A stretch of DNA of 49,321 nucleotides from Methylocystis sp. (GTDB lineage Bacteria > Pseudomonadota > Alphaproteobacteria > Rhizobiales > Beijerinckiaceae): positions 1 to 49,321 of the forward strand of contig JAMBEQ010000140.1 of the NCBI GenBank assembly GCA_024506175.1, written 5' to 3'. This document shows, one piece after another, positions 1-49,321 of the stretch. The number at the start of each line of letters is the position of its first letter. The first letter of the stretch is position 1. The notes beneath the pieces were generated by a model that saw only the letters and a list, made by a program, of their open reading frames with translations, made no database searches and was not told the origin of the DNA. Made by a program: the position numbers and the translations under genes.

Positions 1-2936
<2,936 letters not shown>

Positions 2937-2943
2937 AGTATAT

Positions 2944-2970
2944 GTGGCCGGCGTCTTGTTCGCCGGCCAC
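2944..2970 (+). terminator. Hairpin after metH
   Basis: Perfect 10-bp inverted repeat GTGGCCGGCG / CGCCGGCCAC around a 7-base loop, 8 bases after the metH stop. There is no clean T-run after it, so it may be a factor-assisted terminator or an mRNA 3'-end stabiliser rather than a strong intrinsic terminator. Confidence 0.55.
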
Positions 2971-3039
2971 TCATCCTGGGGTTTCTCTTGTCCTCCTTAT
3001 CCGGACCGTTACAAGTTGAATTGTTTTTATATAAATATA

Positions 3040-3065
3040 ACGACAGTCATTAATAGAACTGTCGT
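3040..3065. promoter_or_regulatory. AT-rich inverted repeat upstream of the TadG-like gene
   Basis: ACGACAGT and ACTGTCGT form an 8-bp inverted repeat with a 10-base spacer, inside the most AT-rich stretch of the left half (about 3015-3110). It lies 115 bases before the start of the next gene, a fitting place for a promoter with an operator or a leader hairpin. The symmetry is seen; any regulator is unknown. Confidence 0.35.
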
Positions 3066-3180
3066 AATCTAATAGATGTAACGCAAACCTTGTGATACAT
3101 TTATCCACTCCCTTCTCCAAAAATTGACTATCTTGTCCACGGCGATGAGCGCCAGCCTCTGTTGTCGGAGGACCATCTCG

Positions 3181-4485
3181 ATGTGGGCAGGCAAGATGAT
3201 AATGGCGCGGGGCAGCAAAAAAGTCCGGATAAGAGGATCTTTCTCTTCCGACGAATCCGGCGCCACAGGCATTATTTTCGGGTTGGCCTTCATTCCCGCC
3301 TTTTTTGCGGTGGGCGTTGCTCTCGACTATCGTAACGCCACGGCCGTGAAGTCGCGCCTGCAAAGGGCGGTCGATTCCGCCGCGATTGCGCTGGCGGAGG
3401 CCGATCCGGCCTCGTCGCTCGACGCGCTGCAAAGAACCGCACAGAACATGGTGGCCACCAATGTCGGTGGATCGGCCACGGCTTCCGTGACGGTATCATC
3501 GCTGCCAGGCGGAGGATTCCAGGTGACCGCCAATGCGGCCGTCCCGACGTCCGTCATGAAAGCGGCGCGCGTCGAGACGATTGAGGTTTCCGCCTCGGCG
3601 ACCGCGAAGGCGTCCGAGATCATCGTCAGCGGCGGCGGCGGGGGCTGTGTCCTGTCCCTCGATCAATCCGCGGTCGAAGCGCTCGACTGGACCGGCAACG
3701 CCAATGTCGCGCTCCAGAACTGCGACATCTACGGCAATTCCGGCGCGAGCGATGCGCTCGAGGTGAGCGGCTCCGCGCAGCTGACGGCGCGGATGGTCAG
3801 CGTGAACGGGAATATCGTCGTGCAGGGTGGCGGGACGCTCAATGCAATCAAAATGGTCGGGCAGCCGCGCCTGCCCGATCCTTACGCTTCTGTTCCGCTA
3901 CCCAATTTTTCGGGATGCGATTTCAACGGATTCTCGACGAATTCCGGCGGTCAGCTCAATCCCGGCGTCTATTGCAACGGGCTCTCGATCAACACCAACA
4001 GTGGATCGAAGGGCCCCGTGACGCTCAACCCGGGGCTTTACGTCATCGACGGCGGCCAGTTCGTCATCAACAGCCAGGCCCAGGTGACGGGCATAGGCGT
4101 GACGATCGTCTTTACGCAAAAGTCGGGGAGCGGCTGGGCGAATGCGACGATCAATGGCGGCGCGCAAGTCGATATCGAAGCGCCGCTGCCCGGCGCCGCC
4201 AACGGAATCCCCGGCATCGTCATGTATGGCGACCGCTCAATGGCGACCGGGACCCTATTCAAGCTGAACGGCGGCTCCTCCCAGACGCTCAAGGGCGCGG
4301 TTTATCTCCCTCAGGCGAGCCTTCTTTTCAACGGGGGCGCGACGACGTCGAGCGGATGCCTGCAGTTGATCGCCGATACGATGAAGTTTACCGGCAACAC
4401 CAATATCGATATCTCGGGCTGCGGCGACTTCGGCGTGACGAGCTTCGGCTACAGCCTCCGGCAGGGCGTGCGACTGGCGCTTTGA
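3181..4485 (+). CDS. TadE/TadG-like pilus-assembly family protein with a beta-rich C-terminal region
   Basis: 434 residues. The N-terminal part has a short basic stretch, then one hydrophobic segment (about residues 30-50, GATGIIFGLAFIPAFFAVGV) followed by ALDYRNATAVKSRLQRAVDSAAIALA. This is the signature of TadE/G-like proteins (PF13400 type), which sit in the inner membrane with a large extracytoplasmic domain. Residues from about 160 on are Gly/Asn/Ser-rich (GGGGGC, then many short NG/NSG turns), look like a beta-solenoid-type passenger, and contain several cysteines. I chose ATG 3181 because GGAGG at 3167-3171 is well spaced; TTG 3124 and ATG 3145 upstream lack a site. No other tad/flp gene is nearby, so this is an orphan and its role in pili or secretion is inferred only. 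An AT-rich leader of about 180 bp precedes it. Confidence 0.7.
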   Translation: MWAGKMIMARGSKKVRIRGSFSSDESGATGIIFGLAFIPAFFAVGVALDYRNATAVKSRLQRAVDSAAIALAEADPASSLDALQRTAQNMVATNVGGSATASVTVSSLPGGGFQVTANAAVPTSVMKAARVETIEVSASATAKASEIIVSGGGGGCVLSLDQSAVEALDWTGNANVALQNCDIYGNSGASDALEVSGSAQLTARMVSVNGNIVVQGGGTLNAIKMVGQPRLPDPYASVPLPNFSGCDFNGFSTNSGGQLNPGVYCNGLSINTNSGSKGPVTLNPGLYVIDGGQFVINSQAQVTGIGVTIVFTQKSGSGWANATINGGAQVDIEAPLPGAANGIPGIVMYGDRSMATGTLFKLNGGSSQTLKGAVYLPQASLLFNGGATTSSGCLQLIADTMKFTGNTNIDISGCGDFGVTSFGYSLRQGVRLAL

Positions 4486-4621
4486 GCCCTTACAGGCGCG
4501 AATGTTTCGCGGCTCGTATGGTTGAAGCGGACCCGGCCCTCTCTTAAGGTGACGCCTCCTCTGCCCGCGCCGCAAGAGAGGGATGTTGCCCGGGCGCAGG
4601 CCGCGACCGCGAGTAAAATAA

Positions 4622-6703
4622 ATGCCTGCTTCTTTCCTTCGGGAAAAAACGTCCCTCGCCGCCTTCGGCTGGGGCGCCATTTTCGCAATCTCTTTTTTCG
4701 CGCTTTATACCCTTGCGACGGCGCGCGGGGAGCCGGTCAACGCCATGTGGCTCGTGACAGCGGCGATCGGCATCTACGCCATCGGCTACCGCTTTTATTC
4801 GCGCTTCATCGCTGACGCGGTGTTGCGGCTCGACGCCAGCCGACGCACACCCGCGCACCGGCGCAATGACGGGCTCGATTACGTGCCGACAGACAAATGG
4901 GTGCTTTTCGGCCATCACTTCGCAGCGATCGCCGGCGCCGGCCCGCTCGTCGGCCCCGTGCTCGCCGCCCAGATGGGCTACCTGCCGGGAACGCTCTGGC
5001 TGCTGACGGGCGTGATTTTCGCGGGCGCCGTGCAGGACTTCTTGGTTCTCGTCATCTCGACGCGCCGCGACGGCCGCTCGCTGGGCGATCTCATCAAGAC
5101 CGAGATGGGCCATATCCCCGGCGTCATCGCCATGGTCGGCATTCTCTCGATCATGATCATCCTGCTCGCCGTGCTGGCGCTCGTCGTGGTCAAGGCGCTC
5201 GCCGACAGCCCCTGGGGCTCCTTCACGGTCTTCGCGACATTGCCGATCGCGGTTTTCATGGGGGTCTACGGCCGCTACATCCGCCCCGGGCGCATCGGCG
5301 AGATGTCGATCATCGGCTTTGTTTTGCTTCTGGCGAGCATCGCCTTCGGGCGCAATGTCGCCGAAAGCGCGACGCTCGCCCCGCTCTTTACCTATAAGGG
5401 CGAGACGCTCGCCTTCATGCTCATTGGCTATGGTTTCGTCGCGTCGGTGCTGCCCGTGTGGCTGCTGCTCGCGCCACGCGATTATCTCTCCACCTTCCTT
5501 AAGATCGGCACCATTCTTTCCCTTGCGCTCGGCATCTTCGTCGTATGGCCTGATCTGAAAATGCCGGCGGTGAGCCGCTTCGTCGACGGCACGGGGCCGG
5601 CTTTTGCGGGCAGCGTCTTCCCCTTCCTGTTCATCACCATCGCCTGCGGCGCGGTGTCGGGTTTTCACGCGCTCGTTTCGTCCGGCACGACGCCGAAGAT
5701 GATCGCCGATGAGTCGCAGACCCGCTTCATCGGCTACGGCGCCATGCTGATGGAGAGCTTCGTCGCCATCATGGCGCTGATCGCCGCGAGCGTGCTCGAG
5801 CCGGGCGTCTATTTCGCCATGAACAGCGCGCCCGCCATCATCGGCGCGACGCCGGAGACGGCGGCGGCCGCCATCTCCTCATGGGGCTTTGCGGTGACGC
5901 CTGAAACCCTCGCGGGCGTCGCGCAAGATGTCGGCGAGAAGAGCATCCTCTCGCGCACGGGCGGCGCGCCGACGCTCGCCGTCGGCATGGCGCATATTCT
6001 TTCGAAGGTCATCGGCGGCTCCGCCGCCATGTCGTTCTGGTATCACTTCGCGATCCTGTTCGAGGCGCTTTTCATTCTGACGACGATCGACGCCGGCACA
6101 CGGGTCGCGCGCTTCATGATCCAGGACTTTGTCGGGACATTCGTTCCGGCCTTCCGGAACACCCAGGCATGGGGACCCAATCTCGCCGCGACGGCGGTGG
6201 CCGTCACTGGCTGGGGCTATTTCCTCTATCAGGGAGTCATCGATCCGCTGGGCGGCATCAACACGCTGTGGCCTTTGTTCGGCATCGCCAACCAAATGCT
6301 CGCCGCCATGGCGCTGACGCTGTGCACGGTGGTGCTCTTCCGCATGAAGCGCGAGCGCTACGCCTTTGTCGCGATCATTCCCACCGCATGGCTTTATATT
6401 TGCACGATGACGGCGGGGCTCGAGAAAATCTTCCATTCCGATCCAAAGATCGGCTTCCTCGCCCATGCGAGGAAATTCGCCGCCGCCGCCGACACGGGCC
6501 AGCTCCTCGCGCCGGCGAAAACACTCGACCAAATGCATCGCATCGTCTTCAACGACCACGTCGACGCCGGCCTTTGCGCCATCTACATCGTGCTGGTCCT
6601 GTCGATTCTGGGTTTTGCCTTTTCGTCGATACGCCAAGCCCGCGCCTGCGAGGCCGTCACCACGAGGGAGAGCGAAGATGAGCTGCTGCCTGCCGGGGCT
6701 TGA
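4622..6703 (+). CDS. cstA: Carbon starvation protein CstA family transporter
   Basis: 693-residue polytopic inner-membrane protein with more than a dozen hydrophobic segments, a normal length for the family. Family hallmarks are visible: GHHFAAIAGAGPLVGPVLAA near residue 100, the GAVQDFLVL stretch near 135, SSGTTPKMIADE near 360, and WPLFGIANQMLAA near 550. CstA homologues take up peptides, or pyruvate in the BtsT branch, during nutrient limitation; the substrate here cannot be read from sequence. The initiation site has no strong purine-rich sequence (GCGAGTAAAATAA before ATG). The 3' end overlaps the small YbdD gene by 26 bases, the usual partnership. In a C1-using or heterotrophic alphaproteobacterium it would scavenge small organic compounds (inference). 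Confidence 0.93.
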   Translation: MPASFLREKTSLAAFGWGAIFAISFFALYTLATARGEPVNAMWLVTAAIGIYAIGYRFYSRFIADAVLRLDASRRTPAHRRNDGLDYVPTDKWVLFGHHFAAIAGAGPLVGPVLAAQMGYLPGTLWLLTGVIFAGAVQDFLVLVISTRRDGRSLGDLIKTEMGHIPGVIAMVGILSIMIILLAVLALVVVKALADSPWGSFTVFATLPIAVFMGVYGRYIRPGRIGEMSIIGFVLLLASIAFGRNVAESATLAPLFTYKGETLAFMLIGYGFVASVLPVWLLLAPRDYLSTFLKIGTILSLALGIFVVWPDLKMPAVSRFVDGTGPAFAGSVFPFLFITIACGAVSGFHALVSSGTTPKMIADESQTRFIGYGAMLMESFVAIMALIAASVLEPGVYFAMNSAPAIIGATPETAAAAISSWGFAVTPETLAGVAQDVGEKSILSRTGGAPTLAVGMAHILSKVIGGSAAMSFWYHFAILFEALFILTTIDAGTRVARFMIQDFVGTFVPAFRNTQAWGPNLAATAVAVTGWGYFLYQGVIDPLGGINTLWPLFGIANQMLAAMALTLCTVVLFRMKRERYAFVAIIPTAWLYICTMTAGLEKIFHSDPKIGFLAHARKFAAAADTGQLLAPAKTLDQMHRIVFNDHVDAGLCAIYIVLVLSILGFAFSSIRQARACEAVTTRESEDELLPAGA

Positions 6704-6896
6704 TCTCGCAAAGCTCGCATCGAAGCTGCGCGACGGCGCGCGCCTGATGGTGGGTCAGGGAGACTACGACGCTTATGTCGCGCATATGCGCGCTACGCAT
6801 CTCGGGAGCCCGATCATGACGCGCGAGGAGTTCTTCCTCGAGCGGCAGGCGAGCCGCTTCGGCGAGGGCGGCCGGCGCGCGCTACGATGCTGTTGA
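6678..6896 (+). CDS. YbdD/YjiX family small protein, CstA partner
   Basis: 72 residues, starting MSCCLPG, with the family core YDAYVAHMRATHLGSPIMT followed by REEFF, and ending in RCC. Members of this DUF466/YbdD family are almost always encoded directly downstream of cstA/btsT, and in Escherichia coli the small protein is needed for or modulates transport. It starts inside the last 26 bases of cstA, in another frame, with GAGAGCGAAG just before the ATG, so translation is probably coupled. Two cysteines lie near each end (CC at 3-4 and CC at 71-72), which is notable but of unknown meaning. Confidence 0.88.
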   Translation: MSCCLPGLDLAKLASKLRDGARLMVGQGDYDAYVAHMRATHLGSPIMTREEFFLERQASRFGEGGRRALRCC

Positions 6897-6991
6897 ACCG
6901 CGGTCAGGCTTTCTCCCATCCAGGAACAATCCTTCGCCATCCTGCGTTTCCCCGGGCTCAGAAGACACCCTCTCCGGCGTAGGAGGCGACG

Positions 6992-7072
6992 ATGGGAATA
7001 AGCCGTTCAGTTTTGCTCTGGTTGCTCGGGGTACCGATCCCGATCATCTTGCTGTTAGCGTTCTGGAGATAG
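6992..7072 (+). CDS. 26-residue hydrophobic membrane peptide
   Basis: A very short gene: ATG 6992 to TAG 7072, product MGISRSVLLWLLGVPIPI followed by ILLLAFWR. It has a perfect AGGAGG at 6981-6986 with 5 bases of spacing and is followed 8 bases later by a strong intrinsic terminator, so it looks like a real single-gene transcription unit. The product is one membrane helix with a central Pro-Ile-Pro kink and a basic end. I do not recognise a named family or function. It is too short for most gene finders. Confidence 0.6.
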   Translation: MGISRSVLLWLLGVPIPIILLLAFWR

Positions 7073-7080
7073 CGCGCGAC

Positions 7081-7110
7081 GCCCCGGATCAGCCGGTCCG
7101 GGGCTTTTTT
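7081..7110 (+). terminator. Intrinsic terminator after the 26-residue peptide gene
   Basis: GCCCCGGATC / GGTCCGGGGC stem (10 bp with one G-U pair) with tetraloop AGCC, immediately followed by TTTTTT. It isolates the peptide gene from mutS, which starts 70 bases later. Confidence 0.88.
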
Positions 7111-7180
7111 CAGCGCGCTCCACAATAGAAAAAGCGCTCCGAATGGCGCGGTCGCCGAGGCCCGGCTAAAGTGCCGCTCC

Positions 7181-9832
7181 ATGACGGAGAGAGTTAAGGA
7201 TCAGGCCGGCGGCGCCCGTGCGACGCCGATGATCGCCCAATATATCGAGATCAAGTCGGCGAACGCCGATTGCCTTCTCTTCTACCGCATGGGCGATTTC
7301 TACGAATTGTTTTTCGGGGACGCCGAGGTTGCCTCGCGCGCGCTCGGCATCATGCTCACCAAGCGCGGGAAGCATCTGGGCGAAGATATCCCGATGTGCG
7401 GCGTCCCGGTCGAGCGGGCCAACGATTATCTCCAAAAGCTCATTGCGCTCGGCTATCGCGTCGCCGTCTGTGAGCAGATCGAAGACCCAGCCGAAGCCAG
7501 GAAGCGCGGCGCGAAATCCGTCGTGAAGCGTGACGTCGTGCGGCTCGTGACGCCCGGCACCATCACCGAGGATGCGCTGCTCGATCCCGCGCGGGCCAAC
7601 GCCTTCGCCGCTGTCGCCCGCGCACGGTCGGACGGGGCAATGCGCTACGGCGTGGCGAGCGTCGACATATCGACTGGCGCCTTCGCGCTCGCCGAGTGCA
7701 CTGAGAGCGAATTGTCGTCGGCGCTCGCGCGGCTGGAGCCGCGCGAGATCGTGGCGGCCGAGACGTTGTGCCGGGACGAGGCGCTGGCGACGATTTTCGC
7801 TGGCCTCGGGGCCCCCGTCGCGCCCCTCGGACGCGAGGCCGGCGACGCCGCGCGGCGATTGATGGATTTTTACGGCGTAGCCACGCTCGACGGCTTCGGC
7901 GCGCTGAGCGAAGCGGAGCTCGCCGCCGCCGCGGCGGCAATCCTTTATGTCGAGCGCACGCAAAAAGGCGGCCGCCCAGCTCTCTCGCGCCCCACCAGCT
8001 CGCGCGACACCGCGACGCTCGACATGGACGCCGCGACGCGCGCCAATCTGGAGCTCACGCGAACGCTTTCCGGCGCGCGCGAGGGTTCGCTTCTCTCCGT
8101 CGTCGATCTTACCGTGACGCCCGCGGGCGCGCGGCTTCTCGCCGAACGCCTTGCCGCGCCCTCGACCGATCCGGCGCTGATCGGCGCCCGGCTCGACGCC
8201 GCGGCCTTCTTTCTCGAAAAGCCCGATATTCGCGCTTCTGTGCGCGCCAGGCTCGCGCGCGCCCCCGATCTTGCCCGCGCGGTCTCGCGTCTGGCTTTGC
8301 AGCGCGGGGGCCCGCGCGATATCGCGAGCGTCGGGGCGGCGCTTTCAGCTGCGCGCGAGATCGCGGCGATTTTTGACCACGCCGAAACGCCGGGCGAGAT
8401 CGCGCGCGAAGCCGCTACCCTCGCGAATGCGGATGCGGCGCTCGCGCAAGAGATCGCGCTGAGCCTGAAAGAGAGCCCGCCGCTCGACAAGCGCAACGGC
8501 GACTTTATCCGCGAAGGCCGTGACGGCGAGCTTGACGAAGCGCGCTCCTTGCGCGACGAAAGTCGGGTGGTGATCGCCTCGCTGCAAGCGCGCTATGCCG
8601 ACGCGACGGGAACCAGGCTCAAAATCAAGCACAACAACTTCTTGGGCTTCTTCCTCGAGTTGCCCGCGGCCCAGGGGGAGAAGCTTCTCCGCCCGCCCTT
8701 CGACGCGACCTTCACCCATCGCCAGACCATGGCGGATGCCATGCGATTTTCAACGCGCGAGCTTGTCGAGCTGCAAAGCAAGATCGCCTCCGCCGCCGAT
8801 CTCGCGCTGGGGCGGGAGCTCGCGATCTTCGACGCGCTGGCCGCGGAGATTCTCGCCCGCGCAGAGGCGTTGCAAGCGCTGGCGCAATCCTTCGCGCGGC
8901 TCGATGTCTTCGCCGCGCTCGCCGAGGTCGCGGAGAAAGGCGGATGGACGCGCCCGCATGTCGATCACTCGCTCGGCTTTGAAATCGTCGGCGCCCGCCA
9001 TCCGGTCGTCGAGGCCTCACTGCAGGCGCAGGGCAAGGCTTTCGCGCCGAATGATTGCGATCTTTCAGGGGAAGACGCGGGCCGTATCGCGGTGGTCACA
9101 GGGCCGAACATGGCCGGCAAATCGACCTTTCTGCGCCAGAATGCGCTTATCGCGCTGCTGGCTCAGGCAGGCTCTTACGTGCCGGCGCAAAGGGCGCGCC
9201 TCGGGGTCGTCGACCGCTTGTTTTCGCGCGTCGGCGCTTCAGACGATCTCGCGCGCGGCCGTTCGACCTTTATGGTCGAAATGGTGGAGACGGCGGCGAT
9301 CCCCAATTGCGCGACTTCTCGCTCGCTGGTCATTCTCGACGAGATCGGACGCGGCACTGCGACCTTCGACGGACTTTCCATCGCCTGGGCGACGATGGAG
9401 CATCTCCACGAAGTGAACCGTTCTCGCGCGCTTTTCGCCACGCATTTCCATGAGCTGACTCAGCTGACGAAACGCATGGAGAGACTGGTCAATCTAACGA
9501 TGAAGGTGACGGATCACGCAGGCGAGGTCGTGTTTCTGCATGAGGTCATCAAAGGCGCGGCAGACCGTTCCTATGGCGTGCATGTCGCACAGCTCGCGGG
9601 CTTGCCGGCGAGCGTGGTTGCGCGCGCTCATGCGATTCTCGCCGAGTTGGAAGCCGCCGACCGCCGCGCGCCCGTCGAAGCGCTGATCGACGATCTGCCG
9701 CTGTTCAAGCATGTCGTTCAATCCGCGCAGTCCAAAGATGCGCTGCGAGAGGCGCTCGAGAAGATCGACCCCGATCGAATGAGCCCGCGCGACGCGCTGG
9801 CGGCATTGTACGAGCTGAAAGCAAAAATCTAG
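7181..9832 (+). CDS. mutS: DNA mismatch repair protein MutS
   Basis: 883 residues, full length. It recognises mismatches and, with MutL, starts methyl- or nick-directed repair. Seen: the N-terminal mismatch-binding domain with the Phe-X-Glu motif (F40-Y41-E42 in GDFYELFF), CEQIEDP, the connector and lever regions, then the ABC-type ATPase with Walker [10 protein letters not shown] (about residue 640), the signature stretch [10 protein letters not shown], Walker [17 protein letters not shown] (about 718) and the HATHFHEL-type switch ([11 protein letters not shown]). ATG 7181 gives an N-terminus ([11 protein letters not shown]) of the usual length. It stands alone between two intrinsic terminators. 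Confidence 0.98.
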
Positions 9833-9866
9833 AAGCAAGCCATAAAGTTCGCGTGGCCCAAATGTA

Positions 9867-9890
9867 GGCGGCGCTTGTCACGCCGCCTTT
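9867..9890. terminator. Intrinsic terminator between mutS and the convergent acidic-protein gene
   Basis: GGCGGCG (9867-9873), 7-base loop, CGCCGCC (9881-9887), then TTT. It lies between two converging stop codons (mutS ends 9832, the acidic-protein gene ends 9899), so it can serve mutS and perhaps both strands. Confidence 0.7.
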
Positions 9891-9898
9891 CGCGCGCG

Positions 9899-10378
9899 TT
9901 AGGCTTTGGCCAACGCTTTCTTCGGCGCGGCCTCAGTCGCCTCGGCTTTTGCCGAGCCTTTTTTTGTCGTCGCCTCTTTCACCGCGGCAACGACAGGCGT
10001 TTCTTCTTCCGACTCATCCTCAGCTGCCGCGTCTTCGACCGTCTCTTCTTCCGATTCAGCCTCAATCGCCTCGTCTTCGACCGACGCTTCTTCCGACGCA
10101 GCCTCAACCGCTTCGGCTTCTACCGGCGCCTCTTCCGACGCAGCCTCAACCGCCTCGTCTTCGACCGGCGCTTCTTCCGACGCAGCCTCAGCCGTCTCTT
10201 CTTCGACCGGCTCCTCTTCCGACACAACGGCCGTCGTCAGAGCAGCGATCTGCCGCTTGGCGTCAGCTACGAGAAGATTGCGCAGATAGGCGCTGTCCGC
10301 ATCCGGCGACTCCTCAAGTTTGAAGAGAAGCCTGAGTGCCCGCAGTGCGTCGAAGCTCGCGACCATTTCAATCGACAT
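9899..10378 (-). CDS. Acidic 14-residue tandem-repeat protein with basic tail
   Basis: 159 residues, function not recognised. Three parts are visible. Residues 1-52 are an ordinary, probably helical, head (SFDALRALRLLFKLEES). Residues about 53-127 consist of a 14-residue repeat close to EAASEEAPVEDEAV, extremely rich in Glu and Ala. Residues about 130-159 are an Ala/Lys tail (TTKKGSAKAEATEAAPKKAL) like those of histone-H1-like or phasin-type proteins. No signal peptide or membrane helix. The start is well supported by GGAGG at 10386-10390. All frames are open across the repeat; this one was chosen for its ribosome binding site and amino-acid plausibility. The charge pattern could suit a nucleoid-associated or DNA-mimic protein or a disordered linker, but that is speculation. 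Confidence 0.72.
   Translation of the reverse strand: MSIEMVASFDALRALRLLFKLEESPDADSAYLRNLLVADAKRQIAALTTAVVSEEEPVEEETAEAASEEAPVEDEAVEAASEEAPVEAEAVEAASEEASVEDEAIEAESEEETVEDAAAEDESEEETPVVAAVKEATTKKGSAKAEATEAAPKKALAKA
10002..10211. repeat. Five 42-bp tandem repeat units inside the acidic-protein gene
   Basis: Units start at 10002, 10044, 10086, 10128 and 10170, each exactly 42 bp, with a partial sixth after 10211. Units 3-5 are the most alike, sharing TTCCGACGCAGCCTCA. Because 42 is a multiple of three, gain or loss of units keeps the reading frame, so copy number may vary between strains. Confidence 0.9.
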
Positions 10379-10716
10379 CCTTCATCCTCCCATCACGACG
10401 CGCTCAACAAAATCGTTGCACGCGCACACGAAAGGACAGGATTCGAATGTGTCGAAACTTCGCCGTTTTATTTAGTGAAACGGGCGCGATCTTGCGAACA
10501 TGGATCATCCACACTTAAGTTTTTTGCGCCAACGCGCGCGACTTTGTGTGGCCTATTCACGATGAAGAAGACGCGCGTTGGGATGCGTCCAAATTGCTCG
10601 TTTATCGTCGCGCGCTTGCAAGAAATTTGAATAATTCAAAGGCTGCGCGACTCTTTATCGATGAAAAGAAGATGCGGTGTGATTCGCATAACGTCGCGCT
10701 GCGCATCGCATTCAAC
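10379..10716. other. 338-bp intergenic region between the acidic-protein gene and rsmD
   Basis: Less GC-rich than its neighbours. It must hold the promoter of the leftward acidic-protein gene; a short inverted repeat TTCGA-N5-TCGAA lies at 10442-10456. The reading frames here are short, without ribosome binding sites. I see no tRNA-like fold and no terminator for rsmD. A small RNA cannot be excluded. Confidence 0.4.
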
Positions 10717-11274
10717 TCAGCGTGCAACACGCGCAAACACGAACTGCGTGTCGCCATATCGACGCACGTCTTCCAGCTTTAGAGATGATGGCAAATCGAT
10801 CATCGAATCGGCCGCCTCCTCGATGACGACAAACGCATCATCAGTAAGCCAACCGCCACCGGTCAATGCGCGGCATGCGGGCTCCGCTAGCCCCTTGCCA
10901 TAGGGCGGATCGAGAAAGGCGAGTGAGAAGATTTCTCCGGGGGGCGCCGCGCCGAGCTTCGTTGCGTCACGGCGGAAGATGCGGGTCACGCCACCCAGGC
11001 CCAGCGTCTCAATGTTAGCGCGCAACAAAGCGCGGGCTTCTGTTCCGTCGTCGACGAAAAGCGCGCGCGCGGCGCCGCGTGAGAGCGCCTCCAGGCCCAG
11101 CGCGCCGGTTCCTGCAAAGAGATCGATAACCGCCCCGCCGGTGACGGGATCATCGAAACGATGCGCGAGAATATCGAAGATCGATTCGCGCAGGCGATCC
11201 GACGTCGGACGAATCGCCTGCGAGCGCGGCGCGGAGAGCGCGCGTCCGCGCAGCGCGCCGCCAACGATGCGCAT
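10717..11274 (-). CDS. rsmD: 16S rRNA (guanine966-N2)-methyltransferase RsmD
   Basis: 185 residues, the family's usual length. It methylates G966 of 16S rRNA on the small subunit. Seen: N-terminal MRIVGGALRGRAL, the RPTSDRLRESIFD stretch, SAM-binding motif I VIDLFAGTGALGLEAL (about residues 49-64), and the catalytic DPPY at 122-125. It begins just 3 bases after the stop of the pseudouridine synthase gene, so the two form one leftward operon for rRNA modification. The pairing of an RluB-like synthase with RsmD is common in alphaproteobacteria. Confidence 0.95.
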   Translation of the reverse strand: MRIVGGALRGRALSAPRSQAIRPTSDRLRESIFDILAHRFDDPVTGGAVIDLFAGTGALGLEALSRGAARALFVDDGTEARALLRANIETLGLGGVTRIFRRDATKLGAAPPGEIFSLAFLDPPYGKGLAEPACRALTGGGWLTDDAFVVIEEAADSMIDLPSSLKLEDVRRYGDTQFVFARVAR

Positions 11275-11277
11275 GGT

Positions 11278-13272
11278 CTATTCTCCGCGCGGCTTGCGAG
11301 GTCCCTTCGATGGCCCTTTGCCAGGACCGCCGCGCCCTTTTGGCGGCCCCTTGCGCGGCGCGGCGCTACGGGCCCCCCGAGGCGCTCCTTCGCCTGAGGC
11401 CCTGCCTTCGCCCGTGCGTGGACGCTGTGATCTGCGCTCGTCCCCGCTACGCGCAAAGCCGCGCTCGGCGCGCGGGCCCTCGAACTTGCGCGGCCGCGCC
11501 TCCCGCTCGTCAGCACCACGCGCGCGACGGGGGGCTTCGCCGTCACGACGGGGCGGGCGGCGTTCGGCGCGCTGCTGCTCTCCTTCATGCGGACGCGTGC
11601 GCGCATGACTGCGCGCGGCCGTTGCGTCGCCATGGTCGCGCCGGGCTTGAGTCTCACGCTCCCGCGGAGGCCGGGCGGCGCGTTCGGCGCGCGCTCCCCC
11701 AGAATGCGGCCGGCGATTTTCGCCGCCACGCCGATCGTCCCGCGCGAAACCTTCGCCACGCGCGCCTCTCGCGGGGCCTCGTGCAGGCTCGCGCTCTCCC
11801 TCGAAACGCGGGCGACGATTTTCTGCGCCGCCGCGTCGATCGTCACGCGCGAAACCTTCGCCGCGCGCGCCTCTTGCGGGACCCCGCGCGGGCTCGCGCT
11901 CACCTTCAAAACGCGGGCGACGGTTTTCGGCCCCGCGTCGATCATCTCGCGTAAAGCCCTCGCCGCGCGCGCCCCTCGCTGGGCCTCGCGCGGGCCGCTC
12001 GGCCTCCCCCTCGTCACGTCCCGGGCGGCGGCCCGCGCGCATCGCTTCGAAACGCTTGGCGTTGCGCGAGGGGCCCTCCTCCTCCGCAATGCGCTTCCGC
12101 CGCGTCGGCGTCACGCGCTCGACAGCGACGGCGCGGCCCTTGCGGTCGGCCGTGGCGGAACGCTCGATTCGCGCGCGGGGGCCTTTCTCCGCCTTCTCCT
12201 CACGTTGCTTGCGCAGGACGGAGACATGCTTGCGGGAGCGCCTCTCGGCGCCTTCGCGCTGCTCCTGCTTTTCAGCTGACGTCGCCTCGCGCAGCGGCGA
12301 GGCGAAATCGACTCCGGCAAGCTCCGCGAGACTCTTGCCGAGCTGCTCGCGCAGCATTTTGAGCTTTACTTCGTCGACCGCGCCCTCGCCCAATTCGCCC
12401 AGCTGGAACGGCCCATAGGAAACGCGAATCAGTCGCGTTACGTCGAGGCCTAGATGTTCCATCACGCGCTTGATTTCGCGGTTCTTGCCTTCGGTGAGGC
12501 TCATCGCGATCCACGCGTTGGCGCCCTGGACGCGTTCGAGCCGCGCCTCGATCGGCGCATAGGCCACGTCGTCGACGGTGACGCCTTTCTTGAGCTCATC
12601 GAGCTGGGCCTGATCGATCTCGCCGTGAACCCGCACGCGGTAGCGTCGCGTCCAGCCTGTCGCCGGCAGCTCCAGCGTGCGCGCGAGGCCGCCGTCATTG
12701 GTGAGAAGCAAAAGCCCTTCCGTGTTGATGTCGAGGCGGCCGACGCTGACGAGACGCGGAAGCTCCGGATGCTTCTCTTCGAGAAAGGCAAAAACGGTCG
12801 AGCGGCCTTCGGGATCGCTCGCGGTGGTGACGAGACCCGGCGGCTTATGGAACAGAAAGAGGCGCGTGCGCTCGCGCGCCTGCATAGGCTCGCCGTCGAC
12901 TGTGATTTTATCGGCCTCGGTCACATTGACCGCGGGACTCTTGAGCGTCACGCCATTGACGGCCACGCGCCCTTGCTCGATCCAATCCTCGGCGTCGCGG
13001 CGCGAGCAGACGCCGGCGCGTGCCATCGCCTTTGCGATGCGCTCGCCTATGAAGGCGCTGGTTTTTTCGACCGGCGTCGGCGCGGGTCTGGCGCGCTTTT
13101 GCGCCGGGCGCGGCTTGGCCGCTTTTTCGTTGCGCGGCGCATCGAACTTCGGTTTGCCCGAATCGGCTTTCTTGCGCGCGTCGTCGCGCGCTGGAGTCTT
13201 GTGGTCGCGGCGGCGCATAGGACGCTCGCCGCCGGGCGCGCCGGAGCGCTTGCTGGGTTTTTTGTCGGCCAT
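11278..13272 (-). CDS. RluB/RsuA-family pseudouridine synthase with a long Arg/Gly-rich C-terminal tail
   Basis: 664 residues, more than twice the size of a minimal RsuA/RluB enzyme. A basic N-terminal leader (1-70) is followed by an S4 RNA-binding domain (about 72-130, ERIAKAMARAGVCSRRDAED) and the synthase domain with catalytic Asp181 in SVGRLDINTEGLLLLT. The catalytic part ends about 330. The remaining 330 residues are low complexity, rich in Arg, Gly, Glu and Ala, with three copies of a repeat of about 34 residues (about 421-527) resembling RGG-type RNA-binding tails. Most likely it makes a pseudouridine in 23S rRNA (RluB-type, position 2605 in E. coli); the exact target is inferred. It is the first gene of an operon with rsmD. 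The extended tail is typical of alphaproteobacterial members but this one is long. Confidence 0.9.
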   Translation of the reverse strand: MADKKPSKRSGAPGGERPMRRRDHKTPARDDARKKADSGKPKFDAPRNEKAAKPRPAQKRARPAPTPVEKTSAFIGERIAKAMARAGVCSRRDAEDWIEQGRVAVNGVTLKSPAVNVTEADKITVDGEPMQARERTRLFLFHKPPGLVTTASDPEGRSTVFAFLEEKHPELPRLVSVGRLDINTEGLLLLTNDGGLARTLELPATGWTRRYRVRVHGEIDQAQLDELKKGVTVDDVAYAPIEARLERVQGANAWIAMSLTEGKNREIKRVMEHLGLDVTRLIRVSYGPFQLGELGEGAVDEVKLKMLREQLGKSLAELAGVDFASPLREATSAEKQEQREGAERRSRKHVSVLRKQREEKAEKGPRARIERSATADRKGRAVAVERVTPTRRKRIAEEEGPSRNAKRFEAMRAGRRPGRDEGEAERPARGPARGARGEGFTRDDRRGAENRRPRFEGEREPARGPARGARGEGFARDDRRGGAENRRPRFEGEREPARGPARGARGEGFARDDRRGGENRRPHSGGARAERAARPPRERETQARRDHGDATAARSHARTRPHEGEQQRAERRPPRRDGEAPRRARGADEREARPRKFEGPRAERGFARSGDERRSQRPRTGEGRASGEGAPRGARSAAPRKGPPKGRGGPGKGPSKGPRKPRGE
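11700..12010. repeat. Three tandem repeats of about 102-105 bp in the pseudouridine synthase tail
   Basis: On the minus strand each unit encodes roughly REPARGPARGARGEGF + (A/T)RDDRRG + ENRRPRFEGE. The DNA copies are also close to each other, e.g. the shared block CGCGCGAAACCTTCGCC. They are in frame, so copy number can change without a frameshift. Boundaries are approximate. Confidence 0.75.
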
Positions 13273-13351
13273 GGTCTTTGATAGCAGGCGGCGAGATGGC
13301 TTTGAAGCGCGATCGGTGACGCAGGCGAAATGATCTGGCGTCGCTTTCTCA

Positions 13352-13392
13352 ATGCTCAGAAGGCTCGAAGAGGCCGTCTCGAAGCACGAGGG
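13352..13392. repeat. Degenerate copy of the palindromic repeat found in ileS
   Basis: Located in the 181-bp gap between two divergent genes. It shares the exact 15-mer GAGGCCGTCTCGAAG with the copy at 31160-31266 and is alignable on both sides of it (CTCGAA-GAGGCC... against CTCGAAAGAGGCC...). Confidence 0.6.
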
Positions 13393-13453
13393 GGAGAATG
13401 CTATGGGTTTTCGGCGCCATCATTGACGCCAAGCATCGAGCGAAGAGCCACCT

Positions 13454-13897
13454 GTGACTGTCGACCCTTTCTCCGCCGCCTTCGAAGCGGCCCGCGCGGC
13501 GGCGCAAGCCGGGGAAGTGCCGGTCGGCGCCGCGATTGTGCACGCCGGTCGAATCGTCGCGACAGGCGCCAACCGCACGCTGCGTGACAAAGATCCAACA
13601 GCTCATGCCGAGATGCTCGCAATTCGCTCGGCCTGCGCGGCGCTTGGCAGCGAGCGGCTCGCCGGCTGTGATCTCTACGTCACGCTCGAGCCTTGCGCCA
13701 TGTGTGCGGGGGCCATCTCCTTCGCGCGCATTCGCCGCCTTTATTTTTCGGCCGACGACCCGAAAGGCGGCGCCGTCGAGCACGGGCCGCGCTTCTTTTC
13801 GCAGCCCACATGTCATCATGCGCCGGAAGTCTATGGCGGCATTCGGGAGACCGAGGCGGCGCGGCTGCTGCGTGACTTCTTTCAGTCCCGACGCTGA
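13454..13897 (+). CDS. tadA: tRNA-specific adenosine deaminase TadA
   Basis: 147 residues. It converts A34 of tRNA-Arg(ACG) to inosine, an essential wobble modification. The zinc-deaminase motif is complete: His51-Ala-Glu53 (HAEM) and Cys81-Ala-Met-Cys84 (PCAMC). The start is GTG 13454; there is no in-frame ATG upstream that adds conserved sequence. It is divergent from the pseudouridine synthase gene and its 3' end overlaps the convergent patatin gene by 16 bases, so no terminator fits between them. Confidence 0.95.
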   Translation: MTVDPFSAAFEAARAAAQAGEVPVGAAIVHAGRIVATGANRTLRDKDPTAHAEMLAIRSACAALGSERLAGCDLYVTLEPCAMCAGAISFARIRRLYFSADDPKGGAVEHGPRFFSQPTCHHAPEVYGGIRETEAARLLRDFFQSRR

Positions 13898-14754
13898 AGC
13901 TCGAGCCGCTCCGCGGCTTTCGATAGTCCTTCGCGCAGTGTGTCACGACAGGCGTCGCCAGCGGCGAAAATGCGCGATGCCTTGAAGAGATCGAGGGCGA
14001 GATATTGATGCACGGCCGGCGCGACGAGCACGTCCGGCGGATTTTCCTCGACTTTGCGCGAGCTGATGGAGTTCATCAAAATCTGGGTCGCGACGATCAT
14101 TGTCTGGAAGGGCGAGGGCGCGCGAGTCTCGCTCTCGGGGCCCGAATTGCCCGAAACATTCACCGCCACGATGATGTCGGCCTTGCCCGCGAGATGGTCA
14201 TAGGGCAGCGGATTGACCAAGCCCCCGTCAACCAAATACCCGACCTCGCTTTTGGGCGGGCGCACGACGCCGGGGATCGCCATGGAGCCGGCGATGGCGG
14301 TGCGCAGGGAGCCCTTGGAAAACACCGCCTCGCGTCGGCGACGGAAATCCGTCGCCACCACGGTCATCGGGATGGCGAGATCTTCGAAGCGTTCGGGCAT
14401 GCCACTCGGCCAGAAAGCGTCCAGGAAGCGCACGCCGTCAAAGAGCAGCGGATGCGCGAGATGGGCTAGGAAAGACTGCCGGCGCCGCGCCCGCGCGTAA
14501 AGCAGCTTGCGCGCCAGAACGAGACGATTGCGCAAAATCGCCTCCGTATGCGCGCGCAGCTCCGCGCCGGAGAAGCCCGCGGCATAGGCGGCGCCGATGA
14601 AGGCGCCGATCGACGTTCCGGCCAAAGCGACGGGCCGCACCCCCATCTCGTCGAGCGCCTGCAGGACGCTGATATGGGCGAGGCCGCGCGCGCCCCCGCC
14701 GCCGAGCGCCAGGGCGACCGTTTTGCCGTCGAGAACGCCGCGGCGCTTGATCAA
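13882..14754 (-). CDS. Patatin-like phospholipase / RssA family protein
   Basis: 290 residues. Seen: glycine-rich oxyanion motif GGGGARGLAH near residue 15, the nucleophile serine in GTSIG (about 45-49), and the catalytic Asp in VDGGLVNPLPYD (about 193-204), so the Ser-Asp dyad of patatin hydrolases is intact. These enzymes hydrolyse acyl lipids; the bacterial RssA-type substrate is unknown. No signal peptide, so probably cytosolic or peripheral. The start chosen is TTG 14754, which overlaps the stop of the upstream alpha/beta hydrolase gene as TTGA and implies translational coupling. A longer frame exists but its first 80 residues are read from the hydrolase gene and look like noise. Confidence 0.88.
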   Translation of the reverse strand: MIKRRGVLDGKTVALALGGGGARGLAHISVLQALDEMGVRPVALAGTSIGAFIGAAYAAGFSGAELRAHTEAILRNRLVLARKLLYARARRRQSFLAHLAHPLLFDGVRFLDAFWPSGMPERFEDLAIPMTVVATDFRRRREAVFSKGSLRTAIAGSMAIPGVVRPPKSEVGYLVDGGLVNPLPYDHLAGKADIIVAVNVSGNSGPESETRAPSPFQTMIVATQILMNSISSRKVEENPPDVLVAPAVHQYLALDLFKASRIFAAGDACRDTLREGLSKAAERLELQRRD

Positions 14755-15635
14755 AGGAAATATTCCAGCGCCCGGAGCGTCGCGGCGGGCGCTTCCTCCA
14801 TGGCGTAGAGGCCGCTGTCGACGCTCGCGCCCGTGACGTCGTCGCCCCATTCCTTCCAGGCGTCGAGAAGCGACGGGCCATCGGCGGGAAAGGTCGTTTT
14901 GCCGCAAAGGACGAACGTCGGGACCAGAAGTTTCTTGCCCGCCGCCTTGTCGGCGATGAGCGCCTCCTTGTCGATCGTGGCCCCTGCGCGGAAGTCCTCG
15001 CAAAAGGCGTGGATGCGCGCAGGATCGTTGAGGGCCGCGCGATAATGCGCAAGCGCCGCTTCGCCGAAGACGTCGAGAGACTTCTCCTTCGTCGAGCTCT
15101 TCAGCGCCTCCTCGAGAAAATCATTCGGATCGAGCGCGATCAGTTCCTCGGGGCGTGGCGCCTCGGTGGCCAGAAACCGCGCCCGGCCCACCCGCCACAG
15201 GTCGCTGGCGCCGAAAGCGTCGTCGATCGGCGCGATATTGATAAGCGCGAGCTTCGTCAGGCGCCCTGGATGGTCGAGCGCGAGGCGGAAGCCCACGCGC
15301 GCGCCGCGGTCGTGGCCGACAAGCGCGAATTGCACATGGCCGAGCGCCTCCATGACCTTGACCACGTCGTCGGCCATTTCGCGTTTCGTATAGGCCTCGC
15401 CCTTCTCGCTCGCCGGCGCGGCCGACCAGCCATAGCCGCGCAGGTCCATCGCAACGACCGTGAAACGCTCGGCCAGCTTCGGCGCGACTTTTCGCCAGGC
15501 GACATTTGTTTCGCCGAAGCCGTGCAGCAGCACGAGCGCTGGCCCATCGCCATGAGATCGCGCGAAAATCTTCCCCGCCTGCGTATCGATCCAATGCGAG
15601 GCGAAACCAGGGAAAAGATCGGCCAATTGGGACAT
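14751..15635 (-). CDS. Alpha/beta hydrolase (haloacetate dehalogenase / epoxide hydrolase-like), catalytic His apparently absent
   Basis: 294 residues starting MSQLADLFPGFASHWIDTQA, very like fluoroacetate/haloacetate dehalogenase-type hydrolases. Seen: oxyanion-hole HGFGET (about 38-43), DLRGYGWS (64-71) and the nucleophile elbow GHDRGA with Asp109 rather than Ser, typical of dehalogenases and epoxide hydrolases. In this family the catalytic histidine comes near the end in a context like GHFLxEEAP; here the aligned stretch is SGLYAMEEAP, with Leu276 where His is expected. The enzyme may therefore be inactive in the standard mechanism or have changed function. An alternative start is ATG 15647. 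It is coupled to the patatin gene downstream and divergent from a carbonic anhydrase gene. Confidence 0.85.
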   Translation of the reverse strand: MSQLADLFPGFASHWIDTQAGKIFARSHGDGPALVLLHGFGETNVAWRKVAPKLAERFTVVAMDLRGYGWSAAPASEKGEAYTKREMADDVVKVMEALGHVQFALVGHDRGARVGFRLALDHPGRLTKLALINIAPIDDAFGASDLWRVGRARFLATEAPRPEELIALDPNDFLEEALKSSTKEKSLDVFGEAALAHYRAALNDPARIHAFCEDFRAGATIDKEALIADKAAGKKLLVPTFVLCGKTTFPADGPSLLDAWKEWGDDVTGASVDSGLYAMEEAPAATLRALEYFL

Positions 15636-15689
15636 TGTCTCAACCATGTTCTTGTGAAGGCAACGCTTCTTGTGGGTGGATGTTATATA

Positions 15690-15706
15690 GTAACGCCCAG
15701 CGTTAC
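15690..15706. promoter_or_regulatory. Palindromic operator candidate in a divergent promoter region
   Basis: Perfect GTAACGC-CCA-GCGTTAC (7-bp arms, 3-base centre), directly after the -10-like TATATAG. It lies between the leftward hydrolase-patatin pair and the rightward carbonic anhydrase gene. The symmetry fits a dimeric repressor such as a TetR/MarR-type protein, but no regulator gene is adjacent. Confidence 0.5.
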
Positions 15707-15837
15707 AGTCACGGTTTTTCTTTTCTATTGCGCCTGCAAGCGACTTTGTCACGGAAACAATATTGATTGCCTGCTTGAAATGCCTCCCGGGCCCAGCCCG
15801 CTGGCGTAATCGAAGAAATCATAAGGGGGAGGAAATC

Positions 15838-16425
15838 ATGAGCAAGATCGTCGATGAGGTTATGTCGGCCAACGCCGCCTATGCCGCGAGCTTCGGATCC
15901 AAGGGCGAGCTTGCTTTGCCGCCGGCGCGGCGCTTCGCGATCCTGACCTGCATGGACGCGCGTCTCGACCCCGCGAAATATGCGGGTCTCTCGGAAGGGG
16001 ACGCACATGTGATTCGCAACGCCGGCGGCCGCGCATCCGACGACGCGATTCGTTCGCTGGTCATCTCTCACAAGCTTCTCGGCACCCTGGAGTGGTTCGT
16101 CATCCATCACACGAATTGCGGCATGGAGCTTTTCTGCGACGAGGTGATGAGCGAGCTGCTCGACGACAGCCTCGCGACGGCGTCCCTCGACATGCAGACG
16201 CTGAAATGGTCGAACCCGCAGCATGGCGGCGGCTGCTCGGCGGGCCATTTCATCAAGTGGCACACGATCAAAAATCAGCAAGAAAGCGTCGCGCAGGACG
16301 TCGCCCGCATCCGTTCACATCCGCTCGCGCCCAAGAACATCCCGATCTACGGCTATATCTACGACGTGAAAACCGGCAAGCTGATCGAAGTGCCCAAGGC
16401 GACAGAAATCGGCCGTGCGGCTTGA
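15838..16425 (+). CDS. Beta-class carbonic anhydrase
   Basis: 195 residues. Reversible hydration of CO2 to bicarbonate in the cytosol. The zinc and catalytic residues are present: Cys38-Met-Asp40-Ala-Arg42 (TCMDAR) and His91/Cys94 in HHTNCGM. It resembles the shorter, Rv1284-like branch of beta enzymes, different from the second anhydrase at 25038. Start ATG 15838 has a strong GGGGGAGGA at 15824-15832. It stands alone, with a terminator straight after its stop. Confidence 0.9.
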
Positions 16426-16426
16426 T

Positions 16427-16450
16427 AAGCGAAAACGCTTTATTTGTTTT
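16427..16450 (+). terminator. Intrinsic terminator after the first carbonic anhydrase gene
   Basis: AAGCG-AAAA-CGCTT stem followed by TATTTGTTTT, starting 2 bases after the stop codon. The stem is short, but the loop and T-rich tail are good. Confidence 0.65.
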
Positions 16451-16455
16451 CCTGC

Positions 16456-16485
16456 ATTCCCAACGCTCGAGCGAGCGTTGGGAAT
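16456..16485. terminator. Strong hairpin in the 16.4-16.8 kb gap
   Basis: ATTCCCAACGCTC / GAGCGTTGGGAAT, a perfect 13-bp stem with loop GAGC. It has no T-run. It may back up the preceding terminator, act on the convergent peptidase transcript, or be a dispersed palindrome. The rest of the gap, 16486-16775, shows no gene, ribosome binding site or repeat that I can support. Confidence 0.6.
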
Positions 16486-16775
16486 TCAATTAAGTTGGCG
16501 CCCGCTATTCTGGATTCCCGATGGACCTTGGCCCGTCGGGAATGGGGCGCTCTAAACCCGCTGCAGCGGCGAGCGTATGCCCTCATAAATTTTTCGATCG
16601 CAGGCGCGAACCTTCAAGCGTTCAAAAGATTGTTACTGCGCAGCGTCTTCGGGCGTTGTGATCGAGCGGAACGGAAAGCTCCGAAGTTGTCCGATGGACA
16701 GCTTGCGACGACCAGCTCGACCTGGCGGCTAGCCTGGGGGCTTCAGGCGGCCGCCGTTTTCATGCCCTCCTGTTA

Positions 16776-18161
16776 TCACCCAGCCAACGCGTCGAGCACC
16801 CGCGCCCAGCTGCGCGCGCCCTTGTGGAACGACGTGTAGCTGTATTTCTCGTTCGGCGAATGGATGCGATCGTCATCGAGCGCAAAGCCGACCATTAGCG
16901 CGTCCATGTTGAGATCGCGCTTGAAAGCGCCGACGATCGGAATCGAGCCGCCACAGCCCGTCAAAGCCGCGTCCTTGCCCCATTCCTCGGCAAGCGCGCG
17001 TCGCGTGCGGCTCAGAGCTTCGGAGTTGAAAGGAAGCTGCAAGGCGTTGGAGGCGCCATGGTTGATGAATTCGACCTTGGCGTCCGCCGGCAGGCGGTCT
17101 TTCACGAAGGCGCGAAAGCTTTCCAGAATCATCCCGGCGTCCTGCTTGCCCACAAGGCGGAATGAAAATTTAGCCGCGGCCTGAGCCGGCAGCACGGTCT
17201 TCGAGCCCTTGCCGGTATAACCGCCGACGATTCCATTCACATCGCAGGTCGGGCGCGCCCAAATTTGCTCGAGGACGCCGCGTCCGCGCTCGCCGCCCAC
17301 GCGCGTAAGGCCGATCTCCGAGAGCCATTTTGCTTCGTCGAAATCAAGCGAGCGCCATTGCTCGGCGATGTCTTCCGGTATTTCCGGCACGCCCGCATAG
17401 AAGCCGGGAAGCGTCACCTTGCCCTCGGCGTCGTGGAGACCCGCGACGATCTTCGCGAGGACATGCACGGGGTTGTTCACCGGTCCGCCGAACATGCCCG
17501 AGTGAAGATCATGGCTGGCGATGCGGATGACCACTTCTTCCTGCGCCAGGCCGCGCAGCATGACCGTGATTGCCGGCGTCGAGGCGTTCCACATGCTCGT
17601 GTCGCAGACGAGCGCAATGTCGGGCTGCGAGAGTTCGTCCTTGTTGGCGGCGAGGAAGCCGGGAAGCGAGGGCGAGCCTGTTTCTTCCTCGCCTTCGAAG
17701 AGGAAGGTTACATTGCAAGGCAGACCGCCGTTTTCCTCGAAAGCGCGGCAAGCCTCGACGAAGGTCATAAGCTGGCCTTTGTCATCAGAAGCGCCCCGGG
17801 CGACGATGTCCTTCCCGTGCTTTCCATCGACAAGCCGCGGCGCAAATGGATCGGCTTCCCAAAGTTCGAGCGGATCCGGCGGCTGCACGTCGTAATGCCC
17901 GTAGAACAGCACATGCGGAGCGTCCTTGCGCTTCGCCTTGGCGCGCCCGACGACGATCGGGTGCCCGGGAGTCTCGCGGACATCCGCCGCAAACCCTAAG
18001 CCTTTGAGCTGGTCGGCGAGCCAGTTCGCGGCGCGTCGGCACTGCTCGTTATAGGCGGGATCGGTCGAGACCGACGGAATGCTCAAAAAATCGAAAAGGC
18101 GCTGCGTCGACGCGGGGAGATTCGCGTCGATCGTGCTCAAGACGGCGTCGATCGTGGCCAT
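16776..18161 (-). CDS. M20 family metallopeptidase (dipeptidase / acetylornithine-deacetylase-like)
   Basis: 461 residues, the size of CPG2/carnosinase-like M20 dipeptidases. Metal ligands and catalytic residues can be read in order: YGHYDVQP (His, then catalytic Asp), RGASDDKG (bridging Asp), EGEEETGS (general base Glu and ligand Glu), VCDTSMW (Asp ligand) and DDRIHSPNE (His ligand near the C-terminus). The dimerisation lid lies in between (SHDLHSGMFGG). No signal peptide. The probable role is cytosolic hydrolysis of dipeptides; substrate not predictable. Transcribed alone and leftward. Confidence 0.92.
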   Translation of the reverse strand: MATIDAVLSTIDANLPASTQRLFDFLSIPSVSTDPAYNEQCRRAANWLADQLKGLGFAADVRETPGHPIVVGRAKAKRKDAPHVLFYGHYDVQPPDPLELWEADPFAPRLVDGKHGKDIVARGASDDKGQLMTFVEACRAFEENGGLPCNVTFLFEGEEETGSPSLPGFLAANKDELSQPDIALVCDTSMWNASTPAITVMLRGLAQEEVVIRIASHDLHSGMFGGPVNNPVHVLAKIVAGLHDAEGKVTLPGFYAGVPEIPEDIAEQWRSLDFDEAKWLSEIGLTRVGGERGRGVLEQIWARPTCDVNGIVGGYTGKGSKTVLPAQAAAKFSFRLVGKQDAGMILESFRAFVKDRLPADAKVEFINHGASNALQLPFNSEALSRTRRALAEEWGKDAALTGCGGSIPIVGAFKRDLNMDALMVGFALDDDRIHSPNEKYSYTSFHKGARSWARVLDALAG

Positions 18162-18227
18162 GGAATCAGGTCCTTCGCAGTTGACGCGAAGCTAGTGCGA
18201 AGTCGCCTCCGAGGAAAGGCCGAAGCG

Positions 18228-18701
18228 TCAGGAGCTCGAAGCCGAGGCGCCGTCCGGCTTCTTGCGCTTGCGTTTGGGCCGGCCGCTTTTCGTCAGATGC
18301 TTCCACTCATGAGGCGCGAGGTCGATTGTCTGCCGCCCACCGGCCTTGGCGGGGCTTCTCTTGCCCCGGTTTCGGATGCGGTCGGCCACTTCAGCGCGCA
18401 CCGAGGGCGATTTCAGCGCAAGTCCCGCGATATCCGAGGCAAAGCCCGGCAGGATCAAAAGGAGAGAGGCCAGCGCCTGCAGCGCCCCGTCGAGCATGGC
18501 TCCGTCAGGGCGCAATTTCCCGCGCTCCCGCCACACGGTGAGCAGCCGCTTGACATCCGAGAGACCGAGCGCCGTCGTGCCGAACCCCAGAAGGATCGCG
18601 ACAAAAAGCCCCACCGAGCGCAGGACGAAGGCGAAGGCCAGAATTTCGAGCGCGAGCCACAGGCCGAGCGCCAAGCCGATGAACTTCGTCCGATCTGTCA
18701 C
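18228..18701 (-). CDS. fxsA: FxsA family inner-membrane protein
   Basis: 157 residues. Two hydrophobic segments near the N-terminus (FIGLALGLWLALEILAFAFV and VGLFVAILLGFGTTALGL), then the family core DGAMLDGALQALASLLLILP with PGF, and a long basic tail (PKRKRKKP). FxsA was named for suppressing phage T7 exclusion when overproduced in E. coli; its normal role is unclear. Start GTG 18701 is preferred over the upstream ATG 18740 because CTCCT (AGGAG on the coding strand, 18712-18716) sits 10 bases before it. Divergent from the tim44 gene; fxsA next to tim44-mltA-smr is a familiar alphaproteobacterial order. Confidence 0.87.
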   Translation of the reverse strand: MTDRTKFIGLALGLWLALEILAFAFVLRSVGLFVAILLGFGTTALGLSDVKRLLTVWRERGKLRPDGAMLDGALQALASLLLILPGFASDIAGLALKSPSVRAEVADRIRNRGKRSPAKAGGRQTIDLAPHEWKHLTKSGRPKRKRKKPDGASASSS

Positions 18702-18824
18702 TCGTAGAATACTCCTGCGCGCGCAAAGGCTTTTCGCCACGCTCTATGCGATGCGCCGACCCTTGATTCGTGACATGTGAGCCTCGACATGGTAGCCGAC
18801 AAGGAAAGAATCCGGGAGTGTTCA

Positions 18825-19514
18825 ATGTCGCCGACCGGCGAACCTTTCGATCCCACGTTGATCGTCTTTGCGGCGCTCGCCATTTTCGTCGTCTGGAAGC
18901 TGCGCTCTGTGCTCGGCGTTCGCGTTGATCGCGAGGCGCCTCCTCATCCGCAATTCGAGCCGCGCCGCGCGCCGATCGGCCCGGCGCCGCTGCCGGGCGC
19001 CGCGCCCGTCGACAACCTTCCCACCGTGCATCCGGAAGACCGCTGGAAGGGCGTCGCCGAAAATCGCGCCGAGGCGATCCAGGGCCTCGACGCCATCGCC
19101 GCCGCCGACCCTCGCTTCGACGGCAAGGCCTTTATCGGCGGCGCGCGCCGCGCTTATGAGATGATTGTCGCGGCCTTCGCCAGGGGCGACCGGGACACGC
19201 TGCGCCCCCTGCTCGCAAAGGAAGTTTTCGACGGATTCGCCGGTGAGATCGCGCGCCGGGAGGCGGCGGCCGAGACGGTCGAGACGGCGATCGTAGCCAT
19301 CGATTCGTCGCTGGTCGATTCCGCCCGCGCCGCGCCGCGCCTCAACGAAATCACCGTGCGTTTCGCCGTGCGGCTGATGAACATCCGCAAAAACAAGGCC
19401 GGCGAGACGATCGAGGGCGGAAACACCGTCCCCGTCGAGGAGCTGTGGACCTTCGCTCGCGATCCGCGCGCCGTGGATCCGAACTGGAAGCTCGTCGCCA
19501 CCCGCGCGGTGTGA
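18825..19514 (+). CDS. Tim44/TimA-like domain protein
   Basis: 229 residues: one N-terminal membrane anchor (FDPTLIVFAALAIFVVWKL), a Pro-rich linker (about 45-70), then the Tim44-like domain (about 90-225) with AYEMIVAAFARGDRDTLRPL and the closing VPVEELWTFARDPRAVDPNW. These are bacterial relatives of the mitochondrial Tim44 import component; in alphaproteobacteria they sit at the inner membrane and their function is not settled. ATG 18825 has GGGAG 6 bases ahead; ATG 18777 upstream adds only unconserved residues. First gene of an operon with mltA and smr. Confidence 0.9.
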   Translation: MSPTGEPFDPTLIVFAALAIFVVWKLRSVLGVRVDREAPPHPQFEPRRAPIGPAPLPGAAPVDNLPTVHPEDRWKGVAENRAEAIQGLDAIAAADPRFDGKAFIGGARRAYEMIVAAFARGDRDTLRPLLAKEVFDGFAGEIARREAAAETVETAIVAIDSSLVDSARAAPRLNEITVRFAVRLMNIRKNKAGETIEGGNTVPVEELWTFARDPRAVDPNWKLVATRAV

Positions 19515-19518
19515 TTTC

Positions 19519-20607
19519 GTGAAAACGCCGGTGAATCTCGAAAGGATCGCTCTCGAAGCGATAAAGGGCTTCCCCGGTGATGATCTCGACCTTGCTTTTT
19601 CGGTGTTCCGCCGCTCCGCCGCGCGCATCGTCGCCTCGGCGCAAGAGCAGCGGCCGGCCTGCCCGCCGACTCCCGGGTTGATTGCGGCGGCGCGCGCCGC
19701 GCTCGAGACGCCGAGTTGCGGCGCCGGGTTTTTCGAAAGATGGTTTCGGCCTTACCGCCTCGGAACCAGAGGCTTTCTAACGGCCTACTATGAGCCGGAG
19801 GTCGAGGCCCGGCTGGCGCCGGAGCCGGGCTTCGAGACGCCCGTGCTGTCACGCCCCCCTGATCTCGTCACGTTGAACGAGACGCCGCTTTCTCGCGATG
19901 GCGAGGCGTTGACGAGCGCCCGGCGACTGGCGGACGGGAGGCTCGTCCCTTTCCCCGCGCGGCGGGAGATCGAGGAAGAAGGCGCGACGACAGGGTCCGC
20001 GCCTCTCGCCTATGTCCAAGATTCGGTTGAACTGTTCCTCATGCAGGTGCAAGGCTCCGCGCGGCTGCGTCTCGCCGACGGAACCACGCTTGCGCTCACC
20101 TATGACGGCCGCAACGGCCGGCCCTATACGTCGGTCGGCCGGTTGGCGATCGAGCGCGGGCTCGTCGCCGAGGGCGAGATGTCTCTCCAGAGGCTGGAGG
20201 CCGCTCTGCGCAAGATGGGCGTCGGCCCCGGTCAGCCTGGGCGAAGGCTGATGCATGAAAATCGTTCTTATGTATTCTTCCGCGTCGACGACTCTGAGGA
20301 CCGAAAGCTCGGGCCCATCGGGGGCGAGGGCGCAGCGCTCACCCCCATGCGCTCCGTTGCCGTTGACCGGTCGATCTGGAGCTACGGCCTCACTTTCTGG
20401 ATCGCGGCGAGCATTCCATGGGAGAGCGCTGCGGAGACGAGGTTTGAGCGGCTGATGATTGCGCAGGATACCGGATCCGCAATTTTGGGCGCGTCGCGCG
20501 CCGACCTCTTTTTTGGCGGGGGCGTGCGCGCCGGCGATCTCGCGGGCCGCGTTCGGCACGAAGCGGATTTTACCGTCTTCCTTCCTATAGGAGACGCCGC
20601 GCCGTGA
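19519..20607 (+). CDS. mltA: Membrane-bound lytic murein transglycosylase A family (MltA)
   Basis: 362 residues. Cleaves the glycan strands of peptidoglycan to 1,6-anhydro ends. Seen: FLTAYYEPEVEARL (about 90), the MQVQGSARLRLADG core (about 175), YTSVGRL and the C-terminal 3D (double-psi barrel) domain with catalytic Asp in AQDTGSAILGASRADLFFGG (about 315-335). The start is GTG 19519, 4 bases after the tim44 stop. No signal peptide or lipobox is visible at the N-terminus (TPVNLERIALEAI) and there is no upstream start in frame to supply one, so how it reaches the periplasm is unclear. Confidence 0.92.
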   Translation: MKTPVNLERIALEAIKGFPGDDLDLAFSVFRRSAARIVASAQEQRPACPPTPGLIAAARAALETPSCGAGFFERWFRPYRLGTRGFLTAYYEPEVEARLAPEPGFETPVLSRPPDLVTLNETPLSRDGEALTSARRLADGRLVPFPARREIEEEGATTGSAPLAYVQDSVELFLMQVQGSARLRLADGTTLALTYDGRNGRPYTSVGRLAIERGLVAEGEMSLQRLEAALRKMGVGPGQPGRRLMHENRSYVFFRVDDSEDRKLGPIGGEGAALTPMRSVAVDRSIWSYGLTFWIAASIPWESAAETRFERLMIAQDTGSAILGASRADLFFGGGVRAGDLAGRVRHEADFTVFLPIGDAAP

Positions 20608-21164
20608 GCGACGACAGGCGACGCTACATCCGTCGATTGACTCTCGCCGAGGCGGAGCTTTGGTCGATCGTCACCGCGAATGTGCACCCTTTTCGCGCCC
20701 GGTCGGAGCCGATGCTAGAGCCGCCAGCGTTTCCCAACGTGACCGAACCCTTGCGCGAGAAGGTGCCCATAGCCGTCCCCCATCTCGATCGCCCGCCGGC
20801 GCCCAAGCCGCCCACGCCGCTCATCGAGATCGATCATCGCACCCGCGTCAAGATCAAGCGCGGGCGGCTTGAAGTCAGCGCCAAGCTCGACCTCCATGGC
20901 ATGCGGCAGGATGAGGCGCAGCGCGCCCTCAACGCCTTTTTGCGACGCGCCCAGGCGGACGGCGCCAAGGTGGCCATCATCGTCACCGGCAAGGGCCTTT
21001 CGCGCGACGAGGGCGGGGTGCTGCGCCGGGTCGTGCCCATGTGGCTTCAGTCGCCAAGCCTGCGCGACATTGTCGTCGGCTTCGGGGAAGCTTCGCGCCA
21101 TCACGGCGGCGAGGGCGCGCTATACGTGCAAATCCGCCGGGCGGACCGTCACCGCGCCGGCTAA
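20604..21164 (+). CDS. Smr domain protein (putative nuclease)
   Basis: 186 residues. An N-terminal disordered Pro-rich part (to about 85) precedes the Smr domain: LDLHGMRQDEAQRAL, VAIIVTGKG, then GVLRRVVPMWL and a final GGEGALYVQIRR. The LDLHG and TGKG motifs are those of the small MutS-related domain, which has nicking endonuclease activity in several proteins. GTG 20604 overlaps the mltA stop (GTGA), so it is translationally coupled in the tim44-mltA-smr operon. A link to mutS in this window is by domain name only. Confidence 0.92.
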   Translation: MSDDRRRYIRRLTLAEAELWSIVTANVHPFRARSEPMLEPPAFPNVTEPLREKVPIAVPHLDRPPAPKPPTPLIEIDHRTRVKIKRGRLEVSAKLDLHGMRQDEAQRALNAFLRRAQADGAKVAIIVTGKGLSRDEGGVLRRVVPMWLQSPSLRDIVVGFGEASRHHGGEGALYVQIRRADRHRAG

Positions 21165-21170
21165 TTTTTT
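21137..21170 (+). terminator. Terminator at the end of the tim44-mltA-smr operon
   Basis: CCGG-GCGG, 7-base loop, CCGC-g-CCGG (8 bp with a one-base bulge), then after CTAA a run of six T (21165-21170). It overlaps the last codons of smr, as needed because the convergent hemY gene ends only 17 bases further on. Confidence 0.55.
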
Positions 21171-21180
21171 CTTGAACAGC

Positions 21181-22566
21181 CTAGGTTTGCGCCGGCTCGA
21201 CCGTCAGCGCCGGCGTTTTTTCCGGGCCTGCCAGGAAGGCGGCCGGGAGATTGGCGCGGCCTTCCTCGGCGATTTGCGGCGCCGAATGGGGCGGCGTCTT
21301 CCATTCGAAGGCGTCCAGTCGGCCAGTAGCGGGCGATAGCGGCAGCCAATGTTTCGAGACCACGCCGTCCGCGATCCAGACTGGATCGCGCGGGGCGCGA
21401 CTGCCGCGGGCCAGCCACTGGCGCACCGGCCCGCTCGGTCCATTCTCAGCGTCCTCGATCTCCGCCATGAGCAGACAGGTATGGGCGGTGGGATGCTGGC
21501 CCTCGGCGACGAGGGGGGCGAGCGCCTCGCGAGCCTTGGCGAAATCCCGAGCGGCGAGCGCCGCCTCGGCGAGAGCGTGACGGCTGGCCGGCGCCTGGGG
21601 CGCCAGTTTCGCGAGCTTTTCGACCCGCGCCAGCTTCTGGCCGTTCGATTCCTCCGGCAAGGCCTGGAGATAGACGGCCGCGAGATCGGGATGCGGATCG
21701 GTCGCCCAGACGCTCTCAATCGCCTTCATCGCTTGCTTGTTGTCGCCGTGCCGAATCAGCACGCGCGCGGCGGTTGTGGCGGCAGGGACAAAGCCGGGCC
21801 GGCGCTTCAAGGCCTGGCGGGAGAGGTGCAAGGCCTCATTAGGATGTTCGCTTTCCCTCTGCATGGCCATGGCGGTCTCGATCACGGCGCGCAGCTTCTG
21901 CGCCGTCGGCAGGTCGATCGCCTTGGCGTTCACGCTCTTTTCGAGCGCCTCCCGGGCTTTCTGCCACTCGCCGGTCGCCGCGAGATGCTCGAGCACGGCC
22001 GAGCCCGCCCAGGGCAAAGGCGCGATTTCATGAGCGGCGTTGGCGAAATGCGCCGCCGCCTCGGCGTCCTCGCGGCGCTTCGCCTCGATATGGAGTCCGC
22101 GCAGGCCGAGAAGCTTCGTTTCCGGATTCAGCGTCATCTTGTGGAACGCCTTCGCAGAAGCCGTCCGGTCGCCGGCGAGCTGCGCGGCCTGGGCGACAAG
22201 CAGCTGCGTCAAAGGTTCTTCGGGCAAGAGCTTTTCGGCGAGCCGCGCCGCCTTGCGCGCGCGGGCGACATCGCCGGCGCCGACAGCGACGAGGCCCTGC
22301 GAGAGCACATCGAGGCCCTTGGCCTTGCGCCGCTCGCGCGAGCCCCCCGCCAGCCGGCTGGGGAGCCGGACCAGAGCCACGATGATCGCCCAGATCATGA
22401 TGGTCGCGGCGATGAGCGACAGAAGGCCGGCGACGGCGACCGGAATCGACGTCTCGATGTGCTGGCCGGCGAATTCGAGAATGAGCGAGCCGGGCTGGTC
22501 GATAAGCCATCCGATCCCGTATGCCGCCGCAGCGAGAACGACGACGAAGAAGAACATGAAAAGCAT
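21181..22566 (-). CDS. hemY: HemY-like inner-membrane TPR protein
   Basis: 461 residues. Two N-terminal transmembrane helices (about 1-20 and 42-65), the second followed by the basic stretch RLPSRLAGGSRERRKAKG, then TPR-like helical repeats (about 80-370, e.g. AARLAEKLLPEEPLTQLLVA). This matches the HemY_N/TPR family found beside heme-synthesis genes in proteobacteria; a direct enzymatic step is not established, and it is not the Gram-positive oxidase of the same name. It is co-transcribed after mic60 (14-base gap), the usual alphaproteobacterial pair. The hemD/hemC genes that often head this cluster are not present here. Confidence 0.88.
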   Translation of the reverse strand: MLFMFFFVVVLAAAAYGIGWLIDQPGSLILEFAGQHIETSIPVAVAGLLSLIAATIMIWAIIVALVRLPSRLAGGSRERRKAKGLDVLSQGLVAVGAGDVARARKAARLAEKLLPEEPLTQLLVAQAAQLAGDRTASAKAFHKMTLNPETKLLGLRGLHIEAKRREDAEAAAHFANAAHEIAPLPWAGSAVLEHLAATGEWQKAREALEKSVNAKAIDLPTAQKLRAVIETAMAMQRESEHPNEALHLSRQALKRRPGFVPAATTAARVLIRHGDNKQAMKAIESVWATDPHPDLAAVYLQALPEESNGQKLARVEKLAKLAPQAPASRHALAEAALAARDFAKAREALAPLVAEGQHPTAHTCLLMAEIEDAENGPSGPVRQWLARGSRAPRDPVWIADGVVSKHWLPLSPATGRLDAFEWKTPPHSAPQIAEEGRANLPAAFLAGPEKTPALTVEPAQT

Positions 22567-22580
22567 GACTTCGCTCCCGC

Positions 22581-23933
22581 TTATTTCTTGCCGAGCGCCG
22601 CTACGGCGTTTCGCAGCAGGTCATCGGCCGCCTTGGCCGCCTCGCTGCGCCGATGGAGGGTTTCGCCGAACTCTTTCGCTTCTGCCTTGGTCTCTTCCGG
22701 CAAACTATCGAAGAGGCTTTCGGCCGCCATGAAATCATTGTGGCCCAGCGCCGACTCGATCCGCTCGATTTTGCCCACGAGGCTTTCTGGATGGATGCGG
22801 CCGGCAGGTCGGACTTTCACGAGCTTGCTCGCGCTGTCCAGCAGCTGCTCGGTTACGCCATGCGGCTGATCAGCGTGCGCCTCATGCGCTTCGAGCTTCT
22901 TGGCGATGGCCTGAAGCGATTCGCGAAGCTGCCCGCCGGTAGAGGCGCCCTTGTCCGCGAGCTCGATCAATATGGGCGCGGGTTCGGCGTCGAGGCGCGA
23001 AAGCGCGGCGATTTCCTCGCCGTAGGGCTTTCCGGCGTCGAGCTCCCGCTGGAGCGCAAAGGCGACGACGACTCTCGCGCTTGTCGTGTCCGGAGCGGCG
23101 GGCGAAGCAAGCGGAGCCGGCGCAGGCTTTGCCGCCTCCTCGGTTTTCGAAACTTCTGTATCGGGCGCGGCGCGGCCTTCGCTCTTCGGCCTGTCGAGCT
23201 TCTGGCGCAGCGTCTGAACCTCGTCGCTCAGGGCTTCGATTCTGCCTTCAAGCGCCGAAATCAGGTCGCGGTCGGTAAAGCCCTCGGCGTCCCGCGTCTC
23301 CGGCTTCGGAGGGACCGAGGCGGACTTCGGCGGCTCGGCGGCAATGGGGGCAGGAGCCGGCGTCGGAGCCGGAGCCGGCTCTTGGGCGATTTCCGTCGGC
23401 TTGGGCGGCAGCTGAGGAATTTCCTCCCGCTTCGCCTCGGGAGCGGGCGCTTCCGCCGGCTTCTCCGGCTCCTTTGCCGCTTCGACCGGCGCTGGCTCCG
23501 GCGGCTTCGGCGCGACCTCTGCCGGCTCGGCTGCAGGGCTGGGTTCCGTCGCAGGGGCCGGCGCGAGCGGGGCCTTTTCCAGCAGGGCGTGACGCGGGGG
23601 CGCCTTTGGAGTGGGCTTCGGCGATCCGGTGAGGTCCGCGATCAGGCCCTGCGCCTTATCGAGAGCGCCCTGCGCCTCGGCTAGGCCCTGTTCGACATAA
23701 TCCGCCGCCAGGCCGACCCGCGGATCCAAATCCCTGAAAGTCAGAACCGCATAAGCCGCGGCGCCGAGGCCGATCAACAGGGCCAGCGTCGAAACGGCGA
23801 GCTTGGACAGCACGCCTCCCCTTCGCCTCTTGGGAGCCGGCCGGGGCGGCGGGACGGCCGCCTCTCCTTCCGCCGGAAAGTTCTCGATCTCCGGAGCTTC
23901 GCCCGTCGCCTTCTCGGATTCCGTCCCCGCCAT
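22581..23933 (-). CDS. Mic60/mitofilin-like inner-membrane protein
   Basis: 450 residues. A short acidic N-terminus, basic PKRRRGG, one transmembrane helix (about 45-65, LAVSTLALLIGLGAAAYAVL), then about 130 residues of Pro/Ala/Glu-rich linker, a predicted coiled coil (RDLISALEGRIEALSDEVQT followed by LRQKLD) and a C-terminal helical mitofilin signature region (about 350-445, AGRIHPESLVGKIERIESAL). Alphaproteobacterial Mic60 is the ancestor of the mitochondrial crista-junction protein and can bend membranes; it is linked to intracytoplasmic membranes in some species. ATG 23933 has GAGGA 7 bases upstream. It lies directly upstream of hemY, as in relatives. Confidence 0.85.
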   Translation of the reverse strand: MAGTESEKATGEAPEIENFPAEGEAAVPPPRPAPKRRRGGVLSKLAVSTLALLIGLGAAAYAVLTFRDLDPRVGLAADYVEQGLAEAQGALDKAQGLIADLTGSPKPTPKAPPRHALLEKAPLAPAPATEPSPAAEPAEVAPKPPEPAPVEAAKEPEKPAEAPAPEAKREEIPQLPPKPTEIAQEPAPAPTPAPAPIAAEPPKSASVPPKPETRDAEGFTDRDLISALEGRIEALSDEVQTLRQKLDRPKSEGRAAPDTEVSKTEEAAKPAPAPLASPAAPDTTSARVVVAFALQRELDAGKPYGEEIAALSRLDAEPAPILIELADKGASTGGQLRESLQAIAKKLEAHEAHADQPHGVTEQLLDSASKLVKVRPAGRIHPESLVGKIERIESALGHNDFMAAESLFDSLPEETKAEAKEFGETLHRRSEAAKAADDLLRNAVAALGKK

Positions 23934-24029
23934 GTGACCGTCCTCGCTCCGTTTCACCCATGGGCGTTGCAGGTATAATGTAGCCGGCTTGCCTGCGAAA
24001 CTGGCTGATGCGCCTGAGACGAACGCCGA

Positions 24030-24899
24030 TCAGCCTGCGGCCTCGACTAGGGCGAGGGTTCGCCGGGCGATGTCGAGATGCAGCCGCTCGACCATCTTGC
24101 CGTCGATCTGCACCACGCCTTTCTCGGCGTTTTCCGGTTGGTCGAAAATCTCGATGATCCGGCGCGCGAAATCGACCTCATCGAGGCTCGGCGCGAAAAT
24201 CTCGTTCACCGGACCGATCTGATTCGGGTGGATCAGCATCTTGCCGTCGAAGCCCATGTCGCGGCCCTGCTCGGCCTCGCGCCGCAGCCCGGCCTCGTCG
24301 TTGAAGTCGTTATAAATGCCGTCGATGATCTCGATATTGTGGACGCGCGCGGCGAGTACGCCGGCCGAGAGCCAGGAGACGAGCGCCGGCCGGCCGGGCG
24401 TGAGGCGGGCGCGGGTCGATTTGGCGATGTCGTTTGGCCCCAACACCAGAACCTCCAGGCGCGACGCCGAATCGTCGGCGGCGCTGGCGATCTTCTCGAT
24501 GTCGAAGATGGCCCGCGGCGTCTCGATCATCGCCCAGAGCTTCGTCTTGATCGGCGCCCCTGCCGCCACGATGTCGGCGGCGGCCTTCAGGATGTCGTCC
24601 CGGGAATTGACCTTGGGAATGACGATGGCGTCCGGCCCCGTCGGCGCAATGGCGGCGATATCCGGCTTGTACCACTCGGAGCCCCGCGCGTTGACGCGCA
24701 CGACAATCTGCCGCGCCCCATAGCCGCCGCCAGCCACGGCCGCCGCCACTTGCTCGCGCGCCATGCTTTTGGCGGCTTCGGCGACGCCGTCCTCGAGCTC
24801 GAACATCAAAACGTCGGCGGGAAGGCTCTTGCCTTTTTCCAGCGCGCGGGCGTTGGAGCCTGGCATGGCCAGGACGCTGCGTTTCAATTTCGAGATCAT
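24030..24899 (-). CDS. CitE-like / HpcH-HpaI aldolase family CoA-ester lyase
   Basis: 289 residues. Seen: RSVLAMPGSNARALEKGKSL (substrate phosphate/CoA region), the metal ligand Glu-Asp in FELEDGVAEAAK, IVVRVNARGSEW, the second metal ligand in WAMIETPRAIFDI, and GPNDIAKSTR and MLIHPNQIGPVNEIF. This is the TIM-barrel CitE/malyl-CoA lyase superfamily, which cleaves or hydrolyses CoA esters such as malyl-CoA, citramalyl-CoA or citryl-CoA. The substrate cannot be fixed; a malyl-CoA role would fit a serine-cycle organism but the other cycle genes are absent here. ATG 24899 is preferred to the longer frame from 24998, whose extra residues are unconserved. Confidence 0.85.
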   Translation of the reverse strand: MISKLKRSVLAMPGSNARALEKGKSLPADVLMFELEDGVAEAAKSMAREQVAAAVAGGGYGARQIVVRVNARGSEWYKPDIAAIAPTGPDAIVIPKVNSRDDILKAAADIVAAGAPIKTKLWAMIETPRAIFDIEKIASAADDSASRLEVLVLGPNDIAKSTRARLTPGRPALVSWLSAGVLAARVHNIEIIDGIYNDFNDEAGLRREAEQGRDMGFDGKMLIHPNQIGPVNEIFAPSLDEVDFARRIIEIFDQPENAEKGVVQIDGKMVERLHLDIARRTLALVEAAG

Positions 24900-25037
24900 T
24901 TTTCGGCTCGCCTGTGTTCTTGGTTCATCTTTTTCTTGCCGCGCCGGCTGGTCTACACAATAAGAAGCGTCTCCGCCATCGGCCTTTGCAGTCCCCACGG
25001 CGGCACGCCGCTACCGTCTCCCTGCAATGAGGAAAAA

Positions 25038-25754
25038 ATGGCTGCCGAATCGAGCCTCGAAACCATGGGCGGCCTCCCGCCGCACCTTGTGTCGGGTTAC
25101 GAGGTCTTCCTTACCGGCCGCTTCCGTTCCGACCAGGAGCGTTTTCGCAGCCTCGCCGTGAAGGGCCAGAAGCCCACGACCATGGTCATCGGCTGCTGTG
25201 ATTCGCGCGTCGCTCCGGAGGCGATCTTCGACGCGGGGCCGGGCGAGCTTTTCGTCCTGCGCAACGTCGCCGCGCTCGTGCCGCCCTATGAGCCGGACGA
25301 CCATTTCCACGGCGCCTCGGCGGCGCTCGAATATGCGATCATGGCCCTCGAGGTTCAGCATGTCGTCGTGCTGGGGCACGGCCAATGCGGCGGCGTGAAG
25401 GCCTATGCGGAGATGGCCGCCGACCCCAAAACGCCCCGGCTCAGCCACAGCGACTTCGTCGGCGACTGGATCAAAATGCTCGCCCCCGCCGCCGCCCGGC
25501 TCGGGGGCGCGCCCAATCCCGGCGACGCCGACTATCTGCGCAGGTTCGAATTCGAAACGATCAAGCAGACCCTCATCCATCTTCGCAGCTTTCCGATGGT
25601 CCAGGTCCTCGAGCGTCGCCGTTTTCTGCACCTGCACGGCGCTTTCTTCAGCGTGATGGACGGAAGGCTCCTGGCGCTCGACGAAAAATCGGGCGAATTC
25701 CTGCCCGTCGCGGAGACGTCGCATGCCGCCGCTCTCGAGGAGGCGCGCTTTTGA
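25038..25754 (+). CDS. Beta-class carbonic anhydrase (second copy, different subtype)
   Basis: 238 residues. Motif I is Cys53-Cys-Asp55-Ser-Arg57 (GCCDSR) and motif II is HGQCGGV with His114 and Cys117, so the zinc site and the Asp-Arg dyad are complete. It contains LFVLRNVAALVPPYEP and SAALEYAI typical of the plant/CynT-like bacterial branch, unlike the enzyme at 15838. AGGA is just upstream of ATG 25038. Its stop overlaps the TTG start of the HAD gene, so both are coupled. It is divergent from the CitE-like gene. It would supply bicarbonate to carboxylases. Confidence 0.94.
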   Translation: MAAESSLETMGGLPPHLVSGYEVFLTGRFRSDQERFRSLAVKGQKPTTMVIGCCDSRVAPEAIFDAGPGELFVLRNVAALVPPYEPDDHFHGASAALEYAIMALEVQHVVVLGHGQCGGVKAYAEMAADPKTPRLSHSDFVGDWIKMLAPAAARLGGAPNPGDADYLRRFEFETIKQTLIHLRSFPMVQVLERRRFLHLHGAFFSVMDGRLLALDEKSGEFLPVAETSHAAALEEARF

Positions 25755-26635
25755 CGGCCATTCCGGAGATTCGCGGCCTGCACGAGCTTGCCGGTCGCTA
25801 TGATGCGCTGCTGTGCGACGTCTGGGGCGTTCTCATCGATGGCAAGAAGCATTTCCCGCGCGCGGCCGACGCCTTGCGTCGCTTTCGCGAGCAGGGCGGG
25901 CGCGTCGTCCTCATCACCAACGCCTCTCGCCCGGACGCCGAGGTGCGCCGGCAGCTGCTGGGGCTGGGATTGCCTCAGGACGCGTTCGACGATCTAGTTT
26001 CGGCCGGCGAGCTCACCCTGCGCGAGATCGTGGCCCGCAAAGGGCAGGCCTGCTATCACCTGGGCCCGCCGCGCGACAACGGGCTCTTCGAAGAAGCGGC
26101 CCGCCGGCTGGGCGAACCGGTAAAGAAGGTCGGGCCGGAAGCGGCGGACTACGTCGTCTGCACCGGCCTCTTCGCCGAGAGTGAAGAAATCCCCCAGGAT
26201 TACGACCCGCAGCTCGCAGCGCTGAAAGCGCGCGATCTCACCATGCTTTGCGCCAATCCGGACATCGTCGTCGCCATTGGCGACGACATCGTCTATTGCG
26301 CCGGCGCGCTGGCCGAGCGCTATGCGGCCATGGGCGGCAAGGTTCTGATGTTCGGCAAGCCACATCCACCCATCTACGCCGCCGCGCTCGAGCGCCTGAC
26401 GCGGCTGAGCGGCGCGCCCCTGGAGAAAAGCCGCGTCTTCGCCATGGGCGACGGCGCGCTGACGGATCTTGCGGGCGCTGGCATGGCGGGGCTCGATTGC
26501 GTCTTCGTGACCGACGGGGTGCACGCGGTGGAGCTACGCCCCGATGGCGGCAGCATCGATCCTGCGGCGATCGAGCGCTTGACAGCGCTTGCGGGCGCGC
26601 GTCCTGTGGCTTTGGCTCGGGAAGTTTTCTGGTAA
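25751..26635 (+). CDS. HAD-superfamily subfamily IIA hydrolase (TIGR01459 type)
   Basis: 294 residues. HAD motif I is CDVWGVLIDG (nucleophile Asp), motif II VLITNASR, motif III lysine in MFGKPHPPIY and motif IV FAMGDGALTDLAGA; the cap lies between II and III as in subfamily IIA (NagD-like). This hypothetical alphaproteobacterial phosphatase type is often found close to ribF, as here, which suggests a role with flavin or nucleotide metabolism (inference). TTG 25751 overlaps the carbonic anhydrase stop (TTGA); no upstream ATG gives conserved sequence. Confidence 0.88.
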   Translation: MTAIPEIRGLHELAGRYDALLCDVWGVLIDGKKHFPRAADALRRFREQGGRVVLITNASRPDAEVRRQLLGLGLPQDAFDDLVSAGELTLREIVARKGQACYHLGPPRDNGLFEEAARRLGEPVKKVGPEAADYVVCTGLFAESEEIPQDYDPQLAALKARDLTMLCANPDIVVAIGDDIVYCAGALAERYAAMGGKVLMFGKPHPPIYAAALERLTRLSGAPLEKSRVFAMGDGALTDLAGAGMAGLDCVFVTDGVHAVELRPDGGSIDPAAIERLTALAGARPVALAREVFW

Positions 26636-26685
26636 AAGGGGGGAAACGGGGCTTCGCCCTTCCCGCTCAACGATCTGGTGAATAC

Positions 26686-27165
26686 ATGTCGACGCCGTTC
26701 AAAATTTATTACTTCGAAGACCTGAGCGTCGGCATGCGCGAGACGCTGATGAAGGCGGTGATGGACGACGACGTGATCGCCTTCGCCGATCTCTCGGGAG
26801 ACCGTAATCCGATCCATCTCTCGGACCATTTCGCGTCCAAGACGCGCTTTGGCGAGCGTATCGTGCACGGCCTCTACACGGCCTCGCTGATCTCGACCGT
26901 CATTGGCATGTATCTGCCGGGGCCGGGCGCGGTCTATTTGTCGCAGACCCTGAACTTCCGCGCCCCGGTGAAGATCGGCGACGTCATAACCGTGGTTGTC
27001 GAGGTGGTGGAGCTCGTCGAGAAAGGTCGCCGCGCCAAGCTCAAATGCGAGTGCCTCGTCGATGGCCGGGTGGTGCTCGACGGCGAGGCGACCGTAATGG
27101 TGCCCTCCCGCGAACAGGCCGCCCGGCCAGCGGCGCCGCCGGCGGAGAAGCCTGCGACGGCGTAA
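26686..27165 (+). CDS. MaoC-like (R)-specific enoyl-CoA hydratase
   Basis: 159 residues with a single hot-dog fold. The hydratase motif is present: FADLSGDRNPIHLSDHFA with the catalytic Asp and His, then RIVHGLYTASLIS. PhaJ-type members hydrate crotonyl-CoA to (R)-3-hydroxybutyryl-CoA, linking fatty-acid breakdown to polyhydroxybutyrate. The last 20 residues are Pro/Ala-rich. It follows the HAD gene by 50 bases with only a weak ribosome binding site (CTGGTG). A hairpin follows the stop. Confidence 0.87.
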   Translation: MSTPFKIYYFEDLSVGMRETLMKAVMDDDVIAFADLSGDRNPIHLSDHFASKTRFGERIVHGLYTASLISTVIGMYLPGPGAVYLSQTLNFRAPVKIGDVITVVVEVVELVEKGRRAKLKCECLVDGRVVLDGEATVMVPSREQAARPAAPPAEKPATA

Positions 27166-27180
27166 ACCGAAGGCGTCATC

Positions 27181-27202
27181 CGCCGGCCTTGGTTTGCCGG
27201 CG
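27181..27202 (+). terminator. Hairpin after the MaoC gene
   Basis: CGCCGGC-N8-GCCGGCG, a perfect 7-bp GC stem 15 bases after the stop, without a T-run. The rest of the 182-bp gap to ribF shows no gene. Confidence 0.45.
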
Positions 27203-27347
27203 TTGCCGGCGCGAACTGGACAATTCCGTTTTGGCCGCGTGCGCGCTGGTAACGGCGACGAACCCTGGTGCGTCTTTCTTGCGGGCCTTGCGCTTCACGC
27301 CGCCGCACGTCAGTTTGGCGCCGTCCAGCGCCGTTACGGATCCGCAC

Positions 27348-28301
27348 TTGAGTAAAAAATTTCTCGTCGTCCAAGATCCCGTTTTGCCGCCCGCCGGCCT
27401 AGAAGGCGCCGTCGCGGCCATTGGCAATTTCGACGGGCTGCATCGCGGCCACCGGGGGGTCGTCGCGCGGGCCCAGGCGCTCGCCAAAAAGCTCGGCAAG
27501 CCCTGCGTTCTGCTGACCTTCGAGCCGCATCCGGCCGATATTTTCGCCGGGAGGCCGGTGATCTTTCGCTTGACGCCCCCCGACGCCAAGGCGGCGCAGG
27601 CCGCCCGTCTCGGGCTCGACGGCATGATCGTGCTGTCCTTCAACAAGGGATTCGCCGCCCAGCCAGCCGAGGATTTCACCCAGGAGATACTCGCCAAACG
27701 GCTCGGACTCTCGGCTGTCGTCGCGGGCTACGATTTCCGCTTCGGCGCCGGCCGCAGGGGCGACGCGGCGTTCCTCAAAGCGGAAGGCGCGCGGCTCGGC
27801 TTCGCGGTCGAGATCGTCGACCGCATCACTCAGGACGAGGAGGGGAGTCTGGAAGCAGTCTCCTCCACCGCGACGCGCGAGGCGCTGGAAAAAGGCGACG
27901 TCGAATTGGCGCGCCGCCTCCTGGGCCACCCCTATTTCGTGCGAGGCGCGGTGCGTCACGGCGACAAGCGCGGCCGGCTGCTCGGTTTTCCCACCGCCAA
28001 TATCGCCCTCGATCCATCGAACCGGTTGCACCATGGCATCTACGCCGTGACAATCGAGATCGAGGGTGTTGTTCGGGAGGGCGCCGCGAATTTCGGCCGC
28101 AGGCCGACCTTCGATAATGGACCGCCGCTGCTCGAAGTTTTTATCTTTGATTTTTCGGGAGACCTCTACGGCAAGGAGGCAGAGGTCGCCTTTTTCAGCT
28201 TCATTCGTGGCGAAGAAAAATTCGAGAGCGTCGAGGCGTTGATCGCCCAGATGGAGGACGACTGCCTCCGGGCGCGAGAAATCCTCCTCTCGCAGCGCTG
28301 A
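27348..28301 (+). CDS. ribF: Bifunctional riboflavin kinase / FAD synthetase RibF
   Basis: 317 residues. Phosphorylates riboflavin to FMN, then adenylates it to FAD. The N-terminal FAD synthetase domain shows AIGNFDGLHRGHRGVVARAQ (the HxGH nucleotidyl-transferase motif), TFEPHP and the AGYDFRFGAGRRGD stretch; the C-terminal riboflavin kinase domain (from about 195) shows GHPYFVRGAVRHGDKRGRLL with GFPTANI and GAANFGRRPTFD. TTG about 27348 gives a normal length; no ATG or GTG lies between the upstream stop region and the conserved core. Divergence in start use is common in this window. Confidence 0.95.
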   Translation: MSKKFLVVQDPVLPPAGLEGAVAAIGNFDGLHRGHRGVVARAQALAKKLGKPCVLLTFEPHPADIFAGRPVIFRLTPPDAKAAQAARLGLDGMIVLSFNKGFAAQPAEDFTQEILAKRLGLSAVVAGYDFRFGAGRRGDAAFLKAEGARLGFAVEIVDRITQDEEGSLEAVSSTATREALEKGDVELARRLLGHPYFVRGAVRHGDKRGRLLGFPTANIALDPSNRLHHGIYAVTIEIEGVVREGAANFGRRPTFDNGPPLLEVFIFDFSGDLYGKEAEVAFFSFIRGEEKFESVEALIAQMEDDCLRAREILLSQR

Positions 28302-28376
28302 AACGCCCTTCCCCGGCTTGGCGCGCGAGAAGCGCGCCCTAGCCTCCTAGGCCTGTCTCTCGGCATGGAGGCGACC

Positions 28377-29045
28377 ATGAGCGGCGCACGGCTACGGCTT
28401 TCTTCGGCAATTTTCTCTCTTCTCGCGCTTTGCGCAGTTTCCGCCAGTGCGGATGCGCAACCCAAGCGGCTTCTGATCATCGGCGACAGCTTGAGCGCCG
28501 GCTATGGGGAGCCCGAAGGGACCTCTTTCCCATGGGCGCTCAACCGGCGGCTTCACGCCCGCGGGCACCGGGATGTTGCCGTTCTCGACGCCTCGCAGGC
28601 GGGGGACACGACGGGCGACGCGCTGGCGCGGCTGCCCAAAGCTTTTGCTTATGGGGCGGACGCCGTCATTGTCGAACTCGGCGGCAACGACATGCTGCAG
28701 CAGGAAAATCCCGCTGTGGTTTACCGTAATCTCCAGGCCATCGTCCGTTACAGCAAGGCGCGTGGGGCGCGTGTGATCCTCGCCGGCATGCTTTCCTACG
28801 CGCGTCGGCCCGATCTGGTTTACAAGCGTGGCTTCGACGGGGTCTATCCGACTCTTTCCGTGCGGGAGAAAGTGCCGCTTTATCCCTTCTTCCTGGAAGG
28901 CGTTTACGGCAATTCCCAGCTCATCCAAAGCGACAACAAGCATCCCAATGCATACGGCTCGGATTATATCGCCGCCCGCATGACGCCCTTGGTGGAGCGC
29001 GAGCTGCACGCGATGCGCGGGGGCCGCTACCACGCCGAGCGCTAG
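28377..29045 (+). CDS. tesA: Secreted SGNH/GDSL esterase, TesA-like
   Basis: 222 residues. A cleavable signal peptide (SSAIFSLLALCAVSASADAQ) makes it periplasmic. SGNH blocks: GDSLSAGYG (Ser nucleophile), the Gly in LDASQAGDTT, ELGGNDMLQ (Asn) and the final DNKHPNAYGSDYI (Asp and His). TesA acts as thioesterase, lysophospholipase and protease I in E. coli. GGAGG 6 bases before ATG 28377 fixes the start. The last base of the stop codon begins a dispersed palindromic repeat. Confidence 0.93.
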   Translation: MSGARLRLSSAIFSLLALCAVSASADAQPKRLLIIGDSLSAGYGEPEGTSFPWALNRRLHARGHRDVAVLDASQAGDTTGDALARLPKAFAYGADAVIVELGGNDMLQQENPAVVYRNLQAIVRYSKARGARVILAGMLSYARRPDLVYKRGFDGVYPTLSVREKVPLYPFFLEGVYGNSQLIQSDNKHPNAYGSDYIAARMTPLVERELHAMRGGRYHAER

Positions 29046-29155
29046 AGCGCACTCCGCAAAAGTTGACAGACTTTTGCGACAAGAATTCGCTCAAGACCTT
29101 TGATTTTGTGCGATTTGTTACCGCTCGCATGATCCCATGCGAGCGGAATGCTCGC
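29045..29155. repeat. Dispersed palindromic repeat, copy 1
   Basis: Begins with GAGCGCACTCCGCA and ends with GCGATTTGTTACCGCTCGCA plus a perfect 11-bp hairpin CCGCTCGCATG-ATCC-CATGCGAGCGG (29121-29146). A second copy lies before parB (49106-49190). It also contains an inner hairpin GCAAAAGT...ACTTTTGC. The hairpins probably double as the tesA transcript end. Confidence 0.75.
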
Positions 29156-29230
29156 TAATCGCGCTTGCGAGGCTGCGTCGCATTGCGGCTCCGTCGGTCA
29201 GCGCCTATCTTTCGTCCGAAAGGGATAGAC

Positions 29231-29536
29231 ATGAGCGACGAACCCAAAGGCGACATCGAAATCATCCCGCCGGGCCAAAGCTCAAGCGCGGAGCGGGAGG
29301 AGAGCTTCGCCACCTCCCGCGTCTGGATTTCGACCAGCGGGGGGCAAATCAAGTTCGTCAAGCTGGGCCCGTTCCAGAGCATGCTGGTCGGGGTCGGGCT
29401 GCTGCTCTTCGTTGGCCTCGGCCTCTTTTTCCTCTCCGGCCTATTCCTCCTCCTCGTTCCCGCCGTCGCCTTGCTCGGAGCGGGAGCCTGGGTGGCGAAC
29501 AAGCTTGGTTTCGGCCCCTTCCGGCAGCTGCGCTAG
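29231..29536 (+). CDS. Small membrane protein of unknown function
   Basis: 101 residues. The first 35 residues are hydrophilic (EPKGDIEIIPPGQ), then VWISTSGGQIKFVKLGPF and two adjacent hydrophobic segments (about 56-90, LVGVGLLLFVGLGLFFLSGL and FLLLVPAVALLGAGAW), likely a hairpin in the inner membrane. I do not recognise the family with certainty; similar proteins are annotated hypothetical in Rhizobiales. ATG 29231 is the first methionine with conserved-looking sequence. It lies alone between a repeat and ileS; the following 210 bases hold no supported gene. Confidence 0.65.
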   Translation: MSDEPKGDIEIIPPGQSSSAEREESFATSRVWISTSGGQIKFVKLGPFQSMLVGVGLLLFVGLGLFFLSGLFLLLVPAVALLGAGAWVANKLGFGPFRQLR

Positions 29537-29746
29537 ATTTTGAGGCTTCCCCGCCTCGACGCCGCTTGTTAGAAGGGTTCATGCCGACCTTCCTGCGTAA
29601 TCGAATTACCGGCCCGGTCCGCGCTTGAGCTGCGCTCGCGCGGGTTCCGGGTTTTCGGCGCGGTTGGCGCATCCTTCCCAAATCCTTTATGTGACGCGGA
29701 CCTTGCCGGCCGTCCCGGCGCCGCCCGACTCTGGTTGCTCAGACCC

Positions 29747-32700
29747 ATGAACGACGACACGCCCAAAGGGCCCGACTATTCCAAGAGCCTCTATTTGCCG
29801 GCCACGGATTTTCCGATGCGCGCCGGCCTGCCGCAGCGCGAGCCGGAGCTGCTGAAGCGCTGGGAGGAAATCGGCCTTCAGGAGAAAATGCGTGAGGCCG
29901 CGAACGGCCGGCCGAAGTTCACGCTGCACGATGGCCCGCCCTACGCCAATGGCAATATCCATATCGGCCATGCGCTGAACAAGATCCTCAAGGATATCGT
30001 CACGCGCAGCCAGCGCATGACCGGCAAGGACTGCGTTTATGTGCCGGGCTGGGACTGCCACGGCCTGCCGATCGAATGGAAGATCGAGGAGGAAAACTAC
30101 CGCGCCAAGGGCAAGAAGAAGCCGGACTTCTCGCGCCCTGACGAGATGATCGCGTTTCGCCGCGAGTGCCGGGCCTATGCCGAGAATTGGCTCTCCATCC
30201 AGCGCGAGGAATTCAAGCGGCTGGGCGTCGCCGGCGAGTGGGAGCATCCCTATTCGACGATGGCGTATAACGCCGAGGCGATCATCGCCCGCGAGATCAT
30301 GAAATTCGCGGAGAACGGCCTTCTGTATCGCGGCTCCAAGCCGGTTATGTGGAGCGTGGTCGAGAAGACGGCCTTGGCCGAGGCGGAGGTCGAATACGAG
30401 GACCACTCCAGCGATACGGTGTGGGTCGCGTTTCCGATTCCAAGAGGCGCTGACGGCGATCTCGCCGACGCGCGCGTGGTGATCTGGACGACGACGCCCT
30501 GGACGCTGCCGGGCAACCGCGCGGTCTCGTTCTCCTCGAAAATCTCCTACGGACTCTATCAGGTCACCGAGGCGCCCGAAAACAATTGGGCCTTCCCGGG
30601 CGCCAAATTCATTCTCGCCGACAAACTCGCGCCGGAAGTCTTCAAGGCCGCCAAAGTGGAAGGCTTTGAGCGACTGCACGACGTGTCGGCCTCGGCGCTC
30701 TCGGAACTAATCTGCGCCCATCCGCTCGCGCATCTGGGCTATTCCTTCGACGTGCCGCTCTTCGACGGCGACCACGTCACCGACGACACGGGCACGGGCT
30801 TCGTGCATACCGCGCCGGGCCACGGCCGCGAGGACTTTGATATCTGGATGGCGAACGGCCGGCGTCTCGCCGAGTCCGGCATCGACAACCGCATCCCTTA
30901 TACGGTCGACGAAGACGGCTTCTACACCAAGGAGGCGCCGGGCTTCGAAGGCAAGCGCGTCCTCACCGAAAAGGGCGAGAAGGGCGACGCCAATGAGGCC
31001 GTGATGGCCGAGCTTATGAAGGCCGGCAATCTCATCGCGCGGGGCCGACTCAAGCACCAATATCCGCATTCCTGGCGCTCGAAAAAGCCGGTGATCTTCC
31101 GCAATACGCCGCAATGGTTCATTGCGATGGATAAGCCCTTCGCGTTTGTCGCTTCTCACTCGAAACCTCATCCTGAGGAGGCCTCGAAAGAGGCCGTCTC
31201 GAAGGACCAGGGTTCGGGAGCCGCATCCTTCGAGACGCGTGCTTCGCGCGCCCCGAAGGATGACGGGCGGAATTTGCCGACGCTGCGCGAAATCGCGCTG
31301 GAAGAAATCTCGCGCACGCAATGGACGCCGACGGCCGGCGAGAACCGCATCCGCGGCATGATCGGCAATCGCCCGGATTGGGTCGTCTCGCGCCAGCGCG
31401 CCTGGGGCGTGCCGATCGCCGTCTTTGTGAAAAAGGGCACGCATGAGATCCTCGTCGATTCGCGCGTGAACGCCCGCATCGTCGAGGCGTTCGAAAAGGA
31501 AGGCGCCGACGCCTGGTACGAGACGCGCGCCGCCGAACGCTTCCTCGCGCCCGATTATGATCCGAACGACTATGAGAAAGTCGCCGACGTTCTCGATGTC
31601 TGGTTCGACTCGGGCTCCACGCACGCCTTCGTGCTCGACGATCCCAAGAACTTCCCCGCCCTCGCAGGCATCCATCGCAAGCGCGATGGCGGCGACGATG
31701 AGGTCATGTATCTCGAAGGTTCGGACCAGCATCGCGGCTGGTTCCATTCCTCCCTTCTCGAAAGCTGCGGCACGCGCGGCCGCGCGCCTTACGACGCCGT
31801 GCTGACGCATGGCTTCGTGCTCGACGAGAAGGGACGCAAAATGTCGAAGTCGCTCGGCAATGTCGTCGCGCCGCAAAAGGTGATTGCGGATTCGGGCGCC
31901 GACATTCTGCGCCTCTGGGTCGCGGCCTCCGACTACGCCGACGATCTGCGCGTCGGCCCGGAGATTCTGAAAACCTTCGTCGATCTCTATCGCAAATTGC
32001 GCAACACGCTGCGCTGGATGATCGGGGCGCTCGCGCATTACGGCGCGGACGATGACGAAGCGCTCGACCATGCAAGCGAGCTCGAGCGGCTCATGCTGCA
32101 CAGGCTCGTCGAGATGGACGCGCAAATCCGCTCAGCCTATGCGGCCTATGATTACAAGCGCGTCGTGGCCTTGCTCACGCCCTTCATGACGAGCGACCTT
32201 TCGGCCTTCTATTTCGACATCCGCAAGGACGCGCTCTATTGCGAGCCGCCGTCGAGCGTGAAGCGCAAGGCGTCGCTTGCGGTGATCGAACGCATCTTCC
32301 GCTGCGTGACGACATGGCTCGCGCCGATCCTCGTCTTCACGGCGGAGGAGGCCTGGCTCGCTCGTTACCCGGACGCCGTCTCGGTTCATCTGGAAGACTT
32401 TCCCGACATTCCGTCCCATTGGCGGGACGAGGGGCTGGCCAAGAAGTGGGAGGGCGTGCGCGCCATTCGCTCTGTGGTGACGGGGGCGCTCGAAATCGAA
32501 CGCGCCCAAAAGCGCATCGGCTCCTCATTGGAGGCGGCGCCGATTGTCTATGTCGCCGACGGCAAGCTGCGGATGGATCTGGACGGCGTCGATTTCGCGG
32601 AAGTCTGCATCGTCTCGGACATCGTCATCGAAACCGGTGAGGGACCAACCGACGCCTTCCGCCTGCCGGAGGTAAAAGGCGTCGCCGTCGTTCCGAGCCG

Positions 32701-32836
32701 CGCGAGCGGGGTAAAATGCGCGCGCTCCTGGAAGTATTTCGACCCCGCCACGGTGGGCCCGGAGTATCCGGATGTGACGCCCCGCGACGCACAGGCGCTC
32801 AAGGAGCTGAAGGCGCTCGGGCGCTGGAGCGCGTAA
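29747..32836 (+). CDS. ileS: Isoleucyl-tRNA synthetase
   Basis: 1,029 residues, longer than the 940-1,000 usual for the family. Class I motifs: [16 protein letters not shown] (HIGH, about residues 64-79) and [10 protein letters not shown] (about 695-704). The CP1 editing domain carries [12 protein letters not shown] and [12 protein letters not shown] + EDF. The anticodon domain follows; the C-terminal zinc finger of the E. coli enzyme is degenerate (KCARSW without the later Cys pairs). Residues about 471-506 ([15 protein letters not shown]...) interrupt a conserved stretch between WFIAMDKP and [10 protein letters not shown] and are encoded by a palindromic repeat. The frame is preserved, so the enzyme is probably functional. 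Start ATG 29747. Confidence 0.97.
31160..31266. repeat. Palindromic repeat inserted in frame within ileS
   Basis: Three hairpin units are visible: CCTCA-TCC-TGAGG (31166-31178), GGCCTC-GAAA-GAGGCC (31180-31195) and ATCCTTCG...CGAAGGAT (31225-31261). It resembles the REP-type palindromes common in alphaproteobacterial genomes and adds about 35 codons without a stop. A related copy is at 13352-13392. Confidence 0.85.
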
Positions 32837-32890
32837 GCGAAGAAATGGAAGCGCGCGCGAACGACAATCTCGCTCGGTTGGCGCCCAATA

Positions 32891-33015
32891 CCTCCCCTTC
32901 ACGGGGAGGTCGGCGGTCGCAGACCGCCGGGTGGGGTCCGCGCCGCGATCACATTGGCTGGGCCATACCCCACCTGGCCCCACTTCGTGGGGCCACCCTC
33001 CCCGTGAAGGGGAGG
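32891..33015. repeat. Two-ended palindromic repeat element between ileS and the flippase gene
   Basis: Left end CCTCCCCTTCACGGGGAGG (32891-32909) and right end CCTCCCCGTGAAGGGGAGG (32997-33015) are exact reverse complements, and each is itself a hairpin. Inside each end is a second hairpin of different sequence (CGGCGGTC-GCA-GACCGCCG left, TGGCCCCACTTCGTGGGGCCA right), then GGTGGGG/CCCCACC facing inward. The 125-bp structure looks like a small non-autonomous repeat (RUP/MITE type). Confidence 0.85.
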
Positions 33016-33071
33016 GATTTGCTCACGCCGAGCGTCCGCCAAATCGGCTTGGGCTTGCGAGGGGTCTTTCA

Positions 33072-34499
33072 TTGAAAGTCCTCCTCGCCTTTCTCGCCAA
33101 TACCGCCACGAATTTTGTCATCGGCCTGCTGGTCGCCAAATTCCTCGGCCCCGAGGAATATGGCCGCTTCGCCCTCGCCTTCTCCATTGCGGTGGTGGTG
33201 CAGACGGCGCTCTACGATTGGCTCCGGCTTTCGGCGACGCGCTTCTATTCCCAGCGCACGCGTGAAAATGACCCGGTCATCCGGTCGACGCTCGGAACGT
33301 CCTTCGTCGTGGTGAGCCTGTTTCTCGTCGCGAGCACCCTGCTCTATTCGCTCGTCGGCCCCGAGCTCGACTTCGAGAGCGGGCTGATCCTGCTTGCGCT
33401 TCTTACCGCGACAGCAAATGGCCTATTCGATTACTCGACCGCGCTTGCCCGCGCCCGTTTCGAAGACAGCGCCTACGGCAGGCTGGTCCTTTTCAAGAAC
33501 ATTCTTGCGTTTCTGCTGCTCGGCGGGGGCGCCTTCATCTTCCGCTCCGCCGGCGTCGCGCTCGCGGGCGGCGTCGCGAGTCTCTTAGGCTCGGTGTTTC
33601 TGGCGCGCGAATCCTTGCGCGATCCCGGCGTGCGCTGCCAGGCGGCGCAGCCTGAAACGGCGCGGCTTCTCATCGCCTACAGCGCGCCCATCGTCGCCGC
33701 TCATCTTCTCTACCAGGCAATGCCGCTCGCCGCCCGCTCGATCGTGGCAAGCGTCTACGACTTCGCCGAGACGGGCCAGTTCGCCCTTGCTTACGACCTC
33801 GGCATGCGCGCAATCATGGCCTTTGGCTCGGCGCTGGACGTCCTTTTGTTTCAGATAGCGGTTGCGGCGCACGAGGAGCATGGCGAGGATCGCGCCCGGC
33901 AGCAGGTCGCCCATAATATGAGCGTCGTCTTCGCCTTTCTGCTGCCGGCCTGCGCCGGACTGTGGCTCGTTCTGCCCTCCGTCGAGACGCTCATCGTTCC
34001 GGCCGAGTTTCGCGGCCCGTTCGGCCATTACCTCGGGCTGCTCATGCCGGGCCTTTTCGCAATGGGGATGATCAATTTCGGGCTAAACCCTTTTTTCCAG
34101 ATCACCAAGCGAACGGCGCCCTTGATCCTCGCGGCTCTCGCCGCCGCTGTCCTTTCACTGGTTTTGCTTTTGGTTCTGCCCTGGGGCAAGGACGCCTCCC
34201 ATCTCGCCATCGCTCAGGCCGGCGGCTATCTGGCGGCTCTGGCGGCGACCATCTTCTTCGCGCTGAGGGCGCAGCCGGTTTGGCCGTCTTTCTGGGACCT
34301 TTTCGCCGCCATCGTCGCCACGGGCGTCATGTTCGTCATGCTGGCGCCCCTGCGTGGAATGGCGCCGGGCTTCGTCACGCTCTTGGTGCAGATCTTCGCA
34401 GGGGGGGCCATATACGGCTTGATGGTCGTCGCCTTCGACATCGCGGGCCTGCGCACGCAGGCGATCGCCTGGTTGCGGCCGCGCCTACAACGGGCGTGA
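33072..34499 (+). CDS. Polysaccharide / lipid-linked oligosaccharide flippase (MOP superfamily)
   Basis: 475 residues with about 12-14 hydrophobic segments and the N-terminal signature LAFLANTATNFVIGLLVAKF then LGPEEYGRFALAFS, as in Wzx-like exporters. It would flip lipid-linked sugar units across the inner membrane for surface polysaccharide. The start is taken as TTG 33072, with GAGGGG 8 bases ahead; the longer frame from 32931 is translated repeat sequence and is rejected. No glycosyltransferase genes are adjacent, so the polysaccharide is unknown. Confidence 0.85.
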   Translation: MKVLLAFLANTATNFVIGLLVAKFLGPEEYGRFALAFSIAVVVQTALYDWLRLSATRFYSQRTRENDPVIRSTLGTSFVVVSLFLVASTLLYSLVGPELDFESGLILLALLTATANGLFDYSTALARARFEDSAYGRLVLFKNILAFLLLGGGAFIFRSAGVALAGGVASLLGSVFLARESLRDPGVRCQAAQPETARLLIAYSAPIVAAHLLYQAMPLAARSIVASVYDFAETGQFALAYDLGMRAIMAFGSALDVLLFQIAVAAHEEHGEDRARQQVAHNMSVVFAFLLPACAGLWLVLPSVETLIVPAEFRGPFGHYLGLLMPGLFAMGMINFGLNPFFQITKRTAPLILAALAAAVLSLVLLLVLPWGKDASHLAIAQAGGYLAALAATIFFALRAQPVWPSFWDLFAAIVATGVMFVMLAPLRGMAPGFVTLLVQIFAGGAIYGLMVVAFDIAGLRTQAIAWLRPRLQRA

Positions 34500-34559
34500 C
34501 AGAAACGCGGGCGGGCTTATGTTAGGCATTGCTTGTTCCAGCCATCGAGGGTGCTTGCT

Positions 34560-35405
34560 ATGGTGATGCCGCTTTATGACGACGCGCCCCTGCGCCGCCT
34601 CGAACGGCCCATCGCCAATCACGCGCTGATCTTCGTCAACGTCGTCATCTTTCTCGTCGTCCAGAGCGAGATTTTGGGCGATCCTTTGACCATCATGCGC
34701 GGTTTCGCCATCATCCCGCGCGTCCTCTTCGGAGAGGCAAATCTCGCCGATTGGGTCGTCGGCCCCCCGCCGCCGGCGACTCTGGTCACCTCGCTCTTCT
34801 TCCATTCCTCGCTGCTGCACATCGCGAGCAACATGCTGTTTCTCTATGTTTTCGGCGACAATGTCGAAGACGCCATGGGCTCCCTGCATTATCTCTTGTT
34901 CTATCTTTGCTGCGGCGTCATGGCGGGGGTCTTTTACGTCTATGCGACGCCCCATTCGATCACGCCGCTCGTCGGCGCCTCCGGCGCCATCTCGGGCGTT
35001 TGCGCGGCGTTCCTGCTGCTCTACCCGCGCGCCACAGTCACGGGTTTCTTCCCGCCGCTGACCTTTGTGATGCTGCCCTTCTGGTTCATCACGCTCGCGG
35101 AGAAATCCCGTTCGCCCTTGCGGCCGCTTTTCGGACTGAAGCCGCCGCTTTTCTCCTTCCACGCAACCGGCTTTCTCTTCATCGGCGCCTGGATCGCGCT
35201 TCAGCTTCTCAACGCCAGCTGGGGCGGCGGCGAGAGCCATGTCGCCTGGATGGCCCATGTCGGCGGGATTGCGGCGGGGCTCATCCTCACGCCGATCTTC
35301 AAGCGGCGCAGCCACAAGCTTTTTGATCGCGGTCCCTACGGCCCGCCCAAGACCGCGCCCGCGCCGGAGGCCCTCCCCCCCGAGCAGACGGGCTCGGAAG
35401 GTTGA
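34560..35405 (+). CDS. Rhomboid family intramembrane serine protease
   Basis: 281 residues with six or seven membrane segments. Catalytic Ser is in GASGAISG (about residues 147-154) and catalytic His in AWMAHVGGIAAG near the end; the HSSLLHIASNMLFLYVFGDN stretch holds the conserved His and Asn of the oxyanion region. It cleaves membrane-spanning substrates; the target is unknown. ATG 34560 has GAGG 8 bases upstream. The C-terminal 30 residues are Pro-rich and cytosolic. Confidence 0.93.
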   Translation: MVMPLYDDAPLRRLERPIANHALIFVNVVIFLVVQSEILGDPLTIMRGFAIIPRVLFGEANLADWVVGPPPPATLVTSLFFHSSLLHIASNMLFLYVFGDNVEDAMGSLHYLLFYLCCGVMAGVFYVYATPHSITPLVGASGAISGVCAAFLLLYPRATVTGFFPPLTFVMLPFWFITLAEKSRSPLRPLFGLKPPLFSFHATGFLFIGAWIALQLLNASWGGGESHVAWMAHVGGIAAGLILTPIFKRRSHKLFDRGPYGPPKTAPAPEALPPEQTGSEG

Positions 35406-35531
35406 CGCGGCGGGCGCTTGAAAAAAGCCTTGACCTCCCCGTTTGACTTGCGCGCGCGCCCCCGTTACCAGACCGCCACAGTTTTCTAGCGGGACGCGCC
35501 GCGTCCGCTCTTCATCTCCAGAGGTCGCGCG

Positions 35532-36278
35532 ATGAAAATTCTCGTGCCCGTCAAACGGGTCGTCGACTACAACGTTAAAATCCGGGTCAAGCCGGACGGC
35601 TCGGGCGTCGATCTCGCCAATGTCAAAATGTCGATGAATCCCTTCGACGAAATCGCCGTCGAGGAGGCGCTGCGGCTGAAGGAAGCCGGCAAGGCGACGG
35701 AAGTCGTTGTCGTTTCCATCGGCCCGGCGAAGGCGGACGAGACGCTGCGCACCGGCCTCGCCATGGGCGCTGACCGCGGCATTCTGGTCAAGACCGACGA
35801 GACGGTCGAACCGCTCGCCGTCGCCAAGATCCTCGCCAAGATCGCCGCGGAAGAGCAGCCGGGCCTGATCATCCTCGGCAAGCAGGCCATCGACGACGAT
35901 AGCAACCAGACCGGCCAGATGCTTGCCGCCCTCCTGGGCTGGGGCCAGGGCACTTTCGCCTCCAAGGTCGATGTGGCCGGCTGCTCCGTCGACGTCACCC
36001 GCGAAATCGACGGCGGCCTGCAGACGGTGAGCCTCAAGCTCCCGGCGGTCGTCACGACCGATCTGCGGTTGAACGAGCCGCGCTATGCGAGCCTGCCGAA
36101 CATCATCAAGGCGAAGAAGAAGGAGGTCGCCGTGAAGTCGCCCGCCGATTATGGCGTCGACATCACGCCGCGGCTCGAAGTGTTGAAGACCGCCGAACCC
36201 GCGACCCGCAAAGCCGGCGTGAAAGTCGGCTCGGTTGCCGAACTCGTCTCGAAGCTCAAGGAAGCGGGAGTTCTCTGA
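35532..36278 (+). CDS. etfB: Electron transfer flavoprotein beta subunit
   Basis: 248 residues, normal length. Begins [20 protein letters not shown] and has the AMP/adenine-binding stretch MGADRGILV and the family signature [20 protein letters not shown], followed by [13 protein letters not shown]. With EtfA it accepts electrons from acyl-CoA and related dehydrogenases and passes them to ETF:ubiquinone oxidoreductase. AGAGG lies before ATG 35532. It is directly followed by etfA (1-base gap), so they are one operon. Confidence 0.98.
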
Positions 36279-36279
36279 C

Positions 36280-37224
36280 ATGGCCATTCTGCTTCTCGCC
36301 GAGACCGCCAATGGGGCGCTTGCGCCCGCGACCGCAAAGGCGCTGACCGCCGCTTCGCAAATCGGCGGCCCCGTGCATATTCTCATCGTCGGCCCGGGCT
36401 TGAAGGGCGCAGCCGACCAGGCCGCCAAGCTCGCAGGCGTCGAAAAGGTGCTGCTTGCGGAAGACCCGGCCCTCGACCACGTGCTCGCCGAACCGGTCGC
36501 CGCGCTGATCCTCTCCCTGGCGCCGTCCTACGAGGCGATCATCGCTCCATCTACCAGCGCGACGAAGAATGTCTTGCCGCGCGTCGCGGCGCTGCTCGAC
36601 GTCGCCCAGGTCTCCGACATCATCAAGGTCGTCGTGCCCGACACATTCGAGCGCCCAATCTACGCCGGCAACGCCGTGCAGACGGTGCGCGCCAAAGACG
36701 CCAAGAAGGTGATCACCGTCCGCACCACGGCCTTTGCCGCCGCGCCGGAAGGCGGAGCCGCCCCGGTCGAGACGATTGGCGCGGCCGCCGATCCGGGCGT
36801 CTCCTCCTTCAAGAGCGAGGAGCTCGCCAAATCCGAGCGTCCCGAGCTGACCTCCGCCCGCATCATCATTTCGGGCGGCCGCGCGCTCGGCTCCGCCGAG
36901 AATTTTCAGAAGGTGCTCGACCCGGTCGCGACCAAGCTCAACGCCGCCATCGGCGCCTCGCGCGCGGCGGTGGACGCGGGCTATGCGCCCAATGACCTGC
37001 AGGTCGGCCAGACCGGCAAGGCCGTCGCGCCTGAGCTTTATATGGCGGTTGGCATTTCGGGCGCGATCCAGCATCTCGCGGGCATGAAGGACTCGAAGAT
37101 CATCGTCGCCATCAACAAGGATGAAGAGGCGCCGATCTTCCAGGTCGCCGACTACGGTCTCGTCGCGGATCTCTTCCAGGCCATCCCCGAGCTCGACGCG
37201 GAGCTCTCCAAGCTCGGCAAGTAA
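36280..37224 (+). CDS. etfA: Electron transfer flavoprotein alpha subunit
   Basis: 314 residues. Domain I is at the N-terminus ([15 protein letters not shown]); the FAD-binding C-terminal domain shows [32 protein letters not shown] and the ETF-alpha signature [23 protein letters not shown] 36280 follows the etfB stop by one base with GGGAG upstream; the frame extends further 5' but only into etfB sequence. It is followed by a hairpin, then hbd. Confidence 0.98.
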
Positions 37225-37236
37225 GGAACAAATGGT

Positions 37237-37269
37237 CCCCGCCGCCCCGCGAACAGCGGCGTGGCGGGG
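37237..37269 (+). terminator. GC-rich hairpin after etfBA
   Basis: CCCCGCC (37237-37243) and GGCGGGG (37263-37269) with further internal pairing (GCCGC...GCGGC). No T-run, so it may be an attenuating or mRNA-stabilising hairpin that lets some transcription into hbd. Confidence 0.5.
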
Positions 37270-37328
37270 AGCCCAATCATGACATTTTGAAGCTTGCCGG
37301 TTTTCTTTCGTCCCCTTCGCGCGTTATA

Positions 37329-37339
37329 TTGCAGTGCAA
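37329..37339. promoter_or_regulatory. TTGCAGTGCAA palindrome upstream of hbd
   Basis: Near-perfect dyad TTGCA-G-TGCAA, 68 bases before hbd and next to a TATATT box. TGC/GCA dyads of this kind are reported as targets of PhaR, the polyhydroxybutyrate regulator of alphaproteobacteria. Given the 3-hydroxybutyryl-CoA dehydrogenase downstream this is attractive, but it rests on motif resemblance only. Confidence 0.35.
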
Positions 37340-37406
37340 CGTGGCCGCATTTGCATCGCAGCCGTCCCGCCCTTTGAAGGTGGTCCTCTCGCTAGGTGTT
37401 CGAACT

Positions 37407-38288
37407 ATGAGCTTCGAAATTCGCAAAGTTGGCGTGATCGGCGCGGGCCAGATGGGCAAAGGTATCGCGCATGTCTGTGCGCTCTCGGGCCTCGACGTCA
37501 CCATCAACGACATCACCCCCGAGCGCATCGAAACCGGGATCAAGGATATCGGCGCGCAGATGCAAAAATCGGTCGAGCGCGGCTTTTTGACCGCCGAAGC
37601 CGCCGACAAGGCCATGCCGCATATTTCCGCGGCGCCCGCCATGCAGGACTTCGGCGACTGCGACATCGTCATCGAGGCCGCGACCGAGAATGAAGAGGTC
37701 AAGCGCAAGATTCTTAATGACGTTGCGGCGGTGGTGAAGCCGGACGGAATCATCGCCACCAATACCTCGTCGATCTCCATCACCCGGCTTGCATCTATCA
37801 CTGGCCGGCCGGAGCGCTTCATCGGCATTCATTTCATGAATCCCGTGCCGCGCATGCAGCTCGTCGAGCTGATCCGGGGCATCGCCACGGACGACGCCAC
37901 GTTCGAGCAAGCCAAAGGCTTTTGCGCCAAGCTCGGCAAGACCGTCACGGTCGCCGAGGATTTCCCGGCCTTCATCGTCAACCGCATCCTGCTGCCGATG
38001 ATCAACGAGGCGATCTACACGCTCTATGAGGGCGTCGGATCGGTCGAGGCGATCGACACCGCCATGCGCCTCGGCGCCAATCATCCGATGGGACCGCTGC
38101 AACTTGCCGATTTCATCGGCTTGGATACCTGCCTCTCGGTGATGCAGGTGCTGCACGAAGGGCTCGCCGACACCAAATACCGCCCCTGCCCGCTGCTCGT
38201 GAAATATGTCGAGGCTGGCTGGCTCGGCAAGAAGACCCAGCGCGGCTTCTACGATTATCGCAGCGGGACGCCGACGCCGACGCGGTGA
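37407..38288 (+). CDS. hbd: 3-hydroxybutyryl-CoA dehydrogenase
   Basis: 293 residues. NAD-binding GAGQMGKGIAH at the N-terminus, TNTSSISITRLA, catalytic His in FIGIHFMNPVPRMQLVE, the Asn in EDFPAFIVNRILLPMINEA, and the C-terminal dimerisation domain (MRLGANHPMGPLQLADFIGL). It oxidises (S)-3-hydroxybutyryl-CoA or reduces acetoacetyl-CoA. ATG 37407 is preferred to the frame start at 37287 because it begins right before the Rossmann fold. It lies after etfBA, a pairing seen in many Rhizobiales. Confidence 0.95.
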   Translation: MSFEIRKVGVIGAGQMGKGIAHVCALSGLDVTINDITPERIETGIKDIGAQMQKSVERGFLTAEAADKAMPHISAAPAMQDFGDCDIVIEAATENEEVKRKILNDVAAVVKPDGIIATNTSSISITRLASITGRPERFIGIHFMNPVPRMQLVELIRGIATDDATFEQAKGFCAKLGKTVTVAEDFPAFIVNRILLPMINEAIYTLYEGVGSVEAIDTAMRLGANHPMGPLQLADFIGLDTCLSVMQVLHEGLADTKYRPCPLLVKYVEAGWLGKKTQRGFYDYRSGTPTPTR

Positions 38289-38379
38289 ACCGAAAGCCCG
38301 CTAGCCTTGTTACGAGCGGGGAGACATGTTACGCGGGCGCGACTTCCCGCCATTGGGCGGCACGGCTGGAGAATCACAT

Positions 38380-38865
38380 ATGTCCGATACGAATGGAAAC
38401 GGCGCTGGCCCGCAAGGCGGCGCTCCGGCTCTCAATGCGCTGGTTCAGTATCTCAAGGATTTCTCCTTTGAGAATCCGAACGCCCCGAATTCTCTTGGGC
38501 CGCAGGAAAAGGCGCCGAACATTTCCATTCAGGTTAACGTCAACGCCAAGCAACTGGCGCCGACCGACTTCGAAGTGTCGCTGACGCTGGAAGCCGCCGC
38601 CGGCGAGGGAGCAGGCCTTCTCTTCAAGCTCGAGCTCGAATATGGCGGCGTCTTCCGCCTCATCAACATTCCGCAGGAGCAGGTCCACCCGATCGTGATG
38701 ATCGAATGCCCGCGCCTTCTGTTCCCCTTCGTGCGTCAGATCGTTGCCGACGCCACGCGCGACGGCGGGTTCCCGCCGCTTTACATCGATCCGATCGATT
38801 TCGTCGCGCTTTATCAGCAGAAAGCGGCTGAAGCCGCCGCCCACCAGCCGTCGGCGAACGCCTGA
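38380..38865 (+). CDS. secB: Protein-export chaperone SecB
   Basis: 161 residues. Keeps pre-proteins unfolded and delivers them to SecA. Seen: [31 protein letters not shown], the [13 protein letters not shown] strand, then [20 protein letters not shown] and [22 protein letters not shown] precedes ATG 38380 by 8 bases. The N-terminal 20 residues are Gly/Asn-rich. It is convergent with dnaQ. secB beside dnaQ-coaE near the origin is the standard alphaproteobacterial order. Confidence 0.97.
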
Positions 38866-38887
38866 GGCGCACTCACATTCGGCGAAG

Positions 38888-39610
38888 TCACGCGGCGGAG
38901 GGCGATTGCTCTCCGCCTTCTTGTTTTTTGGAAATGTACTTTTCCCAGATGGGGGATTTCATGCTCGCCACAAAGGCGAGATGCGCTTCTTCTTCTTGGG
39001 CGGTGAGCCGACTCGGCAGAGGGGCGGTGCGCGCGCGCAGCAATTCGCCGGTCTGAGTCTGGCGCCTCTGGCTTACCATCGCCAGCGACAACGCCGCCTG
39101 CCGCCCGCCCCTGAGTTCCGCATAGACTTCCGCCAGCAGCCCCGCGTCGAGAAGCGCCCCGTGCTTGTCGCGGCGTGAGAGATCGACGCCATAGCGCTGA
39201 CACAGCGCATCGAGCGAAGCCGGGCTGCCCGGATGCAACCGGCGCGCCATGGCGAGCGTATCGATGATGCGCGCCGGCGCGAGCGGCGGAAGCTTGCGGA
39301 GCGCAAATTCGGCGTTCAGGAAGCGCACGTCGAATTCGGCGTTATGCGCCACCATCGGCGAGTCCTCGATGAAATCGATGAACTCCGCGGCGATCTCCCC
39401 GAATTTCTTGTGCTGCGCGAGAAAGTTGCGCGACAGGCCGTGAACTCTGAAAGCTTCCTCCGGCATATCGCGTTCAGGGTCGACGTAGACGTGAAAAACT
39501 CGGCCAGTGGGGATCAGATTCAAAATCTCCACCGCGCCGATCTCGACGACGCGATGGCCCTGAGCCGGATCCAGGCCGGTTGTTTCCGTGTCGAAAACGA
39601 TCTCGCGCAT
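38888..39610 (-). CDS. dnaQ: DNA polymerase III epsilon subunit (proofreading exonuclease)
   Basis: 240 residues. 3'-5' exonuclease of the replicative polymerase. Exo I FDTETTGLDP (Asp, Glu), Exo II MVAHNAEFDVRFLN (Asp) and Exo III RRDKHGALLDAGLLAEVY (His, Asp) are all present. The C-terminal 40 residues, after the polymerase-binding helix, carry the secB terminator in their coding DNA. Three bases separate it from coaE upstream; dnaQ-coaE-maf probably form one operon reading away from the origin. Confidence 0.97.
   Translation of the reverse strand: MREIVFDTETTGLDPAQGHRVVEIGAVEILNLIPTGRVFHVYVDPERDMPEEAFRVHGLSRNFLAQHKKFGEIAAEFIDFIEDSPMVAHNAEFDVRFLNAEFALRKLPPLAPARIIDTLAMARRLHPGSPASLDALCQRYGVDLSRRDKHGALLDAGLLAEVYAELRGGRQAALSLAMVSQRRQTQTGELLRARTAPLPSRLTAQEEEAHLAFVASMKSPIWEKYISKKQEGGEQSPSAA
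38894..38929 (+). terminator. secB intrinsic terminator overlapping the dnaQ 3' end
   Basis: GGCGGAGGGC-GATT-GCTCTCCGCC (10 bp with one G-U pair) followed by TTCTTGTTTTTT. It starts 28 bases after the secB stop and lies inside the last codons of the convergent dnaQ gene (its GGEQSPSAA tail). Confidence 0.85.
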
Positions 39611-39613
39611 GAG

Positions 39614-40219
39614 TTAAGTTCGATCCGTGGCTTTCTGGCGCATCCGGAGTTTTTCGATGATCGCTCGCACCTCTTCGCGCGCCGCCTCGAGCCCCTTATC
39701 CGTATGCACCACAAAATCGGCGCGGGCGCGCTTTTCCGCGTCCGGAACCTGTTTAGCGAGAATGGCCGCGAATTTCTCTTCCGTCATGCCCGGCCGCGCC
39801 AGCACCCGGGCCTTTTGCACATCTTCCGGGGCGGAGACCACCACGATGACGTCGACGCTCTTGTCGACGCCGGTCTCGAACAGGAGCGGCACGTCATAAA
39901 CGATGATCGGCGCCCCTTTCTCTTCCTGTTCCTTCAAAAAGGCGTCGCGCGCGGCCCAGACCAGCGGATGAACGATCTTCTCGAGCCGTTTCATCGCGTC
40001 CGCATCGCCGAGCACCCGTGCGGCGAGCCGGGCGCGGTCAACCACGCCGCCGGCGGTCACGCCGGGAAACTCCTTTTCGATGGGCGCGGCGGCGGCGCCG
40101 CTATAAAGATCATGGACGATCCGATCGGAGTCGAGCACGGGCGCGCCGGCCTCGCGGAACATTTCGGCGGTCGTCGTTTTTCCCATGCCAATTGAGCCGG
40201 TAAGCCCGACGCGAATCAT
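39614..40219 (-). CDS. coaE: Dephospho-CoA kinase
   Basis: 201 residues. Last step of coenzyme A synthesis. P-loop GLTGSIGMGKTTTAEMFRE at the N-terminus, DSDRIVHDLY, the CoA-region VYDVPLLFETGVD, and the lid Arg in QKARVLARPGMTEEKF. Start ATG 40219 is 8 bases after the maf stop. Gene order maf-coaE-dnaQ is conserved at alphaproteobacterial origins, but the aroE gene that often lies between maf and coaE is missing here. Confidence 0.97.
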   Translation of the reverse strand: MIRVGLTGSIGMGKTTTAEMFREAGAPVLDSDRIVHDLYSGAAAAPIEKEFPGVTAGGVVDRARLAARVLGDADAMKRLEKIVHPLVWAARDAFLKEQEEKGAPIIVYDVPLLFETGVDKSVDVIVVVSAPEDVQKARVLARPGMTEEKFAAILAKQVPDAEKRARADFVVHTDKGLEAAREEVRAIIEKLRMRQKATDRT

Positions 40220-40227
40220 ATGGCGCC

Positions 40228-40854
40228 TCAGCAGGCAAGCGCGCCGAGGCGGCGCAAAGCATCGAGCAGCGGCAAGATCGGCATGCCCATGATCGTCCAG
40301 TGGTCGCCCGAGACCTCGGAAAAGAGATGCGCGCCGAGTCCTTCCACCTGATAGGCCCCGGCGCTCGAGAACGCGGCCTCGCCCACGGCGTCGAGATATT
40401 CGGCGATGAAGGCCTCGCTCAACGGCCGCATCGCCAGATCCGCATGGGCGACGGTCTCGAAAACCACGGCTCCATCCCGCAGGAGCGCCAGCGCCGAATG
40501 CAGCCGGTGGCGGCGCCCGGAGAGGAAGCGCAGCAGCTCGATGGCCGTCTCCCTATTTTGCGGCTTGCCGAAAACCCTCTCTTCGCAGCTCGCGACCTGA
40601 TCCGCCCCGAGCACGAGCCGGCCCGGCGTCTGAGCTGAGATTGCGCCTGCCTTGGCCAGGGCCAGCTCCCGCGCGATGGCGTCGGGCCCCACCTGCCCCA
40701 GCGCCGATTCGATGGCGCGTTCGTCGACGTCGGCTGGACGGCTTTCGAAGGGCAAGCCAGCCTGAGCGAGAACCTGCCGCCGGCCCGCGCTTTTCGAGGC
40801 GAGAATCAACGGCGCGCCGGCGCGCCAGAAGGGAAAGGAAGCAGTTGCACTCAC
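40228..40854 (-). CDS. maf: Maf-like nucleotide pyrophosphatase
   Basis: 208 residues. Maf proteins hydrolyse non-canonical or modified nucleoside triphosphates to monophosphates. Seen: LILASKSAGRRQVLAQAGLP (the SxSxxR-type phosphate site), ADVDERAIE, VLGADQV and SGRRHRLHSALAL. The start is set at GTG 40854 because the family begins a few residues before LILASKS; the frame runs on to 41007 but that part is unconserved and would invade the origin region. Confidence 0.92.
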   Translation of the reverse strand: MSATASFPFWRAGAPLILASKSAGRRQVLAQAGLPFESRPADVDERAIESALGQVGPDAIARELALAKAGAISAQTPGRLVLGADQVASCEERVFGKPQNRETAIELLRFLSGRRHRLHSALALLRDGAVVFETVAHADLAMRPLSEAFIAEYLDAVGEAAFSSAGAYQVEGLGAHLFSEVSGDHWTIMGMPILPLLDALRRLGALAC

Positions 40855-41282
40855 GGCGTCGGGCGTCCACAGGCTGGGCGGCGAAGCGCGAAAAACGGGG
40901 ATAGTTATGCCGCTCGAAAGGCCCCGCTGTCGACAGGGGGCATATCCGCCCCGATTCATCAACAGGCTTCCCGGCGCCTTCGGCGGAGCCGTGAATCCAA
41001 AACTCAAGACTCATTAACATCCAACAGGAGTGTTCTCCACAGGGAGGACGCAAGCTAAGCACGGAGAATTAAAAGACTTTTTGAAAATCCATGCTTTTGC
41101 GCAAGACTGGCTAGAATCCATCCAGACTCCGCCACGCCTGTGGGAAAAGCGTTAACGAAAATTAACCTTTGGGTCGCAGGGGTTAAGAAACAGTAAATCA
41201 TCCTCTTTATAAAGTGATTTTTAATTTTTTGGCTTTGCGCTACGTCACTGCCATCTGGATGGCGTGGAGCGGGGAACGATCA
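40855..41282. other. Predicted chromosomal replication origin (oriC)
   Basis: Gap between the leftward maf and rightward hemE, the place of the origin in Caulobacter and many other alphaproteobacteria. Seen: TTCTCCACA at 41033-41041 (one mismatch from the DnaA box TTATCCACA), TGTGGGAAA at 41139-41147 (two mismatches on the other strand), several AATCCA half-boxes, GTTAAC-GAAAA-TTAACC at 41151-41167, the inverted pair TTAACC/GGTTAA at 41162-41186, and an AT-rich tract 41187-41231 suited to unwinding. TTAA pairs recall CtrA sites, though the spacing here is 6, not 7. No complete consensus DnaA box is found, so position rests mostly on gene order plus base composition. Confidence 0.72.
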
Positions 41283-42326
41283 TTGCCGGACGAAAAACGC
41301 CTCATCTCGGCCCTACGCGGCAAGGCCCAGGATATTCCGCCACTTTGGCTGATGCGGCAGGCCGGTCGTTATCTGCCCGAATATCGGGAGCTGCGCGCGC
41401 AGGCGAAAAGCTTCCTAGATTTTTGTTACACGCCGGCGATGGCGGCGGAGGTGACGCTGCAGCCGATCCGGCGTTTTCACTTCGACGCGGCGATCCTCTT
41501 TTCCGACATTCTGGTCGTGCCAGACGCCATGGGCCAGAGCGTATCTTTCGAAACTGGCGAGGGCCCGCGGCTCGATCCGATCGAGACGCCGGAAGGCGTT
41601 ACGCGTCTGGGCGCATTCGATGCCGAGAAGCTCTCTCCCGTATTCGAGACCATTGACCGGGTGAAATCCGCCCTTCCATCCGATGTGGCCTTCATCGGCT
41701 TTTGCGGCGCGCCCTGGACAGTTGCGAGCTACATGATCGCTGGCAAGGGCACGCCCGATCAGGCGCCGGCGCGGCTGTTCGCCTACCGCCATCACGAGGC
41801 GTTTCAGCAGCTTATCGATCGACTTGTCGACGCCTCGGTGGATTATCTGCTTCGTCAGATCGACGCGGGGGTCGAGGCGGTGCAGATATTCGATTCCTGG
41901 GCGGGCGTTCTGCCGGCCAATGAATTCGAGCTGTGGTGCGCCCGGCCCGTGGCCCGGATGGTCGCGAGGTTGAAGGAGGAGCGCCCAGAGACGCAAGTGA
42001 TCGCTTTCGTGCGTGGCGCTGACGCCCAGCTTCCGGGTCTCACCAGACGGTTGAACGCCGACGGTTATGGCCTCGATACGGCGCTCGATCCAGCCTGGGC
42101 TGTGACCGAGACAGCTCCCAACGTCTGCCTCCAGGGCAATCTTGACCCGTTGGCGCTTCTTGCCGGCGGGTCGGCGCTCGACCGGGAGACCGAATCAATT
42201 CTCGCAGCGTTCCGCGGCCGACCGCACATCTTTAATCTCGGCCATGGGATTTTACCGCAAACGCCGATCGAAAACGTCGAGCGGCTCGTCGCTCGGGTTC
42301 GGCGGGGTGAGCCGGTGCTCGGGTGA
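41283..42326 (+). CDS. hemE: Uroporphyrinogen III decarboxylase
   Basis: 347 residues from TTG 41283. Decarboxylates uroporphyrinogen III to coproporphyrinogen III in heme synthesis. Signatures: PPLWLMRQAGRYLPEYRELR at the N-terminus (substrate-binding Arg), FSDILVVPDAMG, GFCGAPWTVASYM, the IFDSWAG motif and the final NLGHGILPQTPIENV. TTG 41283 has GGGGA 7 bases ahead and gives the usual N-terminus; ATG 41259 and GTG 41214 are possible but lack sites, and 41214 lies inside the AT-rich origin tract. First gene to the right of the origin. Confidence 0.95.
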   Translation: MPDEKRLISALRGKAQDIPPLWLMRQAGRYLPEYRELRAQAKSFLDFCYTPAMAAEVTLQPIRRFHFDAAILFSDILVVPDAMGQSVSFETGEGPRLDPIETPEGVTRLGAFDAEKLSPVFETIDRVKSALPSDVAFIGFCGAPWTVASYMIAGKGTPDQAPARLFAYRHHEAFQQLIDRLVDASVDYLLRQIDAGVEAVQIFDSWAGVLPANEFELWCARPVARMVARLKEERPETQVIAFVRGADAQLPGLTRRLNADGYGLDTALDPAWAVTETAPNVCLQGNLDPLALLAGGSALDRETESILAAFRGRPHIFNLGHGILPQTPIENVERLVARVRRGEPVLG

Positions 42327-42443
42327 TCACGCCCAGAGCAGTTGAGTAAAGCGACCAGGCTTTCTTAGCCGCAAATCCTCCTCTCCCCCTCGGAAAGGGG
42401 TGGTAATCCAAACTTTGTTCTCGGGGCAGGCTGGGAGCCGTTG

Positions 42444-42863
42444 ATGTATCTCTGGATCAAGGCCTTGCATGTCATCGCCATCATCTCCTGGATGGCGGGG
42501 CTGCTCTATTTGCCGCGGCTTTTCGTCTATCACGCCGACACGGCGCCGGGTCCGCAGTCCGAGACATTCAAGACGATGGAGCGCAGGCTCTATCGCTTCA
42601 TCATGACGCCGGCCATGGTCCTCGCCTGGCTGACCGGGCTCTTCATGGCCGTGGATGGGGGGGCGTTCCACCAGCCTTGGTTTCACGTGAAAGCGGCCCT
42701 CGTCGTGCTGCTCACCGTGGCGCACGTCCATGATGGCGCATTGTTGCGCAGGTTCGCCAAGGACGCGAACGCACATACGGCACGCTATTTCAGGTTGATC
42801 AACGAGCTGCCAACACTGCTCATGATTGGAATCGTTGTCATGGTCATTGTGAAGCCGTTCTGA
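42444..42863 (+). CDS. hemJ: Protoporphyrinogen oxidase HemJ
   Basis: 139 residues, four membrane helices. Oxidises protoporphyrinogen IX in organisms lacking HemG/HemY-type oxidases. Conserved His in KALHVIAIISWMAGLLYLPR and the second heme-ligand region HQPWFHVKAALV are present, with the Arg/Lys residues of the family. ATG 42444 follows GGGAG by 6 bases. It is next to hemE, the normal alphaproteobacterial pairing. The codons for WFHVK contain GTTTCACGTGAAA, close to a parS site. Confidence 0.93.
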   Translation: MYLWIKALHVIAIISWMAGLLYLPRLFVYHADTAPGPQSETFKTMERRLYRFIMTPAMVLAWLTGLFMAVDGGAFHQPWFHVKAALVVLLTVAHVHDGALLRRFAKDANAHTARYFRLINELPTLLMIGIVVMVIVKPF

Positions 42864-43017
42864 GCGCTCTTGCATCGGTTTGAAAAAAGATTTATGTAAA
42901 AGCCCTTACCCCAGGCAGACAGTCGTAAAGACGACCGCCGATATTCCTCCGGCGCTCGGGAACTTCCGTCCCACACCCTGCCCGCTCCCCTGAACGCTTG
43001 TCCTTTCGAAGGCCCAC

Positions 43018-44283
<1,266 letters not shown>

Positions 44284-44310
44284 GGCGCTCTGATTTCACT
44301 AGCTATTACG

Positions 44311-44345
44311 AGCCCGGCGCCGATTCGCGCCGGGCTGTTTTTTTT
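44311..44345 (+). terminator. rho intrinsic terminator
   Basis: AGCCCGGCGC-CGATTC-GCGCCGGGCT, a perfect 10-bp stem, followed by GTTTTTTTT. One of the two best intrinsic terminators in the window. Confidence 0.93.
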
Positions 44346-44435
44346 GTCGCCGACGGGGGGCTCTCATCGGCGAGGAAGAGTGCAAGGTATGTCGGAGCAC
44401 TTCGAGATGTCTGGGACGATCCTTCAAGGCTAACC

Positions 44436-45734
44436 ATGGACACGATCTTCGCTCTTGGCACTGGAGCCGGCCGCGCTGCGATCGCGGTTATTCGGCTTTC
44501 TGGCCCGCATGTCCGGCAGACGTTGGAGCAATTCGCTGGCGCCGTCCCCTCGCCTCGCGTGGCCCGCTTCACGCCGTTGCGGGACCCCGAAAGCACAGAG
44601 ATGCTCGACCAGGGGCTGGCGCTGTTTTTCCCTGGCCCTCATTCCGCTACGGGCGAAGATTACGCCGAGTTCCATATCCACGGGGGCCGAGCGGTGGTCG
44701 ACGGCGTGTTGATGGCGCTCTCGCGGCGATCAGGCTTGCGCATGGCGGAGCCCGGCGAATTCGCCCGGCGCGGCTTCGCCAATGGCAAGCTCGATCTCTC
44801 CCAGGCGGAGGCGCTCGCCGATCTCATCGACGCCCAGACCGAGGCGCAGCGGCGGCAAGCCTTGCGGGTCGCCGGCGGCGCGCTTCAGCGTGAGGTCGAG
44901 CGCTGGCGCGCTGTGCTGATCGACGCCATGGCGCTTGTCGAGGCAGAGCTGGATTTCAGCGATGAGGCGGACGTCGAGACTTTTGACCGCGCGCGACTGC
45001 GGCTCTTGCTAAAGCCTGTGCTTCAGGAAATGCACATAGCGCTTGAGATCGCTCCGGCTTCGGAGCGTATGCGGGAGGGTTTTCTGGCGATGATCCTGGG
45101 GCCCCCGAACGCGGGAAAATCCACCCTTCTTAACGCTTTAGCGCGTAGAGACCTTGCCATCGTCTCGCCTACGCCCGGCACGACGCGCGATATGATCGAG
45201 GCGCACCTGGATCTTGATGGCTTGCCGGTCACTTTCGTGGATACCGCGGGCCTGAGGGAGGCAACGGAGGAAATCGAGCGTATCGGCGTGGACCGTGTGG
45301 TCGAGCGCGTCCGAACAGCTGACCTTATTCTATGGCTTTCGCCCGAGGGAAAGGCGTCGGATGAGCGTCTAACCTCGAAGGTTCTGACGCTCAAGGTGGC
45401 CACGAAAATGGACCTTGCGCCTGCACCTCAGGGGTGGCTTGGCGTATGCGCGAAGAGCGGCGAAGGAGTTGACGCGCTGCTGAGACAGGTTGGAGAACAC
45501 GCTAAAGCCCGGCTTGGCGACGGGGCCTCATCTGTTCTCATTCGGGAGCGCCATCGCGCAGAGATAATGGCCGCAATGACGGGAGTGGACTCCGCTCTTG
45601 CCGAGGGGAAGGACTTGGAATTTATAGCGGAGGATCTACGTTCCGCAGCGCGAGCCTTGGGTCGGATTGTCGGCTCCGTGGATGTCGAGGACGTGCTGGG
45701 CGCGGTTTTTTCGCGGTTTTGCATCGGCAAATAG
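44436..45734 (+). CDS. mnmE: tRNA modification GTPase MnmE
   Basis: 432 residues. With MnmG it makes the 5-carboxymethylaminomethyl group on wobble U34. N-terminal formyl-THF domain begins [21 protein letters not shown]1 GPPNAGKST (about 222-230), G2 region TPGTTRD, G3 DTAGLRE; G4 reads TKMD instead of the common NKxD; the C-terminus is FCIGK with the catalytic Cys. The Thr in G4 is a departure from consensus that may be lineage-typical. Its stop lies 6 bases before a parS site, then mnmG. Confidence 0.97.
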
Positions 45735-45740
45735 GCAGCC

Positions 45741-45756
45741 TGTTTCACGTGAAACA
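45741..45756. promoter_or_regulatory. parS centromere site 1
   Basis: TGTTTCACGTGAAACA, the perfect 16-bp palindrome bound by ParB/Spo0J. It lies in the 55-base gap between mnmE and mnmG, about 4.5 kb from the predicted origin. Confidence 0.95.
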
Positions 45757-45789
45757 GGGGGGAGCTTCAGAGAAAGAAGCTTGGGGAAG

Positions 45790-47634
45790 ATGAAAGATTT
45801 CGACGTTGTGGTGATTGGTGGCGGGCACGCCGGCTGCGAGGCTGCCGGCGCCGCAGCGCGTCTTGGCGCGCGAACCGCGCTGATTACCCATTCCCGCGCG
45901 ACAATCGGCGCGATGTCATGCAATCCGGCCATCGGCGGGCTCGGCAAGGGTCAGTTGGTGCGCGAAATTGATGCGCTCGACGGCTTGATGGGGCGCGTGG
46001 CGGATAAGGGCGGAATTCAATTCCGGATGCTCAACCGTTCCAAGGGCCCGGCCGTGCGGGGCCCGCGCGCCCAAGCAGACCGAAGACTTTATCGCGACGC
46101 CACGATGGCCGCGATCGAGGCGGTCGGGAACCTTTTCGTGCTTGAGGCCTCGGTCGAGGACTTGCTCGTGGAGGAAGATCGCGTCCTTGGCGTTCTGACT
46201 GCCGCGGGCGAAGAAATCCGCGCGGACGCCATTGTGATTACGACGGGCACGTTTCTCGGCGGGGTGATCCATATTGGCGATGAACGGATGCCGGCAGGCC
46301 GTATGGGCGATCCGCCGGCGCTGGGTCTTTCTCGTCGTCTGCGGGGTTCTGGCTTTGCGGTGGGCCGTCTGAAAACGGGCACGCCGCCCCGCCTCGATGG
46401 GAAGACGATTCGCTGGGTGGGTCTCGAAAAGCAGCTCGGCGACGAGACTCCCGAGCCGTTTTCGACCCTGACGACGCGGATCGAAAATCCCCAGGTCGCC
46501 TGCGCCATTACCCGCACCACTGCGCGGTCCCATGAGATTATTCGCGCCGATCTACATCGGTCGCCGCTCAAGACCGGCGCGATCTCCGGCCCGGGTCCGC
46601 GCTATTGCCCATCAATCGAGGACAAGGTCACGCGTTTCGGTGATCGTGACGGGCACCAAATTTTCTTGGAGCCCGAGGGGCTGGACGACGACACGGTCTA
46701 TCCGAACGGCATATCGACCTCTCTGCCACTCGTCACTCAGGAGGCCTTCATCCATTCGATACCGGGGCTGGAGAGCGCGCGAATTCTGCGGCCGGGCTAC
46801 GCCATAGAATATGATTACGTCGACCCACGCGAATTGCTGCCTAGCCTTGAAACGAAGCGGCTTAGGGGGCTGTTCCTGGCTGGACAAATCAACGGTACGA
46901 CCGGCTATGAGGAGGCGGCTGCCCAGGGCCTTGTCGCCGGGCTCAATGCCGCGCGTCTCGCCGCCGGAAAGAGCCCTATCGTTTTCGATCGCGTCGAGGC
47001 TTACCTCGGCGTTATGATCGACGATCTCGTCACACGCGGCGTAAGCGAGCCCTATCGGATGTTTACCTCACGCGCCGAATATCGACTTTCGCTTCGCGCT
47101 GACAATGCTGATGAGCGCTTGACCCCGAAGGGGATCGAAGTTGGCTGCATCGGCGCGGAACGGGCGGCAGTCTTCGACTTGCGCGCAGAGAAACTTGCTC
47201 GCGCGCGGTCCCTGCTGGAGGGTGTCTCCTTGACCTCGTCGGCGGCCTTGAAGCATGGCCTTCCCGTGAATCAGGATGGACAGCGCAGAAGCGGCTTTGC
47301 GCTGCTCGCCCTTCCCTCCGTCTCGGTCGCGCGCCTGGCTGATATCTGGCCAGAGCTTCGCGAGATAGATCCCGCGACAGCGGAGCGTATAGAGACCGAT
47401 GCGCGCTACGCCGTTTACTTGGACCGGCAGCAAGCGGATATCGACGCCTTCCGGCGGGATGAAGAACTGGCCCTGCCAGAGGCCCTTGATTACGATTCGA
47501 TCGCCGGACTTTCGACGGAGCTGCGCGGGAAGCTTGCCTTTCTGAGACCCCGCACTTTGGGCCAGGCGCAACGCATCGACGGCATGACGCCTTCGGCTCT
47601 TACCCTTCTGGCGGCGCGGGCTCGGCGGGCGTGA
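45790..47634 (+). CDS. mnmG: tRNA uridine-5-carboxymethylaminomethyl modification enzyme MnmG
   Basis: 614 residues, FAD-dependent partner of MnmE (also called GidA). FAD-binding [15 protein letters not shown] at the N-terminus, [20 protein letters not shown] then [36 protein letters not shown] with the catalytic Cys, [16 protein letters not shown] and the C-terminal helical MnmE-binding region ending [14 protein letters not shown] 45790 follows AGCTTGGGGAAG. Frame-open sequence upstream of it is only the parS leader. Coupled to rsmG by a GTGA overlap. Confidence 0.98.
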
Positions 47635-48281
47635 GCGATCGATCGCGCGACTTCGCGCTCGAGCTCAGCCCTTCTCTCAGGAAGATTGAAGGCGAGCTTT
47701 CGATTTACGAAGACTTGCTGCAGCGCTGGCAGGCCAAAATCAATCTCGTCGCGCCCAGCACCATGAGTGACATCTGGCTCCGCCATTTCGCTGATTCGGC
47801 ACAAGTGGTTGAGGCTGCGCCGGAGGCCTTGCGATGGGCGGATCTCGGATCGGGTGCTGGATTCCCTGGGATGGTTTCGGCGCTCTTGCTGAAGAATCGC
47901 GCTGGCGTCGTGGTTCATCTAATCGAAAGCGACCAGCGTAAAGCGGCCTTCCTGCGAGCTGTTTCACGTGAAACAGGCGCGCCTGTCGAGATTCATGCCG
48001 GGCGGATCGAAACAGTTCTGCCCTCGCTGGCGGCTGAAATCGAAGCCGTGAGCGCTCGCGCCTTGGCCCCCCTGGATCGACTTGTGGAAATGGCGCGAGG
48101 AGCTTTAGAAAATGGGGTAAAAGCCGTCTTTTTGAAAGGGGAAGAGTGGCGCGATGAATTGACCGCCGCGGAGGGTATCAGTAACTTCACCTTCGAAGCA
48201 ATTCAGAGCCGCACGCATAAGCGTGCAAGATTGATCGTCGTCCACTCACCTTCAGAGGCAGATTTTGTCCGGAGACAATAG
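47631..48281 (+). CDS. rsmG: 16S rRNA (guanine527-N7)-methyltransferase RsmG
   Basis: 216 residues (also called GidB). SAM motif [18 protein letters not shown] (about 68-85), the [21 protein letters not shown] stretch nearby, and [18 protein letters not shown] 47631 overlaps the mnmG stop. The codons for AVSRETG carry a perfect parS site, a striking double use of sequence known from other alphaproteobacteria. Its 3' end overlaps parA by 17 bases. Confidence 0.96.
47960..47975. promoter_or_regulatory. parS centromere site 2, inside rsmG
   Basis: Second perfect TGTTTCACGTGAAACA, within the rsmG coding sequence (codons for VSRET), about 6.7 kb from the predicted origin and 0.3 kb before parA. 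Confidence 0.95.
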
Positions 48282-49086
48282 CGGCCAGCGGGTGCTCGTC
48301 CTCGCCAATCAAAAGGGTGGCGTCGGCAAGACGACTACGGCGATCAATCTTGGCACCGCTCTCGCTGCCGTCGGCGAGGAAGTCCTGGTGATCGACCTCG
48401 ATCCGCAAGGCAACGCGTCCACAGGTCTCGGCGTCGATCGCAAGAGCCGAAAAATTTCGACCTATGACGTTCTACTTGGCGAGTCGAGCCTGGCGGACGC
48501 CATTGTCCAGACCGCCGTACCCCGCCTGTCAATCGCGCCATCGACCCTGGATCTGCTCGGCGTTGAGCTGGAAATTGCCGGAGATAAAGACCGCGCCTAC
48601 CGCCTCAAACGCGCGTTGGCCGAGCTCGCCGCGTCAGAGCATCACGAGGACGGCAAACGCTATGATTATATCCTGATCGATTGCCCGCCGTCGCTAAATC
48701 TGCTGACGATCAATGCGCTCGCCAGCGCCGACGCCGTCGTCGTGCCGTTGCAATGCGAATTCTTTGCGCTCGAAGGTCTGTCCCAGCTCCTCTCGACCGT
48801 GGAGCAGGTCACAAAGACGCTGAACCCGAAGCTTTCGATCCATGGCGTCGTGCTGACTATGTATGACCCACGTAATAACCTCGCGACACAGGTGGCCGCC
48901 GACGTGCGGCGATTCATGGGCGAGAAGGTCTATGAGACCATGATCCCGCGCAATGTCCGCGTGTCGGAGGCGCCGTCGCATGGCAAGCCGGTGCTGCTCT
49001 ATGATTTGAAATGCACGGGCAGTCAGGCCTATCTCAAGCTCGCTTCGGAAGTGATTCAGCGGGAAAAGCAGCTGAGAGCCGCGTAA
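48265..49086 (+). CDS. parA: Chromosome partitioning ATPase ParA
   Basis: 273 residues. Deviant Walker A KGGVGKTTTAINLGTALAA (Lys17 and Lys22), LVIDLDPQGNASTGLG, Walker B-like DYILIDCPPSLNLLT, then the MYDPRNNLATQVAADVRRF core. It forms ATP-dependent dimers on the nucleoid and pulls ParB-parS complexes. The start is TTG 48265 with GAGG 7 bases ahead, overlapping the end of rsmG. Operon mnmG-rsmG-parA-parB is likely. Confidence 0.97.
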   Translation: MSGDNSGQRVLVLANQKGGVGKTTTAINLGTALAAVGEEVLVIDLDPQGNASTGLGVDRKSRKISTYDVLLGESSLADAIVQTAVPRLSIAPSTLDLLGVELEIAGDKDRAYRLKRALAELAASEHHEDGKRYDYILIDCPPSLNLLTINALASADAVVVPLQCEFFALEGLSQLLSTVEQVTKTLNPKLSIHGVVLTMYDPRNNLATQVAADVRRFMGEKVYETMIPRNVRVSEAPSHGKPVLLYDLKCTGSQAYLKLASEVIQREKQLRAA

Positions 49087-49105
49087 TTCGGCAGCCTCAG
49101 GCGCC

Positions 49106-49190
49106 GAGCGCATTCCGCAGAATGCGTTTCAGATTTCTAATCGGCGCGATTTCTATCGCTCGCAGGACTCCGTGCGGGCAGAAAGCGCGT
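49106..49190. repeat. Dispersed palindromic repeat, copy 2
   Basis: In the parA-parB gap. GAGCGCATTCCGCA matches 13 of 14 bases of copy 1 (29045-29155), and GCGATTTCTATCGCTCGCAG... aligns with its 3' half including the imperfect hairpin CTCGCAGGACTCCGTGCGGG. The central 40 bases of copy 1 are reduced. Confidence 0.7.
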
Positions 49191-49204
49191 TAGGGAGCGT
49201 TTCA

Positions 49205-49321
49205 ATGGCAGAAGAACCGCGTCGTCGGCTAGGCCGAGGCCTGGCCGCCCTTTTGGGTGACGCCTCTGATGAGGCGCCCGCTGAGCGCCCGCGTGGGCAG
49301 CGCAAGGTTCCGATCGAATTT
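49205..49321 (+). CDS. parB: Chromosome partitioning protein ParB (3' part cut by window end)
   Basis: Only the first 39 residues are present: MAEEPRRRLGRGLAALLGDA, then a Pro/Arg stretch and the beginning of the nuclease-like N-terminal domain (KVPIEF). The RRLGRGLAALLG motif is the ParA-stimulating peptide typical of ParB/Spo0J. GGGAG 7 bases before ATG 49205 supports the start. The position after parA and next to two parS sites makes the call certain. Confidence 0.93.
   Translation, partial: MAEEPRRRLGRGLAALLGDASDEAPAERPRGQRKVPIEF

Follow-up and report, generated by a model that had tools for sequence, protein, structure and literature searches.

One loop of isoleucyl-tRNA synthetase (IleRS) holds several different kinds of palindromic repeats in different species of Methylocystis and other Hyphomicrobiales, the main point that an earlier, sequence-only reading of this DNA had missed. 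Sequence comparisons make it very probable that REP-like elements were repeatedly inserted at this one permissive loop, and that loop alleles have also been exchanged. In the proposed course of events, several families of REP-like palindromic elements would disperse in Methylocystis and other Hyphomicrobiales, mostly between genes. A single IleRS loop, just ahead of a helix of the catalytic core, would tolerate about 25-60 extra residues, which are probably disordered, and insertions that keep the frame at this loop would survive, so that it could be filled several times by different families. The loop alleles would then be exchanged by recombination and altered by deletion or tandem expansion. 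The window, that is, the whole stretch of 49,321 nucleotides of Methylocystis sp. that was analyzed, contains the following features:

29747-32836, forward strand: ileS, isoleucyl-tRNA synthetase, with a frame that is open through the insert (NCBIfam TIGR00392, 774 bits)
31133-31282, forward strand: the IleRS loop, from WFIAMD to LREIAL, 50 codons
31160-31266, forward strand: type A palindromic element, an inverted pair of units, in frame in ileS, 107 bases
31161-31216, forward strand: hairpin unit 1 of the type A element, from the fold
31221-31266, forward strand: hairpin unit 2 of the type A element, from the fold
31151-31267, forward strand: stretch of lowest confidence in the AlphaFold model (pLDDT < 50), located between a strand and a helix and comprising IleRS residues 469-507 (numbered from 29747)
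13352-13392, forward strand: degenerate single unit of the type A family, flanked by the genes of a pseudouridine synthase and a deaminase
32889-33018, no strand assigned: second repeat family, type B-like, three hairpins enclosed by a long outer stem (z -9.0 for 32880-33030)

The sequence-only reading had proposed a palindromic repeat at 31160-31266 that lies in frame within ileS and leaves the frame intact, and both the fold and the translation of 29747-32836 bear this out. The gene is intact, its product matches TIGR00392 (isoleucine-tRNA ligase) with 774 bits versus a cut-off of 621, and there is no stop codon in the ileS frame across the insert, which sits at WFIAMDKP^TLRE. Folding of the DNA, which had been suggested as a check, gave two hairpins and not the three that had been counted. 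The stretch 31160-31270 folds with a z of -4.5 as DNA and -4.1 as RNA, while the whole loop with its flanks reaches only -2.87, compared to a 1% point of -3.1 and a 5% point of -2.05 for 460 control windows. The degenerate relative claimed for the intergenic gap at 13352-13392 was confirmed by blastn (E 3.1e-4, 84%). Rfam had no match in the window at the gathering score. The type B-like element lies about 50 bases past the ileS stop, and in relatives such as L034 members of its family occupy the IleRS loop.

The inserted loop has 50 codons, versus 8 in the insert-less Methylocystis loci L051-L055. The genome (3.37 Mb) is assembled in 266 contigs, which might raise suspicion of an assembly or annotation artefact, but loop inserts in an open frame are also present in M. 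rosea SV97, M. silviterrae FS, M. suflitae NLS-7, Methylocapsa aurea KYG, and Rhodoplanes serenus DSM 18633, and the probability of an artefact is negligible.

The loops of 25 genus genomes, of loci from other families of the order, and of 80 named loci were read. This yielded 109 counted rows (L059 stands outside the counts), and after removal of five rows identical to others 104 distinct IleRS remained. Loops of at least 34 aa are present in 31 of these 104, all with repeat-type peptides, and 34 are typed as repeat-bearing at any loop length. Ten kinds, A to J, were assigned by peptide motif:

Kind A, PHPEEARSAVSKDE..FETRASHAPQDE: beyond Methylocystis in Methylosinus Sm6, Methylocapsa aurea, and L073
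Kind B, LPLAGRSAAEGGRVG
Kind C, HPPLEGEGR
Kind D, ERVAPKATGE
Kind E, NSPPQGGRE
Kind F, TDEG..PHPNP: beyond Methylocystis in Boseaceae
Kind G, PQPSPTRG: a Bradyrhizobium MAG and L111
Kind H, VIPGR..RPGMT: two Rhodoplanes
Kind I, RPGEG: Pseudorhodoplanes and L100
Kind J, PGPSPQGGG: L081

The 32 Methylocystis rows contain kinds A to F; 23 of them are typed. Loops of 8-24 aa are found in the Methylocystis rows without a recognized repeat and in near relatives without an insert. Aligning this IleRS with those of relatives, the check recommended in the sequence-only reading, thus revealed that the extra residues are not simply common to relatives, many of which hold other repeats at this position. 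Clustering of the loops at the DNA level was discarded as a basis for the kinds; it merged types via shared flanks, via the chimeric loop L063, and via similar C-rich stems. Because the calls are based on motifs, kinds B and C have part of a unit in common, and the types could not be told apart by clustering of the DNA, the number of truly independent families may be nearer to 5 than to 10.

Seven of the kinds, A to D and F to H, were searched in the genomes of their hosts, and all seven are multicopy (matches on both strands and pieces are counted). Type B has 30 matches in G006 and 40 in G018, type C 27 in G004 and 24 in G021, type H 80 in G055 and 60 in G056, and type G 50 in G058 and 14 in G059. 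Type F has 64 matches in G057 and 46 in G146, and type D has 25 in G013 and a single one in G007, the loop of which is of another kind. Family H has 58, 30, and 22 matches in G057-G059, where the loop holds another kind, and none in G060; family F, too, is found outside its loop hosts, with 4 matches in G060. Since H is multicopy in genomes with a different loop kind, the families are widespread, and a match in the host alone is no proof of a recent insertion.

A single ancient insertion could also have diverged into every loop type, the view favored in print for RPE-4/6/7. It would agree with the high frequency of long loops in Methylocystis (22 of 32 rows have at least 34 aa), with flank pieces such as SQSN..RGN that are common to several type A alleles, and with the partial unit shared by types B and C. 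However, near relatives without an insert exist in Bradyrhizobium, Bosea, Pseudorhodoplanes, Methylosinus, and Rhodoplanes, and what fills the loop matches repeat families with many copies in the same host. Furthermore, a survey of evenly sampled alphaproteobacterial genomes detected an insert in none of 60 (59 from other families, one from the own family), and 49 of these 60 have the minimal spacing at the loop. In this survey 74 of 86 genomes were matched and 60 loop stretches were taken, with the own genome, five partial matches, and eight others left aside. A single origin is therefore very unlikely. Because one loop is filled by families with many copies in the respective hosts while it is empty in near relatives, a hotspot is favored for the IleRS of the Hyphomicrobiales. 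In insert-less Hyphomicrobiales the linker is often longer, up to 30 aa, and this may have made the loop permissive.

The loop is also the main internal insertion site of the protein. In an alignment of the 104 IleRS, insertions of at least 12 aa are confined to the loop, if the protein ends and another gap-rich stretch, near residues 222-231, where insertions reach 24 aa, are set aside. The ileS loci were searched for the type A and type B-like elements (E<=1e-4); 15 of the 109 loci have such an element in the loop, and none has one elsewhere in ileS. On an IleRS tree built with FastTree after exclusion of the loop, support for which is low in places, the loop kind has to change 26 times (15 times if the count is restricted to the 32 Methylocystis rows) and the presence of a long insert 14 times. 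Part of the 26 changes is allele exchange. The loop of L063 is a chimera with a left part of kind B and a right part of kind A, and L036 and L039 have unrelated loops (pN 0.45) between nearly identical flanks (pN 0-0.03). Neither a transposition event nor a species with both an empty and a filled site was found among the compared loci.

The AlphaFold model has a mean pLDDT of 80, its best structure matches are IleRS, and the solved IleRS 8c9e aligns on either side of the loop, where a single residue separates positions 415 and 417. The stretch around the insert is the part of lowest confidence and is probably disordered, although low pLDDT is weak evidence of disorder here, since residues 1-6, 65-73, 201-216, 441-451, 625-627, and 689-704 are also below 50. 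The pN/pS is 0.56 in the insert versus 0.14 in the rest of ileS for type B (six sequences), and 0.71 versus 0.13 for type C (four sequences), and thus the peptides of both types are weakly constrained. Two small type A sets gave 0.06 versus 0.12 and 0.59 versus 0.18. The pS is low in the insert, which could reflect constraint at the DNA level, but selection on the DNA is not claimed, because the effect is only partly local along the gene and the sites are few. The insert is presumably translated, and tolerance, not benefit, is the presumed cause of the loop inserts.

The opposite has also been considered, namely that the hairpin or the peptide is useful, e.g. by making the ribosome pause close to where the editing and catalytic parts meet, and that insertions were selected for. 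The recurrent use of the same site would fit, and so would the strong folds: 30 of 46 loops of at least 75 nt fold better than all 460 windows of the same length from the same genes. Among these 30 are four rows that were subsequently removed as duplicates, as well as L122, which has no repeat motif; the other 16 comprise the own loop with flanks, the typed loops L033, L035, L046, L070, L071, L073, L100, and L111, and loops without a motif. In the type B alignment four stem pairs are changed on both sides, all in L034, which means either the separate insertion of another family copy or kept pairing; because the former may apply, these paired changes need no selection. In addition, many relatives manage without an insert, the peptides of types B and C are weakly constrained, and loops both shrink and expand. 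Usefulness is thus quite unlikely. A broader version, in which the loop would be a docking site across the Hyphomicrobiales and capture would be favored, e.g. by an mRNA hairpin that tunes translation or folding near the editing-catalytic junction, is unlikely as well.

The search of the own genome for further copies of the type A element, also suggested earlier, was productive: at E<=10 it gave 92 matches, with both strands and separate pieces included in the count, which merge to about 40 places. Neither of the two findings named as refutations in the sequence-only reading therefore applies. The weakest matches are probably due to chance, and places may be missing because 40 of 54 candidates were scored. 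The question of how many copies lie in reading frames has been answered in part. At 23 of the 40 places at least one ORF of at least 100 aa extends at least 60 bases beyond both ends of the repeat, and one of these is ileS. From 13 of the other 22 places 13 ORFs were read and 10 of them were run against Pfam, and three matched families, i.e., dgt, carB, and uvrB. The repeat is interior in dgt, while in carB and uvrB it lies ahead of the recognizable domains. At least two of the 40 places, ileS and dgt, are therefore inside recognizable genes, a lower bound set by the 10 ORFs given to Pfam. The second host gene was located as follows:

L003 1501-1604, also L154-L170: dgt, second host gene of a type A-like repeat

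In dgt (dGTP triphosphohydrolase) a type A-related peptide is present in frame in one loop in 13 of the 22 same-genus loci that were read; the forms in L165 and L168-L170 are short, and L159 has a tandem expansion. The repeats before carB and uvrB (L007, L021) lie in an open frame that continues into the gene, and they are likely to be outside of the true protein. In relatives, two DNA-methyltransferase-like ORFs (L252, L253), the BREX PglX matches of which are below the curated cut-offs, have interior type A-like peptides, and L252 has another peptide further along that is presumably repeat-like as well. Among 24 paired copies of the own genome 55 of 144 frames are open, and insertion that keeps the frame is thus neither rare nor improbable. 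The idea that the repeat can spread as protein-coding sequence, put forward in the sequence-only reading, holds in a weaker form, with coding copies in ileS, in dgt, and in the two DNA-methyltransferase-like ORFs of relatives. However, with only two of the 40 places shown to be within recognizable genes, type A seems to be a largely intergenic repeat to which certain loops are tolerant.

Tolerance by the protein has to be weighed against a targeting of the loop DNA by the insertion machinery. The presence of different kinds at a single site would be expected with such targeting, and the own genome has a repeat also just downstream of ileS. But the majority of the copies is located elsewhere, the sequences of the elements differ, and neither the own genome nor 30 of the 39 genus genomes has a match to the Y1/RAYT transposases, so that targeting is quite unlikely. 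The Y1 transposase family (PF01797) as mobilizer has no match in the own genome; in the genus genomes it is found in 9 of 39 at E<=0.001 and in 8 of 39 above the cut-off. A mobilizing enzyme for these elements is presumed.

Several known systems offer themselves for comparison. REPINs, which are associated with RAYT transposases, are inverted pairs of short palindromes, and the type A element is likewise an inverted pair, but a REPIN/RAYT system was rejected because the own genome has no Y1_Tnp match. Inteins have a Hint splicing domain of well over 100 residues, and the loop of only 50 aa leaves no room for one. The CGTC REPs of alphaproteobacteria are described by Di Nocera (2013, PMC3733652) as dispersed paired palindromes that are mostly intergenic and have no dedicated transposase. 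Such a REP has an unpaired end of the CGTC type (with CCTC variants), a stem of 8-9 bp, a loop of 4-5 bases, and a CCA tail (PMC3733652, same text). The elements described here are also dispersed paired palindromes, mainly intergenic, and without a dedicated transposase as far as the PF01797 search extends. They differ from that description in that the ileS elements are larger, their stems are bulged, the CCA tail is absent, and one gene loop is affected in many genera; with hairpins of about 46-56 bases and longer, bulged stems, type A does not match the structure of a CGTC-tagged REP. The same text mentions intragenic REPs in several species, tRNA synthetases included, and two Xanthomonas recB genes hit by different REPs at about the same site (PMC3733652). 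The palindromes in the accessible part of another paper are CRISPR and oriC (PMC3794950).

The likeness to the Rickettsia palindromic elements (RPEs), noted before from the sequence, is supported by a palindromic repeat in frame, a housekeeping gene, and a loop. RPEs and the Wolbachia palindromic elements are, like the elements described here, palindromic repeats of about 100-150 bp in frame in housekeeping genes. Type A is a dispersed palindromic repeat of this size and is inserted in frame into existing genes (ileS and dgt), and by likeness of these features it would work as RPEs do; membership in the RPEs is not claimed. Segments encoded by RPEs typically lie in a solvent-exposed loop, and the model of this IleRS has a loop of low confidence at the insert. 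In contrast to RPEs, the ileS elements are GC-rich, they occur in methanotrophs and other Hyphomicrobiales, few of their copies are shown to be intragenic, and several multicopy families share one IleRS loop across genera. According to a paper on R. japonica, RPE-7 is present in the Rickettsia isoleucyl-tRNA synthetase, orthologs of one gene hold different RPE groups, and RPE positions are solvent-exposed (PMC3767692). The paper weighs a hotspot against one old, diverged insert and leans toward a common origin, with the hotspot "still not negligible" (PMC3767692).

Among the titles and abstract openings listed in literature searches, none concerned repeats in the IleRS of Methylocystis or Hyphomicrobiales. 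Intragenic REPs and the RPE-7 of Rickettsia ileS have already been published, and the multi-family hotspot is new. The published question of hotspot or single origin becomes testable in culturable bacteria, and the loops represent a natural series of lengths and sequences within an essential enzyme. They also look like an example of selfish DNA that turns into protein, which the IleRS loop seems to allow harmlessly.

Small-scale changes were also observed within the loops. In L036, L039, L040, L043-L045, L048, L049, and L064 the beginning of the loop occurs twice (such as FIAMDKSIASGFIAMDK), owing to a tandem duplication that spans about 11 codons and adjoins the repeat, and the coding loop of L033 contains the type A unit in three tandem copies.
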